Notes under the pieces: generated by a model | The model's database searches: none | What the model was told of the DNA's origin: nothing | What the model saw: only the letters and a program-made list of their open reading frames with translations | Assembly (NCBI RefSeq): GCF_001984095.1 | Contig: NZ_LYVQ01000002.1 | Span: 1 to 64,000 of the forward strand | Source: Pelomonas sp. KK5 | Lineage (GTDB): Bacteria; Pseudomonadota; Gammaproteobacteria; Burkholderiales; Burkholderiaceae_C | Direction of reading: 5' to 3' | Length of the DNA stretch: 64,000 nucleotides | Translations under genes and position numbers: made by a program | Part shown: positions 1 to 64,000 of the stretch, one piece after another | Layout of the letters: the number at the start of each line of letters is the position of its first letter | How positions within the stretch are numbered: the first letter of the stretch is position 1

Positions 1-204
1 CTGCTGGCGCGGCAGCGCGAGGCAGGAGGGGCGGTGTGGGTCTGCTGCGCGCTGGGTTTCTCGCGCAGCGCGGCGGTGGTGACGGCGGGGCTGATGCGCG
101 ACGGGGCGGCCGGTGAGGCGGCGCTGGCCGCGGTGAGGCGAGCGCGGCCGCAGATCGTGCTGCGCGAGGCCTGGTTGGCGGCGCTGGAGCGGCGACATGG
201 ATGA
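1..204 (+). CDS. dual-specificity phosphatase-like protein, C-terminal fragment
   Basis: The window opens inside this gene; 67 codons remain before the TGA at 202-204. The fragment contains a Cys-x5-Arg phosphatase signature: C16-ALGFS-R22 followed by S, matching the P-loop of tyrosine/dual-specificity phosphatases, in which the Cys is the nucleophile and the Arg holds the phosphate. The stop overlaps the start of the next gene by 8 bases, so it is the upstream member of the same operon. Downstream genes make phospholipid precursors, and in E. coli the ynbABCD operon also joins a phosphatase (YnbD) to a CDP-diglyceride synthase (YnbB), so a role in dephosphorylating a phospholipid intermediate is possible. 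Substrate unknown; the N-terminus is not visible. Confidence 0.7.
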   Translation: MLARQREAGGAVWVCCALGFSRSAAVVTAGLMRDGAAGEAALAAVRRARPQIVLREAWLAALERRHG

Positions 205-592
205 ACGGGAGCGCGCCCGCTGCGCGGCGCTGGCGGCGCTGCTGCAGGCCTCGGCGGTGCTCTCCGCGCTGAGCCTCCTGCTGGATGGCGCAGCGCTGCT
301 GCTGATGTTCGGCAAGGCCATGGCGCCGGTGCTCCTGCTGGGCCTGGGCGAGCGCTACTTCGCGTACCGCATCGCGCTGGATCGCCGGCTGTTCGAGGCG
401 CTGGCCGATGGCCGCATCGTCTCGCTGCCACTGCTCGATGACGCACTGGACGCGCTCGGCCTGCGCAAGCCGGCGCCGCTCACGCGCAGCCTGGACGAAC
501 GCATCGCCGGCACGCGCCGGCTGCTGAAGCTGCATGCCGTCGTCGTCGCGCTGCAACTGCTCGCCGCCCTGGCGGGAGGATGGATCCGATGA
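197..592 (+). CDS. small integral membrane protein of a phospholipid operon
   Basis: 131 residues. It starts at an ATG overlapping the previous stop (ATGGATGA) and its own TGA overlaps the next ATG, so it is translationally coupled on both sides. Two long hydrophobic stretches near the N-terminus (about residues 10-35 and 38-55) and one at the C-terminus (about 108-128) suggest three membrane helices around a short charged cytoplasmic region with several Arg and Asp. I do not recognise a family. Its place between a phosphatase and an acyltransferase suggests an accessory role in the same lipid pathway; that is inference from position only. Confidence 0.75.
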   Translation: MDERERARCAALAALLQASAVLSALSLLLDGAALLLMFGKAMAPVLLLGLGERYFAYRIALDRRLFEALADGRIVSLPLLDDALDALGLRKPAPLTRSLDERIAGTRRLLKLHAVVVALQLLAALAGGWIR

Positions 593-1251
593 ACGCTTTC
601 CTCAAACCACTGGCCGCCACGCTGGCCGGCCGCGCGATCGTGCTGTTCGCCAAGCTGCTCACCGGCGTCAACGCCGTCTGGCTGCGCAACGGCCCCACGG
701 CCGGGCAGACGCTGTACTTCGCCAACCACAGCAGCCATGGCGACTTCGTGCTGCTGTGGGCCGCGCTGCCGCCGGACCTGCGCTCGCTGACCCGGCCGGT
801 GGCTGGCCAGGACTACTGGGAGGCCTCGCCGCTGCGCAGCTTCATCGGCCACGACGTGTTCAACGCGCTGATGATCCGCCGCGACGGTGGCGGCGATCCC
901 GTGGCCTTGATGACCGCCGCGCTGCAGGCCGGCGACTCGCTGATCATGTTCCCCGAGGGCACCCGCAACACCGGCGAGGAGCCCTTGCTGCCACTGAAGA
1001 GCGGGCTCTTCCACATCGCCCGCAGCTGCCCGGAACTGCGCCTGGTGCCGGTGTGGATCGAGAACCTGAAGCGGGTGCTGCCCAAGGGCATGCTGCTGCC
1101 GGTGCCGCTGGCCTGCAGCGTGCGCTTCGGCGCGCCGCTGGTGCTGGCCGCCGGCGAGGACAAGGCGGCTTTCATCGCCCGCGCGCGCCAGGCGATGCTG
1201 GACCTGCGCCCCGAATACGACCGCCTGCCGGAAGGAGCGACAGCACCATGA
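589..1251 (+). CDS. PlsC-type 1-acyl-glycerol-3-phosphate acyltransferase
   Basis: 220 residues. It carries the acyltransferase HX4D motif (NHSSHGD, H47 and D52) and the downstream FPEGTR block (E123), which bind and activate the glycerolphosphate acceptor. The family transfers an acyl chain from acyl-ACP or acyl-CoA to lysophosphatidate at the inner face of the membrane. The ATG at 589 is preferred over one at 580: it overlaps the preceding stop as ATGA and has GGGAGGA at 574-580 with an 8-nt spacer. The stop overlaps the cdsA-like start in the same way. The next gene would convert its phosphatidate product to CDP-diacylglycerol, giving a biochemical logic to the operon. Probably a paralogue of the housekeeping plsC; the exact acceptor is not known. 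Confidence 0.85.
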   Translation: MNAFLKPLAATLAGRAIVLFAKLLTGVNAVWLRNGPTAGQTLYFANHSSHGDFVLLWAALPPDLRSLTRPVAGQDYWEASPLRSFIGHDVFNALMIRRDGGGDPVALMTAALQAGDSLIMFPEGTRNTGEEPLLPLKSGLFHIARSCPELRLVPVWIENLKRVLPKGMLLPVPLACSVRFGAPLVLAAGEDKAAFIARARQAMLDLRPEYDRLPEGATAP

Positions 1252-2207
1252 GCATGGCCGACGCGAGCACGCAGGACACCACGCTGGCGCTGTTCGGCGG
1301 CGTGGCCGGCGTGCTGATCCTGGCCTCGGCGATCGGTGCGCTGCTGAAGTGGCGCTTCGCGCCCGACCGGCCGCATTCGGTGATCGACAACCTGAACGCC
1401 CGCGTCAAGGCCTGGTGGGTGATGGTGGCGGTGATCGGGCTGGCCTTCGTGTTCGGCAAGGCGGGCGTGATCGTCCTCTTCTACCTGATCTCGTTCTACG
1501 CGCTGCGCGAGTTCCTGAGCCTGGCCTACACGCGGCGCGGCGATCATGTCGCGCTGGCCGCGGCCTTCTACCTGGTGCTGCCGCTGCAGTATTTCCTCGT
1601 CTGGATCGAGTGGTACGGGCTCTATTCGATCTTCATCCCGGTCTACGCCTTCCTGGTGCTGCCGATCCTGGCCACCTTCGGCGGCGACACCAAGCGCTTC
1701 CTGGAGCGCACGACCAAGCTGCAATGGGGGCTGATGGTCTGCGTGTTCTGCATCAGCCACGTGCCCGCGCTGCTGACGCTGAACATCCCCGGCTATGGCG
1801 ACCGCAGGCTGCTGCTGATCGGCTTCCTGGTGATCGTGGTGCAGGGCAGCGACGTGCTGCAGTACGTCTGGGGCAAGCTCTGCGGCCGGCGCAAGGTGGC
1901 GCCGGAACTGTCGCCCAGCAAGACCTGGGAGGGCCTGATCGGCGGCGTGGCCAGCGCCACCGCCCTGGGCGCCTCGCTCTACTGGGCCACGCCCTTCAAT
2001 CCCTGGCAGGCCGCGCTGATTGCCCTGGCCCTGTGCCTGATGGGCTTCTTCGGCGGGCTCGTGATGTCGGCGATCAAGCGCGACCGCGGCGTCAAGGACT
2101 GGGGCCACATGATCGAGGGCCACGGCGGCATGCTGGACCGGCTCGACTCGGTGATCTTCGCGGCGCCGATCTACTTCCACGCGCTGCGCTACTGGTGGGA
2201 GCCTTAA
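1248..2207 (+). CDS. phosphatidate cytidylyltransferase (CDP-diglyceride synthase)
   Basis: 319 residues, a polytopic membrane protein with about eight hydrophobic segments. The C-terminus (about residues 274-301) holds the CdsA family signature: S-x-I-K-R, then VKDWGH, then GHGGMLDRLDS, whose acidic residues bind Mg2+ and CTP. It makes CDP-diacylglycerol from phosphatidate and CTP. The start at 1248 overlaps the acyltransferase stop (ATGA). Similar length and context to E. coli YnbB rather than the essential cdsA, which normally sits beside ispU/dxr; no such neighbours are present here. Its stop overlaps the convergent flavin reductase gene by 4 bases. Confidence 0.88.
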   Translation: MSMADASTQDTTLALFGGVAGVLILASAIGALLKWRFAPDRPHSVIDNLNARVKAWWVMVAVIGLAFVFGKAGVIVLFYLISFYALREFLSLAYTRRGDHVALAAAFYLVLPLQYFLVWIEWYGLYSIFIPVYAFLVLPILATFGGDTKRFLERTTKLQWGLMVCVFCISHVPALLTLNIPGYGDRRLLLIGFLVIVVQGSDVLQYVWGKLCGRRKVAPELSPSKTWEGLIGGVASATALGASLYWATPFNPWQAALIALALCLMGFFGGLVMSAIKRDRGVKDWGHMIEGHGGMLDRLDSVIFAAPIYFHALRYWWEP

Positions 2208-2704
2208 AGAGGTAGCTCGGTGAAGTAGCGGCCACCGTGGAAGATCAGCGGCGGCACGCCCGGCTGGGCCGAGCAGCACTCGACCTCGCCGACGAAGATC
2301 ACGTGGTCGCCTTCCTCGTAGCGGCTGCGGTTGGCGCATTCGAAGGTGGCGACCGCCCCCTCCAGCACCGGCGCGCCGCCGGCGCCCTCGCGCCAGGCCA
2401 CGCCGGCGAAGCGGTCCACGTCGCGCATCGCGAAGCGCTTGGCCAGCTCCATCTGCGAGGCGGCGAGGATGTTGATCGCGTAGTGCGAGCCGCGGCTGAA
2501 GATCGGCATCGAGCCGGCCTGGCGGCCCAGGCTCCAGAGCACCAGCGGCGGCTCCAGCGAGACGGAGTTGAACGAGTTCGCGGTGAGGCCGACGAGGGAG
2601 CCGTCGGGCGCGCGGGCGGTGATGATGGTCACGCCGGTGGCGAACATGCCGAGGGCGGCGCGGAACTGCTGCTTGTCGAAGGCGGCGTTGGGGGACGAGG
2701 ACAT
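2204..2704 (-). CDS. flavin reductase family protein (FMN-binding split barrel)
   Basis: 166 residues from the ATG at 2704. The sequence matches the small NAD(P)H:flavin reductase/FMN-binding family: an opening FRAALGMFATGV block, GLTANSFNSVSLEPP, where the substituted flavin-binding loop lies, and a C-terminal GDHVIFVGEV with a final GGRYF. Such proteins reduce free FMN or FAD for a partner monooxygenase or act as oxidoreductases in their own right. No monooxygenase gene lies next to it, so the partner is unknown. A longer reading from 2728 is possible but the 2704 ATG sits 7 nt after a GACAAT box on the minus strand, which favours it. The gene is divergent from the M48 protease gene. Confidence 0.85.
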   Translation of the reverse strand: MSSSPNAAFDKQQFRAALGMFATGVTIITARAPDGSLVGLTANSFNSVSLEPPLVLWSLGRQAGSMPIFSRGSHYAINILAASQMELAKRFAMRDVDRFAGVAWREGAGGAPVLEGAVATFECANRSRYEEGDHVIFVGEVECCSAQPGVPPLIFHGGRYFTELPL

Positions 2705-2711
2705 GGCCGCC

Positions 2712-2729
2712 ATTGTCATGCCGGACAAT
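2712..2729. promoter_or_regulatory. mirror-image bidirectional -10 boxes between flavin reductase and M48 protease genes
   Basis: The strands carry two identical -10-like hexamers back to back: ATTGTC at 2712-2717 (GACAAT on the minus strand) and GACAAT at 2724-2729 on the plus strand, 6 nt apart. Each is followed by 7 nt and then the ATG of its own gene (2704 on minus, 2737 on plus). With the usual 6-7 nt from -10 to start of transcription, both mRNAs would begin at or next to the start codon. No Shine-Dalgarno sequence precedes either ATG. No convincing -35 was found. Confidence 0.5.
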
Positions 2730-2736
2730 GCCCTTC

Positions 2737-3657
2737 ATGGCTTCGGACTTCGAATTCCCGGAAATCCCCGTCGATGCGCCCGTGGGCGGCTGCAGCTGCC
2801 ACGGCCGGCGCCTGTTCAGCGCGCTGCTGCTGGGCGCCGCGCTGCCGGCCGTCGCGCAACAGCCGCCCCCGCGCGAGGGCGTGGACGTCGGCGAGACCAG
2901 CAAGTTCGCCCGGCTCGTACCGGCCGCGCAGGTGGAGCAGGCCGGCGCGCAGCAGTACGCGCAGCTGATGCAGCAGGCGGCCGCCAAGCGCGCCCTGGCC
3001 CCGCCCAACCAGCCGCAGCTGGTGCGGCTGCGCGAGATCGCCAAGCGCATCATCGTCCAGGCCCCGGCCTGGAATGCCCGCGCCAAGCAGTGGCGCTGGG
3101 AGGTCAACCTGGTGGCCGACCAGCAGCTGAACGCCTTCTGCATGCCCGGCGGCAAGATCGCCTTCTTCTACGGCATCCTCGAGAAGCTCAAGCTCAGCGA
3201 CGACGAGGTGGCGATGGTGATGGGCCACGAGGTGGCGCACGCGCTGCGCGAGCATGCCCGCGAACGCATGGGCAAGAACGCCGGCACCTCGCTGGTGGTC
3301 AGCGGGCTTTCGGCCTTGCTGGGGCTGGGCAATGTCGGCGACGCGGTGCTGCGCATGGGCGGGCAATTGATGACGCTGACCTTCTCCCGCGAGGACGAGA
3401 GCGAGGCCGACCTGGTGGGCATGGAACTCGCGTCCCGCGCCGGCTACGACCCGCGCGCCTCGGTCACGCTGTGGCAGAAGATGGGCGCCGCCGCCAAGGG
3501 TGCGCCGCCGCAGTGGCTGTCCACCCACCCGGCCGGGCCGACGCGCATCCGCGACCTGCAGGCCAATCTGCCGAAGGTGATGCCGCTGTACGAGCGGGCG
3601 GAGAAGCCCGCCCAGCGCTTCGAGATCGCGCCGCCGCTGAAGCAGCGGGCGGGCTGA
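2737..3657 (+). CDS. M48 family zinc metalloprotease, exported
   Basis: 306 residues. HEVAH at 164-168 is the HExxH zinc site; the third ligand Glu lies in EADLVG (E223), the usual M48 arrangement. A hydrophobic segment after a short Arg pair (about residues 23-41, ending AVAQ) looks like a signal peptide preceded by an unusually long N-terminal extension of about 20 residues with two Cys. M48 proteases of this size (BepA/LoiP type) act in the periplasm on misassembled outer-membrane proteins. No TPR region is present, so it is closer to LoiP than BepA. Start at 2737 chosen because it follows a GACAAT box by 7 nt. Confidence 0.85.
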   Translation: MASDFEFPEIPVDAPVGGCSCHGRRLFSALLLGAALPAVAQQPPPREGVDVGETSKFARLVPAAQVEQAGAQQYAQLMQQAAAKRALAPPNQPQLVRLREIAKRIIVQAPAWNARAKQWRWEVNLVADQQLNAFCMPGGKIAFFYGILEKLKLSDDEVAMVMGHEVAHALREHARERMGKNAGTSLVVSGLSALLGLGNVGDAVLRMGGQLMTLTFSREDESEADLVGMELASRAGYDPRASVTLWQKMGAAAKGAPPQWLSTHPAGPTRIRDLQANLPKVMPLYERAEKPAQRFEIAPPLKQRAG

Positions 3658-3664
3658 TCGGCGA

Positions 3665-4330
3665 TTACCAGCGCGCGGGCAGGTCGCGCAGGCGGCGGTA
3701 GCGGCCGTTGGTGACCCGCAGCAGGTAGGCGCCGGCTTCCAGATCCTTGATCAGCTTGGACACCATCTCGCGCGAGCAGCCCAGGCGCTGGGCCATCGCC
3801 TGGTGCGTCAGCGCCAGTTCCTCGCCGATCTGGGTCTCCTGCTGCAGCAGGGTCTTGAGCCGGCCGTAGACGTCGTTGAGCGCCAGCTGCTTGGTCGAGA
3901 GCGTGGCCGAGCGGGCGCGGCGGATGACCTTGGTCAGCAGCTCCAGCGCGAATTCCGGATGGGCGGCGATATGGGCCAGCAGGCTGGAGCGGGTGATGAT
4001 CACGCAGCGCGCGGCGGACTCGGTGATCACGCTGGCCGAGCGCGGGCCGCCGTCCAGGCTCATCTCGCCGACGTATTCGCCGGGGCCGTAGACGCCGTAG
4101 GTGATCTCGCGGCCGCGGTTGTCGCAGGAGTAGGCGCGCAGGCTGCCCGAGAGGATCAGGTAGAGGCTGTCGCCCTGCGAGCCTTCCTCGATCAGCACCG
4201 TGCCGCGCCGGTAGCTGCGCGCGATGCCGCCAGCCGCCAGCGCCTGCAGGCTGGGCGGGAGCTCGTCGAGGCCGGGCTCGCCCGCCAGGCCGTTGTTGAT
4301 GCTGCTGCTGCTGTTCGCGTGAATGTCCAT
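3665..4330 (-). CDS. Crp/Fnr family transcriptional regulator
   Basis: 221 residues. An N-terminal cyclic-nucleotide-binding domain (about 25-140) includes the GEYVGEMSLDGGPRSASV phosphate-binding cassette, with the Glu and Arg-Ser that bind cAMP in Crp. The C-terminal winged helix-turn-helix (about 155-215) includes LTHQAMAQRLGCSREMVSKL. There is no N-terminal Cys cluster, so it is not an oxygen-sensing Fnr. Start at 4330 chosen over an upstream codon because AGGA stands 7 nt before it. It lies downstream of and in the same direction as the LuxR-type gene, with a 143-nt gap, so probably has its own promoter. Ligand and targets unknown. Confidence 0.87.
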   Translation of the reverse strand: MDIHANSSSSINNGLAGEPGLDELPPSLQALAAGGIARSYRRGTVLIEEGSQGDSLYLILSGSLRAYSCDNRGREITYGVYGPGEYVGEMSLDGGPRSASVITESAARCVIITRSSLLAHIAAHPEFALELLTKVIRRARSATLSTKQLALNDVYGRLKTLLQQETQIGEELALTHQAMAQRLGCSREMVSKLIKDLEAGAYLLRVTNGRYRRLRDLPARW

Positions 4331-4473
4331 CGTTCCTGCTCTGGCGGCACTGGCCGCAGGCAAGAGGCGATGTTACGGGAGCACGGGGGCCGCCCGATGG
4401 CAGGCGCCGTGAAATCTTCCGCCCACGGACGGATGGCGCCCCCGGGATGGGCGCCTGGCGGAGCGGTCACGCG

Positions 4474-5238
4474 CTAGTTCAGCTCCATCCGCAGCGCCGA
4501 CATCAGCGGCGGCAGCATGGCCAGCTGGCGCAGCAGCTCGCCGATGCTGTCGGCGCCGGACTTGGCGCGGATGCTCTGGATCTGCGTGCGCACGGTAGAG
4601 ATGGCCACGCCCTGCTGGGCCGCCACATCGCCGGGCCGCGCGCCGGCCGAGAGCGCCTTCAGCACCTCGGTCTCGGTGGGGGTCAGGCCGTAGCGCAGCG
4701 CGAACCACTGGGCGGCCAGCTCGCCGCAGAGCTGGCGGCGCTCCAGCACCAGCAGCACCGCCGCCTGGGCCACGTCGCGGTTCAGCGGCACCACGACCAC
4801 GTTCGCCTTGGCCGCGCCCTCGCCGAGGCGCAGCAGGCAGCGCAGGCCGTCTCGCTGCGCGCCCTGCAGCGCGTCGGCCATGGCCTGGGCATCCTTCGGG
4901 TCGCGCACGCGGACCTGGTTGTCGACCAGCTCCAGCGGGTGGTCACCGTCGAGATTGCGCCGCGCGGCCAGGTTGCAGTGGAGCACGCGGCCGTCGGCGG
5001 TAAGCAGCAGCACGCCGTAGTCCAGCTCCTCGAGCACCAGGCTCATCCAGTGGCTGCTGAGCGAACTGGCCTGGCGCCGCTCGGCCCGCGGCCGCATGAC
5101 GACGGCAGGGGCTGGCGCGATCGGGGCGGGTAAAGCCGGTAGGGCAGGTAGGGCGGCACTCTCGCCGCGTCCCTGGGCCAGCGTGACCGCCAGAGCGGCG
5201 GCAGTGGCATCCAGGGGATCTGGTTTCGCAGTCCACAT
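4474..5238 (-). CDS. LuxR-type HTH regulator with PAS-like sensor region
   Basis: 254 residues. The last 65 residues form a GerE/LuxR helix-turn-helix: LTPTETEVLKALSAG...VAISTVRTQIQSIRAK. The middle (about 70-165) resembles a PAS fold (LDYGVLLLTADGRVLHCN), suggesting a small-molecule or redox input rather than phosphorylation; no receiver domain is present. The N-terminal 60 residues are Ala/Pro-rich and probably disordered. Start at the ATG at 5238, preceded by GGGAG; a TTG six codons upstream is less likely. The 254-nt stretch upstream to 5492 is distinctly A+T-richer than the rest and presumably carries its promoter; it also contains a perfect 10-bp palindrome TAACGCGTTA at 5481-5490. Confidence 0.82.
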   Translation of the reverse strand: MWTAKPDPLDATAAALAVTLAQGRGESAALPALPALPAPIAPAPAVVMRPRAERRQASSLSSHWMSLVLEELDYGVLLLTADGRVLHCNLAARRNLDGDHPLELVDNQVRVRDPKDAQAMADALQGAQRDGLRCLLRLGEGAAKANVVVVPLNRDVAQAAVLLVLERRQLCGELAAQWFALRYGLTPTETEVLKALSAGARPGDVAAQQGVAISTVRTQIQSIRAKSGADSIGELLRQLAMLPPLMSALRMELN

Positions 5239-5492
5239 CTTCGAGCTCCCAGGCAAAGACAGGCCAGGACGACCGCACGACGGGCCAAGATTAGGCGCTG
5301 ATCCCCCCTAGGTTGCGTGAATTGTCGGCCGTGCATTTGTGAAGAATTCACGTGCCCGAATCCGCAACTTAATGTTCAGAAATTAGCACTTTGCGACGGC
5401 GAAGACTACTTTCCGGCCAGAATTTTTCTCGACCGTGGCATTCCGGCACTGCCGTGGCCCCCGGCGCGACGCCGTCAAGCTAACGCGTTACC

Positions 5493-6404
5493 TTAACGCA
5501 GCGCCAAATCCGCCACCGTGCCGGCAAAGACGGCAAAGCCCACCCAGTGGTTCTGGCGGAAGGCCTTGAAGCAGCCCTCGCGGCTGCGGTCGCGGATCAG
5601 CGTGAAGTGCCACAGCACCTGCGCCGCGGCGGCGGCTATGCCCAGCAGGAAGACGCGGCCCAGGCCGAAGCGCAGGCCCAGCCAGGTCCAGCTGGCCAGG
5701 TGGATCGCATAGAAGGCCATCACGCCGGCCACGTCGAAGCGGCCCAGCGTCAGCGCGGAGGTCTTGATGCCGATGCGGATGTCGTCGTCGCGGTCCACCA
5801 TCGCGTACTCGGTGTCGTAGGCCAGCACCCAGAACAGGTTGGAGACGAGCAGCGCCCAGGCGGTCCACGGCGCGGCGTTGTAGACGCCCGACCAGCTCCA
5901 TTCATTGCCGCCCAGCGCGGCCGAGAAGGCCATCGGGATGCCGAAGCTGAAGGCCACGCCCAGCACCGCCTGCGGCATCGAGACGACCCGCTTCGCATAC
6001 GGATAGACGAGGGCCACGGCCAGCGCGGCGAAGGACATCAGGATGGTCGGCGCATTGGTCGTCAGCACCAGCAGGAAGGCGGCCAGCGCCAGCACCGCGC
6101 CGAAGAGCAACGCCTCCTTGACGGAGACGGCGCCCGAGGTGACGGGCCGCTTCGCGGTGCGCTTGACGTGGCGGTCGAACTCGCGGTCGGCCACGTCGTT
6201 GACGCAGCAGCCGGCGCTGCGCATCAGCACCGTGCCGGCGATGAAGACCGCCAGCAGGTGCCAGCCGGGAAAGCCGTCCGCCGCGATCCACAGCGCCGAC
6301 AGCGTCGGCCACAGCAGCAACAGCCAGCCGGCCGGGCGATCCCAGCGGATCAGGTCGAGGTACAGCTGCAGGCGGGAAGGGGCGGGGCTGGCGACGTCAT
6401 TCAT
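5493..6404 (-). CDS. ubiA: 4-hydroxybenzoate octaprenyltransferase
   Basis: 303 residues with about eight membrane segments. Both aspartate-rich motifs of the UbiA family are intact: [19 protein letters not shown] (about 68-86) and [13 protein letters not shown] (about 193-205) followed by [10 protein letters not shown]. The enzyme joins 4-hydroxybenzoate to the polyprenyl chain, the membrane step of ubiquinone synthesis. The gene is single; ubiC is not adjacent. Start at 6404, where GACAAT on the minus strand (6411-6416) ends 6 nt before the ATG and no Shine-Dalgarno is seen. It follows the livM gene in the same direction, but the promoter-like box suggests independent transcription. Confidence 0.95.
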
Positions 6405-6410
6405 GGCGCA

Positions 6411-6416
6411 ATTGTC
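6411..6416 (-). promoter_or_regulatory. -10-like box for ubiA, leaderless type
   Basis: GACAAT on the minus strand, followed by 6 nt (TGCGCC) and the ubiA ATG at 6404. The spacing places the transcription start at the start codon. Same pattern as at 2712-2729, 32695 and 42759. Confidence 0.45.
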
Positions 6417-6440
6417 GCGCCGCGGCCCGCGCCTGCCTGG

Positions 6441-7430
6441 TCAGCGCCGCGGCGCGGCCAGCCGGTCCTTCAGCGCCAGCGCCTCGCCCACCAGCCCGCG
6501 CCGGAAGGCCAGCACGCAGGTGATGAAGATCAGCCCGGTCACCAGGCTCACCGATTCACCCAGGCCGTTGAACCACTCGATGCCGGTCAGGCCGGCCAGG
6601 GCCTTGCCCAGGTCGCCGATCTTGTTCTCCAGCGCGATGATCACCAGCGCGCCGACGATCGGACCGACCAGCGTGCCCATGCCGCCGACCAGGGTCATCA
6701 GGATGACGGCGCCGGAGGTCGTCCAGATCGCGTCGGTCAGCGTGGCGAAGCCCAGCACCCAGGTCTTGGTGGCGCCGGCCAGGCCGGCCAGCGCGGCCGA
6801 GAGCACGAAGGCCAGCAGCTTGAAGCGGTCCACGTCGTAGCCCAGCGAGGTGGCGCGGGCCTCGTTCTCGCGGATCGACGTGAGCACCTGGCCGAAGGGC
6901 GAGTTCACCGTGCGGTAGATCAGCCAGAACTGCGCGGCGAAGATGGCCAGCACGACGTAGTACAGCGAGAGGTCGTTCTCCAGGTTCAGCCCCAGCAGAT
7001 GGCCGCGCGGCACCGATTGCAGGCCGTCCTCGCCGCCGGTGAAGGGCGCCTGCAGGAAGACGAAGAACAGCATCTGCGACAGCGCCAGCGTGATCATCGA
7101 GAAGTAGATGCCCGAGCGCCGGATCGCCAGGATGCCGAACACCAGCCCCATCAGCGCCGCCGCGCCCACGCCCACCAGCAGGCCCAGCAGCGGCGGCAGG
7201 CCCCAGACCTTCAGCGCATGGCCGGCGCAGTAGGCCGCGGTGCCGAGGAAGGCCGCATGGCCGAAGCTCAGCAGGCCGGTGAAGCCGATCAGCAGGTTGA
7301 AGGCGCAGGCGAACATCGCATAGCAGATCACCTTCATCACGAAGAAGGGATACACGCCCAGCGCCGGCAGCAGCGCGATGCCGGCGAACAGGGCGATGTA
7401 GCCCAGCAGTCGTTTGTCCTTGATGTTCAT
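6441..7430 (-). CDS. livM: branched-chain amino-acid ABC transporter permease LivM
   Basis: 329 residues, about nine membrane segments. It belongs to the LivM permease family (CAFNLLIGFTGLLSFGHAAF near residue 40 and the EAA-type loop SIRENEARATSLGYDVDRFK near 185). It forms the inner-membrane channel with LivH. The ATG at 7430 overlaps the livH stop as TGATG, giving translational coupling. An open frame continues upstream of this ATG inside livH but is only a shadow. Last gene of the livG-livF-SBP-livH-livM unit. Confidence 0.9.
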   Translation of the reverse strand: MNIKDKRLLGYIALFAGIALLPALGVYPFFVMKVICYAMFACAFNLLIGFTGLLSFGHAAFLGTAAYCAGHALKVWGLPPLLGLLVGVGAAALMGLVFGILAIRRSGIYFSMITLALSQMLFFVFLQAPFTGGEDGLQSVPRGHLLGLNLENDLSLYYVVLAIFAAQFWLIYRTVNSPFGQVLTSIRENEARATSLGYDVDRFKLLAFVLSAALAGLAGATKTWVLGFATLTDAIWTTSGAVILMTLVGGMGTLVGPIVGALVIIALENKIGDLGKALAGLTGIEWFNGLGESVSLVTGLIFITCVLAFRRGLVGEALALKDRLAAPRR

Positions 7431-8317
7431 CACTTCTCTTTGCCGAAGAGGCCGGCGGGGCGCACCAGCAGCACGATGGCCATGACGACGAACACCACGG
7501 TGTTGGACGCCTCGGGATAGAAGACCTTGGTCAGTCCTTCGATGACGCCCAGCCCCAGGCCGGTGAGGATCGAGCCGAGGATGGAGCCCATGCCGCCGAT
7601 CACCACCACTGCGAACACGACGATGATCAGGTTGGAGCCCATCAGCGGGCTCACCTGCAGCACCGGCGCGGCCAGCACGCCGGCATAGGCCGCCAGCGCC
7701 ACGCCGCCGGCGTAGGTCAGCGTCACCATGCGGGGCACGTTGATGCCGAAGGCCTGCACGAGCTTGGGGTTCTCGGTGCCGGCGCGCAGCGTGGCGCCCA
7801 GCGAGGTCTTCTCGATCAGCGCCCACACCGCCAGGCAGACGACGATGGACGCCACCACCACCCAGGCCCGGTAGTTCGGCAGGATCATGAAGCCGAGGTT
7901 GGTGGCGCCCTGCAGCTGTTCCGGCACCGAATACTGCTGGCCCGACACGCCGTAGAACGAGCGGAAGATGCCCTCGGTGACCAGCGTGATGCCGAAGGTG
8001 AGCAGCAGGCCGTAGAGGTGGTCGAGCTTGTACAGCCACTGCAGCAGCAGCCGCTCGATGACCACGCCGACCAGGCCCACCGCCAGCGGCGCCAGGATCA
8101 GCATCCACCAGTAGGACAGGCCCAGGTACTCGCCGCCCATCCAGGCGATGAAGGCCCCCATCATGTACAGCGCGCCATGCGCGAAGTTGATGATGTTGAG
8201 CATGCCGAAGATCACCGCCAGGCCCAGCGACAGCATCGCGTAGAACGAGCCGTTGACCAAGCCCAGCAGCAGCTGGCTCAGGAAGGCGGAGAGGGGGATG
8301 CCGAAGATCTCAGTCAC
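7430..8317 (-). CDS. livH: branched-chain amino-acid ABC transporter permease LivH
   Basis: 295 residues, polytopic. The opening GLVNGSFYAMLSLGLAVIFG and NIINFAHGALYMMGAF blocks are typical of LivH, as is the cytoplasmic RAGTENPKLVQAFGIN loop that contacts the ATPases. The gene starts 4 nt downstream of the binding-protein stop and its stop overlaps livM. The real substrate of Liv-type systems in Burkholderiales varies widely (branched-chain amino acids, aromatic acids, urea, amides), so specificity is not established. Confidence 0.9.
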   Translation of the reverse strand: MTEIFGIPLSAFLSQLLLGLVNGSFYAMLSLGLAVIFGMLNIINFAHGALYMMGAFIAWMGGEYLGLSYWWMLILAPLAVGLVGVVIERLLLQWLYKLDHLYGLLLTFGITLVTEGIFRSFYGVSGQQYSVPEQLQGATNLGFMILPNYRAWVVVASIVVCLAVWALIEKTSLGATLRAGTENPKLVQAFGINVPRMVTLTYAGGVALAAYAGVLAAPVLQVSPLMGSNLIIVVFAVVVIGGMGSILGSILTGLGLGVIEGLTKVFYPEASNTVVFVVMAIVLLVRPAGLFGKEK

Positions 8318-8321
8318 GGCA

Positions 8322-9536
8322 TCACTTCTTGACCATCGGGCACTTGCTGTCCGCGAGCTTCGTGTAGGCCTCTTCCGCCGGGATGCGCGCCACCACCTTG
8401 TAGTAGTCCCAGGGCTCGGTGGATTCCGCCGTCGTCTTCACCTGCATCAGGAACATGTCGTGCATGCCGCGGCCGTCTTCCTTGCGGATCGTGCCCTTGG
8501 TGTAGAAGTCGTTGATCGGCATCTCCTTCATCTTGGCCATCACCTTGTCGGCGTCGTCGCTCTTGAGCGCCTCGACGGCCTTCAGGTAGTGCATCGTGGC
8601 GGAGTAGTCGGCGGCCTGCAGCGAGGAGGGCATGCGCTTCATCTTCTCGAAGAAGCGGCGGCTCCAGGCGCGGGCCTCGGGGCTCTCGTTCCAGTACCAG
8701 CTGTCGGTCAGGTACATGCCCTGCGTGGCCTTCAGGCCCAGCGAGTGCACGTCGTTGATGAACATCAGCAGGCCGGCCAGCTTCATCGTCTTGGTGATGC
8801 CGAACTCGTTGGCCGCCTTGATCGTGTTGATCGTGTCGCCGCCGGCATTGGCCAGGCCGAGGATCTGCGCCTTGCTGGACTGGGCCTGCAGCAGGAAGGA
8901 GGAGAAGTCGCTGGCGTTCAGCGGATGCTTGACGCTGCCCAGCACCTGGCCGCCGCTCTTGGCGACCACGGCCGTGGTGTCGGCCTGCAGCGAGGCGCCG
9001 AAGGCGTAGTCGGCCGTCAGGAAGTACCAGGTCTTGCCTCCCGCCTTGGTCACCGCCGCGCCGGTGCCGTTGGCCAGGGCCACGGTGTCGTAGGCATAGT
9101 GGATCGTGTAGGGCGTGCAGTCCTCGTTGGTCAGGCGCGAGGAACCGGCGCCGATCGAGATGAAGGGCTTCTTCTTCTCGGCCGCGACCTTGGCCATGGC
9201 CAGGTTGGTGCCGGAGTTGGTGCCGCCGATCAGCATGTCCAGGCCCTGCGTGTCCATCCACTCGCGGGCCTTGGAGGCGGCGACATCGGGCTTGTTCTGG
9301 TGGTCGGCGAAGATCAGCTCGACCTTCTTGCCGGCCGCCATGCCCTTCATGTCGGCGATGGCCATCTTGATCGCCTCGACGCCACCGGCGCCGTCGATGT
9401 CCGCGTAGACGCTGGACATGTCGGTGATGATGCCGATCTTGACCACGTCGCCGGAGATCTGGGCCTGGGCGGCCAGGCCGGTGCAGGCCAGGGCGCCGGC
9501 CAGGGCAACACGCTTGAGCTTGTGGGTCGTCGTCAT
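8322..9536 (-). CDS. ABC transporter periplasmic substrate-binding protein (Leu/Ile/Val family)
   Basis: 404 residues. A clear Sec signal peptide (residues 1-25, Lys-Arg then ALAGALACTGLAAQAQ) precedes a type I periplasmic-binding fold: SGDVVKIGIITDMSSVYADIDGAGGVEAIKMA at the mature start (only its beginning is diagnostic of the family). A longer reading upstream is rejected because AAGGAGA sits 7 nt before the ATG at 9536. It lies between the ATPase and permease genes, so it is the dedicated receptor of this transporter. The ligand cannot be read from sequence; this subgroup is often annotated as branched-chain amino-acid or small aromatic acid binding. Confidence 0.9.
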   Translation of the reverse strand: MTTTHKLKRVALAGALACTGLAAQAQISGDVVKIGIITDMSSVYADIDGAGGVEAIKMAIADMKGMAAGKKVELIFADHQNKPDVAASKAREWMDTQGLDMLIGGTNSGTNLAMAKVAAEKKKPFISIGAGSSRLTNEDCTPYTIHYAYDTVALANGTGAAVTKAGGKTWYFLTADYAFGASLQADTTAVVAKSGGQVLGSVKHPLNASDFSSFLLQAQSSKAQILGLANAGGDTINTIKAANEFGITKTMKLAGLLMFINDVHSLGLKATQGMYLTDSWYWNESPEARAWSRRFFEKMKRMPSSLQAADYSATMHYLKAVEALKSDDADKVMAKMKEMPINDFYTKGTIRKEDGRGMHDMFLMQVKTTAESTEPWDYYKVVARIPAEEAYTKLADSKCPMVKK

Positions 9537-9573
9537 GATGGGTCTCCTTGTTGGTATCGGGAACTTGGTTTGT

Positions 9574-10284
9574 TCAGACGCTGAGCAACTCGTCGAGCAC
9601 GGCCTGCTTGGCGGGCAGCTCGGCAGCGGTGAAGGACTCGACCACCTCGCCATGCTCGATCACGATGAAGTGGTCGGCCAGCGGGGCGGCAAAACGGAAG
9701 TTCTGCTCCACCATCACGATGGTGAAGCCCTGCGATTTCAGCGTGCGGATCATCCGCGCCAGCGCCTGCACGATCACCGGGGCCAGGCCCTCGGAGATCT
9801 CGTCCAGCAGCAGGATGTCGGCCTTGGTGCGCAGGATGCGGGCCACGGCCAGCATCTGCTGCTCGCCGCCGGAGAGCCGCGTGCCGGGGCTGTGGCGGCG
9901 CTCGGCCAGGTTGGGGAACATCGCGTAGATCTCGGCCTCGCTCATCGCCTTCGCGCGGCCCTTGGACAGCGGCGGCGGCAGGCGCAGGTTCTCCTCGGTG
10001 GACAGCGAGGCGAAGATGCCGCGCTCCTCCGGGCAGTAGCCCAGGCCCAGGTGGGCGATGCGGTGCGTGGCCAGGCCGATGGTCTCGGTGCCGTGGACCT
10101 TGATCGAGCCCTTGCGGGCGCCGGTCAGGCCCATGATGGCGCGCAGCGTGGTCGTGCGACCGGCGCCGTTGCGGCCCAGCAGGGTCAAGACCTGGCCCTG
10201 CGGGACGCTGAGGTTGATGCCGTGGAGGATGTGGCTTTCGCCGTACCAGGCGTGGAGATCCTTGATTTCCAGGGCTGCCGTCAT
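9574..10284 (-). CDS. livF: ABC transporter ATP-binding protein LivF, with Arg in the Walker A lysine position
   Basis: 236 residues. ABC signature LSGGEQQMLAVARIL and Walker B ILLLDEISEGLAP are normal. The Walker A reads GRNGAGRTT (38-45), so the invariant Lys that contacts the ATP phosphates is Arg43; the codon on the minus strand is CGC, two changes from AAG. The rest of the P-loop is intact and the reading frame is clean, so this looks like a natural variant, not decay. The partner LivG has the normal Lys. From memory some Burkholderiales LivF proteins share this Arg. The start lies 1 nt after the livG stop. Confidence 0.88.
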   Translation of the reverse strand: MTAALEIKDLHAWYGESHILHGINLSVPQGQVLTLLGRNGAGRTTTLRAIMGLTGARKGSIKVHGTETIGLATHRIAHLGLGYCPEERGIFASLSTEENLRLPPPLSKGRAKAMSEAEIYAMFPNLAERRHSPGTRLSGGEQQMLAVARILRTKADILLLDEISEGLAPVIVQALARMIRTLKSQGFTIVMVEQNFRFAAPLADHFIVIEHGEVVESFTAAELPAKQAVLDELLSV

Positions 10285-10285
10285 C

Positions 10286-11056
10286 TCAATGGGCTCCCTG
10301 CAGGTCGCTGGCTTCGCTGCCCATATAGGCTTCCAGCACCGCCGGGTGCCTCGACACTTCCGCGTAGTCCCCTTCGGCCAGCACCGCGCCGCGCGCCAGC
10401 ACGGTGATGCGGTCGGCGATGCGGGAGACGACCTTCATGTTGTGCTCCACCATCAGCACCGTGCGGCCCTCGGCCACCCGCTTGATCAGCGCGGTGACGC
10501 GGTCCACATCCTCGTGGCCCATGCCCTGGGTGGGTTCGTCCAGCAGCATCAGCTGCGGCTCCATCGCCATCGTGGTGGCGATCTCCAGCGCGCGCTTGCG
10601 GCCGTAGGGCAGCTCGCCGGCCTTCAGCGCGGCCATCTCGCGCAGGTCCACCAGCTCCAGCAGGGCCAGGACTTTCGCATCCAGCTGGCGCAGGCCGGTC
10701 AGGCCCTTCCAGAAGTGGAAGCTGGTGCCGGTGAAGCGCTGCAGGCCGATGCGCACGTTCTCCAGCACGGTCAGGTGCGGAAACACGGCCGAGATCTGGA
10801 AGGAGCGGATCACGCCGCGCCGGGCAATCTGCGCCGGCTTCTCGGCGGTGATGTCGCTGCCGTCGAAGACGATGCTGCCGCGCGTGGGCGTCAGGAACTT
10901 CGTCAGCAGGTTGAAGCAGGTGGTCTTGCCGGCGCCGTTGGGGCCGATCAGGGCGTGGATGTGGCCGCGCTGCACGCGCAGGTCCACGTTGTCCACGGCG
11001 GTGAAGCCCTTGAAGTCCTTGGTCAGTCCGCGCGTCTCGAGGATCAGGTCGCTCAT
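10286..11056 (-). CDS. livG: ABC transporter ATP-binding protein LivG
   Basis: 256 residues. Walker A GPNGAGKTT (39-46, K44), a variant signature LPYGRKRALEIA and Walker B LMLLDEPTQGMG. It supplies the second nucleotide-binding subunit of the Liv transporter. The signature motif (PYGRKR instead of SGGQ) is usual for the LivG branch. First gene of the leftward operon; 88 nt of A+T-richer DNA upstream (11057-11144) probably holds the promoter. Confidence 0.92.
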   Translation of the reverse strand: MSDLILETRGLTKDFKGFTAVDNVDLRVQRGHIHALIGPNGAGKTTCFNLLTKFLTPTRGSIVFDGSDITAEKPAQIARRGVIRSFQISAVFPHLTVLENVRIGLQRFTGTSFHFWKGLTGLRQLDAKVLALLELVDLREMAALKAGELPYGRKRALEIATTMAMEPQLMLLDEPTQGMGHEDVDRVTALIKRVAEGRTVLMVEHNMKVVSRIADRITVLARGAVLAEGDYAEVSRHPAVLEAYMGSEASDLQGAH

Positions 11057-11144
11057 CGCCAGGTTTTCGCTCCGGGAACAGAGTGGCAGGCGCCCAATGT
11101 AGTGGCGAAAACTTACCCGAACCCTTCGGGGCTAACCCTCAGTT

Positions 11145-11336
11145 TCAATGGCCTGACGCGCCCCCCGGCGCCTCGAAGTCCATCAGCACGCTGGCCAGCT
11201 CCAGCGCCCGCCACAGCTGCGGCGGCATTTCCATGATCTTCTCGGGCGTCTTGGCCCGCCGCGCCCAGGCATGGATCTCGGCATGCTGGTCGGGGGTCAA
11301 CAGGTTCAGCGAGAGCATTTCGTCGAGCGTCTGCAT
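11145..11336 (-). CDS. small conserved hypothetical protein
   Basis: 63 residues from the ATG at 11336, which has a very strong GAGGAGGA ribosome site 7 nt upstream; that rules out the longer reading from 11396. The sequence begins MQTLDEMLSLNLLTPDQHAE and continues with WARRAKTPEKIMEMPPQLW; predicted all-alpha, soluble, with mixed charge. I recall similar short proteins in other Burkholderiales but no function. It lies upstream of and in the same direction as livG, 88 nt away, and downstream of the GNAT gene. Confidence 0.75.
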   Translation of the reverse strand: MQTLDEMLSLNLLTPDQHAEIHAWARRAKTPEKIMEMPPQLWRALELASVLMDFEAPGGASGH

Positions 11337-11371
11337 GGCGGAATCCTCCTCTATGAGATCGATACTAAGGC

Positions 11372-11902
11372 TCAAGCAGGCCGCGTGCCAAGCCATTCGG
11401 CGTGGCTCATGCCATACACCGACATCTCCATGTCATACCAGTGACCCGAGCCGCGATAGCTCATGCCCAGCCGCTCCATCACGCGCGAAGACGCGACGTT
11501 CTCGGGCATGCAGACGGCGCACAGTTCCGGTGCCCGCAGATCCTCGAAGGCGAAGCGGGCCATCTCGCGCGCCGCCTCGATCGCATAGCCGCGGCCCCAG
11601 CGGTCGCGGCGCAGGCGCCAGCCGGTCTCGTGCGGGTTGGCCTTGTCGCGGCCGAGATGCTGGACGCAGCCGGCGCCGACCAGTTCGCCCGTCTCGATCT
11701 CGATGAAGGCCCACCAGGAATAGCCCCACTCGGCCCAGCGGGCCTTCGTCCGCTCGATCGCCTCCCAGGTGTCCTCGGGCGTGTCGGGCCTGCCGGTGAC
11801 GTAACGCATCACTTCAGCGTCACTGTTGAGCGCGTGCAGGCCCTCGAAGTGGGCGTCGGTGATCGGTTCCAGGCGCAGGCGGGCGGTGGTGAGGATGGTC
11901 AT
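11372..11902 (-). CDS. GNAT family N-acetyltransferase (RimJ/RimL type)
   Basis: 176 residues. It opens with LTTARLRLEPITDAHFEGL, the RimJ/RimL-like beginning of Acetyltransf_3 proteins, and has the acetyl-CoA-binding region around WGRGYAIEAAREM (about 115-128). A late VASSRVMERLGM block closes the fold. These enzymes acetylate protein N-termini or small amines; substrate unknown. Start 11902 has no Shine-Dalgarno but a TAGACT box (11910-11915, minus strand) ends 7 nt before it. Confidence 0.85.
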   Translation of the reverse strand: MTILTTARLRLEPITDAHFEGLHALNSDAEVMRYVTGRPDTPEDTWEAIERTKARWAEWGYSWWAFIEIETGELVGAGCVQHLGRDKANPHETGWRLRRDRWGRGYAIEAAREMARFAFEDLRAPELCAVCMPENVASSRVMERLGMSYRGSGHWYDMEMSVYGMSHAEWLGTRPA

Positions 11903-11909
11903 GCCATCC

Positions 11910-11915
11910 AGTCTA
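11910..11915 (-). promoter_or_regulatory. -10-like box for GNAT gene, leaderless type
   Basis: TAGACT on the minus strand, 7 nt before the ATG at 11902. It matches the -10 consensus at the important second and last positions. The 28-nt gap to prfC leaves no room for a longer leader without entering prfC. Confidence 0.35.
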
Positions 11916-11930
11916 TGCCCGCGTGCTCGG

Positions 11931-13571
11931 TCAACCGTCCAGCCGCTGCTGGAACACCAGCCCCGCGTGCTCCCGCAGCGCGTGGAAGCGGATCTTCGGC
12001 CAGTTCTCCTGCATCGCGCGCAGCTCGCCGGCGTATTCCAGCAGCACGGTGGGCGCGTTGACCGCGTCCCAGGCGACGCGGTGGGCGTTGTGGTCGATGA
12101 AGCGGCGCAGCTCCTTCTCGCCGCCGTCGGCTTCGTCGCAGGTGACCCAGCGGGCCACGTTGTAGCGGGCCGGCATGACGCGGGCCTTGCAGCCGTACTC
12201 ATGCTCCAGGCGATGCGCCACCACCTCGAACTGCAGCTGGCCCACCGCGCCCAGCAGCAGCACGCTGCCGGCCTCGGGGCGGAAGACCTGGATCGCGCCT
12301 TCCTCGCCGAGCTGGCGCAGGCCCTCGCGCAGCTGCTTGGTCTTCAGCGGGTCGGCCACTTCGACGGAGCGGAACATTTCCGGCGCGAAGAAGGGCAGGC
12401 CGGTGAACTGCAGCGCCTCGCCCTCGGTGATCGTGTCGCCCAGCTGCAGGACGCCGTGGTTCGGAATGCCGATGATGTCGCCGCCGAAGGCCTCGTCCAG
12501 CAGCTCGCGGCGCTGGGACAGGAAGCTCACCACGGTGTTGGGACGTAACTCCTTCCCCGAGCGGACCACCTTCAGCCGCATGCCGCGCTCGAAATGGCCC
12601 GAGGCCACGCGCAGGAAAGCAATGCGGTCGCGGTGCGAGGGGTCCATGTTCGCCTGGATCTTGAAGACCACGCCGCTGAACTTGGGCTCCTCGGGCTTGA
12701 CGACGCGCTGCATCGCGGCGCGCTCGCTCGGCGCCGGGGCCAGTTCGACCAGCGCGTCCAGGATCTCCTGGACGCCGAAGTTGTTGACCGCCGAGCCGAA
12801 GAACATCGGCGTCTGGCGACCGGCCAGGAACTCTTCCAGGTCGAAGGCGGGCGCGGCCTCGCGCACCAGCTCGATCTCGCCCTGCGCCTGCTCGTACTGC
12901 ATGCCGAAGCGCTCGGCATAGGCGGGGTTGTCCAGGCCCTGCAGCACTTCCTCTTCACCGGCCGCGCGGTCCTCGCCCGGGGCGAACACGCGCATGCGCT
13001 CCTGGCGCAGGTCCATCACGCCGCGGAAGGCCTTGCCCATGCCGACCGGCCAGGTGAAGGGCACGACCGTCATGCCCAGCTCGCGCTCGATCTCGTCCAT
13101 CAGCGCCAGCGGGTCCTGCACCTCGCGGTCCATCTTGTTGACGAAGGTGACGATGGGCGTGTTTCGCGCCCGGCAGACCTGCAGCAGGCGGCGGGTCTGC
13201 GGCTCCACGCCGTTGGCCGCGTCGATCACCATCAGCGCGGCGTCCACCGCCGTCAGCACGCGGTAGGTGTCCTCGGAGAAGTCCTGGTGGCCCGGCGTGT
13301 CCAGCAGGTTGATCACGCACTCGCGGTATTCCATCTGCATGACGGACGACGCCACCGAGATGCCGCGCTGCTTCTCGATCTCCATCCAGTCGGAGGTGGC
13401 ATGGCGCGTGGCCTTGCGCGCCTTCACCGAGCCGGCGATCTGGATCGCGCCCGAGAACAGCAGCAGCTTCTCGGTCAGCGTGGTCTTGCCCGCGTCGGGG
13501 TGGGAAATGATCGCGAAGGTGCGGCGGCGGCGCACTTCCGTCTGGATGCGGGTCGGGAGGTCGGTGGACAT
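11931..13571 (-). CDS. prfC: peptide chain release factor 3
   Basis: 546 residues, the full family length. Translational GTPase motifs: G1 SHPDAGKTTLTE (about 23-34), the switch region RGISVASSVMQ, G3 DTPGHQDFSEDTY and G4 NKMDR. RF3 removes RF1/RF2 from the ribosome after peptide release. The gene stands alone. The start at 13571 follows a GATAAT box by 8 nt; the box lies in the middle of a perfect palindrome. Confidence 0.96.
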   Translation of the reverse strand: MSTDLPTRIQTEVRRRRTFAIISHPDAGKTTLTEKLLLFSGAIQIAGSVKARKATRHATSDWMEIEKQRGISVASSVMQMEYRECVINLLDTPGHQDFSEDTYRVLTAVDAALMVIDAANGVEPQTRRLLQVCRARNTPIVTFVNKMDREVQDPLALMDEIERELGMTVVPFTWPVGMGKAFRGVMDLRQERMRVFAPGEDRAAGEEEVLQGLDNPAYAERFGMQYEQAQGEIELVREAAPAFDLEEFLAGRQTPMFFGSAVNNFGVQEILDALVELAPAPSERAAMQRVVKPEEPKFSGVVFKIQANMDPSHRDRIAFLRVASGHFERGMRLKVVRSGKELRPNTVVSFLSQRRELLDEAFGGDIIGIPNHGVLQLGDTITEGEALQFTGLPFFAPEMFRSVEVADPLKTKQLREGLRQLGEEGAIQVFRPEAGSVLLLGAVGQLQFEVVAHRLEHEYGCKARVMPARYNVARWVTCDEADGGEKELRRFIDHNAHRVAWDAVNAPTVLLEYAGELRAMQENWPKIRFHALREHAGLVFQQRLDG

Positions 13572-13573
13572 AG

Positions 13574-13590
13574 CCCGCGATTATCGCGGG
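13574..13590 (-). promoter_or_regulatory. palindromic promoter of prfC
   Basis: CCCGCGAT-T-ATCGCGGG, perfect 8-bp arms with a single central base. The minus-strand -10-like GATAAT (13580-13585) is inside it, ending 8 nt before the prfC ATG at 13571. A repressor bound to the palindrome would cover the start of transcription. The same half-sites occur in the opposite order at 24329-24344. Confidence 0.4.
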
Positions 13591-13848
13591 TCAGCCCGAA
13601 CGGCGCCTCAGCGCGAGCAGGGCCGCGTCGCCGCCATCGGCGCTGACGTGCAGGCGCGCCGGGCCGGCGACGGTCCAGCGCTCGCCGGCGGCGAGGAAGT
13701 GGTCGTCCAGCCAGCCCTCGCGGGTCAGCCAGACGCGGCCTTCGAGGACCAGCAGCTCGGCCGCGGCGCCGGCCTCGCAGTCCAGGTGCTGCACGGGGCC
13801 CCGGCGCGGCAGGGCCAGCTCTTGTGCGTCGATGCTTGCGGTGTTCAT
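13591..13848 (-). CDS. DUF2917 domain-containing protein
   Basis: 85 residues from the ATG at 13848. It shows the DUF2917 pattern: a small cupin-like sheet with EGRVWLTREGWLDDHFLAAGERW in the centre (only a part is diagnostic). Proteins of this family are short, cytosolic and of unknown function. It is divergent from the MocR regulator gene, and three MocR-type half-sites lie between them, so it is a likely target of that regulator. An upstream extension to 14007 is rejected because it would run through the operator region. Confidence 0.75.
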   Translation of the reverse strand: MNTASIDAQELALPRRGPVQHLDCEAGAAAELLVLEGRVWLTREGWLDDHFLAAGERWTVAGPARLHVSADGGDAALLALRRRSG

Positions 13849-13933
13849 GGCGATGACTATCCGGCGCCCTACCGCGCGGCAACAGGCACAAGGGACAGCG
13901 AACGCGGACCGCACAGACGCCGTCGCGCCGCGG

Positions 13934-13991
13934 CTGTACCGGCCGTGCTTGCCTGCATCTGTACTGGTTTGCCTATGCACAGCCAATACAG
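13934..13991. promoter_or_regulatory. candidate MocR/GntR operator with three half-sites
   Basis: CTGTACCGG at 13934-13942 and CTGTACTGG at 13959-13967 form a direct repeat spaced 25 bp start to start. CCAATACAG at 13983-13991 is the inverted form (CTGTATTGG) and lies only 8 bp before the MocR start codon, overlapping the likely -10 region (ATACAGAAT). Direct plus inverted half-sites are the binding pattern described for MocR-type regulators such as GabR and PdxR. Binding is inferred. Confidence 0.55.
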
Positions 13992-13999
13992 AATGGGCC

Positions 14000-15463
14000 A
14001 TGGACATGCAGTACAGCCCGGTCGCGGCGGACAGCGACGGCGCCCTCTACCTGCGCATCGCCCACGGCCTGGCCGAGGCGATCCGCCACGGCAGCCTCGC
14101 GCGCGGCCAGCGCCTGCCCTCGGTGCGCGAGACGGCGCGCCAGCACGGCGTGGCGATCAGCACCGCGGTGCAGGCCTACCACTGGCTGGAGGATGCGCGG
14201 CTGATCGAGGCGCGGCCCCGCTCGGGCTTCTTCGTCGCCGCGCGCCCGGCCGCGGCCCGCACGCTGCCCGAGCCGACGATCGCCCGCGCCATCCGCCGCG
14301 CCAACCGGGTCACGGTCGACGTGCTGGGGCGCCGCCTGCTGGCCCAGCCGCCCGAGAGCGACGCTGCGGTGATCAGCTTCAGCAGCGGCACGCCCGGCGC
14401 CTCGATGCTGGACACCGACCGCGTGCGCCGCACGCTGGTGCGCACCGTGCAGCGCCACCGCGAGCTGCTGTGCCACTACCCCGAGCCCGACGGCCACCCC
14501 GAGGCGCGCCGGGCGCTGGCCCGCCACGCGCTGCACCGCGGCTGCAGCCTCGACCCCGAGCGGATCACGCTGACCGCCGGCTGCATGGAGGCGATCAGCC
14601 TGTGCCTGCGCGCCGCCACGCAGCCGGGCGACATCGTCGCCATCGAGTCGCCGACCCACTACTCCTTCCTCGAGCTGCTGCAGAGCCTGCACCTGCGCGC
14701 GCTGGAGATCCCCACCCATCCGCGCCACGGCCTCTCGCTCGACGCGCTGCAGCTCGCGCTGGACACGCAGCCGGTGAAGGCCGTGCTGGTGGTGCCCACG
14801 CTGTCCAACCCGCTGGGCTCCTGCATGCCGATCGCCGAGCGCCGGCGCCTGGCCCAGATGGCCACGCGGCACGACATCGCGGTGATCGAGGACGCGGTCT
14901 ACAGCGACCTGGTCTTCCACGAGGAGTTCCGCCGCGCGGTGAAGAGCTTCGATACCAGCGGCCATGTGATGCTGTGCGACTCCTTCACCAAGTCGGTGGC
15001 GCCGGGCCTGCGCCTGGGCTGGGTGGAGGCGGGCCGCTGGACCGAGGCGCTGCGCCGGCTCAAGAGCGTGCAGGGCGCGCAGACGGCGGTGGTGGAGCTG
15101 GCACTGGCGGACCTGCTATCCCAGGCCGGCCACACGGCGGCGATGCGCCAGCTGCGCAATGTGGCGGCGGCGCGGCTGGAGCTGGCGCGCGGCCTGATCG
15201 CCGAGCACTTCCCGGCCGGCACGCGCGTCAGCGATCCGCCGGGCGGGCTGCTGCTGTGGGTGGAACTGCCGCGCGGCGCGGACGCGCAAGTGCTGCAGCA
15301 GGCGGCGCAGGCCGAGGGCATCCTGGTGGCGCCGGGCAGCCTGTTCAGCGCCCACGCCCGCTACAAGGGCTGCCTGCGCATCGGCATCGGCGCGGACTGG
15401 GGCGAAGGGCACCCGGCAGCGCTGAAGCGCGTCGGCGAACTGGCCTGCGCGCTGCTGAAGTAA
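14000..15463 (+). CDS. MocR-type regulator (GntR HTH fused to class I aminotransferase domain)
   Basis: 487 residues. Residues about 12-80 form a GntR winged helix-turn-helix (LPSVRETARQHGVAISTAVQAY). The rest is an aminotransferase fold with the PLP-binding Lys331 in SFTKSVAPGLRLGW and the substrate-side NPLG and Asp/Tyr (DAVYSD) motifs. Members sense PLP, amino acids or related compounds and often control a neighbouring gene. Start at the ATG at 14000. The divergent DUF2917 gene and the half-sites between them suggest autoregulation plus control of that gene. Effector unknown. Confidence 0.9.
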   Translation: MDMQYSPVAADSDGALYLRIAHGLAEAIRHGSLARGQRLPSVRETARQHGVAISTAVQAYHWLEDARLIEARPRSGFFVAARPAAARTLPEPTIARAIRRANRVTVDVLGRRLLAQPPESDAAVISFSSGTPGASMLDTDRVRRTLVRTVQRHRELLCHYPEPDGHPEARRALARHALHRGCSLDPERITLTAGCMEAISLCLRAATQPGDIVAIESPTHYSFLELLQSLHLRALEIPTHPRHGLSLDALQLALDTQPVKAVLVVPTLSNPLGSCMPIAERRRLAQMATRHDIAVIEDAVYSDLVFHEEFRRAVKSFDTSGHVMLCDSFTKSVAPGLRLGWVEAGRWTEALRRLKSVQGAQTAVVELALADLLSQAGHTAAMRQLRNVAAARLELARGLIAEHFPAGTRVSDPPGGLLLWVELPRGADAQVLQQAAQAEGILVAPGSLFSAHARYKGCLRIGIGADWGEGHPAALKRVGELACALLK

Positions 15464-15467
15464 GGCG

Positions 15468-16088
15468 TTACGTCGACGCGGCGCCCGGCACGAAGGGGCG
15501 CACGCGTGCCAGCAGGCGCTCCACGTACTCCGCCTTCTCGCCCACCGGTGCTGCATAGCTCAGCGCCTCGCGGGCGGCCTCCTCGCCGGCCTTCAGCACC
15601 ATCACCCAGGTGGCCAGGTACTGGGAGGCCAGGCAGCCGCCGGCCGTGGCCACCGGGCCGCGCGCATGGAAGGGCTCGTGGTCCAGCACCACGGTGCCGG
15701 TCTCGACCAGCCAGGGCTTGGTCGTCGTGTCGGTGCAGGCGGGCATGTCGCCCAGCAGGCCCAGCCGCGCCATCAGCAGCGCGCCGGAACACTGCGAGCC
15801 GATCAGCTGGCGCAGCGGGTCCAGCTGCAGCCGGTCCAGCAGGGCCGAGTTCTGCGCGATGGCGCGGGTGTAGATGCCCGAGCCGAACAGCACCACATCG
15901 GCCTCGTTGGCCCATTCCAGCGGCCGCTGCAGCTGCACCGTCACCCCGTTCATCGAGGTGACGTGGCTGCCCGGGCCGGCCAGCTCGGCATTGAAGCCGC
16001 GCGGGCGCAGCCGGTTCAGCAGGCCCAGCGCGATGAAGCTGTCCAGCTCGTTGAAGCCGTCGAAGCTGAGGATGGCGATCGAGGTCAT
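15468..16088 (-). CDS. DJ-1/PfpI family protein
   Basis: 206 residues of the class I glutamine-amidotransferase-like fold. The nucleophile elbow reads GSQCSGALLMA with Cys near residue 99; the partner His is probably in the VATAGGCLASQYLATW region. It resembles the isonitrile hydratase/transcription-factor-like subgroup of PfpI proteins rather than DJ-1 itself. It ends 5 nt after the MocR stop (convergent) and its start is only 4 nt from the stop of the upstream nitrobindin-like gene, so they form an operon. Confidence 0.83.
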   Translation of the reverse strand: MTSIAILSFDGFNELDSFIALGLLNRLRPRGFNAELAGPGSHVTSMNGVTVQLQRPLEWANEADVVLFGSGIYTRAIAQNSALLDRLQLDPLRQLIGSQCSGALLMARLGLLGDMPACTDTTTKPWLVETGTVVLDHEPFHARGPVATAGGCLASQYLATWVMVLKAGEEAAREALSYAAPVGEKAEYVERLLARVRPFVPGAAST

Positions 16089-16092
16089 GGCC

Positions 16093-16728
16093 TTAGCGTG
16101 GCAAGCCGCGCGCCAGCGGGTTCGGCGTGGGCTCCGCCAGCTTGACGTTCAGCAGGTTGCGGTCCGTATGGTGAAACGGCTCCTCCTGCCCGAGGATCTG
16201 CAGCACGGTGTCTTCCTCATAACTCCATGTCCCATCGGCATTGATGGCGACCTTGATGATGAAGTCCGTGGTGCGGAAGGCCTCCTGCAGGAAGGGCGCG
16301 GAGCAGATGCCCCAGGTCTCCAGGCCTTGCGTGGCCTTCAGCGTGAACTCGGTGGCGTCGGGCGAGGCGCTGCCGGCGGCCATCGCCACCTGGCCGCGCG
16401 GGATCGTCAGCGTGTGCATCACCGTGCCGGTCGCCGGCTCCCACAGCCAGTAGCCGACCTGCTCGTGATAGGTCTTCACGTTGTCGGGCTTGGTGATGTG
16501 GGTGTAGTAGCGCAGGCCGTAGAGCAGCTGCGGGCCGTTGGTGACCGGGTCGATCGGCTGCAGCTCGATACGCTCGACATAGGCCTGCTTCTTCGGCCCC
16601 TCGGCCTTGGGCTTCACGTCCAGGCCGCGCGAGCCCTGCCAGACGCCGGCCAGCGGCCGCAGCGGGCCGAGGTTGGCCAGCGTGTCGACGTCGACCGGCG
16701 AGGGCTCGGTGTAGATGTCGCGGGTCAT
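16093..16728 (-). CDS. heme-binding beta-barrel (nitrobindin/FABP-like) domain protein
   Basis: 211 residues. It begins LGPLRPLAGVWQGSRGLD, the lipocalin-like entry strand of the nitrobindin/THAP4 heme-binding family (DUF1794), and continues with alternating beta strands (LLYGLRYYTHI, GYWLWEPATGTVMHTL). Family members bind heme b in a beta barrel and react with NO or peroxynitrite. Start at the ATG at 16728; the dps stop is at 16733-16735, 4 nt upstream. Position after dps and oxyR fits an oxidative or nitrosative stress role, which is inference. The length is somewhat above the 160-residue minimum of the family. Confidence 0.75.
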   Translation of the reverse strand: MTRDIYTEPSPVDVDTLANLGPLRPLAGVWQGSRGLDVKPKAEGPKKQAYVERIELQPIDPVTNGPQLLYGLRYYTHITKPDNVKTYHEQVGYWLWEPATGTVMHTLTIPRGQVAMAAGSASPDATEFTLKATQGLETWGICSAPFLQEAFRTTDFIIKVAINADGTWSYEEDTVLQILGQEEPFHHTDRNLLNVKLAEPTPNPLARGLPR

Positions 16729-16732
16729 CGCT

Positions 16733-17239
16733 TCACTCGTCAAGCAGGGAGCGCAGCATCCAGGCGGCCTGCTCGTGCACCGTCAGGCGTTGCGTGAGCA
16801 GGTCGGCGGTCGGCTCGTCGCTGGCCTTGTCCACCAGCTCGAACAGGCCGCGCGCGGTGCGGGCGGCGCCTTCGTGGCCGGCCACCAGGATGGCCACCAT
16901 CTCCATCGCCTTGGGCGGCGTGGCCGGCGCGTCCGGCAGGCTGGAGAGCTTGGAGAACTGGCCGTAGGAGCCGGGCGCCGCATGGCCCAGCGCGCGGATG
17001 CGCTCGGCGATCGGGTCCACCGCGTTCCACAGCTCGGTGTACTGGGCCATGAACATCGCGTGCAGCGAGTTGAACATCGGGCCGGTGACGTTCCAGTGGA
17101 AGTTGTGCGTGGTCAGGTACAGCGTGTAGGTGTCCGCGAGCAGCCGGGACAGGCCGCCGGCGATGGCGCCGCGGTCCTTGTCGCTGATGCCGATGTTGAT
17201 GCTCGATGCAGCGGCGGCGGTCTTCTTCGTCTTGGCCAT
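16733..17239 (-). CDS. dps: Dps family DNA-binding ferritin-like protein
   Basis: 168 residues. The ferroxidase site motif HNFHWNVTGPMFNSLHAMF (about 46-64) and the following acidic DPIAERIRALG are the Dps hallmarks. A Lys/Ala-rich N-terminal tail (AKTKKTAAAA) is the type that binds DNA. Dps oxidises Fe2+ with H2O2 and coats DNA in stress. Start at 17239 with AGGAAGGA upstream. It is 39 nt downstream of oxyR on the same strand, so the peroxide sensor and one of its usual targets are in one unit. Confidence 0.93.
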   Translation of the reverse strand: MAKTKKTAAAASSINIGISDKDRGAIAGGLSRLLADTYTLYLTTHNFHWNVTGPMFNSLHAMFMAQYTELWNAVDPIAERIRALGHAAPGSYGQFSKLSSLPDAPATPPKAMEMVAILVAGHEGAARTARGLFELVDKASDEPTADLLTQRLTVHEQAAWMLRSLLDE

Positions 17240-17278
17240 GAACGGTCCTTCCTTGTCGATGAAACTGCGGTCAATCAA

Positions 17279-18205
17279 TCAATCCGAATTCAACCACGTC
17301 ACGCCCGGCAGCTTGCAGTCGTGGATGGCATTGCGCAAGGCGGCGATCGCCTCGTAGCGCGTGAAGGTGCGGCGCCACACCAGCACCACGCGGCGCTGCG
17401 GGATCGGCGGCGCGAAGGGCACGAAGCGCAGGTGCGGCTGGGGCTCCTGCGGCACCGAGAGCTGCGGCACGACCGTGATGCCCATGCCGGAGGCCACCAT
17501 GTGCTTGATCGTCTCCAGCGAGGAGCCCTCAAAGCTCTTGCGGATGCCCTCGGCGTCGCTGGAGAAGCGGGCGAACTCGGGGCAGACCTCCAGCACGTGG
17601 TCGCGGAAGCAGTGGCCCGTCCCCAGCAGCAGCATGGTCTGGCTCTTCAGCTCCTCGGCGCTGACCTGCTCGCGCTTGGCGAACTCGTGGGCGGTGGGCA
17701 CCGCGATCATGAAAGGCTCGTCGTACAGCGGCGCCGCGGCCAGGCCGGCGTCGGGGAAAGGCTCGGCCATGATGGCGCAGTCCAGCTCGCCGGTGCGCAG
17801 CATCTCCAGCAGCTTGACGGTGAAGTTCTCCTGCAGGATCAGCGGCATCTGCGGATGGCGCTCGATCAGCCCACGCACCAGGCCCGGCAGCAGGTAGGGC
17901 CCGATCGTGTAGATGATGCCCAGCTTCAGCGCGCCGGCCAGCGGATCCTTGCCGCGCTTGGCGATCTCCTTGATCGCGCTGGCCTGCTCGATCACCGCCT
18001 GCGCCTGGCGCACGATGTCCTCGCCCAGCGGGGTCACCGAGACCTCGGTGGCGCCGCGCTCGAAGATCTTGACGTCCAGCTCCTCCTCGAGCTTCTTGAT
18101 GGCCACGCTCAGCGTCGGCTGCGAGACGAAGCAGGCTTCGGCGGCGCGACCGAAGTGGCGCTCGCGGGCGACGGCGACGACATAGCGCAATTCGGTCAGG
18201 GTCAT
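17279..18205 (-). CDS. oxyR: hydrogen peroxide-sensing LysR-type regulator OxyR
   Basis: 308 residues. A LysR winged helix (residues 1-60) is followed by a ligand-binding domain whose redox loop reads GHCFRDHVLEVC. The two Cys are at 199 and 208, the same numbers as the disulfide-forming pair of E. coli OxyR. Start at 18205 has GAGGAGAGG upstream; an earlier in-frame start at 18391 would run into the panB gene. Divergent from panB, with a 106-nt gap for control elements, and upstream of dps. Confidence 0.93.
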   Translation of the reverse strand: MTLTELRYVVAVARERHFGRAAEACFVSQPTLSVAIKKLEEELDVKIFERGATEVSVTPLGEDIVRQAQAVIEQASAIKEIAKRGKDPLAGALKLGIIYTIGPYLLPGLVRGLIERHPQMPLILQENFTVKLLEMLRTGELDCAIMAEPFPDAGLAAAPLYDEPFMIAVPTAHEFAKREQVSAEELKSQTMLLLGTGHCFRDHVLEVCPEFARFSSDAEGIRKSFEGSSLETIKHMVASGMGITVVPQLSVPQEPQPHLRFVPFAPPIPQRRVVLVWRRTFTRYEAIAALRNAIHDCKLPGVTWLNSD

Positions 18206-18311
18206 GATGCTGGATTTGCCTCTCCTCGGCCGCGAGCGTACCTTCCCGGCTGCGCCCCGCGCAAACCGGAGGCCGCCGCTACACTGCGGCCCGCAACCGA
18301 TGGGACCCGTC

Positions 18312-19130
18312 ATGACGAGCACTGAACAACGCAAGCCGATCAACCTGCCCCGCCTGCTGGACATGCATGCCAAGGGCGAGAAGATCGTCATGCTGACCTG
18401 CTACGACGCCACCTTCGCCCACCTGCAGGACGAGGCCGGCGTGGACGTGATGCTGATCGGCGATTCGCTGGGCAATGTGCTGCACGGCGCGGAGTCGACG
18501 GTGGCCGTGTCCATGGACTCGATGCTGTACCACACGCGCTCGGTGGCCCGCGGCAACAGGAACGCCTGGATCGTCGCCGACCTGCCCTTCGACAGCTACC
18601 ACCTCTCCAAGGAAGAGGCCTGGCGCAACGCCGCGCAGCTGTTCAAGCTCGGCGCCCACATGGTCAAGCTCGAAGGCGGCGGCTGGACCAACGAGACGGT
18701 GCGCTTCATCACCGAGCGCGGCATCCCGGTCTGCGGCCACCTGGGCTTCACGCCGCAGACGGTCGTCTCGCTGGGCGGCTTCAAGGTGCAGGGCCGCGGC
18801 GACTCCGGTGCCGCGCTGCTGAAGCGCCATGCACTGGAGCTGCAGGAGGCCGGCGCGCAGATGCTGGTGCTGGAGATGGTGCCCTCGGCCGTCGCCCGCG
18901 AGGTGACCGAGGCGCTGAGCATCCCGGTGATCGGCATCGGCGCCGGCGTCGGCTGCTCGGGCCAGGTGCTGGTGCTGCACGACATGCTGGGCATCAGCCA
19001 CGGCCGCAGCCCGCGCTTCGTGCGCAACTTCATGGAAGGCTCGGCCTCCATCCAGCAGGCCGTGCAGCGCTATGTGCAGGACGTGCGCAGCGGCGCCTTC
19101 CCGGACGATGCGATCCACGGGTTCAAGTGA
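18312..19130 (+). CDS. panB: 3-methyl-2-oxobutanoate hydroxymethyltransferase
   Basis: 272 residues. Contains the KetolHMT blocks KIVMLTCYDATFA, VMLIGDSLGNVLHG (Mg2+-binding Asp), MVKLEGG and IGIGAG. It adds a hydroxymethyl group from methylenetetrahydrofolate to ketoisovalerate, the first step to pantoate. Start 18312 follows GGGA by 8 nt; an ATG at 18300 is the alternative, 14 nt after a TACACT box. Followed by panC after 22 nt. Confidence 0.93.
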   Translation: MTSTEQRKPINLPRLLDMHAKGEKIVMLTCYDATFAHLQDEAGVDVMLIGDSLGNVLHGAESTVAVSMDSMLYHTRSVARGNRNAWIVADLPFDSYHLSKEEAWRNAAQLFKLGAHMVKLEGGGWTNETVRFITERGIPVCGHLGFTPQTVVSLGGFKVQGRGDSGAALLKRHALELQEAGAQMLVLEMVPSAVAREVTEALSIPVIGIGAGVGCSGQVLVLHDMLGISHGRSPRFVRNFMEGSASIQQAVQRYVQDVRSGAFPDDAIHGFK

Positions 19131-19137
19131 GTCATAG

Positions 19138-19989
<852 letters not shown>

Positions 19990-20098
19990 GCATTCCTCAC
20001 GAACGCTTCGCCCAGCCACGGGGGCGGGTGCTGCCGGCTCTTGGGCCATACTCCGCCGGATCACGGCCAGCCTGCCGCCAACGCTGTACTTCATCGCC

Positions 20099-20887
20099 AT
20101 GAAATCGACCCTCTCCCAGCTCTCCCGTCGCACCTTCGGCATGGCTGCCCTGGCCGCCGCGGCCACGCCGCTGCTGAGCGCCTGCGGCGGGGGCGGCGAC
20201 ACGACGTCAGCCACCTACAACGACCGCACGCCCGGCACGGTGCCGATGACGGTGACGCACAAGGTGACGATGACGGTCAGCATGCCGGACCTGACCGGCG
20301 TGACGAACCCGTCGACGCTGGACCAGGCTGGCTACGACGCCTTACCGATGGTCACGAAGACGATCAACCTCGGCCTGGATCACACCCATGCTCCGCTTTC
20401 CACAGAGAACTTCCTAGCCTATCTGAATGCTGGGACGTATCTCAACACGATCTTCCATCGAGTCGTGCCGACCAGCTACGAGGTCGGCGTCGTGAACGGA
20501 TCGCTGGTGCAGGTAGAGCAGTTCAGCATCGTGCAGGGCGGCGGTTTCACCGACGCCAACGGCACGTTGACCGCTGTAGCGACGAAGGATCCGATCGCGC
20601 TCGAAAGCAGGAATGGGTTGGCCAACACTCGCGGCACGCTGGGCATGGCGAGGACGACTGAGGCCAACAGTGCCACCAGTCAGTTCTATATCAATCGAAG
20701 CAACGTCAACGCTAGCTACTTTGACTATGTCTCCGACAGCCAGCCCGGTTACGCGGTGTTCGGCACCGTGCTTGACGCTGACAGCATGGCCACCGTCGAT
20801 GCGATTGCGCAGATCCGTACCAACGATTCACAGCAGCCCCTGCGTGACGTGACCATCACCGCCATCAGCGTCGTATCGCTGCTTTGA
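20099..20887 (+). CDS. cyclophilin-type peptidyl-prolyl isomerase lipoprotein (Tat-type signal)
   Basis: 262 residues. The signal carries LSRRTFGMAALA, a twin-arginine pattern, and ends in LLSAC (C29), a lipobox, followed by GGGG. The mature part is a cyclophilin: APLSTENFLAYLNAGTYLNTIFHR, VQGGGFTD, ALESRNGLANTRGTLGMAR and SATSQFYIN (each a known block, the Arg of FHR and the QGGG and SQF being active-site). Compared with its neighbour it carries insertions of about 15 residues near residues 62-80 and about 12 near 125-140. It assists prolyl isomerisation in the periplasm or at the membrane. First of three isomerase lipoproteins in a row. A+T content is a little above its neighbours. Confidence 0.85.
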   Translation: MKSTLSQLSRRTFGMAALAAAATPLLSACGGGGDTTSATYNDRTPGTVPMTVTHKVTMTVSMPDLTGVTNPSTLDQAGYDALPMVTKTINLGLDHTHAPLSTENFLAYLNAGTYLNTIFHRVVPTSYEVGVVNGSLVQVEQFSIVQGGGFTDANGTLTAVATKDPIALESRNGLANTRGTLGMARTTEANSATSQFYINRSNVNASYFDYVSDSQPGYAVFGTVLDADSMATVDAIAQIRTNDSQQPLRDVTITAISVVSLL

Positions 20888-20973
20888 ACACCTTCGTTGC
20901 CAAGGTTTTCAGAAGGTAAAACCTCGCGCACCTTCCGCTGACGAGGGCTGTGGGTCGGCATACTCCGCGACCC
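20888..20973 (+). promoter_or_regulatory. gap between the two cyclophilin genes with hairpin and -10-like box
   Basis: A hairpin with 7-bp arms AGGTTTT/AAAACCT and an 8-nt loop lies at 20903-20924; it is A+T-rich and has no T-run, so a terminator role is uncertain. CATACT at 20959-20964 ends 9 nt before the ATG at 20974. The first cyclophilin gene has the same context, GGCCATACTCCGC at about 20043-20055, against GGCATACTCCGC here, but 47 nt before its start. Confidence 0.35.
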
Positions 20974-21645
20974 ATGACGACGCCCTTCAAGAATTCGCTC
21001 AAGGCCCTGCTGTGCGCCACCGTCCTGGCCTTGTCCGCCTGCGGCGGCGGCAGCAGCAGCACCGCCTCCAGCAGCACGCCCAGCTACGGCGGCGCCCTGA
21101 CCCCGGGCTCGGTGACGATGACGGTGACGCACCACGTCACCATCACCACCACGCTGGGCACGATCAACATCGGCCTGGACGGCACGCATGCGCCGCTGTC
21201 CACCGCCAACTTCCTGGCCTACGTGAAAAGCGGCGCCTACGTGAACACGGTGTTCCACCGCGTGGTCGCGGGCTTCGTCGTGCAGGGCGGCGGCTTCACC
21301 GATGCGGGCGGCACGGCCACCGCCATCGCCACCACCTCGCCGATCACGCTGGAAAGTCGCAACGGCCTCAGCAACACGGCCGGCACGATCGGCATGGCCC
21401 GCACCAGCGACCCGAACAGCGCCACCAGCCAGTTCTACGTGAACCTGGTCAACAACGCCTCGACGCTGGACTACCCGGCCACCGACAACGCCGGCTATGC
21501 CGTCTTCGGCATGGTGATGGATAACGCGAGCCTGGGCGTCATCAACGCCATCGCGGCGCAGGCCACCACCACGCACGCTTCCAACGGCTACCCGGACTGG
21601 CCGGTGACCGACGTGACGGTCACTGCCGTCACGCAGGTCGACTGA
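20974..21645 (+). CDS. cyclophilin-type peptidyl-prolyl isomerase lipoprotein
   Basis: 223 residues. Sec-type signal with lipobox LALSAC (C23) followed by GGGSSSTASSS. Cyclophilin core: FHRVVAGFVVQGGGF, ITLESRNGLSNTAGTIGMAR and SATSQFYVNL. It aligns along its whole length with the preceding gene and is shorter because it lacks the two insertions, so the pair arose by tandem duplication. The start at 20974 is preferred over a GTG at 20950 because CATACT ends 9 nt before it. Confidence 0.88.
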   Translation: MTTPFKNSLKALLCATVLALSACGGGSSSTASSSTPSYGGALTPGSVTMTVTHHVTITTTLGTINIGLDGTHAPLSTANFLAYVKSGAYVNTVFHRVVAGFVVQGGGFTDAGGTATAIATTSPITLESRNGLSNTAGTIGMARTSDPNSATSQFYVNLVNNASTLDYPATDNAGYAVFGMVMDNASLGVINAIAAQATTTHASNGYPDWPVTDVTVTAVTQVD

Positions 21646-21658
21646 GTAACGACCAGTC

Positions 21659-22120
21659 TCAGCTGACCGACAGCAGCTCCAGGTCGAACACCAGCGCCGC
21701 ATTCGGCGGCACCGCGCCCTGGCCGGCGGCGCCATAGGCCAGCGACGCGGGCACGACGACCGTGCGCTTGCCGCCCACCTTCATGCCGGTGACGCCCTGG
21801 TCGAAGCCGGCGATCGACTGACCCTTGCCGAGCGTGAAGGGGAAGGTGCCGGTGTCGATCTGCGTGCCCTTCTGCGTGTTCGCCACGCGCACGTCGTACA
21901 GCCAGACGGTGTACTTGACGCTGACCGCATTGCCAGAGGCGGCGGTGGCGCCGGTGCCGACCGTGGTGTCGGTGACCTTCAGCGCGGTGACGGCGGTAGA
22001 GCCGGAGACCTCGGCCCAGGGCGCGTCACTCGAACCGCCGCCGCCGCAGGCGGCCAGCAGGGAAGCGAGGCCGACGGCGGCCAGGAGGTGGCGACGGGAT
22101 GTCATCATCGAGAACTTCAT
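21659..22120 (-). CDS. FKBP-type peptidyl-prolyl isomerase lipoprotein
   Basis: 153 residues. Signal with TSRRHLLAAVGLASLLAAC: a twin-arginine-like SRRHLL and a lipobox ending at Cys, then GGGGSS. The mature part is a small FKBP domain: VKYTVWLYD, FTLGKGQSIAGFDQGVTGMK, RTVVVPASLAYGAAGQG and PPNAALVFDLELLSV. FKBP and cyclophilin are unrelated folds with the same activity, and here they stand side by side, tail to tail (13-nt gap). Start at 22120 or, six residues later, 22102-22105. Confidence 0.87.
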   Translation of the reverse strand: MKFSMMTSRRHLLAAVGLASLLAACGGGGSSDAPWAEVSGSTAVTALKVTDTTVGTGATAASGNAVSVKYTVWLYDVRVANTQKGTQIDTGTFPFTLGKGQSIAGFDQGVTGMKVGGKRTVVVPASLAYGAAGQGAVPPNAALVFDLELLSVS

Positions 22121-22194
22121 GTTCAGCAGGATGCGGCCGCATCGGCCGCAGGGTTGATGAGAGAAGCGTCGCAGTGTAGGGGCGCGGCACCCGC

Positions 22195-24249
22195 TCAAGC
22201 CTTGAGGAATTCCGCCTTCGTTCCCAGCCAGCGCTCGACATGCCGGCGCGCCGCATCAGCATGCCGGTCCAGCAGCGCGGGCGCCAGCTGGCGGGCGGCC
22301 TGCAGCAGCGGCGCGTCCTCCTGCAGGTCCGCGAAGCGCAGCAGCTCGGCGCCGCTCTGGCGCGAGCCCATGAACTCGCCGGGGCCGCGGATGTCGAGGT
22401 CGCGCCGAGCGATCTCGAAGCCGTCGTTGGTCTCGGCCATGGCCTTGAGCCGCTCCTTGCCGGTCTGCGACAGCGGGCCGGTGTAGAGCAGCACGCAGAC
22501 GCTGGCCACTGCGCCGCGCCCGACCCGGCCGCGCAGCTGGTGCAGCTGCGACAGGCCGAAGCGCTCGGCATGCTCGATCACCATCAGGCTGGCGTTGGGC
22601 ACGTCCACGCCGACCTCGATCACCGTCGTCGCCACCAGCACGCTCATGCGGCCGGCGCTGAACTCGGCCATCACCGCGGCCTTCTCGGCCGGCTTCATGC
22701 GGCCATGCAGCAGGCCCACCGCGCGGCCGGGCAGGGCGATGCTCAGCTCGGCATGGGTCTCGATGGCGTTCTTCAGGTCCAGCGCCTCGCTTTCCTCGAT
22801 CAGCGGGCAGACCCAGTAGGCCTGGGCGGCCCGGGTCTCGACCTCGTCGCGGATGCGCTCGATGACGTTGTCGCGGCGGCCGTCGGCGAAGACCTTGGTG
22901 ACGATCGGCGTGCGGCCGGGCGGCAGCTCGTCGATCGTGCTCACGTCGAGATCCGCGAAGTAGGTCATCGCCAGCGTGCGCGGAATCGGCGTGGCGCTCA
23001 TCATCAGCATGTGCGGCTCCAAGGCCATGGACGCCAGCTTCTTGCGCAGCGCCAGCCGCTGCGCCACGCCGAAGCGGTGCTGCTCGTCGATGATCGCCAG
23101 GCCCAGCTTCGCGAACTTCACCTTGTCCTCGATCACCGCATGGGTGCCGATGACCAGTTGCGCGGAGCCGTCGGCCGCCGCGTCCAGCATCCTCTGCCGC
23201 GCCTTGCCCTTGACGCTGCCGGTCAGCCAGGCCACCTTCAGGCCCAGCGGCTCCAGCCAGCCGACCAGCTTGCGGAAGTGCTGCTCGGCCAGGATCTCGG
23301 TGGGCGCCATCAGCGCGCACTGCCAGCCGGCGTCGATGGCCACCGCCGCGGCCAGCGCCGCCACCACCGTCTTGCCGGCGCCGACGTCGCCCTGCAGCAG
23401 CCGGTGCATCGGCTGCGGGCGCGCCAGGTCCTGCGCGATCTCCTCGCCCACGCGCTGCTGGGCGCCGGTCAGGCCGAAGGGCAAGGCCGCCAGCAGCTGC
23501 TCATGCAGGCCGCCGCGCCGCGCCGTCAGCGCGGGCGCCTTCAGCCGCGCGCGTTCGCGCTGGGCCTGCAGCTGGCTGATCTGCTGGGCCAGCAGCTCCT
23601 CGAACTTGAGCCGCTGCCAGGCCGGATGGCTGTGGTCCTCCAGCGTGGCCAGGCTGGCTTCGGGCGGCGGGTGGTGCAGGAAGTCCAGCGCCTCGCGCAG
23701 CGTCGGCAGGTCCGCCGGCACGACGCCGGGCGGCAGCACCTCCTCCAGCGCCGCCCGCTTCAGTCCCGAGGCCACCGCCTTGCGCAGGTAGACCTGGGGC
23801 AGGCTGGCGCTGGCGGGGTAGACAGGCGTCAGCGAGTCGGCCAGCGGCGTGTCCTCGTTCACCACCTTGAACGCCGGGTGGACCATCTCGCGGCCGAAGA
23901 AGCCGCCGCGCAGCTCGCCGCGCACGCGCAGGCGCTGGCCCACCGCCATGGACTTCTGGTGCGAGGGATAGAAGTGCAGGAAGCGCAGCAGCAGCTCGCC
24001 ACTCTCGTCCTCGATGCGCACGATCAGCTGCCGGCGCCCACGCAGCTCGATGCGGCACTCGACCACCTCGCCCTCGCACTGCACGACCTGACCCTCCCTC
24101 GCCAGGCCGATCGGCGTGATGCGGGTCTCGTCCTCGTAGCGCAACGGCAGGTGCAGCGCGAGGTCGATGTCGCGCAGCAGGCCGAGCTTCTCCATCGTCT
24201 TCTGCGGGGCAGACTTGGCTTTCGCAGGACTGGATGAAACATCAGGCAT
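22195..24249 (-). CDS. recG: ATP-dependent DNA helicase RecG
   Basis: 684 residues, full length. The N-terminal wedge domain is followed by the helicase motifs: I GDVGAGKTVVA, II IIDEQHRF, III MMSATPIPRTLA, V/VI IEVGVDVPNAS and QLRGRVGRG. RecG remodels stalled forks and Holliday junctions. Start 24249 follows a CAGAAT box (24257-24262, minus) by 7 nt without a Shine-Dalgarno. Confidence 0.95.
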   Translation of the reverse strand: MPDVSSSPAKAKSAPQKTMEKLGLLRDIDLALHLPLRYEDETRITPIGLAREGQVVQCEGEVVECRIELRGRRQLIVRIEDESGELLLRFLHFYPSHQKSMAVGQRLRVRGELRGGFFGREMVHPAFKVVNEDTPLADSLTPVYPASASLPQVYLRKAVASGLKRAALEEVLPPGVVPADLPTLREALDFLHHPPPEASLATLEDHSHPAWQRLKFEELLAQQISQLQAQRERARLKAPALTARRGGLHEQLLAALPFGLTGAQQRVGEEIAQDLARPQPMHRLLQGDVGAGKTVVAALAAAVAIDAGWQCALMAPTEILAEQHFRKLVGWLEPLGLKVAWLTGSVKGKARQRMLDAAADGSAQLVIGTHAVIEDKVKFAKLGLAIIDEQHRFGVAQRLALRKKLASMALEPHMLMMSATPIPRTLAMTYFADLDVSTIDELPPGRTPIVTKVFADGRRDNVIERIRDEVETRAAQAYWVCPLIEESEALDLKNAIETHAELSIALPGRAVGLLHGRMKPAEKAAVMAEFSAGRMSVLVATTVIEVGVDVPNASLMVIEHAERFGLSQLHQLRGRVGRGAVASVCVLLYTGPLSQTGKERLKAMAETNDGFEIARRDLDIRGPGEFMGSRQSGAELLRFADLQEDAPLLQAARQLAPALLDRHADAARRHVERWLGTKAEFLKA

Positions 24250-24256
24250 GGGCGCG

Positions 24257-24262
24257 ATTCTG
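24257..24262 (-). promoter_or_regulatory. -10-like box for recG, leaderless type
   Basis: CAGAAT on the minus strand, followed by CGCGCCC and the ATG at 24249. The G+C-rich spacer resembles those at tgt, prfC and ubiA. Confidence 0.35.
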
Positions 24263-24302
24263 CCTTGTCAATAGTCCCCAAAACCAATGCCCGCCGGATC
24301 GC

Positions 24303-24344
24303 AAGACCTGACCCTTTTGCGCATGACAATCGCGGGCCCGCGAT
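24303..24344 (+). promoter_or_regulatory. promoter-like region of the YCF48 lipoprotein gene with perfect palindrome
   Basis: AAGACCTGACCC at 24303-24314 is the same sequence as the inverted repeats flanking the toxin-antitoxin cassette at 53.3-54.1 kb. GACAAT at 24325-24330 is a -10-like box, overlapping a perfect 16-bp palindrome ATCGCGGGCCCGCGAT (24329-24344). A transcript starting here would have a leader of about 60 nt before the ATG at 24399, which has its own GGGAGAGGA ribosome site. Confidence 0.35.
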
Positions 24345-24398
24345 CGGAGCGATCGACGGGATGGGCTCAATCAGGCATCCAGGGAGAGGAAAAGAAGC

Positions 24399-26747
24399 AT
24401 GCATCGATTGTTCGAATCGTTCGGACGCAGCCACGCCATCGGCTTGCTGGCCGCGGCGGCGCTGAGCGCCTGTGGCGGCGGCAGCGACAGCCCGGCGCCG
24501 ACCGCGATCCCGGCTAGCCTGGCCGTCAGCGCCCCGGCCAGCGCCGAAGTGGCCGGCACCACGCCGTTCAGCAGCAATGCCTCTGCGCTGAGCGGCCTCA
24601 AGTACAGCTGGGACTTCGGCGACGGCAGCAGCAGCACCGAGGCCGCGCCCAGCCACAGCTACGCCCAGGGTGGCGACTACACGGTGACGCTGCGCGTGAC
24701 CAACGAGGCCGGCATCAGCGGCGAGGTGCGCTATAGCCTCAGCGTGGCAAACAAGGCACTGGTGTCGGGTCTTGCGTGCAGCGGCGCGACGCAGTCCGGC
24801 TGGTGCTGGGAGCAGCCCTCGCCCTCCGGGAACCAGCGCTATGACAGCTTCTTCGTCGACGGCAGCACTGGCTGGTCCGTCGGCGCGAATGGCACGATCC
24901 TGAAGACTGCCGATGGCGGCGCCCACTGGACGCCACAGAGCTCGGGCGTGGACATCGCCCTGCGCAGCGTGCGCTTCGCCGACGCCAGCAACGGCTGGAT
25001 CCAGGGCGACTATGGCGCGCTGCTGCACACCACCGATGGCGGGACGACCTGGGCCGTCAGCGAGCTGCCAGGCAACGTGTTGAACGCCAGCCTGCAAGTC
25101 CTGGACGCCAGGACCCTGTTCGTCAAGGCCGGGTCCGGACAGCTCGTCAGCTCCACCGATGCCGGGCTCACCTGGCAGACGCCAAACTTCACGCCGACCG
25201 TCGATTCGGCGACCCGCACGCAGTGGTCGCTCAGCGACGGCGTGCTGAGCAGGTCCGTCGACTTCGGCGCCAGCAAGTCCATCGTCCTTGACGCCCGTCC
25301 GGCCAGCAACGCCAGCTACTACTACAGCAACTACCAGCTGCAGCGCATGGACGACCAGCACCTGCTGGTGGTTCGCGCCAGCCAGGGCTATGTCAACGGC
25401 AACTGGGTCAACGACTACGCCTACTGGCGCACCCAGGACGGTGGCCTCACCTGGGACACGCCGGCGATGCTGGGCCTCCCGGCGAATGGCGGCGGAAGTT
25501 CGCTCAGTTTCGTCTCCGCCATGCCGGGCCTGCTGCTGGCCCTCAGCAACAACACGCTCTACCGCAGCACCGACGTCGGCGGCAGCTGGAGCGCGGTGGT
25601 CATGCCGACCGGCTTCCCATATTCCTACTTCTATGGCGTGACCTTCTACCCGCTGACGAACTCGCTGGTGATGGCCTACAGCTACTACGGCGCTTACACA
25701 CTGAGCCGCGACGGCGGGCAGACCTGGACGACCCTGGTCGCCCCAGGCTCGTCCAACGGCTATGCGAGCTACAACACGCCGCAACGGGTCCAATGGCTCA
25801 ACGCGGCCGGCGCCATTCAGTTGAGCTATGCCGATGGCTCGATCTACCGCAGTGCCGACTACGGGCAGACATGGACGCAGACGCTCGGCGCCAGCAGCGT
25901 GCCATCGGACAGCCAGCTGGGCGCCTTCTGGGCCCTGGATACCCAGCGAGCGGTGGCTATCGATCGCTCGGGCCATCTGCTCGCATCCAGCGACGGAGGC
26001 CGCAGCTGGGCCGTCAAGCAGAGCGGCCTGTACAGCAACTACTACGGTACGACCCGCATCGTCTTCAACACGGCCAAGATCGGCTGGCTCTACCTCGGCG
26101 ACGGGCGCCTCTACCGCACCACCGATGGCGGCGACACGTGGCTCACCGGCCTGAACTCGAACTTCTACAGCGCCAACTTCCAGTTCCTCGACGAGCGCAC
26201 CGGCTTCGCGGTGAACGGCAGCAAGCTGAGCAAGACGGCGGACGGCGGCGTGAGCTGGATCGACCTGGACGCTGCGCTGCCCATGGGCACCACCAAGGTC
26301 GCTTTCCAGAGCGCCACCCACGGCCTCGCCTACGGCAGCAATGGCATCGCCGAGACCAGCGATGGCGGACAGACCTGGACGCCGCGCTACACCGGCAGTA
26401 CCACCACGTTCTACGCGGCGCAATACATTGACGCCAAGACCGCCTGGGCCCTTGGGTCGAACGGCGACATGCAGAAGTCCGTCGATGGCGGCACCACGTG
26501 GCAGCGGGTCTCCCTGCCGGTCTCCCCCTTCGCGCCGGCGGCGATGCAGTTCCTCGACGCCCAGCACGGCTGGGTCGTCGGCTACGGCGGCGCCATTGTC
26601 GCGACCAGTGATGGCGGGAAGACCTGGGTTCGCCAGGCCAGCGGCAGCAGTTCGTCGCTGCAGCAGGTGCAGTTCGTGGACAGCAAGACCGGCTGGACGC
26701 TCGGCAGCGATGGCGCGCTGCTGGTGACCGGCACCGGCGGCAACTGA
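24399..26747 (+). CDS. PKD-domain and YCF48/BNR-repeat beta-propeller lipoprotein
   Basis: 782 residues. Signal with lipobox LSAC (C25) then [13 protein letters not shown] domain at about 65-115 ([20 protein letters not shown]) is followed by some ten repeats of the form TxDGGxTW(x) with GWxxGxxGxIL, from about residue 140 to the end: [88 protein letters not shown]. These are YCF48/BNR (Asp-box) blades of one or two beta propellers. It should be anchored to a membrane and face outward; a carbohydrate or protein-binding role is possible, the substrate unknown. Confidence 0.85.
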
Positions 26748-26808
26748 GGGCCGGTACGGGGCCCGTCCCTGCGGCGGCGGAAGGGGCTCATGGGAAAATG
26801 CCGCCCCC

Positions 26809-27864
26809 ATGAGCCCACGCCCCATCGCCTTCACGGTCGCCGATTTCGACTTCGAGCTGCCTCCCGAACTGATCGCCCAGCATCCCGCCGCCGAACGCAG
26901 CGGCTCGCGCCTGCTGGACGGCCGCGGTGCCAGCCCCGTCGACCGCGTGTTCCGCGACCTGCCCGAGTTGCTCGCCCCGGGCGACCTGCTGGTGTTCAAC
27001 GACACCAAGGTGATCAAGGCCCGGCTGTACGGTGCCAAGGCCAGCGGCGGCGCGGTGGAGGCGCTGGTGGAGCGGGTGCTGCCGGGCACGCGGGAGGTCT
27101 GGGCCCATCTGCGCGCGAGCAAGTCGCCCAAGCCGGGCAGCCTGGTCCACTTCGCCGACGGCGCCTTCGACGCCGAGGTGCTGGGCCGCTGCGGGCCTGA
27201 CAACGGCCTGTTCCACCTGCGCCTCTCGGGCGAGCCCTTCGCGCTGCTGGAGCAGCACGGCCATGTGCCGCTGCCGCCCTATATCGAGCATGCCGACGAT
27301 GCCGATGATGTGCGGCGTTATCAGACCGTCTTCGCCCGCGAACCCGGCGCGGTGGCGGCGCCGACCGCGGCGCTGCATTTCGACGAGGCGCTGCTCGCGC
27401 GCCTGGCCGGGCGCGGCGTGGGCACGGCGCACGTGACGCTGCACGTCGGCGCCGGCACCTTCCAGCCGGTGCGGGTCGAACAGATCGCCGAACACAAGAT
27501 GCACAGCGAGTGGTTCCAGGTCTCGCCGGAAACGGTGGCCGCCATCGAGCGTACGAAGGCGGCCGGCGGCAAGGTGGTCGCCGTCGGCACGACGACGTTG
27601 CGCGCGCTGGAGTCCGCCGCCCGCGAGACCGGCACGCTGACCGCCGGCGCCCGCGAGACCGACATCTTCATCACGCCGGGCTTCCGCTTCCGCGTCGTCG
27701 ACCGGCTGGTGACCAATTTCCACCTGCCCAAGAGCACGCTGATGATGCTCGTCAGCGCCTTCGCCGGCTACGAGCACATCATGGCGCTGTACCGCCATGC
27801 GATCGGCGAGCGCTATCGTTTCTTCAGCTATGGCGACGCCATGCTTCTCGCACGCCAAGACTGA
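26809..27864 (+). CDS. queA: S-adenosylmethionine:tRNA ribosyltransferase-isomerase
   Basis: 351 residues, usual length. [14 protein letters not shown] at the start, [12 protein letters not shown], the TAGLHF-equivalent [12 protein letters not shown], and [13 protein letters not shown] and [11 protein letters not shown] are QueA blocks. It converts preQ1-tRNA to epoxyqueuosine-tRNA using SAM. The canonical first residue of the AAGLHF block is A here (PTAALHF). GAAAAT at 26794-26799 ends 9 nt before the ATG, which lacks a Shine-Dalgarno. Works after tgt, located at 32.7 kb. Confidence 0.95.
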
Positions 27865-27888
27865 TACTGCGGCCCCAGGAGGGGCCCG

Positions 27889-29517
27889 ATGGACGAGACG
27901 ACCAGCCCGATCGCGCAGCAGCTGGTGCTGTGCTTCGACGGCACCAACAACACGCTGACCGCGCAGACGCACGACACCAACGTGCTGCGCCTGCACCGCC
28001 ACCTGAGCGAGCATCGCTCGCCGCGGCGCCTGCTGTACTACGACCCCGGCGTCGGCTCGCCCGACAGCATGCCGCCCACCGGCCTGTGGGACTGGGCGGA
28101 GCGCATCGGCGAGCGGGTCGCCGGGCTGGCCTCGGGGCGCGGCGTGTACGACAACGTCGGCGAGGGCTACCTGTTCCTGATGCGCAACTGGCAGGGGCAT
28201 CAGGACGAGATCTACTGCTTCGGCTTCTCGCGCGGCGCCTTCACCGCCCGCGCGGTGGCCGGCATGGTCAACCTGTTCGGCCTGCTGGAGCCGCAGTACG
28301 AGGCGCTGATCCCGACCCTGGTCAGCATCTACTTCTCGCAGCCGCCGCGCCAGAAGGCCCGCAAGCCGAGCCTCGGCGCGCGGCTGCACCAGCGGCTGGG
28401 CATGAGCGGCGGGGCCGACCGCGACACCCTGGCCGCCCAGGTGCGCGAGCAGTTCTGCCAGGACCGGCGCGCCTGGGTGCACTGGGTCGGCGTGTGGGAC
28501 ACGGTCGAGTCGGTGGGCCTGCCGGGGCCGCTGTCGCAGACCAACCCGAGCACCGCCACCTTCCGCGACAAGCGCATGCGCCACGTGCGCCACGCGCTGG
28601 CGCTGGACGAGCACCGCTACGCCTTCCTGCCGCGCCTGTACGAGGAGCCGGGCGACGTCGACGAGGACGGCCGCACGCTGAAGCAGCGCTGGTTCCACGG
28701 CGTGCATTGCGACGCCGGCGGCGGCTACGACGTCGGGCGCGCCGGCCTGGCGGACCAGGCGATGAGCTGGATGGTCGACGAGCTGATCCCGGTGATGCGC
28801 GACATCCCGCCCTGGGCGCCGCCGGTGCATCACCAGCGGCTGGCCCACGATCCGCTCTACGACACGCCCTGGTGGGCGCTGGCCGGCATGTGCCTGCGCG
28901 ACATGCGGCCGCGCACCAGCGTCGGCGCCGGCTGCCAGCCGATCGAGGTGATCCCGGCCGCCCACAGCGGGCCGGTGCAGGCCCGGGTCTGGCACAGGCC
29001 GCGCTCGCCCTGGAGCCTGCTGGCGGCGCTGCTGCTGGGCGGCCTGTTCCTGGCCCTCTCCGACGCCGTGGTGCTGCAGGACGGCGGCCTGCCGCCCCTG
29101 GTGCTGCAGCAGCTGCACGGCGACCCCGCGCTGCTGCAGCACGCGGGTGTCGGCTGGTCGATGTTCTGGGACTTCGCCTTCATCGGCGCCTGGGGCTACC
29201 TGCTGGCGCGCATCGCCTCGCGCGGCTTCGCCTGGCTGGCGGGCCCGCGGCGGCCCGGCCAGGGCAGGCCCTGGTGGCATGTGCTGGGCATGCTGCCGCT
29301 GGCGGCCGTGGCCGCCGACGTGCTGGAAGACGGCCTGACCCTGCTCGCGCTGGCGCTGCACGGCGTCGATGCGCCGCTGGCCGGCCACGCCGCGCTGTGC
29401 CTGGTGGCCGTGGCCTCGCACCTGAAGCTGCTGGCGCTGGCCGGCTGCGCGCTGTTCTGGCTGCCGCTGCGGCTTTGGATCGCGATGCCGTGGGTGAAGC
29501 GCTTCAGGCCGGGCTAA
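27889..29517 (+). CDS. DUF2235 alpha/beta-hydrolase with C-terminal membrane segments
   Basis: 542 residues. DUF2235 domain (about 10-330): LVLCFDGTNNTL at the start, nucleophile GFSRGAF (S114), WDTVESVG and a C-terminal WFHGVHCDAGGGYD. The last 180 residues contain four or five hydrophobic stretches, so the hydrolase is tethered to the membrane. Related proteins include T6SS phospholipase effectors (Tle1), but those lack this membrane tail, and no T6SS genes are nearby. AGGAGGGG precedes the ATG; the gene lies 24 nt after queA, suggesting co-transcription. Its end overlaps yigZ (convergent) by 14 nt. A lipid or ester substrate is likely but not shown. Confidence 0.82.
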   Translation: MDETTSPIAQQLVLCFDGTNNTLTAQTHDTNVLRLHRHLSEHRSPRRLLYYDPGVGSPDSMPPTGLWDWAERIGERVAGLASGRGVYDNVGEGYLFLMRNWQGHQDEIYCFGFSRGAFTARAVAGMVNLFGLLEPQYEALIPTLVSIYFSQPPRQKARKPSLGARLHQRLGMSGGADRDTLAAQVREQFCQDRRAWVHWVGVWDTVESVGLPGPLSQTNPSTATFRDKRMRHVRHALALDEHRYAFLPRLYEEPGDVDEDGRTLKQRWFHGVHCDAGGGYDVGRAGLADQAMSWMVDELIPVMRDIPPWAPPVHHQRLAHDPLYDTPWWALAGMCLRDMRPRTSVGAGCQPIEVIPAAHSGPVQARVWHRPRSPWSLLAALLLGGLFLALSDAVVLQDGGLPPLVLQQLHGDPALLQHAGVGWSMFWDFAFIGAWGYLLARIASRGFAWLAGPRRPGQGRPWWHVLGMLPLAAVAADVLEDGLTLLALALHGVDAPLAGHAALCLVAVASHLKLLALAGCALFWLPLRLWIAMPWVKRFRPG

Positions 29518-30103
29518 GCCAACCGACACGGCCCTGGCCGGCCTCGTCCAGCCGGGCCACGAACGCGGCCACCAGCGGCTCGGGCAGGGCCATCAGCGCC
29601 TCCACCTGCGCGCCGTGGCGGACCTCCACCAGCCGGGCGCCCTCGGCCCGCTCCAGCTCCCGGCGCAGCAGGCCCTCCAGCGCATAGGGCAGGGTGCAGC
29701 GCAGCGGCTGCATCCGCAGCAGCGGCACCTTCTCGGCCTTCAGCAGGGCCTGGGCCACCGCGTCGGTATAGGCCCGCACCAGGCCGCCGGCGCCCAGCTT
29801 GACGCCACCCCAGTAGCGCACCACCGTCGCCAGCACCCCTTCCAGCCCCTGGTGGCGCAGCACCTCCAGCATCGGCCGCCCGGCGGTGCCGCCCGGCTCG
29901 CCGTCGTCGTTGGCGGCCGACTGCCCACCGGCCAGCAGGGCCCAGCACACATGGGCCGCGCCCGGGTGTTCGGCGCGCAAGGCGGCCACGCGGGCCTGGG
30001 CACCGGCGCGATCGGCCATCGGTTCCACACAACTGATGAAACGGCTCTTGCGGATCGTCAGTTCGATGCCGACGGGGCGGGCCAGGCTGCTCGGTGAAGA
30101 CAT
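29504..30103 (-). CDS. yigZ: IMPACT family protein YigZ
   Basis: 199 residues. N-terminal UPF0029/IMPACT domain with KSRFISCVEPM, HVCWALLAGGQSAANDDGEPGGTAGRPML and VVRYWGGVKLGAGGLVRAY (diagnostic blocks), then a C-terminal ferredoxin-like domain. Eukaryotic IMPACT binds Gcn1; the bacterial role is unclear. The start at 30103 has TCTAAT on the minus strand 7 nt before it. Confidence 0.9.
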   Translation of the reverse strand: MSSPSSLARPVGIELTIRKSRFISCVEPMADRAGAQARVAALRAEHPGAAHVCWALLAGGQSAANDDGEPGGTAGRPMLEVLRHQGLEGVLATVVRYWGGVKLGAGGLVRAYTDAVAQALLKAEKVPLLRMQPLRCTLPYALEGLLRRELERAEGARLVEVRHGAQVEALMALPEPLVAAFVARLDEAGQGRVGWLSPA

Positions 30104-30110
30104 GGCCCTG

Positions 30111-30116
30111 ATTAGA
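30111..30116 (-). promoter_or_regulatory. -10-like box for yigZ, leaderless type
   Basis: TCTAAT on the minus strand, 7 nt (CAGGGCC) before the ATG at 30103. Confidence 0.35.
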
Positions 30117-30183
30117 CTTGAAGCAGGTCGTCGGGGAAGAAAACCAAAGAAGAAGGCAGGGCGTCGTGCGAGGAACGGGATCG

Positions 30184-32031
30184 ATGCTGCGGGCGTTGCT
30201 GGCCGCGCTGATGCTGCTCACATACAGCGTTATTTCAGCGGCCCTGACGCTCCAGCAGGCCGAACTGACGGCGGCACCGGCCGGCCCGGTCCGGGTCGCG
30301 CTGCCCCACACCTGGCCCACCGGCTTCGGCGCCCGCGGCGTCTACCGGCTCGACTTCACGCTGGCCGCCCCGCCCGCCACCCAGGCCTGGGCGCTGCGCA
30401 TCGACCGGCTCAGCAGCGCCCACCGCATCTACCTGAATGGCCGGCTGGTCCATGAGCAGGGCACCGACGGCCAGGGCCGGCTGCGCACGCTGCCCTTTTT
30501 CCTGACGATCGCGCCCGCGCTGCTGCAGGCCGGGCGCAACGAGCTGCGACTGGAGCTGAGCTTCGGCCCGCGCGGCGGGCTGTCGCCGGTGCTGCTCGGG
30601 CCGCAGGAGCTGCTGCTGCCCGGCTGGCGGCGCGACCGCGCCTGGGACACCGAGCTGCCGCAGGCGCTGAACATCGGCGGCGGCGCATTGGCCTGCCTGA
30701 TGCTCATGGTGTGGCTGCGCCGGCCGCAGGAACGGGCCACCGGCCTGTTCGGGCTGATGTGGCTGGTGGCCTCGCTGCGCAACCACGACTACTTCGTCAC
30801 CGTGTCCCCGCTGCCCGGGCCGCTCAGCGAGTGGCTGTACTTCTGCGCCCAGGCGGTCACGGTGTGCCTGCTGGGCCTGTTCGCGGTGGCCCTGTCGGGC
30901 CGGCCCTGGCCGCGCGTGCAGCGCCTGTATGCCGGGGCGCTGGTGCTGCTGCCCCTCTCGGGCGCGCTGGCCTGGCTGGCCTTCGACGCGCTGGCCCAGC
31001 TGCGCCTGCTGGTGTATCCGCTGCTGATGCTGATGTGCGCCGGCGTAGCGATCGTCCTCTGGCCGCTGCTGCGCCAGCAGCCGCGCGGCCTGGCCCTGCT
31101 GCTGCTGCTGTCCGGCGCCTCGCTGCTGGCCGCCGCCGGCGCCCACGACTACAGATACCTGCACGGCTGGCTGCCGATCACCGATTTCTACTGGGTGCCC
31201 TTCGTGCTGCCCTTCGTGCTGCTGAGCTACGGCGCGATGCTGCTGGACCGGCTGGTGCAGGGCCTCACGCGCAGCGAGGAACTAGGCCAGCAGCTGGAAC
31301 ACCGGGTGGCCGTGCGCACCGCCGAGCTGGCCGAGGCCAATGCGGCCAAGTCGCGCTTCCTGGCCGTGGCCAGCCACGACCTGCGCCAGCCGGTGGCCGC
31401 CGTCGCGCTGATGGTGAACCTGGCCGCCGAGGAGCTGCGCCACAGCCAGCCGCCGGCCCAGGCCATGCTGGCCAAGGCCGCACGCGCGCTGAGTGGCCTG
31501 GACGAGCTGCTGCGCGGCCTGCTGGACCTGTCGCGGCTGGACACCGCGCCGCCGCCCACGCTGCAGCCGGTCCCGCTGCAGCAGCTCTTCGACGCGATCG
31601 CGCTGCACGAGCACGCCCAGGCCGAGGCGCGCGGCCTGCGGCTGCGCTTCCGGCCCACGCTGGCGGTGGCGCTCAGCGAGCCGCTGCTGCTGGAGCAGAT
31701 GCTGCGCAACCTGGTGGCCAATGCGCTGCGCTACACCGAGCGCGGCGGGGTACTGGTCGCCGTGCGCCGGCGCGGGAAGGACCGGCTGCTGCTGCAGGTG
31801 TGGGACAGCGGCCGCGGCATCGCGCCGGAGCACCGCCTGCACATCTTCCAGGACTTCGTCAGCAGCCCGCCCGCGGACCGCAACGGGGGCGGCGCCGGCC
31901 TGGGCCTGGCCATCGTGCGGCGCGGCGCGGCTGCGCTGGGCCACACGCTGGGCGTGGCCTCGAAGCCAGGGCGGGGCAGCTGCTTCTGGATCGAGCTTCT
32001 CAGAGTCTCAGACCCAGAGCGGCCGCCTTGA
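30184..32031 (+). CDS. sensor histidine kinase with 7TM-DISM-type sensor
   Basis: 615 residues. Signal-like N-terminus, then a jelly-roll-like extracellular domain (about 20-165, LDFTLAAPPATQAWALRI, IYLNGRLVHEQG), seven membrane segments (about 170-365), a short coil, HisKA H-box AVASHDLRQPV with H398, and HATPase motifs NLVANALRY, DSGRGI and GAGLGLAIVRR. The DLRQP form of the H-box is typical of hybrid-type kinases, but no receiver domain is attached. The start at 30184 has AGGA 9 nt upstream; a longer N-terminus from 30118 is unlikely. Its stop lies inside the 3' end of the convergent response regulator gene (32 bp overlap), probably its partner. Input signal unknown. Confidence 0.88.
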   Translation: MLRALLAALMLLTYSVISAALTLQQAELTAAPAGPVRVALPHTWPTGFGARGVYRLDFTLAAPPATQAWALRIDRLSSAHRIYLNGRLVHEQGTDGQGRLRTLPFFLTIAPALLQAGRNELRLELSFGPRGGLSPVLLGPQELLLPGWRRDRAWDTELPQALNIGGGALACLMLMVWLRRPQERATGLFGLMWLVASLRNHDYFVTVSPLPGPLSEWLYFCAQAVTVCLLGLFAVALSGRPWPRVQRLYAGALVLLPLSGALAWLAFDALAQLRLLVYPLLMLMCAGVAIVLWPLLRQQPRGLALLLLLSGASLLAAAGAHDYRYLHGWLPITDFYWVPFVLPFVLLSYGAMLLDRLVQGLTRSEELGQQLEHRVAVRTAELAEANAAKSRFLAVASHDLRQPVAAVALMVNLAAEELRHSQPPAQAMLAKAARALSGLDELLRGLLDLSRLDTAPPPTLQPVPLQQLFDAIALHEHAQAEARGLRLRFRPTLAVALSEPLLLEQMLRNLVANALRYTERGGVLVAVRRRGKDRLLLQVWDSGRGIAPEHRLHIFQDFVSSPPADRNGGGAGLGLAIVRRGAAALGHTLGVASKPGRGSCFWIELLRVSDPERPP

Positions 32032-32623
32032 CCACCGCCTGCGTGCGCGTGTTGACGTCCAGCTTGCGGAACACCGCGGCCAGGTGGGTCTTGACGGTCG
32101 ATTCCGACAGGCCCAGCTCGCGGCAGATCAGCTTGTTGGGGCGGCCCTGGATCAGCAGGCGCAGCACGTCCAGCTGCCGGTCGGACAGCTCCACCGGCTC
32201 GTTGGCCGCCACGCCGGCCATCGCCTGCGGCGGCAGGTAGATGCCGCCGGACAGCACGTGGGCCAACGCCTCGCGCAGCTGGGCCGGGCGGGCGCTCTTG
32301 GGGATGAAGCCCTGGGCGCCGGCGCGGATCGTCTCCAGCACCGTCTGCGGTGCGTCGTCGGCCGACAGCACCACCAGCGCCGGCCCCGGCAGCGCCTGCT
32401 GCAGGCGGCGCAGGCCGGGCAGGCCGCCGTCGCTGTCGGGCAGGCCCAGGTCCAGCAGCGTCAGTGTCAGGTCTTGATGCTGCTCCGCCAGCGCCAGCGC
32501 CTCGCCGATGCTGGCCGCCTGCACGCACTCCACACCCTCGAAGGACTGGGCCAGCAGCAAGGCCAGGCCCTCGCGGAACAGCGCGTGATCGTCGACGAGC
32601 AGGGCTTTGCGCGGGCGGGGCAT
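32000..32623 (-). CDS. NarL/FixJ-family response regulator
   Basis: 207 residues. Receiver domain with the acidic pair D11-D12, phosphoacceptor D58 in LLDLGLPDSDGG and Lys in FIPKSA; a LuxR-type HTH at about 142-205 (LSDRQLDVLRLLIQGRPNKLICRELGLSESTVKTHL). It would be phosphorylated by the kinase at 30184-32031 with which it overlaps tail to tail. Start at 32623: CATAAT on the minus strand (32634-32639) ends 10 nt before it. A longer frame to 33739 is a shadow of tgt. Confidence 0.9.
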   Translation of the reverse strand: MPRPRKALLVDDHALFREGLALLLAQSFEGVECVQAASIGEALALAEQHQDLTLTLLDLGLPDSDGGLPGLRRLQQALPGPALVVLSADDAPQTVLETIRAGAQGFIPKSARPAQLREALAHVLSGGIYLPPQAMAGVAANEPVELSDRQLDVLRLLIQGRPNKLICRELGLSESTVKTHLAAVFRKLDVNTRTQAVVKAAALGLRL

Positions 32624-32633
32624 GGTGCCGTCG

Positions 32634-33841
<1,208 letters not shown>

Positions 33842-33848
33842 GGAGCGG

Positions 33849-33917
33849 CCGTTCGGGCTGAGCCTGTCGAAGCCCAGGTCGTCGGCAAGAGCCCTTCGAT
33901 AGGCTCAGGGCGAACGG
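33849..33917. repeat. REP-like imperfect inverted repeat, copy 1
   Basis: A 69-bp imperfect palindrome just after the tgt stop. The left arm begins CCGTTCGGGCTGAGCCTGTC and the right arm ends CTCAGGGCGAACGG. The arms differ at a few positions only. It belongs with the copy at 39186-39267 (same ends, CCGTTCGGGCTGAG and CTCAGGGCGAACGG). Similar sequences are common between genes in proteobacteria. It lies between the convergent tgt and MFS/acyltransferase genes and could stop transcription from both sides. Confidence 0.7.
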
Positions 33918-33939
33918 TGCCAGGCGAGCAGCATGGCCT

Positions 33940-35841
33940 CTAGACCTTCTGTCGCAGCAGGCCCTGCACGCGCTCGCGCAGCGTCTCGGGGCTGACCTCG
34001 CCGTTGTGCATCGGCGCACCGGCGAGCAACGCGACGCGGCTCTTCAGGCCGCGGCGGAAGGGTCTCACCATCGCCGTGCCATCCTCGACGCGCGAGAAGT
34101 AGGAGCCCCACAGGTTCTGCAGCGCCAGCGGGACCACCGGCACGTCCGCGTGGCCCTCGAGGATCTTCATCACGCCCCCCTTGAAGGGCTGCAGCTCGCC
34201 GTCGCGGGTGATGCCGCCCTCGGGGAAGATGCCCAGCAGCTCGCCGTCGGCCAGCACCGCGCGGGCGCGCTCGAAGGCGGCCTCGTAGACGGCCGGGTCT
34301 TCCTTCTGTGGCGCGATCGGGATCGCCTTGCCGAGCTTGAACAGCCAGCCGAGCACCGGCGTGCGGAAGATGCGGTGGTCCATCAGGAACACGATGGGGC
34401 GCGGGCTGGCGGCCATGATCAGGATCGCGTCCACGAAGCTGACGTGGTTGCACACCAGCAGCGCCGGGCCGCTGAGCGGGATGTGCTCGTCGCCCTGCAC
34501 GCGGAAGCGGTACATGATGCGCGACATGATCAGCGCCACGAAGCGCAGCAGGTATTCCGGCACGATCAGGAAGATGTAGCCGGCCACCACCGCGTTGGCG
34601 ATGCCCACCACCAGGAAGAGCTGCGGGATCGTCAGGCCCGCGCCCAGCAGCGCGCCGGCCAGCACCGAGCTGGCGATCATGAACAGCGCGTTGAGGATGT
34701 TGTTGGCCGCGATGATGCGCGCCCGGTGCGTGGGCTGCGAGCGGATCTGGATCAGCGCGTACATCGGCACGCTGTACAGCCCCGCGAAGCCGGCCAGCAG
34801 GCACAGGTCGGCCAGCACGCGCCAGTGCGCCGACGTGGCGAGGAAGGCATGCAGGCCCATCTGCGGCGTGGCCGGCAGGCCGCGCGAGGCGAAGAACAGG
34901 TCGATCGCGAAGACGCTCATGCCGATCGCACCGAGCGGCACCAGGCCGATCTCCACATGCCGCTTGGACAGCACCTCGCACATCAGCGAGCCGGTGCCGA
35001 TGCCGATCGAGAACACCACGAGCAGCAGCGAGGCGACCTGCTCGTCCCCATGCAGCACCTCCTTGGCGAAGGCCGGGAAGTTGGCGAGGAACACGGCGCC
35101 GAAGAACCACATCCACGAGATGCCCAGCAGCGAGCGGAACACCGCCAGCTGGCCGTGCGCCAGCTTCAGGTTGCGCCAGGTCTCGCTGACCGGGTTCCAG
35201 TTGATCTTCAGCCCCGGGTCGGTGGCCGGCAGGCGCGGGATCGCCTGCGCGACCAGGCGCCCGAGGATCGCAACGCCGACGCAGGCCACCGCCGCATAAC
35301 GCGCTCCCTCGACGGGGATCGCGATCAGCAGGCCGCCCACCACATTGCCCAGCAGGATCGACACGAAGGTGCCCATCTCGACCATGCCGTTGCCGCCGGT
35401 CAGCTCGCGCTCGTTCAGCACCTGGGGCAGGTAGGCGAACTTGACCGGACCGAACAGCGTCGAGTGCAGGCCCATCAGGAACACGCAGCCCAGCAGCACC
35501 GGCACGTTGGCGCTGAGGAAACCCCAGCCGGCCAGCAGCATCACCGCGATCTCGAAGCTCTTGACGAACTGGATCAGCCGGGTCTTGTCCAGCTTGTCGG
35601 CCAGCTGGCCGCTGGTGGCCGAGAACAGCACGAAGGGCAGGATGAACAGCGCACCGATCACCAGGCCCGCCTGCTGCGGCTGCAGCCAGCTGACGCTGAG
35701 CTGGTAGGTCACCATCACCGTGAAGGCGAACTTGAACAGGTTGTCGTTGCCGGCGCCAAGGAACTGGGTCCAGAAGAAGGGCGCGAAGCGGCGCTGGCCG
35801 AGCAGCTGGAACTGGCTGCCGTGCGGGTCTTGCGTGTTCAT
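33940..35841 (-). CDS. MFS transporter (LplT-like) fused to PlsC acyltransferase
   Basis: 633 residues. Residues about 1-415 form a 12-helix MFS domain of the lysophospholipid transporter type (FFWTQFLGAGNDNLFKFAF). Residues about 425-633 are a PlsC acyltransferase with NHVSFVD (HX4D) and FPEGGITRDGEL. This is the arrangement of the Aas/LplT pathway joined in one chain: lysophospholipid uptake followed by re-acylation. Unlike E. coli Aas there is no acyl-ACP synthetase domain. Start at 35841 with AGGAGA upstream; the in-frame extension to 36876 belongs to other genes' shadow. Confidence 0.88.
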   Translation of the reverse strand: MNTQDPHGSQFQLLGQRRFAPFFWTQFLGAGNDNLFKFAFTVMVTYQLSVSWLQPQQAGLVIGALFILPFVLFSATSGQLADKLDKTRLIQFVKSFEIAVMLLAGWGFLSANVPVLLGCVFLMGLHSTLFGPVKFAYLPQVLNERELTGGNGMVEMGTFVSILLGNVVGGLLIAIPVEGARYAAVACVGVAILGRLVAQAIPRLPATDPGLKINWNPVSETWRNLKLAHGQLAVFRSLLGISWMWFFGAVFLANFPAFAKEVLHGDEQVASLLLVVFSIGIGTGSLMCEVLSKRHVEIGLVPLGAIGMSVFAIDLFFASRGLPATPQMGLHAFLATSAHWRVLADLCLLAGFAGLYSVPMYALIQIRSQPTHRARIIAANNILNALFMIASSVLAGALLGAGLTIPQLFLVVGIANAVVAGYIFLIVPEYLLRFVALIMSRIMYRFRVQGDEHIPLSGPALLVCNHVSFVDAILIMAASPRPIVFLMDHRIFRTPVLGWLFKLGKAIPIAPQKEDPAVYEAAFERARAVLADGELLGIFPEGGITRDGELQPFKGGVMKILEGHADVPVVPLALQNLWGSYFSRVEDGTAMVRPFRRGLKSRVALLAGAPMHNGEVSPETLRERVQGLLRQKV

Positions 35842-35873
35842 GGTCTTGTGTCTCTCCTTGGCGGGATTCTGGA

Positions 35874-36662
35874 TCACCTGGATGACACCGTCGCCATCTC
35901 GCCGGCGAGGCCCGCACGCGGCAGCCAGGCGAAGATCGAATCCGCGGTGACGGTGGCGATGCGGCCCGAGAAGCGCTCGCCGTTCGGATGGTCGTTGAAG
36001 GAGACGTTGGCCCGCGTGGTCTCCGCGCCGAGCCGCTCCAGCGCCGACAGGTGCAGCACCGTCGGCTGGTAGCCCTGGGCCTGCAGCCAGCGCTGGGCGC
36101 CGGCGCGGTCCCCCGGACCGCCGGCCACCATCGCCAGGGTCTCCAGCGCCCACTGGTTGCTCTGCTGGAAGCGGGTGCCCCAGGCATAGGCCACCATGTT
36201 GTAGCGCGGCTCGTCCATCGTCATCAGCGCAGCCCCCTGCTCGCCGCGCAGCAACGGCAGCAGCGCCTTCTGCAGGGTGGGCGCCAGCGGCTCGTACGCG
36301 GCCTGGTAGCGCCAGGGCTTGTCCATGAAGAACTCGCCCAGGCCCTGGCGGAAGATCGACGAATGGTCGGTGCCGCAGTCGTTGAGCTTGTGCAGCACGC
36401 GCCAGCGGCCCTCGGTATCGCGATAGGCGAAGCCGAGGTGGGACCAGCGCAGGCCGTACTTGTCCAGGTTCTGGCCGGCGCGGGCCAGCAGCAGCACGTC
36501 GGCGCCGCTGGCATCGAGTTTCGCCGCGGTGGCCTGGGCCATCGCCATGCCGCGTTCGATCTCGCTGACGGTGGGGGCTTCGGCGCGGCAGGTCTGGCCG
36601 GCTTGGGCCGTCGTGCCGATCAGGGCCAGCACCAGCCACCAGGCTTGCAGATGGCGTTTCAT
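35874..36662 (-). CDS. DUF2145 domain-containing exported protein
   Basis: 262 residues. Signal peptide (residues 1-21, KRHLQAWWLVLALIGTTAQA), then GQTCRAEAPTVSEIERGM, LARAGQNLDKYGLRWSHLGFAYR and HKLNDCGTDHSSIFRQGLGEFF, the DUF2145 blocks. Function not established; the S-H-x-G and C-x-T residues look papain/NlpC-like. The ATG overlaps the stop of the sterol desaturase gene (ATGA), so the two are coupled. 32 nt before the next gene of the run. Confidence 0.83.
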   Translation of the reverse strand: MKRHLQAWWLVLALIGTTAQAGQTCRAEAPTVSEIERGMAMAQATAAKLDASGADVLLLARAGQNLDKYGLRWSHLGFAYRDTEGRWRVLHKLNDCGTDHSSIFRQGLGEFFMDKPWRYQAAYEPLAPTLQKALLPLLRGEQGAALMTMDEPRYNMVAYAWGTRFQQSNQWALETLAMVAGGPGDRAGAQRWLQAQGYQPTVLHLSALERLGAETTRANVSFNDHPNGERFSGRIATVTADSIFAWLPRAGLAGEMATVSSR

Positions 36663-37423
36663 CGTGCAGCTCCCGGTGAAGCGTACACATCCTTGAAGCA
36701 CAGCATCTCCGCCATGCGGGCCTCGTTGTCGCCCGGAAAGCCGCAGCGCTCGGCAAAGACATCGGCCTCCCTGAAGGTGCCGAACAGCCGGTCCCAGATC
36801 GTGAGGTCGCCGAAGTTGTAGCGATGCACGCCCAGCTGGTGGTGGATCGAATGGTGCTCGGGTCGCTGGATGACATAGCCCAGCCATTTCGGCGTGCGGA
36901 TGTTGGAGTGATAGAAGTACTCGCCGACCGCGCCGAACAGCGAGGTCCAGGCGCCGGCCAGCGCCGAGCCGCCGAAGACGCAGTAGATCAGGAAGCCGGC
37001 GAGCATCGAGTCGGCGGCGATCTCCAGCGGGTGCTTGTAGAAGGAGGTCAGCAGCTCGATGCGGCTGGGGCTGTGATGGACCTGGTGCAGCGCCAGCCAC
37101 CAGCCGTTCGCATGGCGCAGGCGGTGCCACCAGTAGAAGACGAAGGTGCCCACGAACCAGTAGAACGCGCCCTCCAGCATCGGGCTTGACCAGTGGCCCA
37201 GCGAGAGCAGCGCGTGCTCGCGGAAGTAGCGGTTCCAGACCAGGCCGCCGGCGCCGATCAGCGCCAGCTGCATCAGGTTCATCAGCACGGCGCGCAGGTG
37301 CCAGCCGCGCACATGGGGCAGCTCGCGGCCCGGGCGCAGGCGCTCGACGGTGAAGAACACCAGCGTGGCCAGCACGATCAGCGAGGCAGGCAGGGCCTGC
37401 TCGACAAGCGGGTTCAGCAGCAT
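36659..37423 (-). CDS. sterol desaturase / fatty acid hydroxylase family protein
   Basis: 254 residues with four or five membrane helices. Three His clusters that bind a di-iron centre: H100-RLRH104, H113-QVHH117 and EHHSIHH near 190. The family hydroxylates or desaturates lipids (sterols, hopanoids, fatty acids) at the membrane with O2. Bacterial substrates are rarely known; here the operon context (acyltransferase/MFS fusion, DUF2145) argues for a membrane lipid. 22 nt after the preceding small gene. Confidence 0.88.
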   Translation of the reverse strand: MLLNPLVEQALPASLIVLATLVFFTVERLRPGRELPHVRGWHLRAVLMNLMQLALIGAGGLVWNRYFREHALLSLGHWSSPMLEGAFYWFVGTFVFYWWHRLRHANGWWLALHQVHHSPSRIELLTSFYKHPLEIAADSMLAGFLIYCVFGGSALAGAWTSLFGAVGEYFYHSNIRTPKWLGYVIQRPEHHSIHHQLGVHRYNFGDLTIWDRLFGTFREADVFAERCGFPGDNEARMAEMLCFKDVYASPGAAR

Positions 37424-37445
37424 GTCGTCGGTCTCCTCGGTTCGC

Positions 37446-37847
37446 TCAGCGGGTCAGCCGCTCGTTGTAGAGCAGCGACTTGCCGATCTCGTTCGGGATG
37501 AAGGCGACGGCCTGGCCGGCGGCGGAGATCAGCGTGCCGGTGGCGATCACGCTGACGACGCAGACGGTGCCGACGGCCGCCGACGCAGTGCCGGCCACGG
37601 TGACGCTGAAGCGAGCGCCGTCGGAGGCGCGCTCCAGCACCCAGACGCTGCCGTCGGCCACGGCGGTGACCGAGACGATCACCAGCGTGGCGGCGCCGGA
37701 GACCAGCAGGGCCGGGCCGGCTACGGAAATCGCGACCGGCAGCACCGAGATCTGGCTCAGGGCGGTCGATCCCCCGTCGGGGTGGGCCGAGGCCGGCAGG
37801 TTGGCCAGGGCGGTCAGCAGAACAAGGGCATTGGCTTTGGCATTCAT
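37446..37847 (-). CDS. exported small protein of unknown function
   Basis: 133 residues. A signal peptide (1-21, ends ASAHP) and three hydrophobic stretches in the mature part: SQISVLPVAISVAGPALLVSGAA, GTASAAVGTVCVVSVIATGTL (both shown only in part of a longer weakly hydrophobic region). A VWVLERASDGARF block is distinctive. I recall similar sequences beside DUF2145 genes, but no function. Part of the leftward operon. Confidence 0.72.
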   Translation of the reverse strand: MNAKANALVLLTALANLPASAHPDGGSTALSQISVLPVAISVAGPALLVSGAATLVIVSVTAVADGSVWVLERASDGARFSVTVAGTASAAVGTVCVVSVIATGTLISAAGQAVAFIPNEIGKSLLYNERLTR

Positions 37848-37865
37848 GAGAGGCTCTCCGTTCGT

Positions 37866-38267
37866 TCAGCGGCGTTCGATCAGGTCGGCCTCGTGCGCAT
37901 CGCGCAGCATCTTGGCCAGCGTGAACACATTGGTGATCAGGTACAGCCAGCCGACGCCGAGGTAGCTCTTCCACACCGGCTGGATCTCCATGCGCACCAG
38001 GCCCCAGGCGGTCAGGCCCATGGCCAGGCCGAACCCGCCCCAGACGACCAGGCGATACAAGGGCGCGTCGGCGAGGCCGGCGGCCGCGTCGCGCACGGCC
38101 TTGGACAGCGCGAAGGCCGTCGTCATGCAGAACACATAGCCCATCACCATGAAGGCGCGGTCCAGGTCGGTGCCGGGCAGCCAGGCCAGGCCGATGCCGC
38201 AGATGGCGACCGAGAGGCCGAACGAGATCCAGACCTGGGCGCGCCAGGCAGAGGTGTCACGGCGCAT
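37866..38267 (-). CDS. YiaA/YiaB family inner membrane protein
   Basis: 133 residues with four predicted helices in two pairs, matching the YiaAB two-helix domain: WRAQVWISFGLSVAICGIG, FMVMGYVFCMTTAFALSKAVRD, and the second set ending LITNVFTLAKMLRD. Function of the family is not known. Start at 38267; the longer frame to 38471 would extend through the divergent HTH promoter. First gene of the leftward unit; the 145 nt to the divergent HTH gene is a likely shared promoter region. Confidence 0.8.
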   Translation of the reverse strand: MRRDTSAWRAQVWISFGLSVAICGIGLAWLPGTDLDRAFMVMGYVFCMTTAFALSKAVRDAAAGLADAPLYRLVVWGGFGLAMGLTAWGLVRMEIQPVWKSYLGVGWLYLITNVFTLAKMLRDAHEADLIERR

Positions 38268-38412
38268 GCAACTGGGGGCAGAGTCCACGGAAAGCTCCGT
38301 CGGTGGTTGAGGTGGCGCGATGATCCGCAGCGCCCTCCCGCTTGTCCGCGTTTGCCTGCGGCGGTAGCGTGCGGCGAGCGCCGCGGTGTCGTTTCGCGCT
38401 ACCGTAGCGGCC

Positions 38413-39147
38413 ATGGCGAGCACCCAGACCCTGATCGAGCTGATCAAGACCGAGTTGAAGACGGCCGGCATCAGCTATGCCGACCTGGCGCGGCAGCTGG
38501 ATTTGTCGGAGTCCAGCGTCAAGCGGATGTTCGCCAGCGGCGGCGAGATGCCGCTGTCGCGGCTGGACGAGATCTGCCGCGCGCTGCACTGCGACTTCGC
38601 CGACCTGGCCGCACGCCTGGCCAGCCCGCCCGGCGCGCTGCACGAGCTGACGCTGGAGCAGGAGCGCGCCGTCGTGGCGGAGCCCAAGCTGCTGCTGCTG
38701 GCGATCTGCTGCCTGAGCCAGTGGAGCCTGGAACAGATCGTGGCGGCCTACCGCGTCACCGAGGCCGAGGGCATCGCGCTGCTGGCCCGGCTGGACCGGC
38801 TGGGCATCATCGAGCTGCGGCCGGGCAACCGCTACAAGCTGCAGCTGTCCAAGACCTTCCGCTGGCGGCCGCAGGGGCCGGTGATGAACTTCTTCCGCGA
38901 GGACGTGGTGCCGGACTACTTCGCCGACGGCTTCGACGGCGACGGAGAGCTGCTGATGCTGGTGCACGGGCAGCTGGGCCGGCCGATGGCGCGCGAGCTG
39001 GTGGAGAAGCTGCGCCGCGTGGCGGAGGACTTCGCCCGCCAGCACCTGCACGACCAGAAGCTGCCCGAGGACGAGAAGGACGGCTACACGCTCGTCCTGG
39101 CGATGCGCTCCTGGCTGTTCGAGCGCTTTCGCCACCTCCAACGCTGA
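38413..39147 (+). CDS. XRE-type helix-turn-helix transcriptional regulator
   Basis: 244 residues. N-terminal HTH (about 17-65): SYADLARQLDLSESSVKRMF then SRLDEICRALH. The C-terminal 180 residues show no family I can name, with LSQWSLEQIVAAYRVTEAEG and a possible second winged helix. Start 38413 chosen at MASTQT. Divergent from the YiaAB-sterol desaturase operon and a candidate controller of it. Followed by a REP-like repeat. Confidence 0.82.
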   Translation: MASTQTLIELIKTELKTAGISYADLARQLDLSESSVKRMFASGGEMPLSRLDEICRALHCDFADLAARLASPPGALHELTLEQERAVVAEPKLLLLAICCLSQWSLEQIVAAYRVTEAEGIALLARLDRLGIIELRPGNRYKLQLSKTFRWRPQGPVMNFFREDVVPDYFADGFDGDGELLMLVHGQLGRPMARELVEKLRRVAEDFARQHLHDQKLPEDEKDGYTLVLAMRSWLFERFRHLQR

Positions 39148-39185
39148 AGTGAAGCCGGCTTTCTCCCCCAGCGTCGGCCCAGTGT

Positions 39186-39267
39186 CCGTTCGGGCTGAGG
39201 TATCGAAGCCCTGGGTCCGACTCTCCGGACGATTCGCCTGGGCCCTCCGATACCTCAGGGCGAACGG
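39186..39267. repeat. REP-like inverted repeat, copy 2
   Basis: An 82-bp inverted repeat with ends CCGTTCGGGCTGAGGTATCG and CGATACCTCAGGGCGAACGG, nearly perfect arms of 20 bp; an inner hairpin GTCCG/CGGAC lies in the loop. Same family as 33849-33917 but with GGTATCG in place of GCCTGTCG in the arm, and the change is made in both arms, so pairing is kept. It stands between the convergent HTH and CAAX protease genes. Confidence 0.72.
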
Positions 39268-39353
39268 CCGGCTGGTGTGCGCGACTACGCGCGCCAACGT
39301 TCGGGTTTCATAGCCCGCGGGTGGCGTGTAACGCCATGGAAAACTGAATTGGA

Positions 39354-39373
39354 GCCCCCGGCCCAGCGGGGGC
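39354..39373. terminator. possible bidirectional terminator hairpin
   Basis: GCCCCCG/CGGGGGC, perfect 7-bp stem with a 6-nt loop, 34 nt after the end of the CAAX protease gene (minus strand). No T-run follows on the minus strand, only CTCCAATTC, so intrinsic termination is uncertain. Confidence 0.3.
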
Positions 39374-39406
39374 GGCCCGGTGCTCGACCCGACACGCCAG
39401 CCGCCC

Positions 39407-40087
39407 TCACCAGAACTGCCACTGCCCGGTCCGCACGACCCAGATGCCCAGCAGCCCGTTGGTCACCGCATGGGCGATGACCGCGGTCCATAACTTCCCG
39501 CTTCGACGGTACAGCCACGCATAGGCCAGGCCGGCGATCACGGCGGCCAGCCACAGTGTGTGAGCCAGCGTGAAGACGAAGGTGGACAGCACGATCGCCT
39601 TCACGCCGACCCGCTGCGGGTCCACCCGCTCGAACTGCGGCTGCTCGATCCAGCGCATCAGGAAGGAGCGCCAGAACAGTTCCTCCATCACCGGCACGAT
39701 CAGCGCCGCGCCGATCCAGCGCAGGACCACCAGCGGCCAGATCAGCGTGCCGTCGCGGGCGATCGGCAGGAAGGTGGCGGTGGGCTCGGTGAGCTGCAGG
39801 ATCGGCGCATCCAGGTGGATCCACAGCAGGAAGACCAGGATCCCCGCGCCGATGCTCTCCAGCCACTCACGGCCGGCGGGCAGGGTCTGGCGGGCCAGTT
39901 CGCCGTACTCGCGCCGGTAGCTGAACAGCATGGCGCCGACGACCAGCACGCTCAGCGCATAGATCCAGCGGGTGTCGAAGTCCGGCCCCTCGGGCAGCCA
40001 GCCGCGCAGCGCCAGCAGGGCCATGAAGGCGGCGAAGGGCAGGCAGCGGGCCTGGGCGGCGGGGCTGAGGAAGCGGGCAGCGGGCAT
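39407..40087 (-). CDS. CAAX prenyl protease-related protein (exosortase-associated type)
   Basis: 226 residues, about seven helices. CPBP/Abi motifs: MEELFWRSFLMRW (catalytic Glu-Glu-x3-Arg), LAHTLWLA and the last His in AVIAHAVTNGLLG; ends in WQFW. This form is the CAAX protease-related protein found beside exosortase/PEP-CTERM loci in many Gram-negatives. No exosortase gene is present in the window. Start at 40087. Confidence 0.82.
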   Translation of the reverse strand: MPAARFLSPAAQARCLPFAAFMALLALRGWLPEGPDFDTRWIYALSVLVVGAMLFSYRREYGELARQTLPAGREWLESIGAGILVFLLWIHLDAPILQLTEPTATFLPIARDGTLIWPLVVLRWIGAALIVPVMEELFWRSFLMRWIEQPQFERVDPQRVGVKAIVLSTFVFTLAHTLWLAAVIAGLAYAWLYRRSGKLWTAVIAHAVTNGLLGIWVVRTGQWQFW

Positions 40088-40104
40088 GATGGGCGCCGAG
40101 CCTA

Positions 40105-41001
40105 TCAAACCTGTGCGTCGGAAAGACGTGCGCTCAGCGCCTCGATCGCGTGGCGCACCTTGGCCGGCTGGGCATCGCGCTGCGGTGTCAGCGCATAGAC
40201 CGGCAGCGCGGGCAGGCGCCAGCCGGGCAGCAGAGGCACCAGGCGGCCCGTCGGCAGCGGTTCGAGGTCGTCGGGACTCAGCAGCGCCAGGCCCATCCCG
40301 GCCTCGCACAGCTGCTGCAGGGTCAGCTGGTTGTTGCTGCTGGCACGGGGCCGGAGGTCGAGGCTGTACCGCTCGTTCTCGGCGTTATGCAGGATCAGCG
40401 TGTGGGCGCCTCCTGTGTCCGGCCTCAGCAGCAGCCAGTCGTGCATGGCCAGATCGGCCAGGCCGGCCGGCACGCCGCGGCGCGCCAGGTAGGCGGGCGC
40501 GCCGTACAGCTGCATCGCCTTCTCGCCCAGGCGCTGCGCGACCCAGCTGCTGTCCGGCAGGCGGCCGAAGCGCACGGCCAGGTCGATGCGGTGGGCGACC
40601 AGGTCGGTGAAGCCGTCCTCCACCTCCAGGTGCAGCGAGAGCTTCGGATGGGCCTGCAGCAGCGGCGCCAGCGCCGGCCCGATCTGGCGGGCGAAGCCGA
40701 CCGGCGCGGCCACGCGCAGCTCGCCCTCGGGCGCGTCACGCAGTTGCTGCAGCTGCTGCTGGGCGCCACGCGCGGCGGCCAGCATCGCGGCGCAGCCTTC
40801 GTGGAAGCGCTCGCCGGCGGGCGTCAAGCTCAGCTTGCGGGTCGAGCGGTGAAGCAGCGTGACACCCATGTCTCGCTCCAGCGCCCGGATCTGCTGGCTG
40901 ACGGCCGAGGTGGTCGTGCGCAGCTGCCGCGCCGCGGCGGCGAAGCTGCCCTGGTCGACGACGGTGGCCAGGACGGCCATGCGCTTGAGCTGGTCGAGCA
41001 T
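40105..41001 (-). CDS. LysR family transcriptional regulator
   Basis: 298 residues. N-terminal winged helix (1-60: FAAAARQLRTTTSAVSQQIRALER) and a substrate-binding domain in which LHLEVEDGFTDLVAHRIDLAVRFG marks the CrgA/DsdC-like subgroup (quinone or aldehyde-responsive members common). Divergent from the NAD(P)-binding oxidoreductase gene; the 100-nt gap is the usual target of such a regulator. Confidence 0.9.
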   Translation of the reverse strand: MLDQLKRMAVLATVVDQGSFAAAARQLRTTTSAVSQQIRALERDMGVTLLHRSTRKLSLTPAGERFHEGCAAMLAAARGAQQQLQQLRDAPEGELRVAAPVGFARQIGPALAPLLQAHPKLSLHLEVEDGFTDLVAHRIDLAVRFGRLPDSSWVAQRLGEKAMQLYGAPAYLARRGVPAGLADLAMHDWLLLRPDTGGAHTLILHNAENERYSLDLRPRASSNNQLTLQQLCEAGMGLALLSPDDLEPLPTGRLVPLLPGWRLPALPVYALTPQRDAQPAKVRHAIEALSARLSDAQV

Positions 41002-41101
41002 GAAGTTGATCTAAACAGTGAGTGCCTGAAGCAAGGACTTACCGCCTGATTATGAAGTTACTACAGTCAATCCCATCGACAACGAACCCAGGATGTTCAC
41101 C

Positions 41102-41746
41102 ATGATGAAGATTGCATTGATCGGCCCGACCGGCTTCGTCGGCAGCGCCGTGCTGGAGGAATTGCTGGCGCGCGGCCATGCGGTCGTCGCACTGGCGCGC
41201 GATCCGGCCAAGCTGCCGGCCCGCGGCGGCTTGACCGTCGCGAAGGCGGACGTGCTCGATGGGGCACAAGTCGCCGAGGCGGTGCGCGGCAGCGACGCCG
41301 TCGTCAGCGCCTTCAACCCCGGCTGGTCCGACCCGGCCCTGTACGACAACTTCCTGAAGGGCACGCGGGCGACCTTCGACGGCGTGAAGGCGGCGGGCGT
41401 CAAGCGCCTGCTGGTCGTCGGCGGCGCGGGCAGCCTCTATGCGGCGCCGGGCCTGCAGCTGGTGGACACGCCCGAGTTCCCGGCCCAGTGGAAGACCGGC
41501 GCGCTGGCCGCCCGCGAGGCGCTGAAGCTGATCCAGCAGGAGACCAGCCTGGACTGGACCTTCCTCTCGCCGGCGGTGCACCTGGAGCCGGGCGAGCGCA
41601 CCGGGCGCTACCGCGTCGAGCTGGACACGCCGGTGATGGATGCCAACGGTCCCGCCCACGTCTCGGTGGCTGACCTGGCGGTCGCCATCGCCGACGAGAT
41701 CGAGAAGCCGCAGCACATCCGCCGCCGCTTCACTGTGGGGTACTGA
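41102..41746 (+). CDS. NAD(P)H-binding oxidoreductase (atypical SDR, SDR_a5-like)
   Basis: 214 residues. Rossmann fold with GPTGFVGSAVL (7-17), LARDPAKLP, and a VVGGAGSLY block in place of the YxxxK of classical SDRs. Similar to NAD-dependent epimerase-like NmrA/YtfG proteins. It may reduce quinones or sense NADPH. ATG at 41102 has AGGA 8 nt upstream, though 41093 is possible. Controlled most likely by the divergent LysR protein. Confidence 0.85.
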   Translation: MMKIALIGPTGFVGSAVLEELLARGHAVVALARDPAKLPARGGLTVAKADVLDGAQVAEAVRGSDAVVSAFNPGWSDPALYDNFLKGTRATFDGVKAAGVKRLLVVGGAGSLYAAPGLQLVDTPEFPAQWKTGALAAREALKLIQQETSLDWTFLSPAVHLEPGERTGRYRVELDTPVMDANGPAHVSVADLAVAIADEIEKPQHIRRRFTVGY

Positions 41747-41777
41747 GGAGCCCCTCGCCCAGCGAGTACGCTGGTCG

Positions 41778-41820
41778 GTCCCCCGAGGGGACGGCAATAC
41801 TTGCGGCATCGAGCCGCAAG
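41778..41820. repeat. tandem hairpins between convergent genes
   Basis: Two perfect hairpins 7 bp apart: GTCCCC-CGA-GGGGAC (41778-41792) and CTTGCGGC-ATCGA-GCCGCAAG (41800-41820). They lie between the convergent oxidoreductase and rlmJ ends. No T-run follows, so they are either an intergenic repeat of the REP kind or mRNA-end stabilisers. Confidence 0.45.
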
Positions 41821-41876
41821 CACATCGCCATGTGGGCCGGCTTGGGAGCGGCCCGGCGCTCGGCCCTGAATTCCAA

Positions 41877-42752
41877 TCAGACCGCTCTTTGCTCCAGCAC
41901 GAAATTCGCGCCGTCGTACTGGCCGAGGCGGTCCACCAGCACCGGCATGCATTCGGCCAGTTCCTCCTGCAGCACGAAGGGCGGGTTGGCGATGAACATG
42001 CCGCTGCCCAGCATGCCAACGCCGCGGTCGTTGTCCTGCTGCTTGACGGTCAGCCGCACATGCAGCCAGCCCTTCTTGGCGCCGAACTTCTCGGCGTCGC
42101 AGGCGGCTTTCAGGCGCTGCACCAGCTGGGCCGATTCGAGCAGCTGCAGCTGCGGATACCAGATCACGAACACCACCTCGGCCATGCGCTGCAGGCCTTC
42201 GCGCAGCGCGGTGACGACCTTGGCGTAATCGGTCTTCAGCTCGTAGGACGGGTCCATCAGCACCACCGCGCGGCGCGCGGAACCCGGCGGCGGCAATTCC
42301 GCGCGCAGCGAGGTGAAGCCGTCGGTGTCGGACACCTGCGTATTGGGCCGCGGCTCCAGGTAGGTGGAGAGGATGCGGTAGTCGGTCTGGTGCAGCTCGT
42401 AGACGCGCAGCCGGTCGGTGTCGCGCATCAGCAGGTTGGCCAGGGCCGGCGAGCCGGGGTACTGGCGCAGCTGGCCATCGGGATTGAACAGCTTGACCTG
42501 ATCCATGTAGTCGGCCAGCGGCGCGGGCAGTTCGCTGGTGTGATCCCACAGGCGCGCCACGCCCAGCGAATACTCGCCCTTCTTCTGCGCATAGCGGCTT
42601 TCGATCGAATAGCCGCCGGCGCCGGCGTGGGTGTCCACCAGCGTGTACGGCTTGTCCTTCTCGCCCATATAGCGCAGCACGCGGGTCAGCACCAGGTGCT
42701 TGAGGACATCGGCATGGTTGCCGGCATGGAAGGCGTGGCGGTAGGCGAGCAT
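41877..42752 (-). CDS. rlmJ: 23S rRNA (adenine-N6)-methyltransferase RlmJ
   Basis: 291 residues. The beginning MLAYRHAFHAGNHADVLKH and the SAM-binding VDTHAGAGGY are RlmJ-specific; the catalytic motif is DPSYE, where E. coli has DPPYE. It methylates A2030 of 23S rRNA. Start at 42752: GACAAT on the minus strand (42759-42764) ends 6 nt before it; the alternative start at 42782 overlaps the upstream stop and would add ten residues not usual for the family. Confidence 0.93.
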   Translation of the reverse strand: MLAYRHAFHAGNHADVLKHLVLTRVLRYMGEKDKPYTLVDTHAGAGGYSIESRYAQKKGEYSLGVARLWDHTSELPAPLADYMDQVKLFNPDGQLRQYPGSPALANLLMRDTDRLRVYELHQTDYRILSTYLEPRPNTQVSDTDGFTSLRAELPPPGSARRAVVLMDPSYELKTDYAKVVTALREGLQRMAEVVFVIWYPQLQLLESAQLVQRLKAACDAEKFGAKKGWLHVRLTVKQQDNDRGVGMLGSGMFIANPPFVLQEELAECMPVLVDRLGQYDGANFVLEQRAV

Positions 42753-42758
42753 GGCGGT

Positions 42759-42764
42759 ATTGTC
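42759..42764 (-). promoter_or_regulatory. -10-like box for rlmJ, leaderless type
   Basis: GACAAT on the minus strand, followed by ACCGCC and the ATG at 42752. It lies in the last codons region upstream of rlmJ, just after the stop of the beta-helix gene, so rlmJ may be transcribed alone. Confidence 0.4.
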
Positions 42765-42778
42765 GCCGCTCGCCTCGT

Positions 42779-43930
42779 TCATCCCGCCTGGAAAGCCCCG
42801 GGATCGGCCGCCGGGCCGCGCAGGGCCGCGCTGCCGTGCGGATGGACGTACTGCCGCACTTGCCGAAGGGACGTGCCATCGCTGGCCGTCCCGCCATCGA
42901 CCGCCTTGCCCCGTAACGGCGAATCCGGACGGAGCCGCCAGTCGCCACGCACGGCCAGCATGAAGGCGTCCCAGTCGACCACATGATTGGCCTGCTGCTC
43001 CCAGTCGCCGCTGGCAGCGAAGTACGGGTTGCCGGCCAGCAGGTTGTTGGCCAGCCGCACCCGCGCCTGGCCGGCCGCCACGCGCAGGTAGGTGCCACCG
43101 TGGGGCAACTGGTCGATGATCGTGTTGTTGACCAGTTGCAGCTCCTGCAGCGGCCAGGCGAAGCCCTCGGCGCCGTAGGAGACGATGACCTTGTTCTGCG
43201 TGGTGCTGCTCTGCTGGATCAGGTTGCCTACGACCAGGGCCTGGCCGCCGTTGGGGAACTCCAGCTCGTAGCTGGCCTCGCCGCCGATCTCGTCGGTGAG
43301 GCGGTTGCAGAAGATGTGGTTGACCGCGGCGCGGCTCTTCAGCAGGTGGCCCAGGCGGCCGTGGTGGAAATAGCTGCCGGTGACCTTGAGCAGGGCGATC
43401 CGTCCGACATAGAGGTTATGGGTCTGGCCTTCGCCTCGCACGATGGGGCCGAAGTCGCAGTTCTCGATCATCAGCCGGGTGTTCGGATCGTTGGAGGTCA
43501 GCAGGCCGCTCTCGTTGTCGCGGAAGCCGCAGTCGACCAGGGTCAGCGAACCCTTCTCCAGGCGGATGCCGGCGCCGTTGGCATCGGGAACGCGGGCGCC
43601 GACGAAGTCGAAACCCTCGATGCGCATGCGCTCGCCGGCGCAGACGAAGATGCCCTTGCCCTGGGCGGAGGCGCCGGCAGCGATCATCGTCACCCGGCCG
43701 CCCACGGCCCGCAGGGTCAGGTCTTGCTGGGTCCAGCTGGCCACGTCGGCCAGGTAGTCGCCAGCATCGACCTGCACCACCGCGCCGTCCCGCGCCAGCC
43801 GCGCCGCGGCGGCCAGGGTCTTGATCGCGCGGCCCGGCCCCACGCGCAGCACCGGCTGCGCTCGCGCGCCGGTTGCGACAGTGGCGGCGCCCAGCAGCAG
43901 CAGCCGGCGTGCATACCCGAAATCGTCCAT
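42779..43930 (-). CDS. right-handed parallel beta-helix (pectate-lyase-like) exported protein
   Basis: 383 residues. A signal-like N-terminus (residues 6-25: ARRLLLLGAATVATGARAQ) precedes repeats of a parallel beta-helix: LTLVDCGFRDNESGL, LMIENCDFGP, LLKVTGSYFHHG, HLLKSRAAVNHIFCNRL and LQLVNNTIID. The family covers carbohydrate lyases and hydrolases; no catalytic set is clear. Start 43930 has GAGGGGG upstream with a 10-nt spacer. Confidence 0.78.
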   Translation of the reverse strand: MDDFGYARRLLLLGAATVATGARAQPVLRVGPGRAIKTLAAAARLARDGAVVQVDAGDYLADVASWTQQDLTLRAVGGRVTMIAAGASAQGKGIFVCAGERMRIEGFDFVGARVPDANGAGIRLEKGSLTLVDCGFRDNESGLLTSNDPNTRLMIENCDFGPIVRGEGQTHNLYVGRIALLKVTGSYFHHGRLGHLLKSRAAVNHIFCNRLTDEIGGEASYELEFPNGGQALVVGNLIQQSSTTQNKVIVSYGAEGFAWPLQELQLVNNTIIDQLPHGGTYLRVAAGQARVRLANNLLAGNPYFAASGDWEQQANHVVDWDAFMLAVRGDWRLRPDSPLRGKAVDGGTASDGTSLRQVRQYVHPHGSAALRGPAADPGAFQAG

Positions 43931-44021
43931 TCCTGCAGAGCCCCCTCGGATCAATCGGTCCGTCGCGTCACCTTACGATCGCGACCTCCCTCTCATTCGT
44001 GCCCACGATACAAGAACCACC

Positions 44022-45098
44022 ATGCCCCAACTGTTCGACCCCATCCGCATCGGCGACCTGCAGCTGGCCAACCGCATCGTCATGGCCCCGTTGACGCGCA
44101 GCCGCTCGCGCGGCCTGCTGCCGGGCGACATCGCCGTCGAGTACTACCGCCAGCGCGCCAGCGCCGGCCTGATCGTCAGCGAGGGCACGCAGATCACCGC
44201 CGACGGCCAGGGCTATCTGGACACCCCGGGCATCCACACGCCCGAGCAGATCGCCGCCTGGAAGCGGGTCACTGACGCCGTCCACGCCGAAGGCGGCAAG
44301 ATCGCCGTGCAGCTGTGGCACGTGGGCCGCATCTCGCACGTGAGCTTCCAGCCGGATCGCGCGGCGCCGCTGTCGTCCAGCGACAAGCCGGCCGCCGGCA
44401 AGACCTTCACCGCCGAGGGCTTCGTCGACGTCTCCGCCCCGCGCGCGCTGAAGACCGAGGAACTGCCGGGCGTGGTCGCCTCCTACGTGCACGCGGCGCG
44501 CTGCGCGATGGAAGCCGGCTTCGATGCCGTCGAGGTGCACAGCGCCAACGGCTACCTGCTCGACCAGTTCCTGCGCGACAGCATCAACGACCGCACCGAC
44601 GCCTATGGCGGCTCGATCGAGAACCGCGCGCGCCTGCTGGTCGAGGTGATGACCGCCGTCGCTGCCGAGATCGGCGCCGGCCGCACGGGCCTGCGCCTGT
44701 CGCCGGTCACGCCGTCCAACGACATCGGCCAGGACAGCAACGCGCAGGCACTGTTCGAACACGTGGCACGCCAGCTGGCCCCGCTGAAGCTGGCCTTCCT
44801 GCATGTGGTCGAAGGCCAGACCGGCGGCCCGCGCGACGTGGCCCCGTTCGACTACCAGGCGCTGCGGCGTGCCTTCGCCGGCCCGTACATCGCCAACAAC
44901 GGCTACACCCGCGAGATGGCGATCGGCGCCGTGGCGGATGGCCAGGCGGACATGGTGGCCTTCGGCCGCGCCTACATCGCCAACCCGGACCTGGTGCGCC
45001 GGCTCAAGCTCAACGCGCCGCTGCAGGCGCTGGACCAGGCCACGCTGTACGGTGGCGACGCCAAGGGCTACGTGGACTATCCCGCGTTGGCCGCCTAA
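44022..45098 (+). CDS. alkene reductase, old yellow enzyme family
   Basis: 358 residues. FMN-dependent OYE fold: LFDPIRIGDLQLANRIVMAPLTRSR at the start (diagnostic in part), QLWHVGRISH, active-site His and Asn in EVHSANGYLLDQFLRD, NDRTDAYGGSIENRARL, and GRAYIANPDL near the end. It reduces activated C=C bonds, nitro compounds or quinones with NADPH (NemA/GTN reductase type). Divergent from the beta-helix gene. Start at 44022 with no strong Shine-Dalgarno. Confidence 0.92.
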   Translation: MPQLFDPIRIGDLQLANRIVMAPLTRSRSRGLLPGDIAVEYYRQRASAGLIVSEGTQITADGQGYLDTPGIHTPEQIAAWKRVTDAVHAEGGKIAVQLWHVGRISHVSFQPDRAAPLSSSDKPAAGKTFTAEGFVDVSAPRALKTEELPGVVASYVHAARCAMEAGFDAVEVHSANGYLLDQFLRDSINDRTDAYGGSIENRARLLVEVMTAVAAEIGAGRTGLRLSPVTPSNDIGQDSNAQALFEHVARQLAPLKLAFLHVVEGQTGGPRDVAPFDYQALRRAFAGPYIANNGYTREMAIGAVADGQADMVAFGRAYIANPDLVRRLKLNAPLQALDQATLYGGDAKGYVDYPALAA

Positions 45099-45673
45099 GA
45101 CTTGCCCGCCGTCTTCGCCTTGAAGAGTTCCCGGATGCCCACCTCGCGCGGGCCCGGGATCACTTCGAAGCGCTCGCCGGCGCTGAGCGTCCCGGGACGG
45201 ATCACGCTCAGGTAGAAGCCGCACCAGCCGCTCTGCATCATCAGCTTGGCGGCCTGCTTGAAGCCCATCACCGCGTTGAACTTGAAGCAGGGATAGCGCG
45301 GCTCGCTGACGGCCAGCTCGCAGCCGTTCTCGAAGCGCAGCCGGTCGCCGATCCAGGCATCGATCTCCAGCAGGCCGGACAGGGTCAGGTTCTCGCCCAG
45401 GCTGCCCGCGGGCAAGACCTGGCCCCAGTCGGCGGCGCCGGACTGGGCACGCACCGTCTGCCAGAAGCCGTAGTGCTCGGACGGGTAGGCGTAGACCGCC
45501 TTGGCCAGGCCGCCGTGGACGCTGGGGTCGGCCTGCTCGTCGCCCTCCAGGCCGATCGGCATGACCGCGACGGCGCCCTCGCGCGGCTGCTTGCGGATGC
45601 CACTGGGCACCGTGCCCTGGTCGGTGGGCAGCGGGGCGATGCGGGCGGTATTGAGGCTGAGGAGCTGCGGCAT
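45095..45673 (-). CDS. MOSC domain protein, YiiM type
   Basis: 192 residues. GLEGDEQADPSVHGGLAKAVYAYPSEHYGFW and LPAGSLGENLTLSGL are YiiM-type MOSC blocks, and a Cys in EPRYPCFKF is the probable molybdenum cofactor ligand. YiiM enzymes reduce N-hydroxylated compounds. Start at 45673; the open frame upstream to 45901 runs through the repeated intergenic element and is not used. Its last codons overlap the end of the old yellow enzyme gene by 4 nt. Confidence 0.85.
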   Translation of the reverse strand: MPQLLSLNTARIAPLPTDQGTVPSGIRKQPREGAVAVMPIGLEGDEQADPSVHGGLAKAVYAYPSEHYGFWQTVRAQSGAADWGQVLPAGSLGENLTLSGLLEIDAWIGDRLRFENGCELAVSEPRYPCFKFNAVMGFKQAAKLMMQSGWCGFYLSVIRPGTLSAGERFEVIPGPREVGIRELFKAKTAGKS

Positions 45674-45681
45674 GGACAAGG

Positions 45682-45900
45682 CTGTGGACAGTTCTCGAAC
45701 AAGCGCCCGATTGTCCACACGCCGGCGCGGCCCCTGCGACTTGTTCATTCCGGCTCCCGGTCTTGCCGGCGGCCGATCCACAGCCTTGGCCGCGAGCCAA
45801 GTGCCTGTCAGGCCTGGGAAAAACCAGCTTGCCCACAGAAACCGGCCGCGTCCTATTACAACTACTAAAGATATAAGGAAGATAAGGAGAAAAGAGAACA
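45682..45900 (+). repeat. DnaA-box-like intergenic module, copy A
   Basis: Four sites resembling DnaA boxes: an inverted TGTGGACAG (45683-45691), TTGTCCACA (45711-45719), CGATCCACA (45774-45782) and TTGCCCACA (45829-45837). An A+T-rich tract follows (about 45852-45900, TATTACAACTACTAAAGATA and GAAGATAAGGAGAAAAGAG). The spacing is 29, 62-63 and 55 nt, matching copy B at 51961-52185; the last interval matches B at 38 of 55 positions by hand count. Between boxes 3 and 4 there are small hairpins (CTTGGC/GCCAAG, CTGG/CCAG). TTGTCCACA is one base from the E. coli DnaA box TTATCCACA and is a preferred box in high-GC bacteria. Lies between the divergent MOSC and queD-like genes. Confidence 0.7.
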
Positions 45901-45968
45901 AGACCCGCGGGTGGCATTGCCAAGCGAGGCCATGTCACACTGGCGTGTTCGACCCTCCCCTGTTTCCG

Positions 45969-47081
45969 ATGAATTCCCAGACGACGATCCACAGCGCGTC
46001 CTGCGGCTTTGAATCCGCCTGCCGGATCCCCTCGCTGCCCGCCGCGCACCGCAGCCACCGCCTGCACGGGCACAGCTATTTCGCCACCGTGCGGGCCGCG
46101 CTGCCGGCCGGCTGGGCGCCGTTCCCGGGTGGAGAAGTCGAGGAACTGCGCACCCGGCTGGAGAAGGCCGTGGCGCCGCTGGACTACGCGCTGCTGAACG
46201 AGACCCTGCCCGAGCCGACCGACGAGAACCTCGCCCGCTGGATCCGGCACCGTCTGGAATCGGAGCTGGGCGTCCCCGGCATCCAGCAGGTGGGCATCCA
46301 GAGCACCGGCCATGAGGGCGTGGATCTCGATGCCGAGGGCGTGGCCCATGTCTGGCGTCGCTACCGCTTCCAGGCGGCGCACCAGCTGCCGAACGTGCCG
46401 GCCGGCCACAAGTGCGGCCGCATGCACGGCCATGGCTTCGAGGTGATCATCCATGCCCGCCAGGGCCTGGGCGATGGCGAGGCGATGGCGGTGGACTACG
46501 ACCACCTGGACGAGATGTGGGCGCCGTTCCACATGATGCTGAACTACCAGTGCCTGAACGGCATCGAGGGCCTGGCCAACCCGACCAGCGAGATCATCTC
46601 CTCCTGGCTGTGGGAGCGGCTGAAGCCCCAGCTGCCGGCCCTGTCCTGGATCACCGTGTACGAGACCGGCTCCTGCGGCGCCAACTTCGACGGCGCCAGC
46701 TACCGGATCTGGAAGGAAATGACGCTGGACAGTGCGATCCAACTGAAGCGCGCGCCTGAGGGCAGCCCGCTGCGCGGCATCCACGGCCACACCTACACGC
46801 TGCGCCTGCACCTGAACGCGCCGCTGGACGCGGTGCACGGCTGGACGGTGGACTTCGGTGACGTGAAGACGCTGTTCGATCCGATCTTCAAGGCCATCGA
46901 CCACCGGCCGCTGTACGAGATCGCCGACCTGCCCGACGGCGACACGGCGAGCCTGGCCGGCTGGGTGCTGGCCAAGGGCCGCGCGGTGCTGCCGCAGATC
47001 GACCGGGTGGACATGTACGAGACGCGGGGCTGCGGGTCCATCGTCAGCCTGGCCGCTTCGGAGGAGCTGATTCCGGTATGA
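45969..47081 (+). CDS. triple T-fold 6-carboxytetrahydropterin synthase-like protein (QueD family)
   Basis: 370 residues, about three times the usual 120 of QueD. Domain 1 (about 5-127): C18, S29, H33 and H35 at the Zn/Cys positions, D72-Y73 at the Asp-His position. Domain 2 (about 130-248): complete Zn site H138/H153/H155, nucleophile C149 in GHKCGRMHGH, pterin-holding E232, but F187-H188 for the Asp-His pair. Domain 3 (about 250-370): L268 and I257 where Cys and the first Zn His should be, but intact D311-H312 and E351. In PTPS enzymes Cys comes from one subunit and Asp-His from the next, so domains 2 and 3 may share one composite site. Overlaps queE (ATGA), so it probably makes CPH4 for queuosine. 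Preceded by the DnaA-box-like module. Confidence 0.85.
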   Translation: MNSQTTIHSASCGFESACRIPSLPAAHRSHRLHGHSYFATVRAALPAGWAPFPGGEVEELRTRLEKAVAPLDYALLNETLPEPTDENLARWIRHRLESELGVPGIQQVGIQSTGHEGVDLDAEGVAHVWRRYRFQAAHQLPNVPAGHKCGRMHGHGFEVIIHARQGLGDGEAMAVDYDHLDEMWAPFHMMLNYQCLNGIEGLANPTSEIISSWLWERLKPQLPALSWITVYETGSCGANFDGASYRIWKEMTLDSAIQLKRAPEGSPLRGIHGHTYTLRLHLNAPLDAVHGWTVDFGDVKTLFDPIFKAIDHRPLYEIADLPDGDTASLAGWVLAKGRAVLPQIDRVDMYETRGCGSIVSLAASEELIPV

Positions 47082-47713
47082 GCTACGCAGTCAAGGAAAT
47101 GTTCTATACCTTGCAGGGCGAGGGGGCGCAGGCAGGCCGGGCTTCGGTCTTCTGCCGCTTCGCCGGCTGCAATCTGTGGAACGGGCGCGAGGAGGATCGC
47201 GCTTCAGCCGTCTGCACTTTCTGCGATACGGACTTCGTCGGGACCGACGGGCAGGGTGGCGGCAAGTTCGCCACGGCCGAGGCGCTGGCCGAGGCGATCG
47301 CATCAAAGTGGCCGGCCGGCCCGGGCGGCAAGCCCTATGTCGTCTGCACCGGCGGCGAGCCCTTGCTGCAGTTGGACAAGCCCCTGATCGACGCGCTGCA
47401 CGCCCGCGGCTTCGAGATCGCCGTGGAGACCAATGGCACCCAGCCGGCGCCCGAAGGCCTGGACTGGATCTGCGTCAGCCCCAAGGCGGACAGCGAGATC
47501 GTGCTGACGAAGGGCAACGAGCTGAAGCTGGTCTGGCCGCAGCCGCTGGCCCGGCCGGAGCGCTTCGCCGGGCTGGCGTTCGATCACTTCTTCCTGCAGC
47601 CGATGGACAGCATCCTGAAGGCGCAGCACACGAAGGAGGCGGTGGCCTACTGCATGGAGCATCCGCAGTGGCGCCTCTCGGTGCAGATGCACAAGGTCAT
47701 CGGCATCGACTGA
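47078..47713 (+). CDS. queE: 7-carboxy-7-deazaguanine synthase
   Basis: 211 residues. Radical-SAM protein with the cluster Cys at 31, 46 and 49, i.e. C-x14-C-x2-C, as known for the Burkholderia-type QueE rather than C-x3-C-x2-C. Other blocks: FYTLQGEGAQAGR, VCTGGEPLLQLD, VETNGTQP, and SPKADSEIV. It converts CPH4 to 7-carboxy-7-deazaguanine. Coupled to the queD-like gene. queC and queF are not in the window. Confidence 0.94.
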   Translation: MSYAVKEMFYTLQGEGAQAGRASVFCRFAGCNLWNGREEDRASAVCTFCDTDFVGTDGQGGGKFATAEALAEAIASKWPAGPGGKPYVVCTGGEPLLQLDKPLIDALHARGFEIAVETNGTQPAPEGLDWICVSPKADSEIVLTKGNELKLVWPQPLARPERFAGLAFDHFFLQPMDSILKAQHTKEAVAYCMEHPQWRLSVQMHKVIGID

Positions 47714-47721
47714 GGACGGGG

Positions 47722-48450
47722 CTAACAGCCAAGTTCGACGGCCTGCAGCACGCGGCCGTTCGAGGGGTCGACCGCCACGACCACCAGTCGCCGCGCATGA
47801 CCGGCCTCGGCCGGCGCGAGCTTCACCTGCCAGGACTGCTCCGGCCCGCCCGCCGGGAGCCGCGCGTAGTCGCGCACCACGTCGTCGTGCCTGAGCAGCG
47901 AACCCTGGTTCTCGCCGGCCTTGACCTGCGATTGGTGCCCGTCCTCGACGGCGGCCCACCAGAGCTGGACCTTGGCGGGCGAGCCGCTCAGCGGGCGGAG
48001 ATCGACGCTCACCTTGTCGCCATCGTGGCGCTGCAGGACGAGGGCGACACCGGCTGGCGAGGGGGCAGGTAGTTCGCTGCCGCCATGCCAGTCGCGCCCA
48101 TTGACGATGATCTGCGGTGTGTAGGCGAAGCGTGCGCCGGACCAGGCTTGCGTCTGCTGCTGCCGCTCGGTGTACGCCGGGCTGGCGAAGCGATCCTTCC
48201 AGCCGAGGCGGTCCCAGTAGTCGACATGGAAGGCCGCGGCGATCGCATCGGGCCGCCTGGCCTTGAGCCCGCTGAGCCAGCGGTCAGCCGGCGGGCAGGA
48301 GTTGCAGCCCTCGGAGGTATAGAGCTCCACCAGCGGCGGCACGGTGGGCCCGGAGCGGGCCATGCAGCTCCCTGCATCGGCCTGGGCGAGGCCCAGGTTG
48401 AGCAGCAGCAGGGCGACGGCGACAACAGGCTTGATCTTCGTCTTCATCAT
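47722..48450 (-). CDS. DUF1223 thioredoxin-like exported protein
   Basis: 242 residues. Signal peptide (residues 1-25). Mature part begins VELYTSEGCNSCPPADRWL: a CxxC at C49/C52 in thioredoxin-like context, then FHVDYWDRLGWKDRF and YTPQIIVNG with a cis-Pro-like loop. The DUF1223 family is secreted and has no proven function; a disulfide exchange role is suggested by the fold. Convergent with queE (8-nt gap). Confidence 0.85.
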   Translation of the reverse strand: MMKTKIKPVVAVALLLLNLGLAQADAGSCMARSGPTVPPLVELYTSEGCNSCPPADRWLSGLKARRPDAIAAAFHVDYWDRLGWKDRFASPAYTERQQQTQAWSGARFAYTPQIIVNGRDWHGGSELPAPSPAGVALVLQRHDGDKVSVDLRPLSGSPAKVQLWWAAVEDGHQSQVKAGENQGSLLRHDDVVRDYARLPAGGPEQSWQVKLAPAEAGHARRLVVVAVDPSNGRVLQAVELGC

Positions 48451-48481
48451 GCCTGTGCAGTCGCCGCCACCGGCACCGGCC

Positions 48482-49810
<1,329 letters not shown>

Positions 49811-49896
49811 CGTTATGCGGTCGCCGCCATCATCCCGCCCGTTTCGGCTCAATGCGATGAGGGGAATTGCATAAGTGGAATTGCAGATCCGGCATG

Positions 49897-49922
49897 AAAA
49901 AGGCGCCCCGCGGGGCGCCTTT
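49897..49922 (-). terminator. intrinsic terminator downstream of ompW
   Basis: AAAGGCGCCCCG/CGGGGCGCCTTT, a perfect 12-bp inverted repeat with a run of T on the minus strand (AAAAA on plus, 49897-49901). It ends the leftward ompW transcript. The plus strand has only TTTG, so it works in one direction. Confidence 0.85.
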
Positions 49923-49939
49923 GATCGAGTCGGAAGGCC

Positions 49940-50608
49940 TCAGAAGGCGTAGCCGACACCCAGCTGCACGGCCGTGGGATTGAGCGTGGCGTCGATGGTC
50001 TGGCCGGTCGACAGCTGGCCGGTGGTCTTGATGAAGACCTTCATCACCGAGACGTCGGCGCTCCAGCGGCCGCCCAGGTTGACCGCCAGGCCCAGCTGGG
50101 CGCTGGCGCCGCCGGCGTTCTTCATCGAGAGCGTCGTCGGGTTGGACGGCGTGCCGCCGGTCAGGCCCGACAGCGCGGCGGTGGCCTTGCTGTCGTAGAA
50201 GCGGGCGTAGGTGAAGCCGGCGCCGACGTAGGGGCGGAAGGTGCTCTTGGCCTCGCCGAAGCGGTACTGCGCCAGCAGCGTGACGGGCAGGGACTTGACG
50301 GTGCCCAGCTTGCCGGTGCCGGCGATGGCGCCGGCGCCGACCACGTCATGCTCGAAGGCCGGACCGATCGGCAGGTCGATCGAGATGTTGTCCGTCCACA
50401 TCCAGGTGATGCCGCCGGTGGCGCGGGTGTCCTTGCGGACATCGATCTTGGTGCCGACCAGGCTGGGCGCGCTCAGGTCGCCGCTGTCCACATGCGGCGT
50501 GATCTGCGTGGCGCCCAGGCGCACGATGAAGCTGCCGGCCGTCTGGGCCTGGGCAGCGCCGCAAGCCAGGGCAGCGACGGCGAGGCTGAGAAGAGTCTTC
50601 TTGATCAT
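49940..50608 (-). CDS. ompW: OmpW family outer membrane protein
   Basis: 222 residues. Signal peptide (1-21: ends AAQAQ), then FIVRLGATQITPHVDSGDL, VLIDVRKDT-like strands, DNISIDLPIGPAFEHDV and a final LGVGYAF with the C-terminal Phe used by BAM. An eight-stranded barrel. AGGAGC stands upstream of the ATG. 29 nt after the lipase gene, so the two may be co-transcribed; terminator at 49897-49922. Confidence 0.9.
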   Translation of the reverse strand: MIKKTLLSLAVAALACGAAQAQTAGSFIVRLGATQITPHVDSGDLSAPSLVGTKIDVRKDTRATGGITWMWTDNISIDLPIGPAFEHDVVGAGAIAGTGKLGTVKSLPVTLLAQYRFGEAKSTFRPYVGAGFTYARFYDSKATAALSGLTGGTPSNPTTLSMKNAGGASAQLGLAVNLGGRWSADVSVMKVFIKTTGQLSTGQTIDATLNPTAVQLGVGYAF

Positions 50609-50637
50609 GGGTTCTTGCTCCTAATGTCGCCGCCGGC

Positions 50638-51762
50638 TTACAGCCAGCCCTTGATGGCCAGGCTCTTCGAGATCAGCTGGGAGACCAGCTGGTGGCCGTA
50701 CAGCGTCGGGTGGAAGCTGTCGGAGAAGGCGTAGGTCTGCCACCAGTTGGCACCGCCACTGGCGCCGGTCGGGACATTCGCCGACAGGGACGCGGTGGTG
50801 CAGTGCGGGAAGTCGTAGGTAGGCAGGCCGTCCGAGCCCACGCCGACGGCCGGGCAGGCCGGCGTCGTGGCGTTGGTCAGGCCGAACTGGGCCGGGCTGG
50901 CGACTTCATCGAGGAAGGAGGTGTAGAAGTCGACGACGACGACCTTGGGCTCGCTGGCGAACTTGGCGGCCAGCTCGGTGTTGTAGGCGCCGATCCACTG
51001 GTTGAACAGCGCTTCCAGCTGGGTCGCCACGTCCGCGCCCTTGGCAGCCTTGATGCTGGCCAGGACCATCTGGAACTTGGGCGTCTTGGTGATGGCCGGC
51101 AGGTTCAGGATCACGACCTGGGTCGCGCCCTTGCCCAGCACGTTGGTGGTGACCGAGGCAGCGAGGCGATCGGCCAGCTTGGTCATGTAGGCGCCACCGG
51201 CGGTGCTCAGGCCGGCGGTGTCCAGGCTGGCGGGGGTGACGCCCAGCGAGGCCAGCAGGCCGCGGATGTTGGCAGCAGTCGGGTCGGTGGCGGTGCCCGC
51301 GACCAGGAAGGCGCTGATCAGGTCGGCCGCGTCGTTGCCGCCGCCGTCGATGATGGCCAGGTCGGTGGCGGCGAAGCCGGTGGCGCCAGCCGCGGCGAGC
51401 TGCACGGTCACGTCACGGAAGTCGCCCGGATTGCTGGCGAAGTTGACGCGACCGCCGCCGATCGCGTAGTTGGTGCAGCCGGCGGTCGGGTTCAGCACGA
51501 AGCTGTTGGCGCCGGTGGCCTTGTAGTACGGGCACAGGGTCTTGCCGTAGGCGGCGGCGATGCGCTCGGGGTAGATCTGGCTGTCGCTGGCCTGCAGGGT
51601 GAACTTGTAGCCGTAGGTGCCGGAGTCGGCCAGGCTGTCACCGAAGACCTTGACCGAGCCGACCTGGGCGCGCGGCGTGGTGTCGGCCGAGCTGCCGCCG
51701 CCGCAGGCGACGAGGGCCAGGCTGGTCGCCAGCGCGAGCAGCGTGGATTTGAAATGACGCAT
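50638..51762 (-). CDS. SGNH/GDSL hydrolase lipoprotein
   Basis: 374 residues. Lipobox LALVAC (C20) followed by GGGSSADTT. GDSL block VFGDSLADSG with nucleophile S43, IDGGGND (oxyanion Asn) and a C-terminal SDSFHPTLYGHQ with catalytic Asp-x-x-His. An esterase/lipase anchored to the outer membrane or periplasmic side. Four Cys in the mature part may make disulfides. Upstream, a 460-nt gap separates it from mazG and contains the second DnaA-box-like module. Confidence 0.88.
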   Translation of the reverse strand: MRHFKSTLLALATSLALVACGGGSSADTTPRAQVGSVKVFGDSLADSGTYGYKFTLQASDSQIYPERIAAAYGKTLCPYYKATGANSFVLNPTAGCTNYAIGGGRVNFASNPGDFRDVTVQLAAAGATGFAATDLAIIDGGGNDAADLISAFLVAGTATDPTAANIRGLLASLGVTPASLDTAGLSTAGGAYMTKLADRLAASVTTNVLGKGATQVVILNLPAITKTPKFQMVLASIKAAKGADVATQLEALFNQWIGAYNTELAAKFASEPKVVVVDFYTSFLDEVASPAQFGLTNATTPACPAVGVGSDGLPTYDFPHCTTASLSANVPTGASGGANWWQTYAFSDSFHPTLYGHQLVSQLISKSLAIKGWL

Positions 51763-51960
51763 CGGATGTCTCCTAGAGAGGGTGCTGTCGGGTGAGGGAA
51801 TATTCGATCGAGGTCCCGAACCCTAGCGATCGCTAATGGTGCGAGTGTCTGCGTTTTCGCCCCGCGAAGCAGCACAAGGGCCGCTAGTTTGCACTTGTTT
51901 GTAGCGGCTCGGCGACGGAACGTGTCACCGCCGTGACAAGTCAGCCGCGGCTGGACAAGC
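51763..51960. other. intergenic region upstream of the GDSL lipase gene
   Basis: 198 nt between the lipase start and the repeated module. It is relatively A+T-rich near 51830-51905 (CGATCGCTAATGG, GTTTGCACTTGTTTG) and includes a GTCACCGCCGTGAC inverted repeat (51924-51937, arms GTCAC/GTGAC). It presumably holds the lipase promoter. No gene seen. Confidence 0.4.
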
Positions 51961-52185
51961 TTGTGGAAAAGAAAGGAGCAAGCAGGTGCTTGTCCACAGC
52001 GCGAGCGGCGGGACGGTACTTGTTGTCTGGCCATCCGCATCCAATCCGGGGTCGCGCCCACAGGCTTTGGCGAGGCGCAAGTGACTGTCGGGCTTGAAGA
52101 AAGTCCGCTTGTCCACAGCGAGGCCCGGGCTCCTACAAGTACTACCAATTTATAAAATTGAAATGCATTGAATAAGAAGAAAGCC
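51961..52185 (+). repeat. DnaA-box-like intergenic module, copy B
   Basis: Same layout as copy A at 45682: inverted TGTGGAAAA (51962-51970), TTGTCCACA (51990-51998), GCGCCCACA (52054-52062) and TTGTCCACA (52109-52117), followed by an A+T-rich tract (about 52130-52185, TACTACCAATTTATAAAATT). Spacing 29, 64 and 55 nt. In copy A box 4 reads TTGCCCACA and in B box 3 is the weak one. After the tract both copies also share CACACT with TGGC or TTGCC (45936 and 52211). Lies between the divergent GDSL lipase and mazG-like genes. Confidence 0.7.
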
Positions 52186-52210
52186 GGGCAGGCCGGGGCA
52201 GGGGGCGTGC

Positions 52211-52216
52211 CACACT
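52211..52216 (+). promoter_or_regulatory. -10-like box for mazG-like gene, leaderless type
   Basis: CACACT, followed by 7 nt (TGCCGTG) and the ATG at 52224. No ribosome binding site. Confidence 0.35.
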
Positions 52217-52223
52217 TGCCGTG

Positions 52224-52574
52224 ATGGACCCGAATTCGCCCACCACTCTGGATATCGCACAACTGCAGCAGCGGCTGCGCGACTTCGCCACCGAGCGGGA
52301 CTGGCAGCCCTTCCTGACGCCCAAGAACCTGGCCATGGCGATGGTGGTGGAAGCGGGCGAGCTGGTGGAGATCTTCCAGTGGATGACGCCGGAGCAGTCG
52401 CTGGCGATTGCCGACGATGCGCCGCGGCACCAGCACCTGGGCGAGGAGATCGCGGACGTGCTGCTGTACCTGATGCAGATCGCCGACCGGGCCGGCGTCG
52501 ACGTGCCTGCCGCCGTGGAACGCAAGCTGGCGATGAATGCGCTGAAGTACCCCGCCGGCCGCCGGCACGGGTAG
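52224..52574 (+). CDS. MazG-like nucleotide pyrophosphohydrolase (RS21-C6/dCTPase type)
   Basis: 116 residues. All-alpha NTP-PPase with the metal-binding pattern VEAGELVEIFQW (E-x2-E) and GEEIADVLLYLMQIAD (E-x3-D). MazG-like enzymes of this size hydrolyse dCTP or modified dNTPs to the monophosphate. Start ATG 52224, after GTG at 52221. Downstream GNAT gene is 97 nt away in the same direction. Confidence 0.88.
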   Translation: MDPNSPTTLDIAQLQQRLRDFATERDWQPFLTPKNLAMAMVVEAGELVEIFQWMTPEQSLAIADDAPRHQHLGEEIADVLLYLMQIADRAGVDVPAAVERKLAMNALKYPAGRRHG

Positions 52575-52592
52575 AGACTCGAAAAAATCGTG

Positions 52593-52652
52593 CTGTCAAG
52601 GGCACCGCCTTGGGCGAATGCCAGGGAAAATCCTGCCCTTTCGTTTTGACAG
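52593..52652 (+). promoter_or_regulatory. stem-loop leader before the GNAT gene
   Basis: CTGTCAA (52593-52599) pairs with TTGACAG (52646-52652), and GGGCA (52600-52604) with TGCCC (52634-52638). A competing inner hairpin CAGG/CCTG (52622-52625 and 52632-52635) shares bases with TGCCC, so the two folds exclude each other. It ends 20 nt before the GNAT start. Function unknown; TTGACA in the right arm is also a -35-like sequence. Confidence 0.35.
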
Positions 52653-52671
52653 ATCGAGTTCGTTTCCGCGT

Positions 52672-53187
52672 ATGAGTATTCAGGTTCGCCCCGCCACGTT
52701 GCGCGATGCCAAAGGCATCGCCGAGATCCATGTCGCGGCCTGGCAGGATGCCTACAAGGGCCTGCTGCCCGATGCGACGCTTGACGCGCTGTCGGTGCAG
52801 AAGCGCCAGGCTTTCTGGCGCGAGGCGATCGACCTGTGCGAGCCCCAGGTGTTCGTGGCCCACATCGACAACCAGCTGATGGGCTTCGTCGGCTTCGACC
52901 GTTCGCGCGACAAGGGCACGCCCTCCACCACCGGCGAGATCTGGGCGCTGTACGCCAACCCGGTGCACTGGGACAAGGGCGTGGGCCTGGCCCTGTGGGA
53001 CGCCGCCCGCGACGGGCTGCAGGAAGAGGGCTGCACCAAGGTCACGCTGTGGACCTACCTGCGCAACGACCGCGGCCTGAGCTTCTTCGAGAAGGCCGGC
53101 TTCAAGCGCGAACTGGGCAGCGCCAAGACCACCGAGGTCGGCGGTACGCGGCTGGAGGAACTGCGGCTGCATCGGTCGCTGGTCTGA
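52672..53187 (+). CDS. GNAT family N-acetyltransferase
   Basis: 171 residues. VRPATLRDAKGIAEIHVAAWQDAYKGLLP is a common beginning of Acetyltransf_1 enzymes; the acetyl-CoA loop is replaced by KGVGLALWDAARDGL (Q/RxxGxG/A as DKGVGLA) at about 103-117, and LSFFEKAGF follows. The start at 52672 was chosen because the region before it forms a stem-loop. Substrate unknown. A terminator follows. Confidence 0.87.
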   Translation: MSIQVRPATLRDAKGIAEIHVAAWQDAYKGLLPDATLDALSVQKRQAFWREAIDLCEPQVFVAHIDNQLMGFVGFDRSRDKGTPSTTGEIWALYANPVHWDKGVGLALWDAARDGLQEEGCTKVTLWTYLRNDRGLSFFEKAGFKRELGSAKTTEVGGTRLEELRLHRSLV

Positions 53188-53213
53188 TCATCAGCCCGTG
53201 CGCAGCACAAATG

Positions 53214-53238
53214 AAAACCGGCCCAGGCCGGTTTTTTT
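53214..53238 (+). terminator. intrinsic terminator after the GNAT gene
   Basis: AACCGGCC-CA-GGCCGGTT followed by seven T (53232-53238), a standard rho-independent terminator. It ends the mazG-GNAT transcript and isolates the toxin-antitoxin cassette. Confidence 0.88.
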
Positions 53239-53255
53239 ACGTCCGTACACAGCCC

Positions 53256-53267
53256 GGGGTCAGGTCT
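53256..53267 (+). repeat. left inverted repeat of the toxin-antitoxin cassette
   Basis: GGGGTCAGGTCT, perfectly inverted at 54092-54103. Both lie immediately outside the AbrB/PIN genes. The same motif in one copy, AAGACCTGACCC, occurs at 24303-24314. Confidence 0.65.
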
Positions 53268-53317
53268 TGCTTCCTTGCGCGAGGAATCGCCGAAAGCAAG
53301 GAAGTAAGGAAGCAAGG
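53266..53317. repeat. palindromic CTTCCTTGC repeats upstream of the antitoxin gene
   Basis: CTTGCTTCCTTGC at 53266-53278 can pair with either GCAAGGAAG (53296-53304) or AAGGAAGCAAG (53306-53316). The units overlap the left inverted repeat. Such sites are a usual place for autoregulation by an AbrB-type antitoxin, which binds palindromes; this is inferred from position. Confidence 0.45.
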
Positions 53318-53365
53318 AGCGGTTAAAGTCGCGTCCCCTTGCATAGACCTTTCCTTGAATCCTTG

Positions 53366-53671
53366 ATGTCCTCCACCGTACTGGCCAAGCTGACTTCCAA
53401 GAACCAGTTGACGCTGCCGAAAAGCGTCACAGAACCCCTCGGGCCCGTGCAATATTTCGAAGTGGAGGCCACGAAAACCGGGCAGATCGTGCTGACGCCG
53501 GTGCGCATCCAGCGAGGCGACGCCGTGCGCGCCAAGCTGGCCGAACTGGCGATCGACGAGAAAGCCGTGGAGAAGGCGCTGAACTGGTCCAGGCCGGCGC
53601 CGACGCGTACAACAAAAACCGGGCAGACCCGGCCTGCGAAGAAAACCGCCTCGGCGCGCACCGCGCGATGA
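53366..53671 (+). CDS. AbrB/MazE-like antitoxin
   Basis: 101 residues from the ATG at 53366. Residues 5-48 form a swapped-hairpin AbrB domain: LAKLTSKNQLTLPKSVTEPL then YFEVEATKTGQIVLTPVRI. The C-terminal half (VRAKLAELAIDEKAVEKAL, then a Lys/Thr/Arg-rich tail) would bind the toxin. The stop overlaps the toxin start (ATGA), as in vapBC pairs. The long basic tail is unusual for an antitoxin. A TTG start at 53339 is unlikely. Confidence 0.78.
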   Translation: MSSTVLAKLTSKNQLTLPKSVTEPLGPVQYFEVEATKTGQIVLTPVRIQRGDAVRAKLAELAIDEKAVEKALNWSRPAPTRTTKTGQTRPAKKTASARTAR

Positions 53672-54099
53672 GCGGCACGCGCGTGGCCAGCCCTGCCGTC
53701 GTGTTCGACACGGCGACCCTGTTGCGCTCACTGCTGCTGGGCGACGAGCGCGCCAAGGCGCTGCGCCAGGCCTGGCAGCAAGGCCGCTGCCGGCCGCTGA
53801 TCGATGCCGAGGGCGCGCAGGCGCTGATGCGGGCGCTGGCCTGCCCGGCGCTGAAACTCTCGGAAGAAGAGCGGCACGAAGTGCTGGCCGATTTCCTGCC
53901 CTATGCGCAGGCCGTGCCGGCGGTGCCGGTGGCGCGTTCGCAGCCTGCGCTGGCGCTGGCCGAGGCGGGCAGGGCGGCGCTGCTGGTCAGCGATTGCGGG
54001 CAGTTGCGTGCGAGCTTCGAACGGCGCTTTTCACGGCGCGGAAAGCCTGCTTGCAGACTGCTCGGAAGTGATGAGTTTTACGCTTCGCTTCAGACCTGA
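53668..54099 (+). CDS. PIN domain toxin (VapC-like)
   Basis: 143 residues. PIN-type RNase fold with the acidic residues D14 (VVFDTATLL), E48 and D109 (LLVSDCGQL). VapC usually has DTNVLL and VTGD; here DTATLL and VSDC, so catalytic competence needs care. Translationally coupled to the antitoxin. Its last codons overlap the right inverted repeat, so the cassette is bounded almost exactly by the repeats. Confidence 0.75.
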   Translation: MSGTRVASPAVVFDTATLLRSLLLGDERAKALRQAWQQGRCRPLIDAEGAQALMRALACPALKLSEEERHEVLADFLPYAQAVPAVPVARSQPALALAEAGRAALLVSDCGQLRASFERRFSRRGKPACRLLGSDEFYASLQT

Positions 54100-54103
54100 C
54101 CCC
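54092..54103 (+). repeat. right inverted repeat of the toxin-antitoxin cassette
   Basis: AGACCTGACCCC, the exact inverse of 53256-53267. It covers the last codons and the stop region of the PIN gene, so the toxin's C-terminus is written by the repeat. Confidence 0.65.
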
Positions 54104-54127
54104 GCTGAAACCTAGCGTTAGCTCCCG

Positions 54128-54133
54128 TATATT
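54128..54133 (+). promoter_or_regulatory. -10-like box for the 72-residue gene
   Basis: TATATT, 10 nt before the ATG at 54144. The best -10 match in this neighbourhood, in favour of the small gene being expressed from here. Confidence 0.4.
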
Positions 54134-54143
54134 GGCGGCCGAC

Positions 54144-54362
54144 ATGAACAGAACCAGCAGGGGACTCGCCGAAGGCATGTGGCGGGTCGTTTTCTACGAA
54201 CGAAAAGGCTACCGCGTCGAGATGGACCGCACCGGTCCATGGCTGCCGAACAAGGGTCTGGCCCAGCATTGGGCGGACTGGTTCGGCGCGCGCGGCTACC
54301 ACGTCGCGCTGCAGGACCAGAGCGGGTCGCTGCAGCGCATCAGCGTCGGCCTGCCGGGCTGA
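54144..54362 (+). CDS. small hypothetical protein
   Basis: 72 residues, start ATG 54144. The sequence has WRVVFYERKGYRVEMDRTGPW and a later GYHVALQDQSGSLQRI; predicted alpha/beta, soluble, no known family. It lies just outside the toxin-antitoxin cassette and its 3' end overlaps the convergent HNH-like gene by 23 nt. The TATATT box favours a real gene. Confidence 0.5.
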   Translation: MNRTSRGLAEGMWRVVFYERKGYRVEMDRTGPWLPNKGLAQHWADWFGARGYHVALQDQSGSLQRISVGLPG

Positions 54363-55389
54363 GTTCGTCGTCCTCGTGCTGGAGCACGCGCAGGCCGCGT
54401 GCCAGCCCCAGTTCGACCGCCTTGTGCAGCAGCGCGTCGGCCCGGGTGGCATCCAGGCCCTGCGCGAAGCGCGTCCAGCGCTTGAGTATCAGCGGCTGCT
54501 GCCAGGCGTCTTCCAGCGCATGGCGCACGCGCAGCGGCTCGCCCTGCATCTTGTTGACCAGCAGCATCCGCGGCGCCAGGGCCAGGATGAAGCGATTGAA
54601 ATCGGCGCGGCTGTCGTCACCCGGCAGCCAGGCTTCCAGCCGGGCCAGGCGCTGGCTCCAGCCGGGCGTGCCGAGCTGGCGCGTGATGAGGGCCTGCAGC
54701 GCCTGGATGGGATTGCACAGGCGCAGGCGGCTCGGCGGCAGCACGGCCAGCGGCAACTGCGCAGCGGCCTCGTGCGCCATCGGCGTTGCGTAGCTGATCA
54801 GCGCGGCCAGGCGCTGCCATTCGGTGGCGCCGAGGCCGTCCTTGCGCTCGCCGTCGTCCAGGCGCCGTGCCACGGCAAGGGCGGCCGCATGGTCCATCCT
54901 GCCCTTGGTCGCATTGGCAGCCTGGCTGATCACGACCAGGTTGCCGGCTTCGTAGGCGAGTTCATTGCGGACGCGATCGATCGAGCGTGACTGCGGGTCG
55001 CCGCGCCGGTCGTTGAGCGGGAGGCGGGTGATCGGGCAGAGCTCGGCATCGATCTGCCTGAAGTAGTGGGCGTTGAGCTGGAAGTCATCGAAGCCGCGGC
55101 CGCGGGCCCAGGCATGGGTGCGCAGCTGCAGCCACAGCGACGTGCGGCGGCGCGCGGGCAGCGTGTGGCCGGCGAACAGCTTCTGCCCGGCCAGCCAGCC
55201 CTGGCGCAGCGGCGACTCGGCGAACTGGTGCTCCGGTGGCGGGGTCAGGCCGTGCCGGGCGTAGTCGCGGCCGATGGCCCAGCCCTGGCCGGCATCGGCG
55301 GGCAGGGCGGTGATGCCCAGCTCCAGCTGGGCCGGTGCGGCCTGCTGCTGCTCTTGAACCAGGACGGCTGCATTCGCGATCGGTGCCAT
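54340..55389 (-). CDS. putative HNH-like nuclease of unknown role
   Basis: 349 residues, start at 55389 with AAGGAGC 6 nt upstream. Residues 118-163 resemble the core of HNH nucleases: C118-PITRLPL, then SIDRVRNELAY, GNLVVISQAANATKG. The first His of HNH is replaced by the SxDR form seen in some phage HNH proteins. No zinc-finger pairs other than C118 are evident, so catalytic activity is open. The N- and C-terminal parts (1-115 and 165-349) match nothing I recognise. Divergent from a WYL regulator gene with a shared 56-nt gap. Confidence 0.6.
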   Translation of the reverse strand: MAPIANAAVLVQEQQQAAPAQLELGITALPADAGQGWAIGRDYARHGLTPPPEHQFAESPLRQGWLAGQKLFAGHTLPARRRTSLWLQLRTHAWARGRGFDDFQLNAHYFRQIDAELCPITRLPLNDRRGDPQSRSIDRVRNELAYEAGNLVVISQAANATKGRMDHAAALAVARRLDDGERKDGLGATEWQRLAALISYATPMAHEAAAQLPLAVLPPSRLRLCNPIQALQALITRQLGTPGWSQRLARLEAWLPGDDSRADFNRFILALAPRMLLVNKMQGEPLRVRHALEDAWQQPLILKRWTRFAQGLDATRADALLHKAVELGLARGLRVLQHEDDELSPAGRR

Positions 55390-55408
55390 GTCGTGCTCCT
55401 TGGTGACG

Positions 55409-55421
55409 CTGTGTGGCACAG
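55409..55421. promoter_or_regulatory. palindrome between HNH-like and WYL genes
   Basis: CTGTG-TGG-CACAG, perfect 5-bp arms, in the centre of the 56-nt divergent gap. A natural candidate for binding by the WYL regulator. Confidence 0.35.
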
Positions 55422-55445
55422 TTTGGGATCCAGGTAGCTCAAGGC

Positions 55446-56444
55446 ATGAGCCAGCAGATTCCGATGGATCGCACCGAACGCTTCTACAAGATCGAAATGA
55501 TGATCCGCTCGCGCGGCTGCGTGAGCTTCAAGGACCTGAAGGAGGCGCTGGAGGTGTCTCCGGCCACGCTGAAACGCGACCTGGCCTACCTGCGCGAGCG
55601 CATGGATGCGCCGATCGATTACGACGCCGACGAGAACGGCTACCGCTTCGGCCAGCAGTGGCAGGGCGGCCGCCACGAGCTGCCGGGCGTGTGGTTCAGC
55701 GAGAAGGAACTGCACGCCTTGCTGACGATGCACCAGATGCTCGCCGGCCTCGACGAGGAGGGCCTGCTGAGCCGTCACCTGGCGCCGATGTTCGACAAGC
55801 TGACCGGCATGATGGGCGCCGACGAGGCCGAGGCCCGCGAGCTGACGCAGCGTGTGAAGCTGATCAGCACGGCGCGGCGGCGTGTGCCGTCAGAACACTT
55901 CGAGACCGTGGGCAGCGCGGTGGTGAAGCGCCAGCGGCTGCGACTGGACTATCGCAAGCGCGGCGGCACGGCAGCGGGCAAGGAAGACTGGCGCGTCGTC
56001 TCGCCGCAGCGCCTGGTCCACTACCGGAACACCTGGTATCTCGATGCCTGGTGCCACCGCAGCGACGGCTTCCGGCGCTTTGCGCTCGATGCGCTGGCCG
56101 ATGCGCAGCTGCTCGACGAGAAGGCCAAGACGGTGCCCTCGCGCCAGCTGGAGTCGGAGCTGGACCAGGGCTACGGCATCTTCGCGGGCAGTCAGGCGCG
56201 GCGCGCGACGCTGGTGTTCAGCGCGGAGGCGGCGCAGTGGGTGTCGCGCGAGGAATGGCACCCGGCGCAGAAGGGCGAGTGGCTGGGCGACGGGCGCTTC
56301 CGGCTGGAGGTGCCCTTCGTCGATGCGACCGAGCTGCTGATGGACCTGCTGCGCCACGCCGGCCAGGTCGACGTGCAGGCGCCGGCGGACCTAGCGCGGG
56401 CCTATGCGAAGCGGCTCCGGGATGCCGCTGAGAAGCTCAGTTAG
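55446..56444 (+). CDS. WYL-domain transcriptional regulator
   Basis: 332 residues. N-terminal winged helix (about 8-65: GCVSFKDLKEALEVSPATLKRDLAYL), central WYL domain with DYRKRGG and the RLVHYRNTWYLDAWCH core (about 180-205), and a C-terminal WCX domain (about 240-330). The architecture matches the BrxR/CapW group that senses a nucleic-acid-derived ligand. Start 55446; ATG six codons later is possible. Overlaps the cobalamin adenosyltransferase gene by 4 nt (convergent). Probably regulates itself and the HNH-like gene. Confidence 0.85.
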   Translation: MSQQIPMDRTERFYKIEMMIRSRGCVSFKDLKEALEVSPATLKRDLAYLRERMDAPIDYDADENGYRFGQQWQGGRHELPGVWFSEKELHALLTMHQMLAGLDEEGLLSRHLAPMFDKLTGMMGADEAEARELTQRVKLISTARRRVPSEHFETVGSAVVKRQRLRLDYRKRGGTAAGKEDWRVVSPQRLVHYRNTWYLDAWCHRSDGFRRFALDALADAQLLDEKAKTVPSRQLESELDQGYGIFAGSQARRATLVFSAEAAQWVSREEWHPAQKGEWLGDGRFRLEVPFVDATELLMDLLRHAGQVDVQAPADLARAYAKRLRDAAEKLS

Positions 56445-57025
56445 CTTTCGTCCGCCTCCTGGCGCTTCAGCCGCTCGCTGTTCCAGTAGACGTCGTCGCC
56501 GCCGAGGCCGTCCAGGTTGGCGCGGTTGAGCACGCGGGACAGCACGAAGAGCAGGTCGGAGAGCCGGTTCAGGTACTGGCGCGGGGCGGCGTTGATGGTC
56601 TTGGCCTGGGCCAGCGTGATGACGGCGCGCTCGGCGCGGCGGGCGACGGTGCGGCAGACGTGGGCGATGGCCGCGCTGCGGGTGCCGGCAGGGAGGATGA
56701 ACTCCTTGAGCCGCGGCAGCTCGGCGTTGTGCTCGGCCAGCGCTTCGTCCAGGCGCAGCACGGCATCCATCTTCAGCAGCTCGTAGCCGGGCATCGACAG
56801 CTCGCCGCCGAGGTTGAACAGCTCGTGCTGGATCGTCACCAGCAGCTCGCGCACGCCGCCGGGCAGCGGCTCGGCCAGCAGCACGCCGAGGTTGGAGTTC
56901 AGCTCGTCGACGTCGCCGATGGCCTGGATGCGCAGATGGTCCTTGGGCACGCGGCTGCCGTCGCCGAGGCCGGTGGTGCCATCGTCGCCGGTGCGGGTTG
57001 CGATCTGTGAGAGTCGATTGGCCAT
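56441..57025 (-). CDS. cob(I)yrinic acid a,c-diamide adenosyltransferase, PduO type
   Basis: 194 residues. Key blocks: RTGDDGTTGLGDGSRVPKD (ATP-binding N-terminus), QAIGDVDELNS, FILPAGT and VCRTVARRAER, the PduO/EutT-like adenosyltransferase set, and the final LLFVLSRVLN. It transfers the adenosyl group of ATP to cob(I)alamin. The gene stands alone; no cobalamin riboswitch was seen upstream. TATAGT on the minus strand (57031-57036) ends 5 nt before the ATG. Confidence 0.93.
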   Translation of the reverse strand: MANRLSQIATRTGDDGTTGLGDGSRVPKDHLRIQAIGDVDELNSNLGVLLAEPLPGGVRELLVTIQHELFNLGGELSMPGYELLKMDAVLRLDEALAEHNAELPRLKEFILPAGTRSAAIAHVCRTVARRAERAVITLAQAKTINAAPRQYLNRLSDLLFVLSRVLNRANLDGLGGDDVYWNSERLKRQEADES

Positions 57026-57030
57026 GAGGC

Positions 57031-57036
57031 ACTATA
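57031..57036 (-). promoter_or_regulatory. -10-like box for the adenosyltransferase gene
   Basis: TATAGT on the minus strand, 5 nt before the ATG at 57025. A good -10 match with no ribosome binding site. Confidence 0.4.
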
Positions 57037-57089
57037 TCGCCGGGGCTGCTGGTGCAGAATCGGTCGGCTTGTTCTGGGAGAAGACCGTC

Positions 57090-58499
57090 ATGACCGCCGT
57101 GCAGCCGCCTGTCCTTGCCCCGCGCCCGATGCCTGCCGGGATGCTGGCCGCGCTGAAGGCACGCTTCGGTGAGCGCTGCTCGACGGCGCTGGCGGTGCGC
57201 GAGCAGCACGGCCGCGACGAATCGGTGTTCGACGTGCCGCCGCCGGAGGCCGTCGTGTTCGCCCAGAACAACGAGGAGGTCGCCTTCGTGCTGACCCAGG
57301 CGCACGAGCACCGGGTGCCGGTGATTCCGTACGGCGCCGGCTCCTCGCTGGAGGGCCATCTGCTGGCGGTGCAGGGCGGGGTGAGCCTGGACGTGTCGCG
57401 GATGAACGCGATCCTGCGCGTCAATGCCGAGGACCTGACGGTGACCGTGCAGGCCGGCGTGACCCGCAACCAGCTGAATAACGAGTTACGTCATCAGGGC
57501 CTGTTCTTCCCGATCGACCCGGGCGCGGACGCCAGCCTGGGCGGCATGGCGGCCACCCGCGCCAGCGGCACGAACGCGGTGCGCTACGGCACGATGCGCG
57601 AGAACGTGCTGGGCCTGACCGTGGTGACGCCGCAGGGCCAGCTACTGCACACCGGCAGCCGCGCGCGCAAGAGCAGCGCCGGCTACGACCTGACGCGGCT
57701 CTACGTGGGCAGCGAGGGCACGCTGGGTGTGATCTGCGAGGTAACGCTGAGGCTCTATCCGCTGCCGGAGGCGGTGTCGGCGGCGGTGTGCTTCTTCCCG
57801 AGCATCGACGCGGCGGTGCGCACGACGATCCAGATCATCCAGATGGGCGTGCCGATCGCCCGCTGCGAGCTGCTGGATGCGAACACCGTGCGCGCTGTCA
57901 ACGCGCACGACCGGCTGGGCCTGCGCGAGGCGCCGATGCTGCTGATGGAGTTCCACGGCACGGAGAACGCCGTCGACGAGCAGGCGCGACTGGTGCAGGA
58001 GATCGCCCGTGACTTCGATGGCGAGGACTTCGAATGGGCGACGACGCCGGAGGCCCGCACGCGGCTGTGGACCGCACGCCACCACGCCTACCTGTCCGCG
58101 CTGCAGACCCGGCCGGGCTGCCGCTGTGTCACGACCGACACATGTGTGCCGATATCGAGACTGGCGGAGTCGATCAACGAGTCGGTGAAGGAAGTGGAGG
58201 CGGCCGGGCTGCCGTACTTCCTGGTCGGCCATGTCGGCGACGGCAACTTCCACCTCGGCTATCTGCTCGACCCGCACAAGCCCCAGGAGCGCGAGACGGC
58301 CGAGCGGCTGAGCCACCAGATGGTGGCACGGGCGCTGCGGATGGAAGGCACCTGCACCGGCGAGCACGGCATCGGCCTGCACAAGCAGGCCTTCCTGGTC
58401 GACGAGGCCGGCCCCGCGGCGGTGGACCTGATGCGCACGCTGAAGGCCGCGATGGACCCTCACGACATCATGAACCCCGGGAAGATCTTCGCCGCTTGA
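57090..58499 (+). CDS. FAD-linked oxidase (D-lactate/glycolate dehydrogenase type)
   Basis: 469 residues. FAD_binding_4 domain: PVIPYGAGSSLEGHLLAVQGG, DLTVTVQAGVT, FPIDPGADASLGGMAATRASG and GTLGVICEVTLRL; the C-terminal FAD-oxidase_C domain has HVGDGNFHL and GEHGIGLHKQ. Closest in type to D-2-hydroxyacid dehydrogenases such as LDHD/GlcD. Start 57090 has GGGAG 11 nt upstream. The Fe-S partners GlcE/GlcF are absent, which fits a single-subunit D-lactate dehydrogenase. Confidence 0.88.
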   Translation: MTAVQPPVLAPRPMPAGMLAALKARFGERCSTALAVREQHGRDESVFDVPPPEAVVFAQNNEEVAFVLTQAHEHRVPVIPYGAGSSLEGHLLAVQGGVSLDVSRMNAILRVNAEDLTVTVQAGVTRNQLNNELRHQGLFFPIDPGADASLGGMAATRASGTNAVRYGTMRENVLGLTVVTPQGQLLHTGSRARKSSAGYDLTRLYVGSEGTLGVICEVTLRLYPLPEAVSAAVCFFPSIDAAVRTTIQIIQMGVPIARCELLDANTVRAVNAHDRLGLREAPMLLMEFHGTENAVDEQARLVQEIARDFDGEDFEWATTPEARTRLWTARHHAYLSALQTRPGCRCVTTDTCVPISRLAESINESVKEVEAAGLPYFLVGHVGDGNFHLGYLLDPHKPQERETAERLSHQMVARALRMEGTCTGEHGIGLHKQAFLVDEAGPAAVDLMRTLKAAMDPHDIMNPGKIFAA

Positions 58500-58503
58500 T
58501 TGA

Positions 58504-60030
58504 TCAGTGATCGGGCGCGGGCACGCTCCAGCGCTGGGTCGTGTCGCCGCGGTCGTTGACGCTCTCCATCTGCACGCCGAAGCCCCACAGCCGCGCCACA
58601 TGCTTGAGCACCTCGTGGGCGTCGTCGTTGAGCGGGCGGTTGTTGTGCTGGGTGTGGCGCAAGGTCAGTGAACGGTCGCCGCGCAGGTTGACGTTCCAGA
58701 CCTGGATATTGGGCTCGCGGGAGCTCAGGTCGTACTGGCGCGACAGGGCCTGGCGCACGTGCTGGTAGCCGGACTCGTCGTGGATGGCCGAGATCAGGTA
58801 CTCGCGCTCCTGCTCGTCGTCGACGATCGAGAACAGGCGGAACTCGCGCATCAGCGTCGGGCTCAGGTACTGGCCGATGAAGCTCTCGTCCTTGAAGTTG
58901 CGCATCGCGTGGTCCAGCGTCGGCAGCCAGGGCTTGCCGGCGATGTCGGGGAACCACAGGCGGTCCTCGTCGGTGGGCTTCTCGCAGATGCGCTTGATGT
59001 CGGTGTACATCGCGAAACCGAGCGCATACGGGTTCAGGTTGGCCATCGGCTGCTGGGCCACGACGTTGGTGTGCGACTTCAGCCACTCGATCATCATGCC
59101 GTCGGACAGATAGCCGTCGTCGTACATGGTGTTGAGCAGCCGGTGGTGCCAGAAGGTGGCCCAGCCCTCGTTCATCACCTGGGTCTGGCGCTGCGGATAG
59201 AAGTACTGCGCGATCTTGCGCACGATGCGCACGATCTCGCGCTGCCAGGGCTCCAGCAGCGGGGCGTTCTTCTCGATGAAGTAGAGGATGTTCTCCTGCG
59301 GCTCCTCGGGAAAGCGGCGCGTGTTCGAGGAGGCCTCGGCCTCGGCGGCGGCCTTGCGCGGCAGCGTGCGCCACAGGTCGTTGACCTGCTGCTGGGCATG
59401 GGCCTCGCGCTCGATCAGGCGGGCGCGCTCCTGCGCCAGCGAGAGCTTGGACGGGCGGCGGTAGCGGTCCACGCCCTGGTTCATCAGCGCGTGGCAGGAG
59501 TCCAGGATCTGCTCGACGGCGTCGACGCCATGGCGCTCCTCGCACTCGGCGACGAAGTTCTTGGCATAGACCAGGTAGTCGATGATCGAGGACGCATCGG
59601 TCCACATGCGGAACAGGTAGTTGCCCTTGAAGAAGCTGTTGTGCCCGTAGCAGGCGTGGGCAATCACGAGGGCCTGCATGGCCATCGTGTTCTCTTCCAT
59701 CAGGTAGGCGATGCAGGGCTCGGAGTTGATGACGATCTCGTAGGCCAGGCCCATCTGGCCGCGCTTGTAGTTGCGCTCGGTGGCGATGAACTCCTTGCCG
59801 TAGCTCCAGTGGCGGTAGTTCACCGGCATGCCGACGGAGGCGTAGGCATCCATCATCTGCTCGGCGGTGATGACCTCGAGCTGGTTCGGGTAGGTGTCCA
59901 GGCCGTAGCTCTCGGCGGTGCGGCGGATCACCTCGTGGTAGTCGTTGATCAGCTCGAAAGTCCAGTCGCTGGGGGAGGGCAGCTGCTGGATCGCGCGCGG
60001 GCGCGGCTTGATCATGTCTCCGACGCTCAT
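58504..60030 (-). CDS. spoVR: SpoVR family protein
   Basis: 508 residues, the usual length. Contains the conserved YGLDTYPNQLEVITAEQMMDAY start, AHACYGHNSFFKGN, VMNEGWATFWHHRLLNTMYDDGYLSD (only parts are diagnostic) and DIKRICEKPTDED. Role in other bacteria not known beyond linkage with YeaG/YeaH. The ATG at 60030 overlaps the yeaH stop. Last gene of the operon. Confidence 0.93.
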   Translation of the reverse strand: MSVGDMIKPRPRAIQQLPSPSDWTFELINDYHEVIRRTAESYGLDTYPNQLEVITAEQMMDAYASVGMPVNYRHWSYGKEFIATERNYKRGQMGLAYEIVINSEPCIAYLMEENTMAMQALVIAHACYGHNSFFKGNYLFRMWTDASSIIDYLVYAKNFVAECEERHGVDAVEQILDSCHALMNQGVDRYRRPSKLSLAQERARLIEREAHAQQQVNDLWRTLPRKAAAEAEASSNTRRFPEEPQENILYFIEKNAPLLEPWQREIVRIVRKIAQYFYPQRQTQVMNEGWATFWHHRLLNTMYDDGYLSDGMMIEWLKSHTNVVAQQPMANLNPYALGFAMYTDIKRICEKPTDEDRLWFPDIAGKPWLPTLDHAMRNFKDESFIGQYLSPTLMREFRLFSIVDDEQEREYLISAIHDESGYQHVRQALSRQYDLSSREPNIQVWNVNLRGDRSLTLRHTQHNNRPLNDDAHEVLKHVARLWGFGVQMESVNDRGDTTQRWSVPAPDH

Positions 60031-61307
60031 GCGGTCGCTCCTTCCTTCTTGAACAGCTCGCGGAAGACCGGATAGATCTGCGCCACCTCGACGGCCTTGC
60101 GCATCGCGAAGTGCTTCACCTCGCCGGAGAGCTTGCTGTATTCCTCCCACAGGTTCTGCTCCTGCTCGGCTACCTGCACATAGGCGAAGTAGCGGCACAA
60201 GGGCAGGATCTTGTCGGCCAGCATCTCGCGGCAGCGGCCGCTGTCGTGGTGCCAGTTGTCGCCGTCGCTGGCCTGGGCGCCGTAGATGTTCCATTCACTA
60301 CGCGGGTAGCGCGCGCGGATGATCTCCTCCATCAGCACCAGCGCCGAGGAGACGACAGTGCCGCCGGTCTCGGTGGCGTGGAAGAAGTTCTGCTCGTCCA
60401 CCTCCTGCGCCTGCGTGTGGTGGCGGATGAAGACCACGTCGATCTTGTCGTAGTGCCGGGTGAGGAAGAGGTAGAGCAGGATGAAGAAGCGCTTGGCGAG
60501 GTCCTTGCGCGACTCGTCCATCGAACCGGACACGTCCATCAGGCAGAACATCACGGCGCGGCTGGTCGGCACCGGCACGCGCACGCGGTTGCGGAAGCGC
60601 AGGTCGATCGGGTCCAGGAAGGGGATGGCGCCGATGCGCGCCTTCAGGATGGTGATGCGTTCCAGCGTCTCGGCCAGCATGCGCTGGGTCTCGAAGTCGC
60701 TCTGGTCCTCGTGCCTGAGCAGGGCCAGGCGTTCCTCCAGCTCATGCAGCTCGCGGCGCTTGTCGGTGCCCAGCGCGATGCGCCGGCCGAGTGCGCCGCG
60801 CATCGAGCGCACGACATGCAGATTGGTCGGCGTGCCGTCGCTGGTGAAGCCGGCGCGGTGGCTCTTCCACTCCGGTGTCTCGGCCAGCTGCGTGCGTTCG
60901 AGGTTGGGCAGGGCCAGATCGTCGAAGAAGACCTGCATGAACTCTTCCTTGGTGAGGTGGAAGACGAAATCGTCCTCGCCCTCGCCCGAATCGCTGGCCT
61001 TGCCGCCGCCTCCGCCACCACCGCCGCCCGGCGGCTTGGCGATGCGGTCGCCCTTGACGTGCTCGGTGTTGCCGGGCCGCACGACCTCGCGCACGCCGCC
61101 GTCACCATGATTGAACGCGGGCTCGCTCAGGTCGCGCTTCGGGATGCGGACTTCCTCGCCGCGCTCCATGTCGCGGATGCCGCGGCCGTCCACGGCCCGG
61201 CGCACCGCTTCGCGGATCTGCTCCTTGTGTCGGCGCAGGAAGCGCTCACGGTTGCCGACGGACTTGTTCTTCCCTGAAAGCCTGCGGTCGATGATTTGCT
61301 GCAGCAT
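60027..61307 (-). CDS. yeaH: YeaH/YhbH family protein (DUF444)
   Basis: 426 residues. A Gly-rich linker of about 10 residues near 95-102, then a vWA-like domain with the MIDAS motif DVSGSMDE (about 255-262) and a Thr/Asp-rich end (ETGGTVVSSAL, YGAQASDGDNW). Usually co-transcribed with the PrkA kinase. The ATG is 24 nt after the prkA stop. Confidence 0.93.
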   Translation of the reverse strand: MLQQIIDRRLSGKNKSVGNRERFLRRHKEQIREAVRRAVDGRGIRDMERGEEVRIPKRDLSEPAFNHGDGGVREVVRPGNTEHVKGDRIAKPPGGGGGGGGGKASDSGEGEDDFVFHLTKEEFMQVFFDDLALPNLERTQLAETPEWKSHRAGFTSDGTPTNLHVVRSMRGALGRRIALGTDKRRELHELEERLALLRHEDQSDFETQRMLAETLERITILKARIGAIPFLDPIDLRFRNRVRVPVPTSRAVMFCLMDVSGSMDESRKDLAKRFFILLYLFLTRHYDKIDVVFIRHHTQAQEVDEQNFFHATETGGTVVSSALVLMEEIIRARYPRSEWNIYGAQASDGDNWHHDSGRCREMLADKILPLCRYFAYVQVAEQEQNLWEEYSKLSGEVKHFAMRKAVEVAQIYPVFRELFKKEGATA

Positions 61308-61331
61308 CGGAACCCTTCGTAGTCATGCCGT

Positions 61332-63254
61332 TCAGGAGCTCTTGCGCACGCGCAGATACCACTCGCAGAGCAGCCGCACCTGCTTGGCCGTGTAGCCCTT
61401 CTCGACCATGCGGTTGACGAAGTCCTCGTGCTTCTTGGCCTCGTCGGCGCTGGCCTTGGCGTTGAAGCTGATCACCGGCAGCAGTTCCTCGGTGTTGGAG
61501 AACATCTTCTTCTCGATCACCGTGCGCAGCTTCTCGTAGCTGGTCCACGAGGGGTTCTTGCCGGCGTTGCTGGCGCGGGCGCGCAGCACGAAGTTGACGA
61601 TCTCGTTGCGGAAGTCCTTCGGGTTGCTGATGCCGGCGGGCTTCTCGATCTTCTCCAGCTCGGCGTTCAGCGCCGAACGGTCGAAGACCTCGCCGGTGTC
61701 GGTGTCGCGGTACTCCTGGTCCTGGATCCAGTAGTCGGCGTAGGTCACGTAGCGATCAAAGATGTTCTGGCCGTACTCGGAATAACTCTCCAGATAGGCG
61801 GTCTGGATCTCCTTGCCGATGAACTCGGCATAGCGCGGCGCCAGCATCTCCTTGATGAAGGCGATGTACTTCTGCTCCAGCTCGGTGGGGAACTGCTCGC
61901 GGGCGATCTGCTGCTCCAGCACGTACATCAGGTGCACCGGATTGGCGGCCACTTCCGCGCTGTCGAAGTTGAAGACCTTGGACAGGATCTTGTAGGCGAA
62001 GCGGGTGGAGATGCCGCTCATGCCTTCATCGACGCCGGCGTAGTCGCGGTACTCCTGGTAGCTCTTGGCGCGCGGGTCGGTGTCCTTGAGGTTCTCGCCG
62101 TCGTAGACCTGCATCTTGCTGAACAGCGAGGAGTTCTCGGGCTCCTTCAGGCGCGTCAGGATGCCGAACTGGCTCATCATCTTCAGCGTGCCGGGGGCGC
62201 ACTTGGCGTCGGCGAGGCTGGAGCCGCGGATCAGCTTCTCGTAGATCTTGATCTCCTCGCTGACGCGCAGGCAGTAGGGCACCTTGACGATGTAGATGCG
62301 GTCCAGGAAGGCCTCGTTGTTCTTGTTGTTGCGGAAGGTCTTCCACTCGCTCTCGTTGCTGTGGGCCAGCACGATGCCGTCGAAGGGGATCGCGCCGAAG
62401 CCCTCGGTGCCCTTGTAGTTGCCTTCCTGCGTGGCGGTCAGCAGCGGGTGCAGCACCTTGATCGGCGCCTTGAACATTTCCACGAATTCCAGCAGGCCCT
62501 GGTTGGCCAGGCAGAGGCCGCCGGAGTAGCTGTAGGCGTCCGGGTCGTCCTGCGCATAGGTCTCGAGCTTGCGGATGTCGACCTTGCCGACCAGGCTGGA
62601 GATGTCCTGATTGTTCTCGTCGCCCGGCTCGGTCTTGGCCACGCCCACCTGCTTGAGCATGCTGGGGTACTTCTTGACGACCTTGAACTTGCGGATGTCG
62701 CCGCCGTACTCCTCCAGGCGCTTGACGGCCCAGGGGCTGAGGATGCGGTTCAGGTAGCGGCTCGGGATGCCATAGGCCTGCTCCAGCAGCGGGCCGTCCT
62801 CGCCCGGGTCGAACAGCCCCAGCGGCGATTCGTTCACCGGCGAGCCCTGCAGCGCATAGAAGGGCACGTGCTCCATCAGCTGCTTCAGGCGCTCGGCGAT
62901 CGAGCTCTTGCCGCCGCCGACCGGGCCCAGCAGGTAGAGGATCTGCTTCTTCTCTTCCAGGCCCTGCGCGGCGTGGCGGAAGTAGCTGACGACCTGTTCG
63001 ATCGAGTCCTCCATGCCGTAGAACTCGGCGAAGGCCGGATAGATCTTGATGGTCTTGTTCGCGAAGATGCGCGACAGCCGCTGGTCGTTGCGGGTGTCCA
63101 CCATCTGCGGCTCGCCGATGGCCTTGAGCATGCGCTCGGCGGCCGTCGCATAGGCAAGCGGGTTGCGCTTGCACTCGGCCAGGTAGTCCTCGAGCGTCAA
63201 TTCCTCGACGCGGGTGCGTTCGTAACGTGCGGCGAAATTGCTGATCACATCCAT
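61332..63254 (-). CDS. yeaG: PrkA family serine protein kinase YeaG
   Basis: 640 residues. AAA+ domain with P-loop GPVGGGKSSIAERL (about 110-123) and a C-terminal kinase-like region, ending LLCEWYLRVR. In E. coli YeaG is a kinase with roles in nitrogen starvation and stress; in Bacillus it phosphorylates a protein of the sporulation period. The unit yeaG-yeaH-spoVR is conserved in many proteobacteria. The start at 63254 opens the operon; the 412 nt upstream carries its promoter. Confidence 0.95.
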   Translation of the reverse strand: MDVISNFAARYERTRVEELTLEDYLAECKRNPLAYATAAERMLKAIGEPQMVDTRNDQRLSRIFANKTIKIYPAFAEFYGMEDSIEQVVSYFRHAAQGLEEKKQILYLLGPVGGGKSSIAERLKQLMEHVPFYALQGSPVNESPLGLFDPGEDGPLLEQAYGIPSRYLNRILSPWAVKRLEEYGGDIRKFKVVKKYPSMLKQVGVAKTEPGDENNQDISSLVGKVDIRKLETYAQDDPDAYSYSGGLCLANQGLLEFVEMFKAPIKVLHPLLTATQEGNYKGTEGFGAIPFDGIVLAHSNESEWKTFRNNKNNEAFLDRIYIVKVPYCLRVSEEIKIYEKLIRGSSLADAKCAPGTLKMMSQFGILTRLKEPENSSLFSKMQVYDGENLKDTDPRAKSYQEYRDYAGVDEGMSGISTRFAYKILSKVFNFDSAEVAANPVHLMYVLEQQIAREQFPTELEQKYIAFIKEMLAPRYAEFIGKEIQTAYLESYSEYGQNIFDRYVTYADYWIQDQEYRDTDTGEVFDRSALNAELEKIEKPAGISNPKDFRNEIVNFVLRARASNAGKNPSWTSYEKLRTVIEKKMFSNTEELLPVISFNAKASADEAKKHEDFVNRMVEKGYTAKQVRLLCEWYLRVRKSS

Positions 63255-63666
63255 GCTGGGCCTCCGGGTGATTCCCGGCTTGGCAGCCCGCCCTCTGTGC
63301 GAGGGTGGGTCTGTGTCTGCTGGGAAGTTGTGATGGCGCCCCTCTCAATGCGAGGCGTCATCAGAGCTTTCCGGAGTCAGCGGGCGGTGGGTGGTGTGAT
63401 CCTGTTTTCTGGTTATCGATGCAAGGCAAGCTTCGTACCCGCCGCTCGCCTCGTTCCCTCGAATGGGTGCTAGTTTGTCCTTAACTGCCGCGGTCAGTCG
63501 AAGGTTGACGTCATGTCCTACACCTTCGATGTAAATGATCCTACGCCCATCCGAGGCGCTGTGTCAGGCAAGTCCTGGCACCCGGACGGGCTGATCCCGC
63601 AGGCAGGGGGACGCCGTTGCTTTCAGCGTGAAATGCTGCCGCAATGGCGAAGGCGGGGCGTAGGCT
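63255..63666. other. intergenic region between prkA and parB ends
   Basis: 412 nt without a supported gene. It contains the leftward promoter of the yeaG operon, though I could not identify it with confidence. One A+T-richer patch lies at about 63398-63430 (TCCTGTTTTCTGGTTATCGATGC, shown in part). A short open frame at 63513-63704 was not accepted because it runs into the end of parB. Confidence 0.5.
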
Positions 63667-64000
63667 TTACTGTGGCCCGCGCAGGCGGTCGATCAGGCCA
63701 TTGAGCTCGTCCAGCGAGCCGAACTGGATGCTCAGTTCGCCCTGCTCGCCGCGCTTGGTGCGCTTCTTCACATGGATGGCCACCTGGGCTGTCAAAAGAT
63801 CCGACAGTTCCTCTTCGAGCCGCAGCAGGTCGCGGCTCTTGTCGGTCTTCACGCGCAGCAAGGGCGCCTGCCGCCCCGCGCCCTGATGGCGCTGCACCAG
63901 CTTCTCGGCCTCGCGCACGCTGAGCTTCTTCGAGGCGATCTCGGTGGCGGTGGTGATCTGGTGTGCACCATCCAGAGGCAGCAGCGCACGCGCATGGCCC
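63667..64000 (-). CDS. parB: chromosome partitioning protein ParB, C-terminal part
   Basis: The gene enters from the right edge and ends at 63667, 111 codons visible. GHARALLPL, the IASKKLSVREAEKLVQR stretch and the coiled C-terminal dimerisation end (LLRLEEELSDLLTAQVAI, FGSLDELNGLIDRL) fit ParB/Noc. ParB binds parS and loads SMC; parA would be upstream, outside the window. In most bacteria it lies near oriC, so the right end of the window is probably origin-proximal. Confidence 0.9.
   Translation of the reverse strand, partial: GHARALLPLDGAHQITTATEIASKKLSVREAEKLVQRHQGAGRQAPLLRVKTDKSRDLLRLEEELSDLLTAQVAIHVKKRTKRGEQGELSIQFGSLDELNGLIDRLRGPQ

What the first reader, a model, noticed from the sequence alone, without database searches (positions are those of the whole stretch)
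45682..52185. Two paralogous intergenic modules with four spaced DnaA-box-like sites and an A+T-rich tract
Regions 45682-45900 and 51961-52185 align over their length (38 of 55 identical bases between the last two boxes, 24 of 38 between the first two, by hand count). Each has one inverted and three direct TTGTCCACA-like sites at nearly equal spacing (29, 63/64, 55 nt) followed by a low-G+C tract, as in a replication origin or a DARS/datA-type DnaA titration site. Both lie between divergent genes, 6 kb apart, in a window that ends in parB. Neither is near dnaA. A shared regulatory role for the two flanking genes is an alternative. I know of no named element of this form.
Basis: partly seen in the sequence, partly recalled or inferred. 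Interest (0 to 1): 0.85.

Follow-up and report, generated by a model that had tools for sequence, protein, structure and literature searches.

The report
Twin copies of a chromosome origin
The two matching stretches look like two copies, about 6 kb apart, of the site where this bacterium starts copying its chromosome, and a good share of related bacteria also carry two copies although bacteria are usually thought to have one.

Summary
Modules A (45683-45900) and B (51962-52182) share one inverted and three direct DnaA-box-like sites, fixed spacing, a G+C-rich gap, a DnaA-trio-like tract and the two most A+T-rich 48-mer regions of the window. A profile built without them finds only these two places in the window (E 3e-28 and 1e-34; nothing in the reversed window or 30 random controls). 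The module occurs in 280 of 299 genomes of the family. In 12 of 40 genomes examined closely a copy lies just 3' of dnaA (10 confirmed as dnaA-module-dnaN), so it is the family's oriC; in the other 28 it lies elsewhere. In two of three twin-module relatives tested the best GC-skew origin falls on or within 5 kb of the modules; the third, and two single-module genomes, do not place it there. 87 of 299 genomes have two or three copies. The layout [ori]-queD-queE-...-[ori]-...-mazG recurs in eight genomes of six genera, and both copies keep their motifs equally well. Best reading: a duplicated chromosomal origin displaced from dnaA, both copies kept for DnaA-driven opening. Whether both fire is untested. 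An origin away from dnaA was hinted at before in one relative; my searches found no report of the conserved twins.

The parts
45683..45900 (+). Module A: complete oriC-like module between MOSC(-) and queD(+)
45683..45691 (-). A, DnaA box 1 (inverted) CTGTCCACA
45711..45719 (+). A, DnaA box 2 TTGTCCACA
45741..45745 (+). A, conserved TTGTT element
   Evidence: family consensus
45774..45782 (+). A, DnaA-box-like site 3 CGATCCACA
45829..45837 (+). A, DnaA box 4 TTGCCCACA
45838..45849 (+). A, G+C-rich gap between box 4 and the trio tract
45850..45900 (+). A, DnaA-trio-like tract and A+T-rich unwinding element
51962..52182 (+). Module B: complete oriC-like module between GDSL esterase(-) and MazG-like gene(+)
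51962..51970 (-). B, DnaA box 1 (inverted) TTTTCCACA
51990..51998 (+). B, DnaA box 2 TTGTCCACA
52020..52024 (+). B, conserved TTGTT element
52059..52067 (+). B, conserved CACAGGCTT element (third, weakest site)
52078..52087 (+). B, conserved CAAGT...TG element
52109..52117 (+). B, DnaA box 4 TTGTCCACA
52118..52132 (+). B, G+C-rich gap between box 4 and the trio tract
52133..52182 (+). B, DnaA-trio-like tract and A+T-rich unwinding element (lowest G+C of the window)
45095..45673 (-). MOSC-domain protein, left neighbour of A
   Evidence: PF03473
45969..47081 (+). queD-like PTPS protein, right neighbour of A
   Evidence: PF01242
47078..47713 (+). queE-like radical SAM protein
   Evidence: PF04055; queE name from position beside queD
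50638..51762 (-). GDSL esterase, left neighbour of B
   Evidence: PF00657
52224..52574 (+). MazG-like protein, right neighbour of B
   Evidence: PF12643
63667..64000 (-). parB (frame runs on to 64578 of contig C2); parA, rsmG, mnmG and two parS-like sites (C2 68165, 69254) lie beyond the window

Best explanation
The two modules are two paralogous copies of the chromosomal replication origin (oriC) of this bacterium, a Roseateles-like member of the Burkholderiales. The origin has left its place between dnaA and dnaN, seen in other genera of the family, and lies near the parAB-rsmG-mnmG/parS segment. Each copy holds what DnaA needs to open DNA: spaced DnaA boxes, a G+C-rich gap, a DnaA-trio-like tract and an A+T-rich unwinding element. 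DnaA is inferred to bind the boxes and grow from the last box onto the trio tract, opening the A+T-rich stretch for helicase loading. At least one copy is the working origin. Both are kept by selection, so either or both can probably open, and two openings 6.3 kb apart would act as one origin locus. Shown: homology to the dnaA-dnaN module, fixed anatomy, equal conservation of both copies, and a GC-skew origin at the modules in two twin-module relatives. Inferred: DnaA binding, opening, and activity of both copies.
For: Model hits in 280 of 299 family genomes and 40 of 40 in a closer look. In 12 of these 40 a module lies directly 3' of dnaA; dnaA-module-dnaN order was confirmed by tblastn in 10 of the 12. 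Near-fixed spacing over 94 copies, e.g. box 3 to box 4 exactly 49 nt in 85 and box 2 to TTGTT exactly 30 nt in 83. GC-skew step fits: G271 best origin 100-105 kb, modules 97-101 kb, dnaA about 0.6-1 kb; G004 best origin 530-535 kb, modules 531-535 kb, dnaA 1127 kb; module beats dnaA in 293 and 300 of 300 bootstraps. Twin layout around queD-queE in eight genomes of six genera. Motif columns 84% (A) and 83% (B) identical among genera against 44% and 39% in spacers. ParB, ParA, RsmG, MnmG and parS-like sites lie about 11 to 25 kb away on the same contig.
Against: No binding, opening or firing data. Of five genomes fitted for skew, three do not put the origin at the module: G086, also a twin-module genome (best 260-285 kb, modules 395-399 kb, dnaA 135 kb; module still better than dnaA in 256 of 300), and the single-module G243 (best 820-825 kb) and G005 (best 420-505 kb), which do not decide between module and dnaA (169 and 137 of 300). 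The window's own contig shows only a weak skew change. The strict rule of three consecutive trios holds in 35 of 94 copies; by reading, A has three and B two. The motif columns were picked as conserved, so motif-against-spacer contrasts are partly built in; the fair point is that A is no more decayed than B. 19 of 299 family genomes gave no match, 10 of them under 90% complete or over 5% contaminated.
Confidence: 0.82

Rival explanations
1. Bipartite origin: DnaA bound at A and B loops out the 6 kb between them and opens only one of the two, as in Helicobacter pylori and Bacillus subtilis.
For: Stable pairing in the same orientation around queD-queE over eight genomes; looping between the two oriC parts is described for H. 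pylori and B. subtilis (passages of PMC8235120).
Against: In known split origins only one part carries the unwinding element (passages of PMC4285127); here both carry one. Distance between copies ranges from about 0.3 kb (G187) to about 29 kb (G285), and the G285 and G172 pairs are inverted. 193 of 299 family genomes show one match.
Confidence: 0.25
2. One copy is the working origin and the other has become a DnaA reservoir or timing site (datA- or DARS-like).
For: Both carry DnaA boxes; A has fewer close boxes than B (of the window's five sites with at most one mismatch, one is in A and three are in B).
Against: The trio tract and A+T-rich element are kept in A as well as in B, which a titration site would not need; spacing is that of a full origin.
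Confidence: 0.2
3. The second copy is a decaying relic of origin relocation.
For: G285 looks like an intermediate: one copy at dnaA-dnaN and one, inverted, 28.7 kb away beside mnmG and parS-like sites.
Against: Six genera keep both copies around queD-queE and motif conservation is equal in both.
Confidence: 0.08
4. The true origin is at dnaA-rpmH-rnpA, which has its own DnaA boxes, and the modules are regulatory sites for queD and mazG or sites of another regulator.
For: A TTTTCCACA(-)/TTATCCACA(+) pair beside dnaA is present in all 14 of 15 scanned loci where rpmH was found, and further boxes lie 270-365 nt past the rpmH start in 13 of these 14. Skew does not decide in G243 and G005.
Against: The module sits between dnaA and dnaN in other genera with the same anatomy; its neighbours change while the module does not; skew fits favour the modules over dnaA in G271 and G004 and, less strongly, G086; the own dnaA-dnaN gap is 90 bp without a module.
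Confidence: 0.05

Closest known systems
Bacterial oriC with the basal unwinding system (DnaA box - G+C gap - DnaA-trio), Pelliciari et al. 2021, PMC8287927 (abstract, section 13 and first part of section 14 read)
   Same: Box, G+C-rich gap of about 12-15 nt, trio-like tract and A+T-rich stretch in that order.
   Different: The trio tract is often degenerate: the two box-near triplets are mostly kept, later ones keep a period of three; two whole copies on one chromosome, away from dnaA.
Bipartite oriC of Helicobacter pylori and Bacillus subtilis (passages of PMC4285127 and PMC8235120)
   Same: Two DnaA-box clusters near each other on one chromosome.
   Different: There the two parts flank dnaA and only one has the unwinding element; here both are complete, paralogous and far from dnaA.
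GC-skew switch and DnaA-box cluster about 90 kb from dnaA in Cupriavidus metallidurans CH34 chromosome 1 (passage of PMC2864759)
   Same: A DnaA-box cluster (213 nt, three perfect boxes) at the skew switch, away from dnaA; Burkholderiales.
   Different: No shared module is named; a further cluster of four one-mismatch boxes within 65 nt is reported about 130 kb off. I did not test whether either is homologous.
Putative double origins listed by Gao 2015 (PMC4403523, whole text read)
   Same: Two predicted origins on one bacterial chromosome, Ralstonia pickettii among them.
   Different: Those are single-genome cases; the R. pickettii pair is 291 kb apart (dnaA and hemE); no conserved paralogous pair is described.
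datA / DARS1 / DARS2 of Escherichia coli (start of the abstract of PMC5010248 seen)
   Same: Non-coding sequences away from dnaA that act on DnaA.
   Different: They modulate DnaA activity and, as I recall, have no unwinding element; these modules have one.

Membership tests
Bacterial chromosomal oriC | Cluster of DnaA boxes in intergenic DNA | tested here: met
Bacterial chromosomal oriC | A+T-rich unwinding element next to a DnaA box | tested here: met
   The two lowest-G+C 48-mer regions of the window; median G+C 0.36 over 94 copies. That it unwinds was not tested.
Bacterial chromosomal oriC | Homology to the dnaA-dnaN origin region of relatives | tested here: met
   12 of 40 genomes have a module directly 3' of dnaA; dnaA-module-dnaN order confirmed in 10 of the 12; alignment
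Bacterial chromosomal oriC | Location at the GC-skew switch | tested here: inconclusive
   Relatives only, 20 sampled stretches each: best fit on or within 5 kb of the modules in G271 and G004, off the modules in G086, G243 and G005
Bacterial chromosomal oriC | DnaA binding, opening, replication start | not testable with these tools
   Needs experiments
Basal unwinding system (BUS) | DnaA box with at most 2 mismatches within 16 nt of at least three consecutive 3'-NAN-5' trios (rule read) | tested here: inconclusive
   Met in 35 of 94 copies; by reading, A has a run of three (GTC CTA TTA) and B a run of two (CTC CTA)
Bipartite origin (H. pylori / B. subtilis type) | Two box clusters, unwinding element in one only, usually split by dnaA | tested here: not met
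   Both copies carry the A+T-rich element; dnaA is elsewhere
datA/DARS | DnaA-box cluster that changes DnaA activity without opening DNA | not testable with these tools
   Presence of trio tract and A+T-rich element argues against

The most novel reading that the evidence does not exclude
A large bacterial family regularly carries two or three complete, independently competent DnaA-dependent origins on one chromosome, and duplication of the module is how the origin moved from dnaA to the par region; in the twin clade both copies fire in living cells.
Probability: 0.35. Interest if true: 0.88.

Novelty: new variant of a known kind. Interest (0 to 1): 0.74.

Why it matters
One origin per bacterial chromosome is the rule, and whether natural exceptions work has been called an open question (PMC4403523, whole text read). 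Here is a conserved natural case: whole origin modules in two or three copies, kept across genera, in environmental bacteria of which several are in culture. It offers direct tests of whether two origins share or compete for DnaA and how an origin can leave dnaA. It also gives a simple profile that finds the likely oriC in most genomes of the family searched (280 of 299), where going by dnaA alone would often point to another place (28 of 40).

Tried and rejected
A DNA similarity search of the own genome with module B found no third copy, only chance pieces of 15-26 bases. The genus search held a single genome, the own one. Rfam lists no match to the modules at its gathering scores; its one match in the window is an unrelated sRNA. 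Third-codon-position skew, meant to remove the coding-strand effect, was too noisy to use. The tree of 31 copies does not resolve whether all A copies form one clade (A needs 6 changes on the tree), so one shared duplication is not shown; conserved gene order favours it. A gene-regulator reading was rejected because the neighbours change while the module stays. Concerted evolution of A and B was considered: within-genome spacer identity (0.47) is slightly above between-genus A-A (0.42) and B-B (0.39) identity, which leaves room for some; but in genus g29 A groups with A and B with B, so it is not favoured.
Full report
What is there. The window holds two intergenic modules of about 220 bp, A (45683-45900) and B (51962-52182). 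Each has an inverted DnaA-box-like site, then three direct ones, at start-to-start spacing 28/63/55 (A) and 28/64/55 (B). B's third site is weak: it keeps CCCACAG but is not within two mismatches of TTATCCACA. After the last site comes a G+C-rich gap of about 12-15 nt and then an A+T-rich tract. These two tracts are the lowest-G+C 48-mer regions of the whole 64 kb. A profile built from 22 related modules, without A and B, finds both in the window (E 3.2e-28 and 9.8e-35) and nothing else, nor anything in the reversed window or 30 Markov controls. A model that includes them finds only these two in the own genome.

Neighbours. A lies between a MOSC protein (-) and queD (+), B between a GDSL esterase (-) and a MazG-like gene (+). 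parB lies at contig positions 63667-64578, followed by parA, rsmG and mnmG and two parS-like sites at 68165 and 69254 (the parS pattern is recalled). dnaA is on another contig, and the own dnaA-dnaN gap is 90 bp without a module.

Relatives. A scan of genome contigs with the queD protein gave 80 loci, many from distant species or short contigs. 19 of the 80 carry the module downstream of queD-queE, and 18 of these 19 have the MazG-like gene beside it. Three of them (L038, L042, L061) also carry a second copy upstream of queD, as in the window. Adding genomes fetched later, two copies flank queD-queE with mazG beyond the second in eight genomes of six genera by the tool's labels: window (g1), L038 and L042 (g29), L061/L317 (g127), G021 (g8), G089 and G271 (g76), G241 (g14). 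L038 and L042 were put in g29, and L061 in g127, by matching contig coordinates. In the two g76 genomes the GDSL gene lies between the second copy and mazG.

Family-wide. A sequence-only model of 24 modules matches 280 of 299 genomes of the family at E <= 0.001. Recounted from that table, 193 have one match, 78 two and 9 three, so 87 of 299 have more than one; the filters were strict, so this is a lower bound. In a closer look at 40 genomes (the 38 single-contig ones of that table, the own one and G004; not a random sample), all 40 match and 18 have two or more matches at E < 1e-10. With dnaA located in the same 40, 12 have a module directly 3' of dnaA; 10 of these 12 were checked by tblastn and read dnaA-module-dnaN, the other two (G094, G189) rest on distance. 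In the remaining 28 it lies elsewhere: about 14 to 600 kb from dnaA where both are on one contig, with G267 and G270 read across the record ends and the own genome on different contigs. In a draw of 120 genomes from the order, 14 of other families match weakly, at about 20-40 bits.

Anatomy across copies. Over 94 distinct copies from fetched loci (score at least 40 bits, repeats removed) the spacings are almost fixed: box 2 to box 3 is 68-70 nt in 89, box 3 to box 4 is 49 in 85, box 2 to a TTGTT element is 30 in 83; the inverted box to box 2 is 29 in 70, with 41 in 21 where the search may have picked another site. The first two triplets of the trio tract read CTACTA in 67 of 94 on the top strand; an A recurs at all five third positions in 64 of 94. 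The strict published rule of at least three consecutive trios is met in 35 of 94. By reading the sequence, A has three (GTC CTA TTA) and B two (CTC CTA).

Is it the origin? Homology to the dnaA-dnaN module is the main argument. GC skew, sampled in 20 stretches per genome, gives an independent test in five relatives. In G271 the best step lies at 100-105 kb, modules at 97-101 kb, dnaA at about 0.6-1 kb. In G004 it lies at 530-535 kb, modules at 531-535 kb, dnaA at 1127 kb. The module beats dnaA in 293 and 300 of 300 bootstraps. Both are twin-module genomes. Against this: G086, also with two modules (395-399 kb), has its best fit at 260-285 kb, though dnaA at 135 kb fits worse (module better in 256 of 300); G243 and G005, with one module each, have best fits at 820-825 and 420-505 kb and do not decide between module and dnaA (169 and 137 of 300).

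Are both copies used? Among seven A copies the motif columns are 84% identical and the spacers 44%; among seven B copies 83% and 39% (one of two close relatives dropped from each set). The motif columns were chosen as conserved, so the contrast is partly built in, but A is no more decayed than B. In genus g29 A groups with A and B with B, so the copies evolve apart and are still kept. This argues for use of both but does not show that both fire.

How it may have come about. G285 has one copy between dnaA and dnaN and a second, inverted, 28.7 kb away beside ParA-RsmG-MnmG and parS-like sites. This looks like an intermediate of relocation by duplication and loss. That is inference.

What is known. 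I saw a passage of the Cupriavidus metallidurans CH34 genome paper (PMC2864759): its skew switch lies about 90 kb from dnaA next to a 213-nt cluster of three perfect DnaA boxes, with a further cluster of four one-mismatch boxes upstream. So an origin away from dnaA was hinted at in this order. For Burkholderia cenocepacia the exact origin was called unclear (passages of PMC4948915). Gao 2015 (PMC4403523, whole text) lists a few putative double origins. Known bipartite origins have the unwinding element in one part only (passages of PMC4285127). Ori-Finder 2022 (passages) cites a Vibrio cholerae strain with two functional origins. Nine paper searches listed no report, by title and start of abstract, of a conserved pair of oriC modules in this family; the library lacks most subscription journals.

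Verdict. The finding is real and is best read as a duplicated chromosomal origin displaced from dnaA. That it is the origin I hold very likely; that both copies can open is likely but untested.

Noticed in passing
L030 4611-4640 (own contig C72): Two TTGTCCACA sites 21 bp apart inside the rnpA-like reading frame near dnaA. Box-like sites lie 270-365 nt past the rpmH start in 12 of 13 relatives where rpmH was found (not checked for the rnpA frame; the 13th locus ends before it), and a TTTTCCACA(-)/TTATCCACA(+) pair 60 bp apart lies beside dnaA in all 14 loci with rpmH, of 15 scanned.
   Followed up: partly
window 35053-35174 (-): Rfam match to Bcj11, a Burkholderia small RNA (90.4 bits).
   Followed up: no
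L303 5451-5660 and L304 6118-6338 (G285): Two modules in opposite orientation 28.7 kb apart, one between dnaA and dnaN, one beside mnmG and parS-like sites: a possible intermediate of origin relocation.
   Followed up: partly
L240 from 13431 (G271): A second queD-queE pair about 13 kb from dnaA, besides the pair between the two modules.
   Followed up: no
G367 C1 1853644-1855263; G369 C5 371886-372380: Genomes of other families in the order with three and two weak tandem matches to the module.
   Followed up: no
G172 C1 2591188-2591694: Two adjacent module copies in inverted orientation.
   Followed up: no
L031 10742-10750 (contig C2 70741-70749): A perfect TTATCCACA just upstream of mnmG.
   Followed up: no
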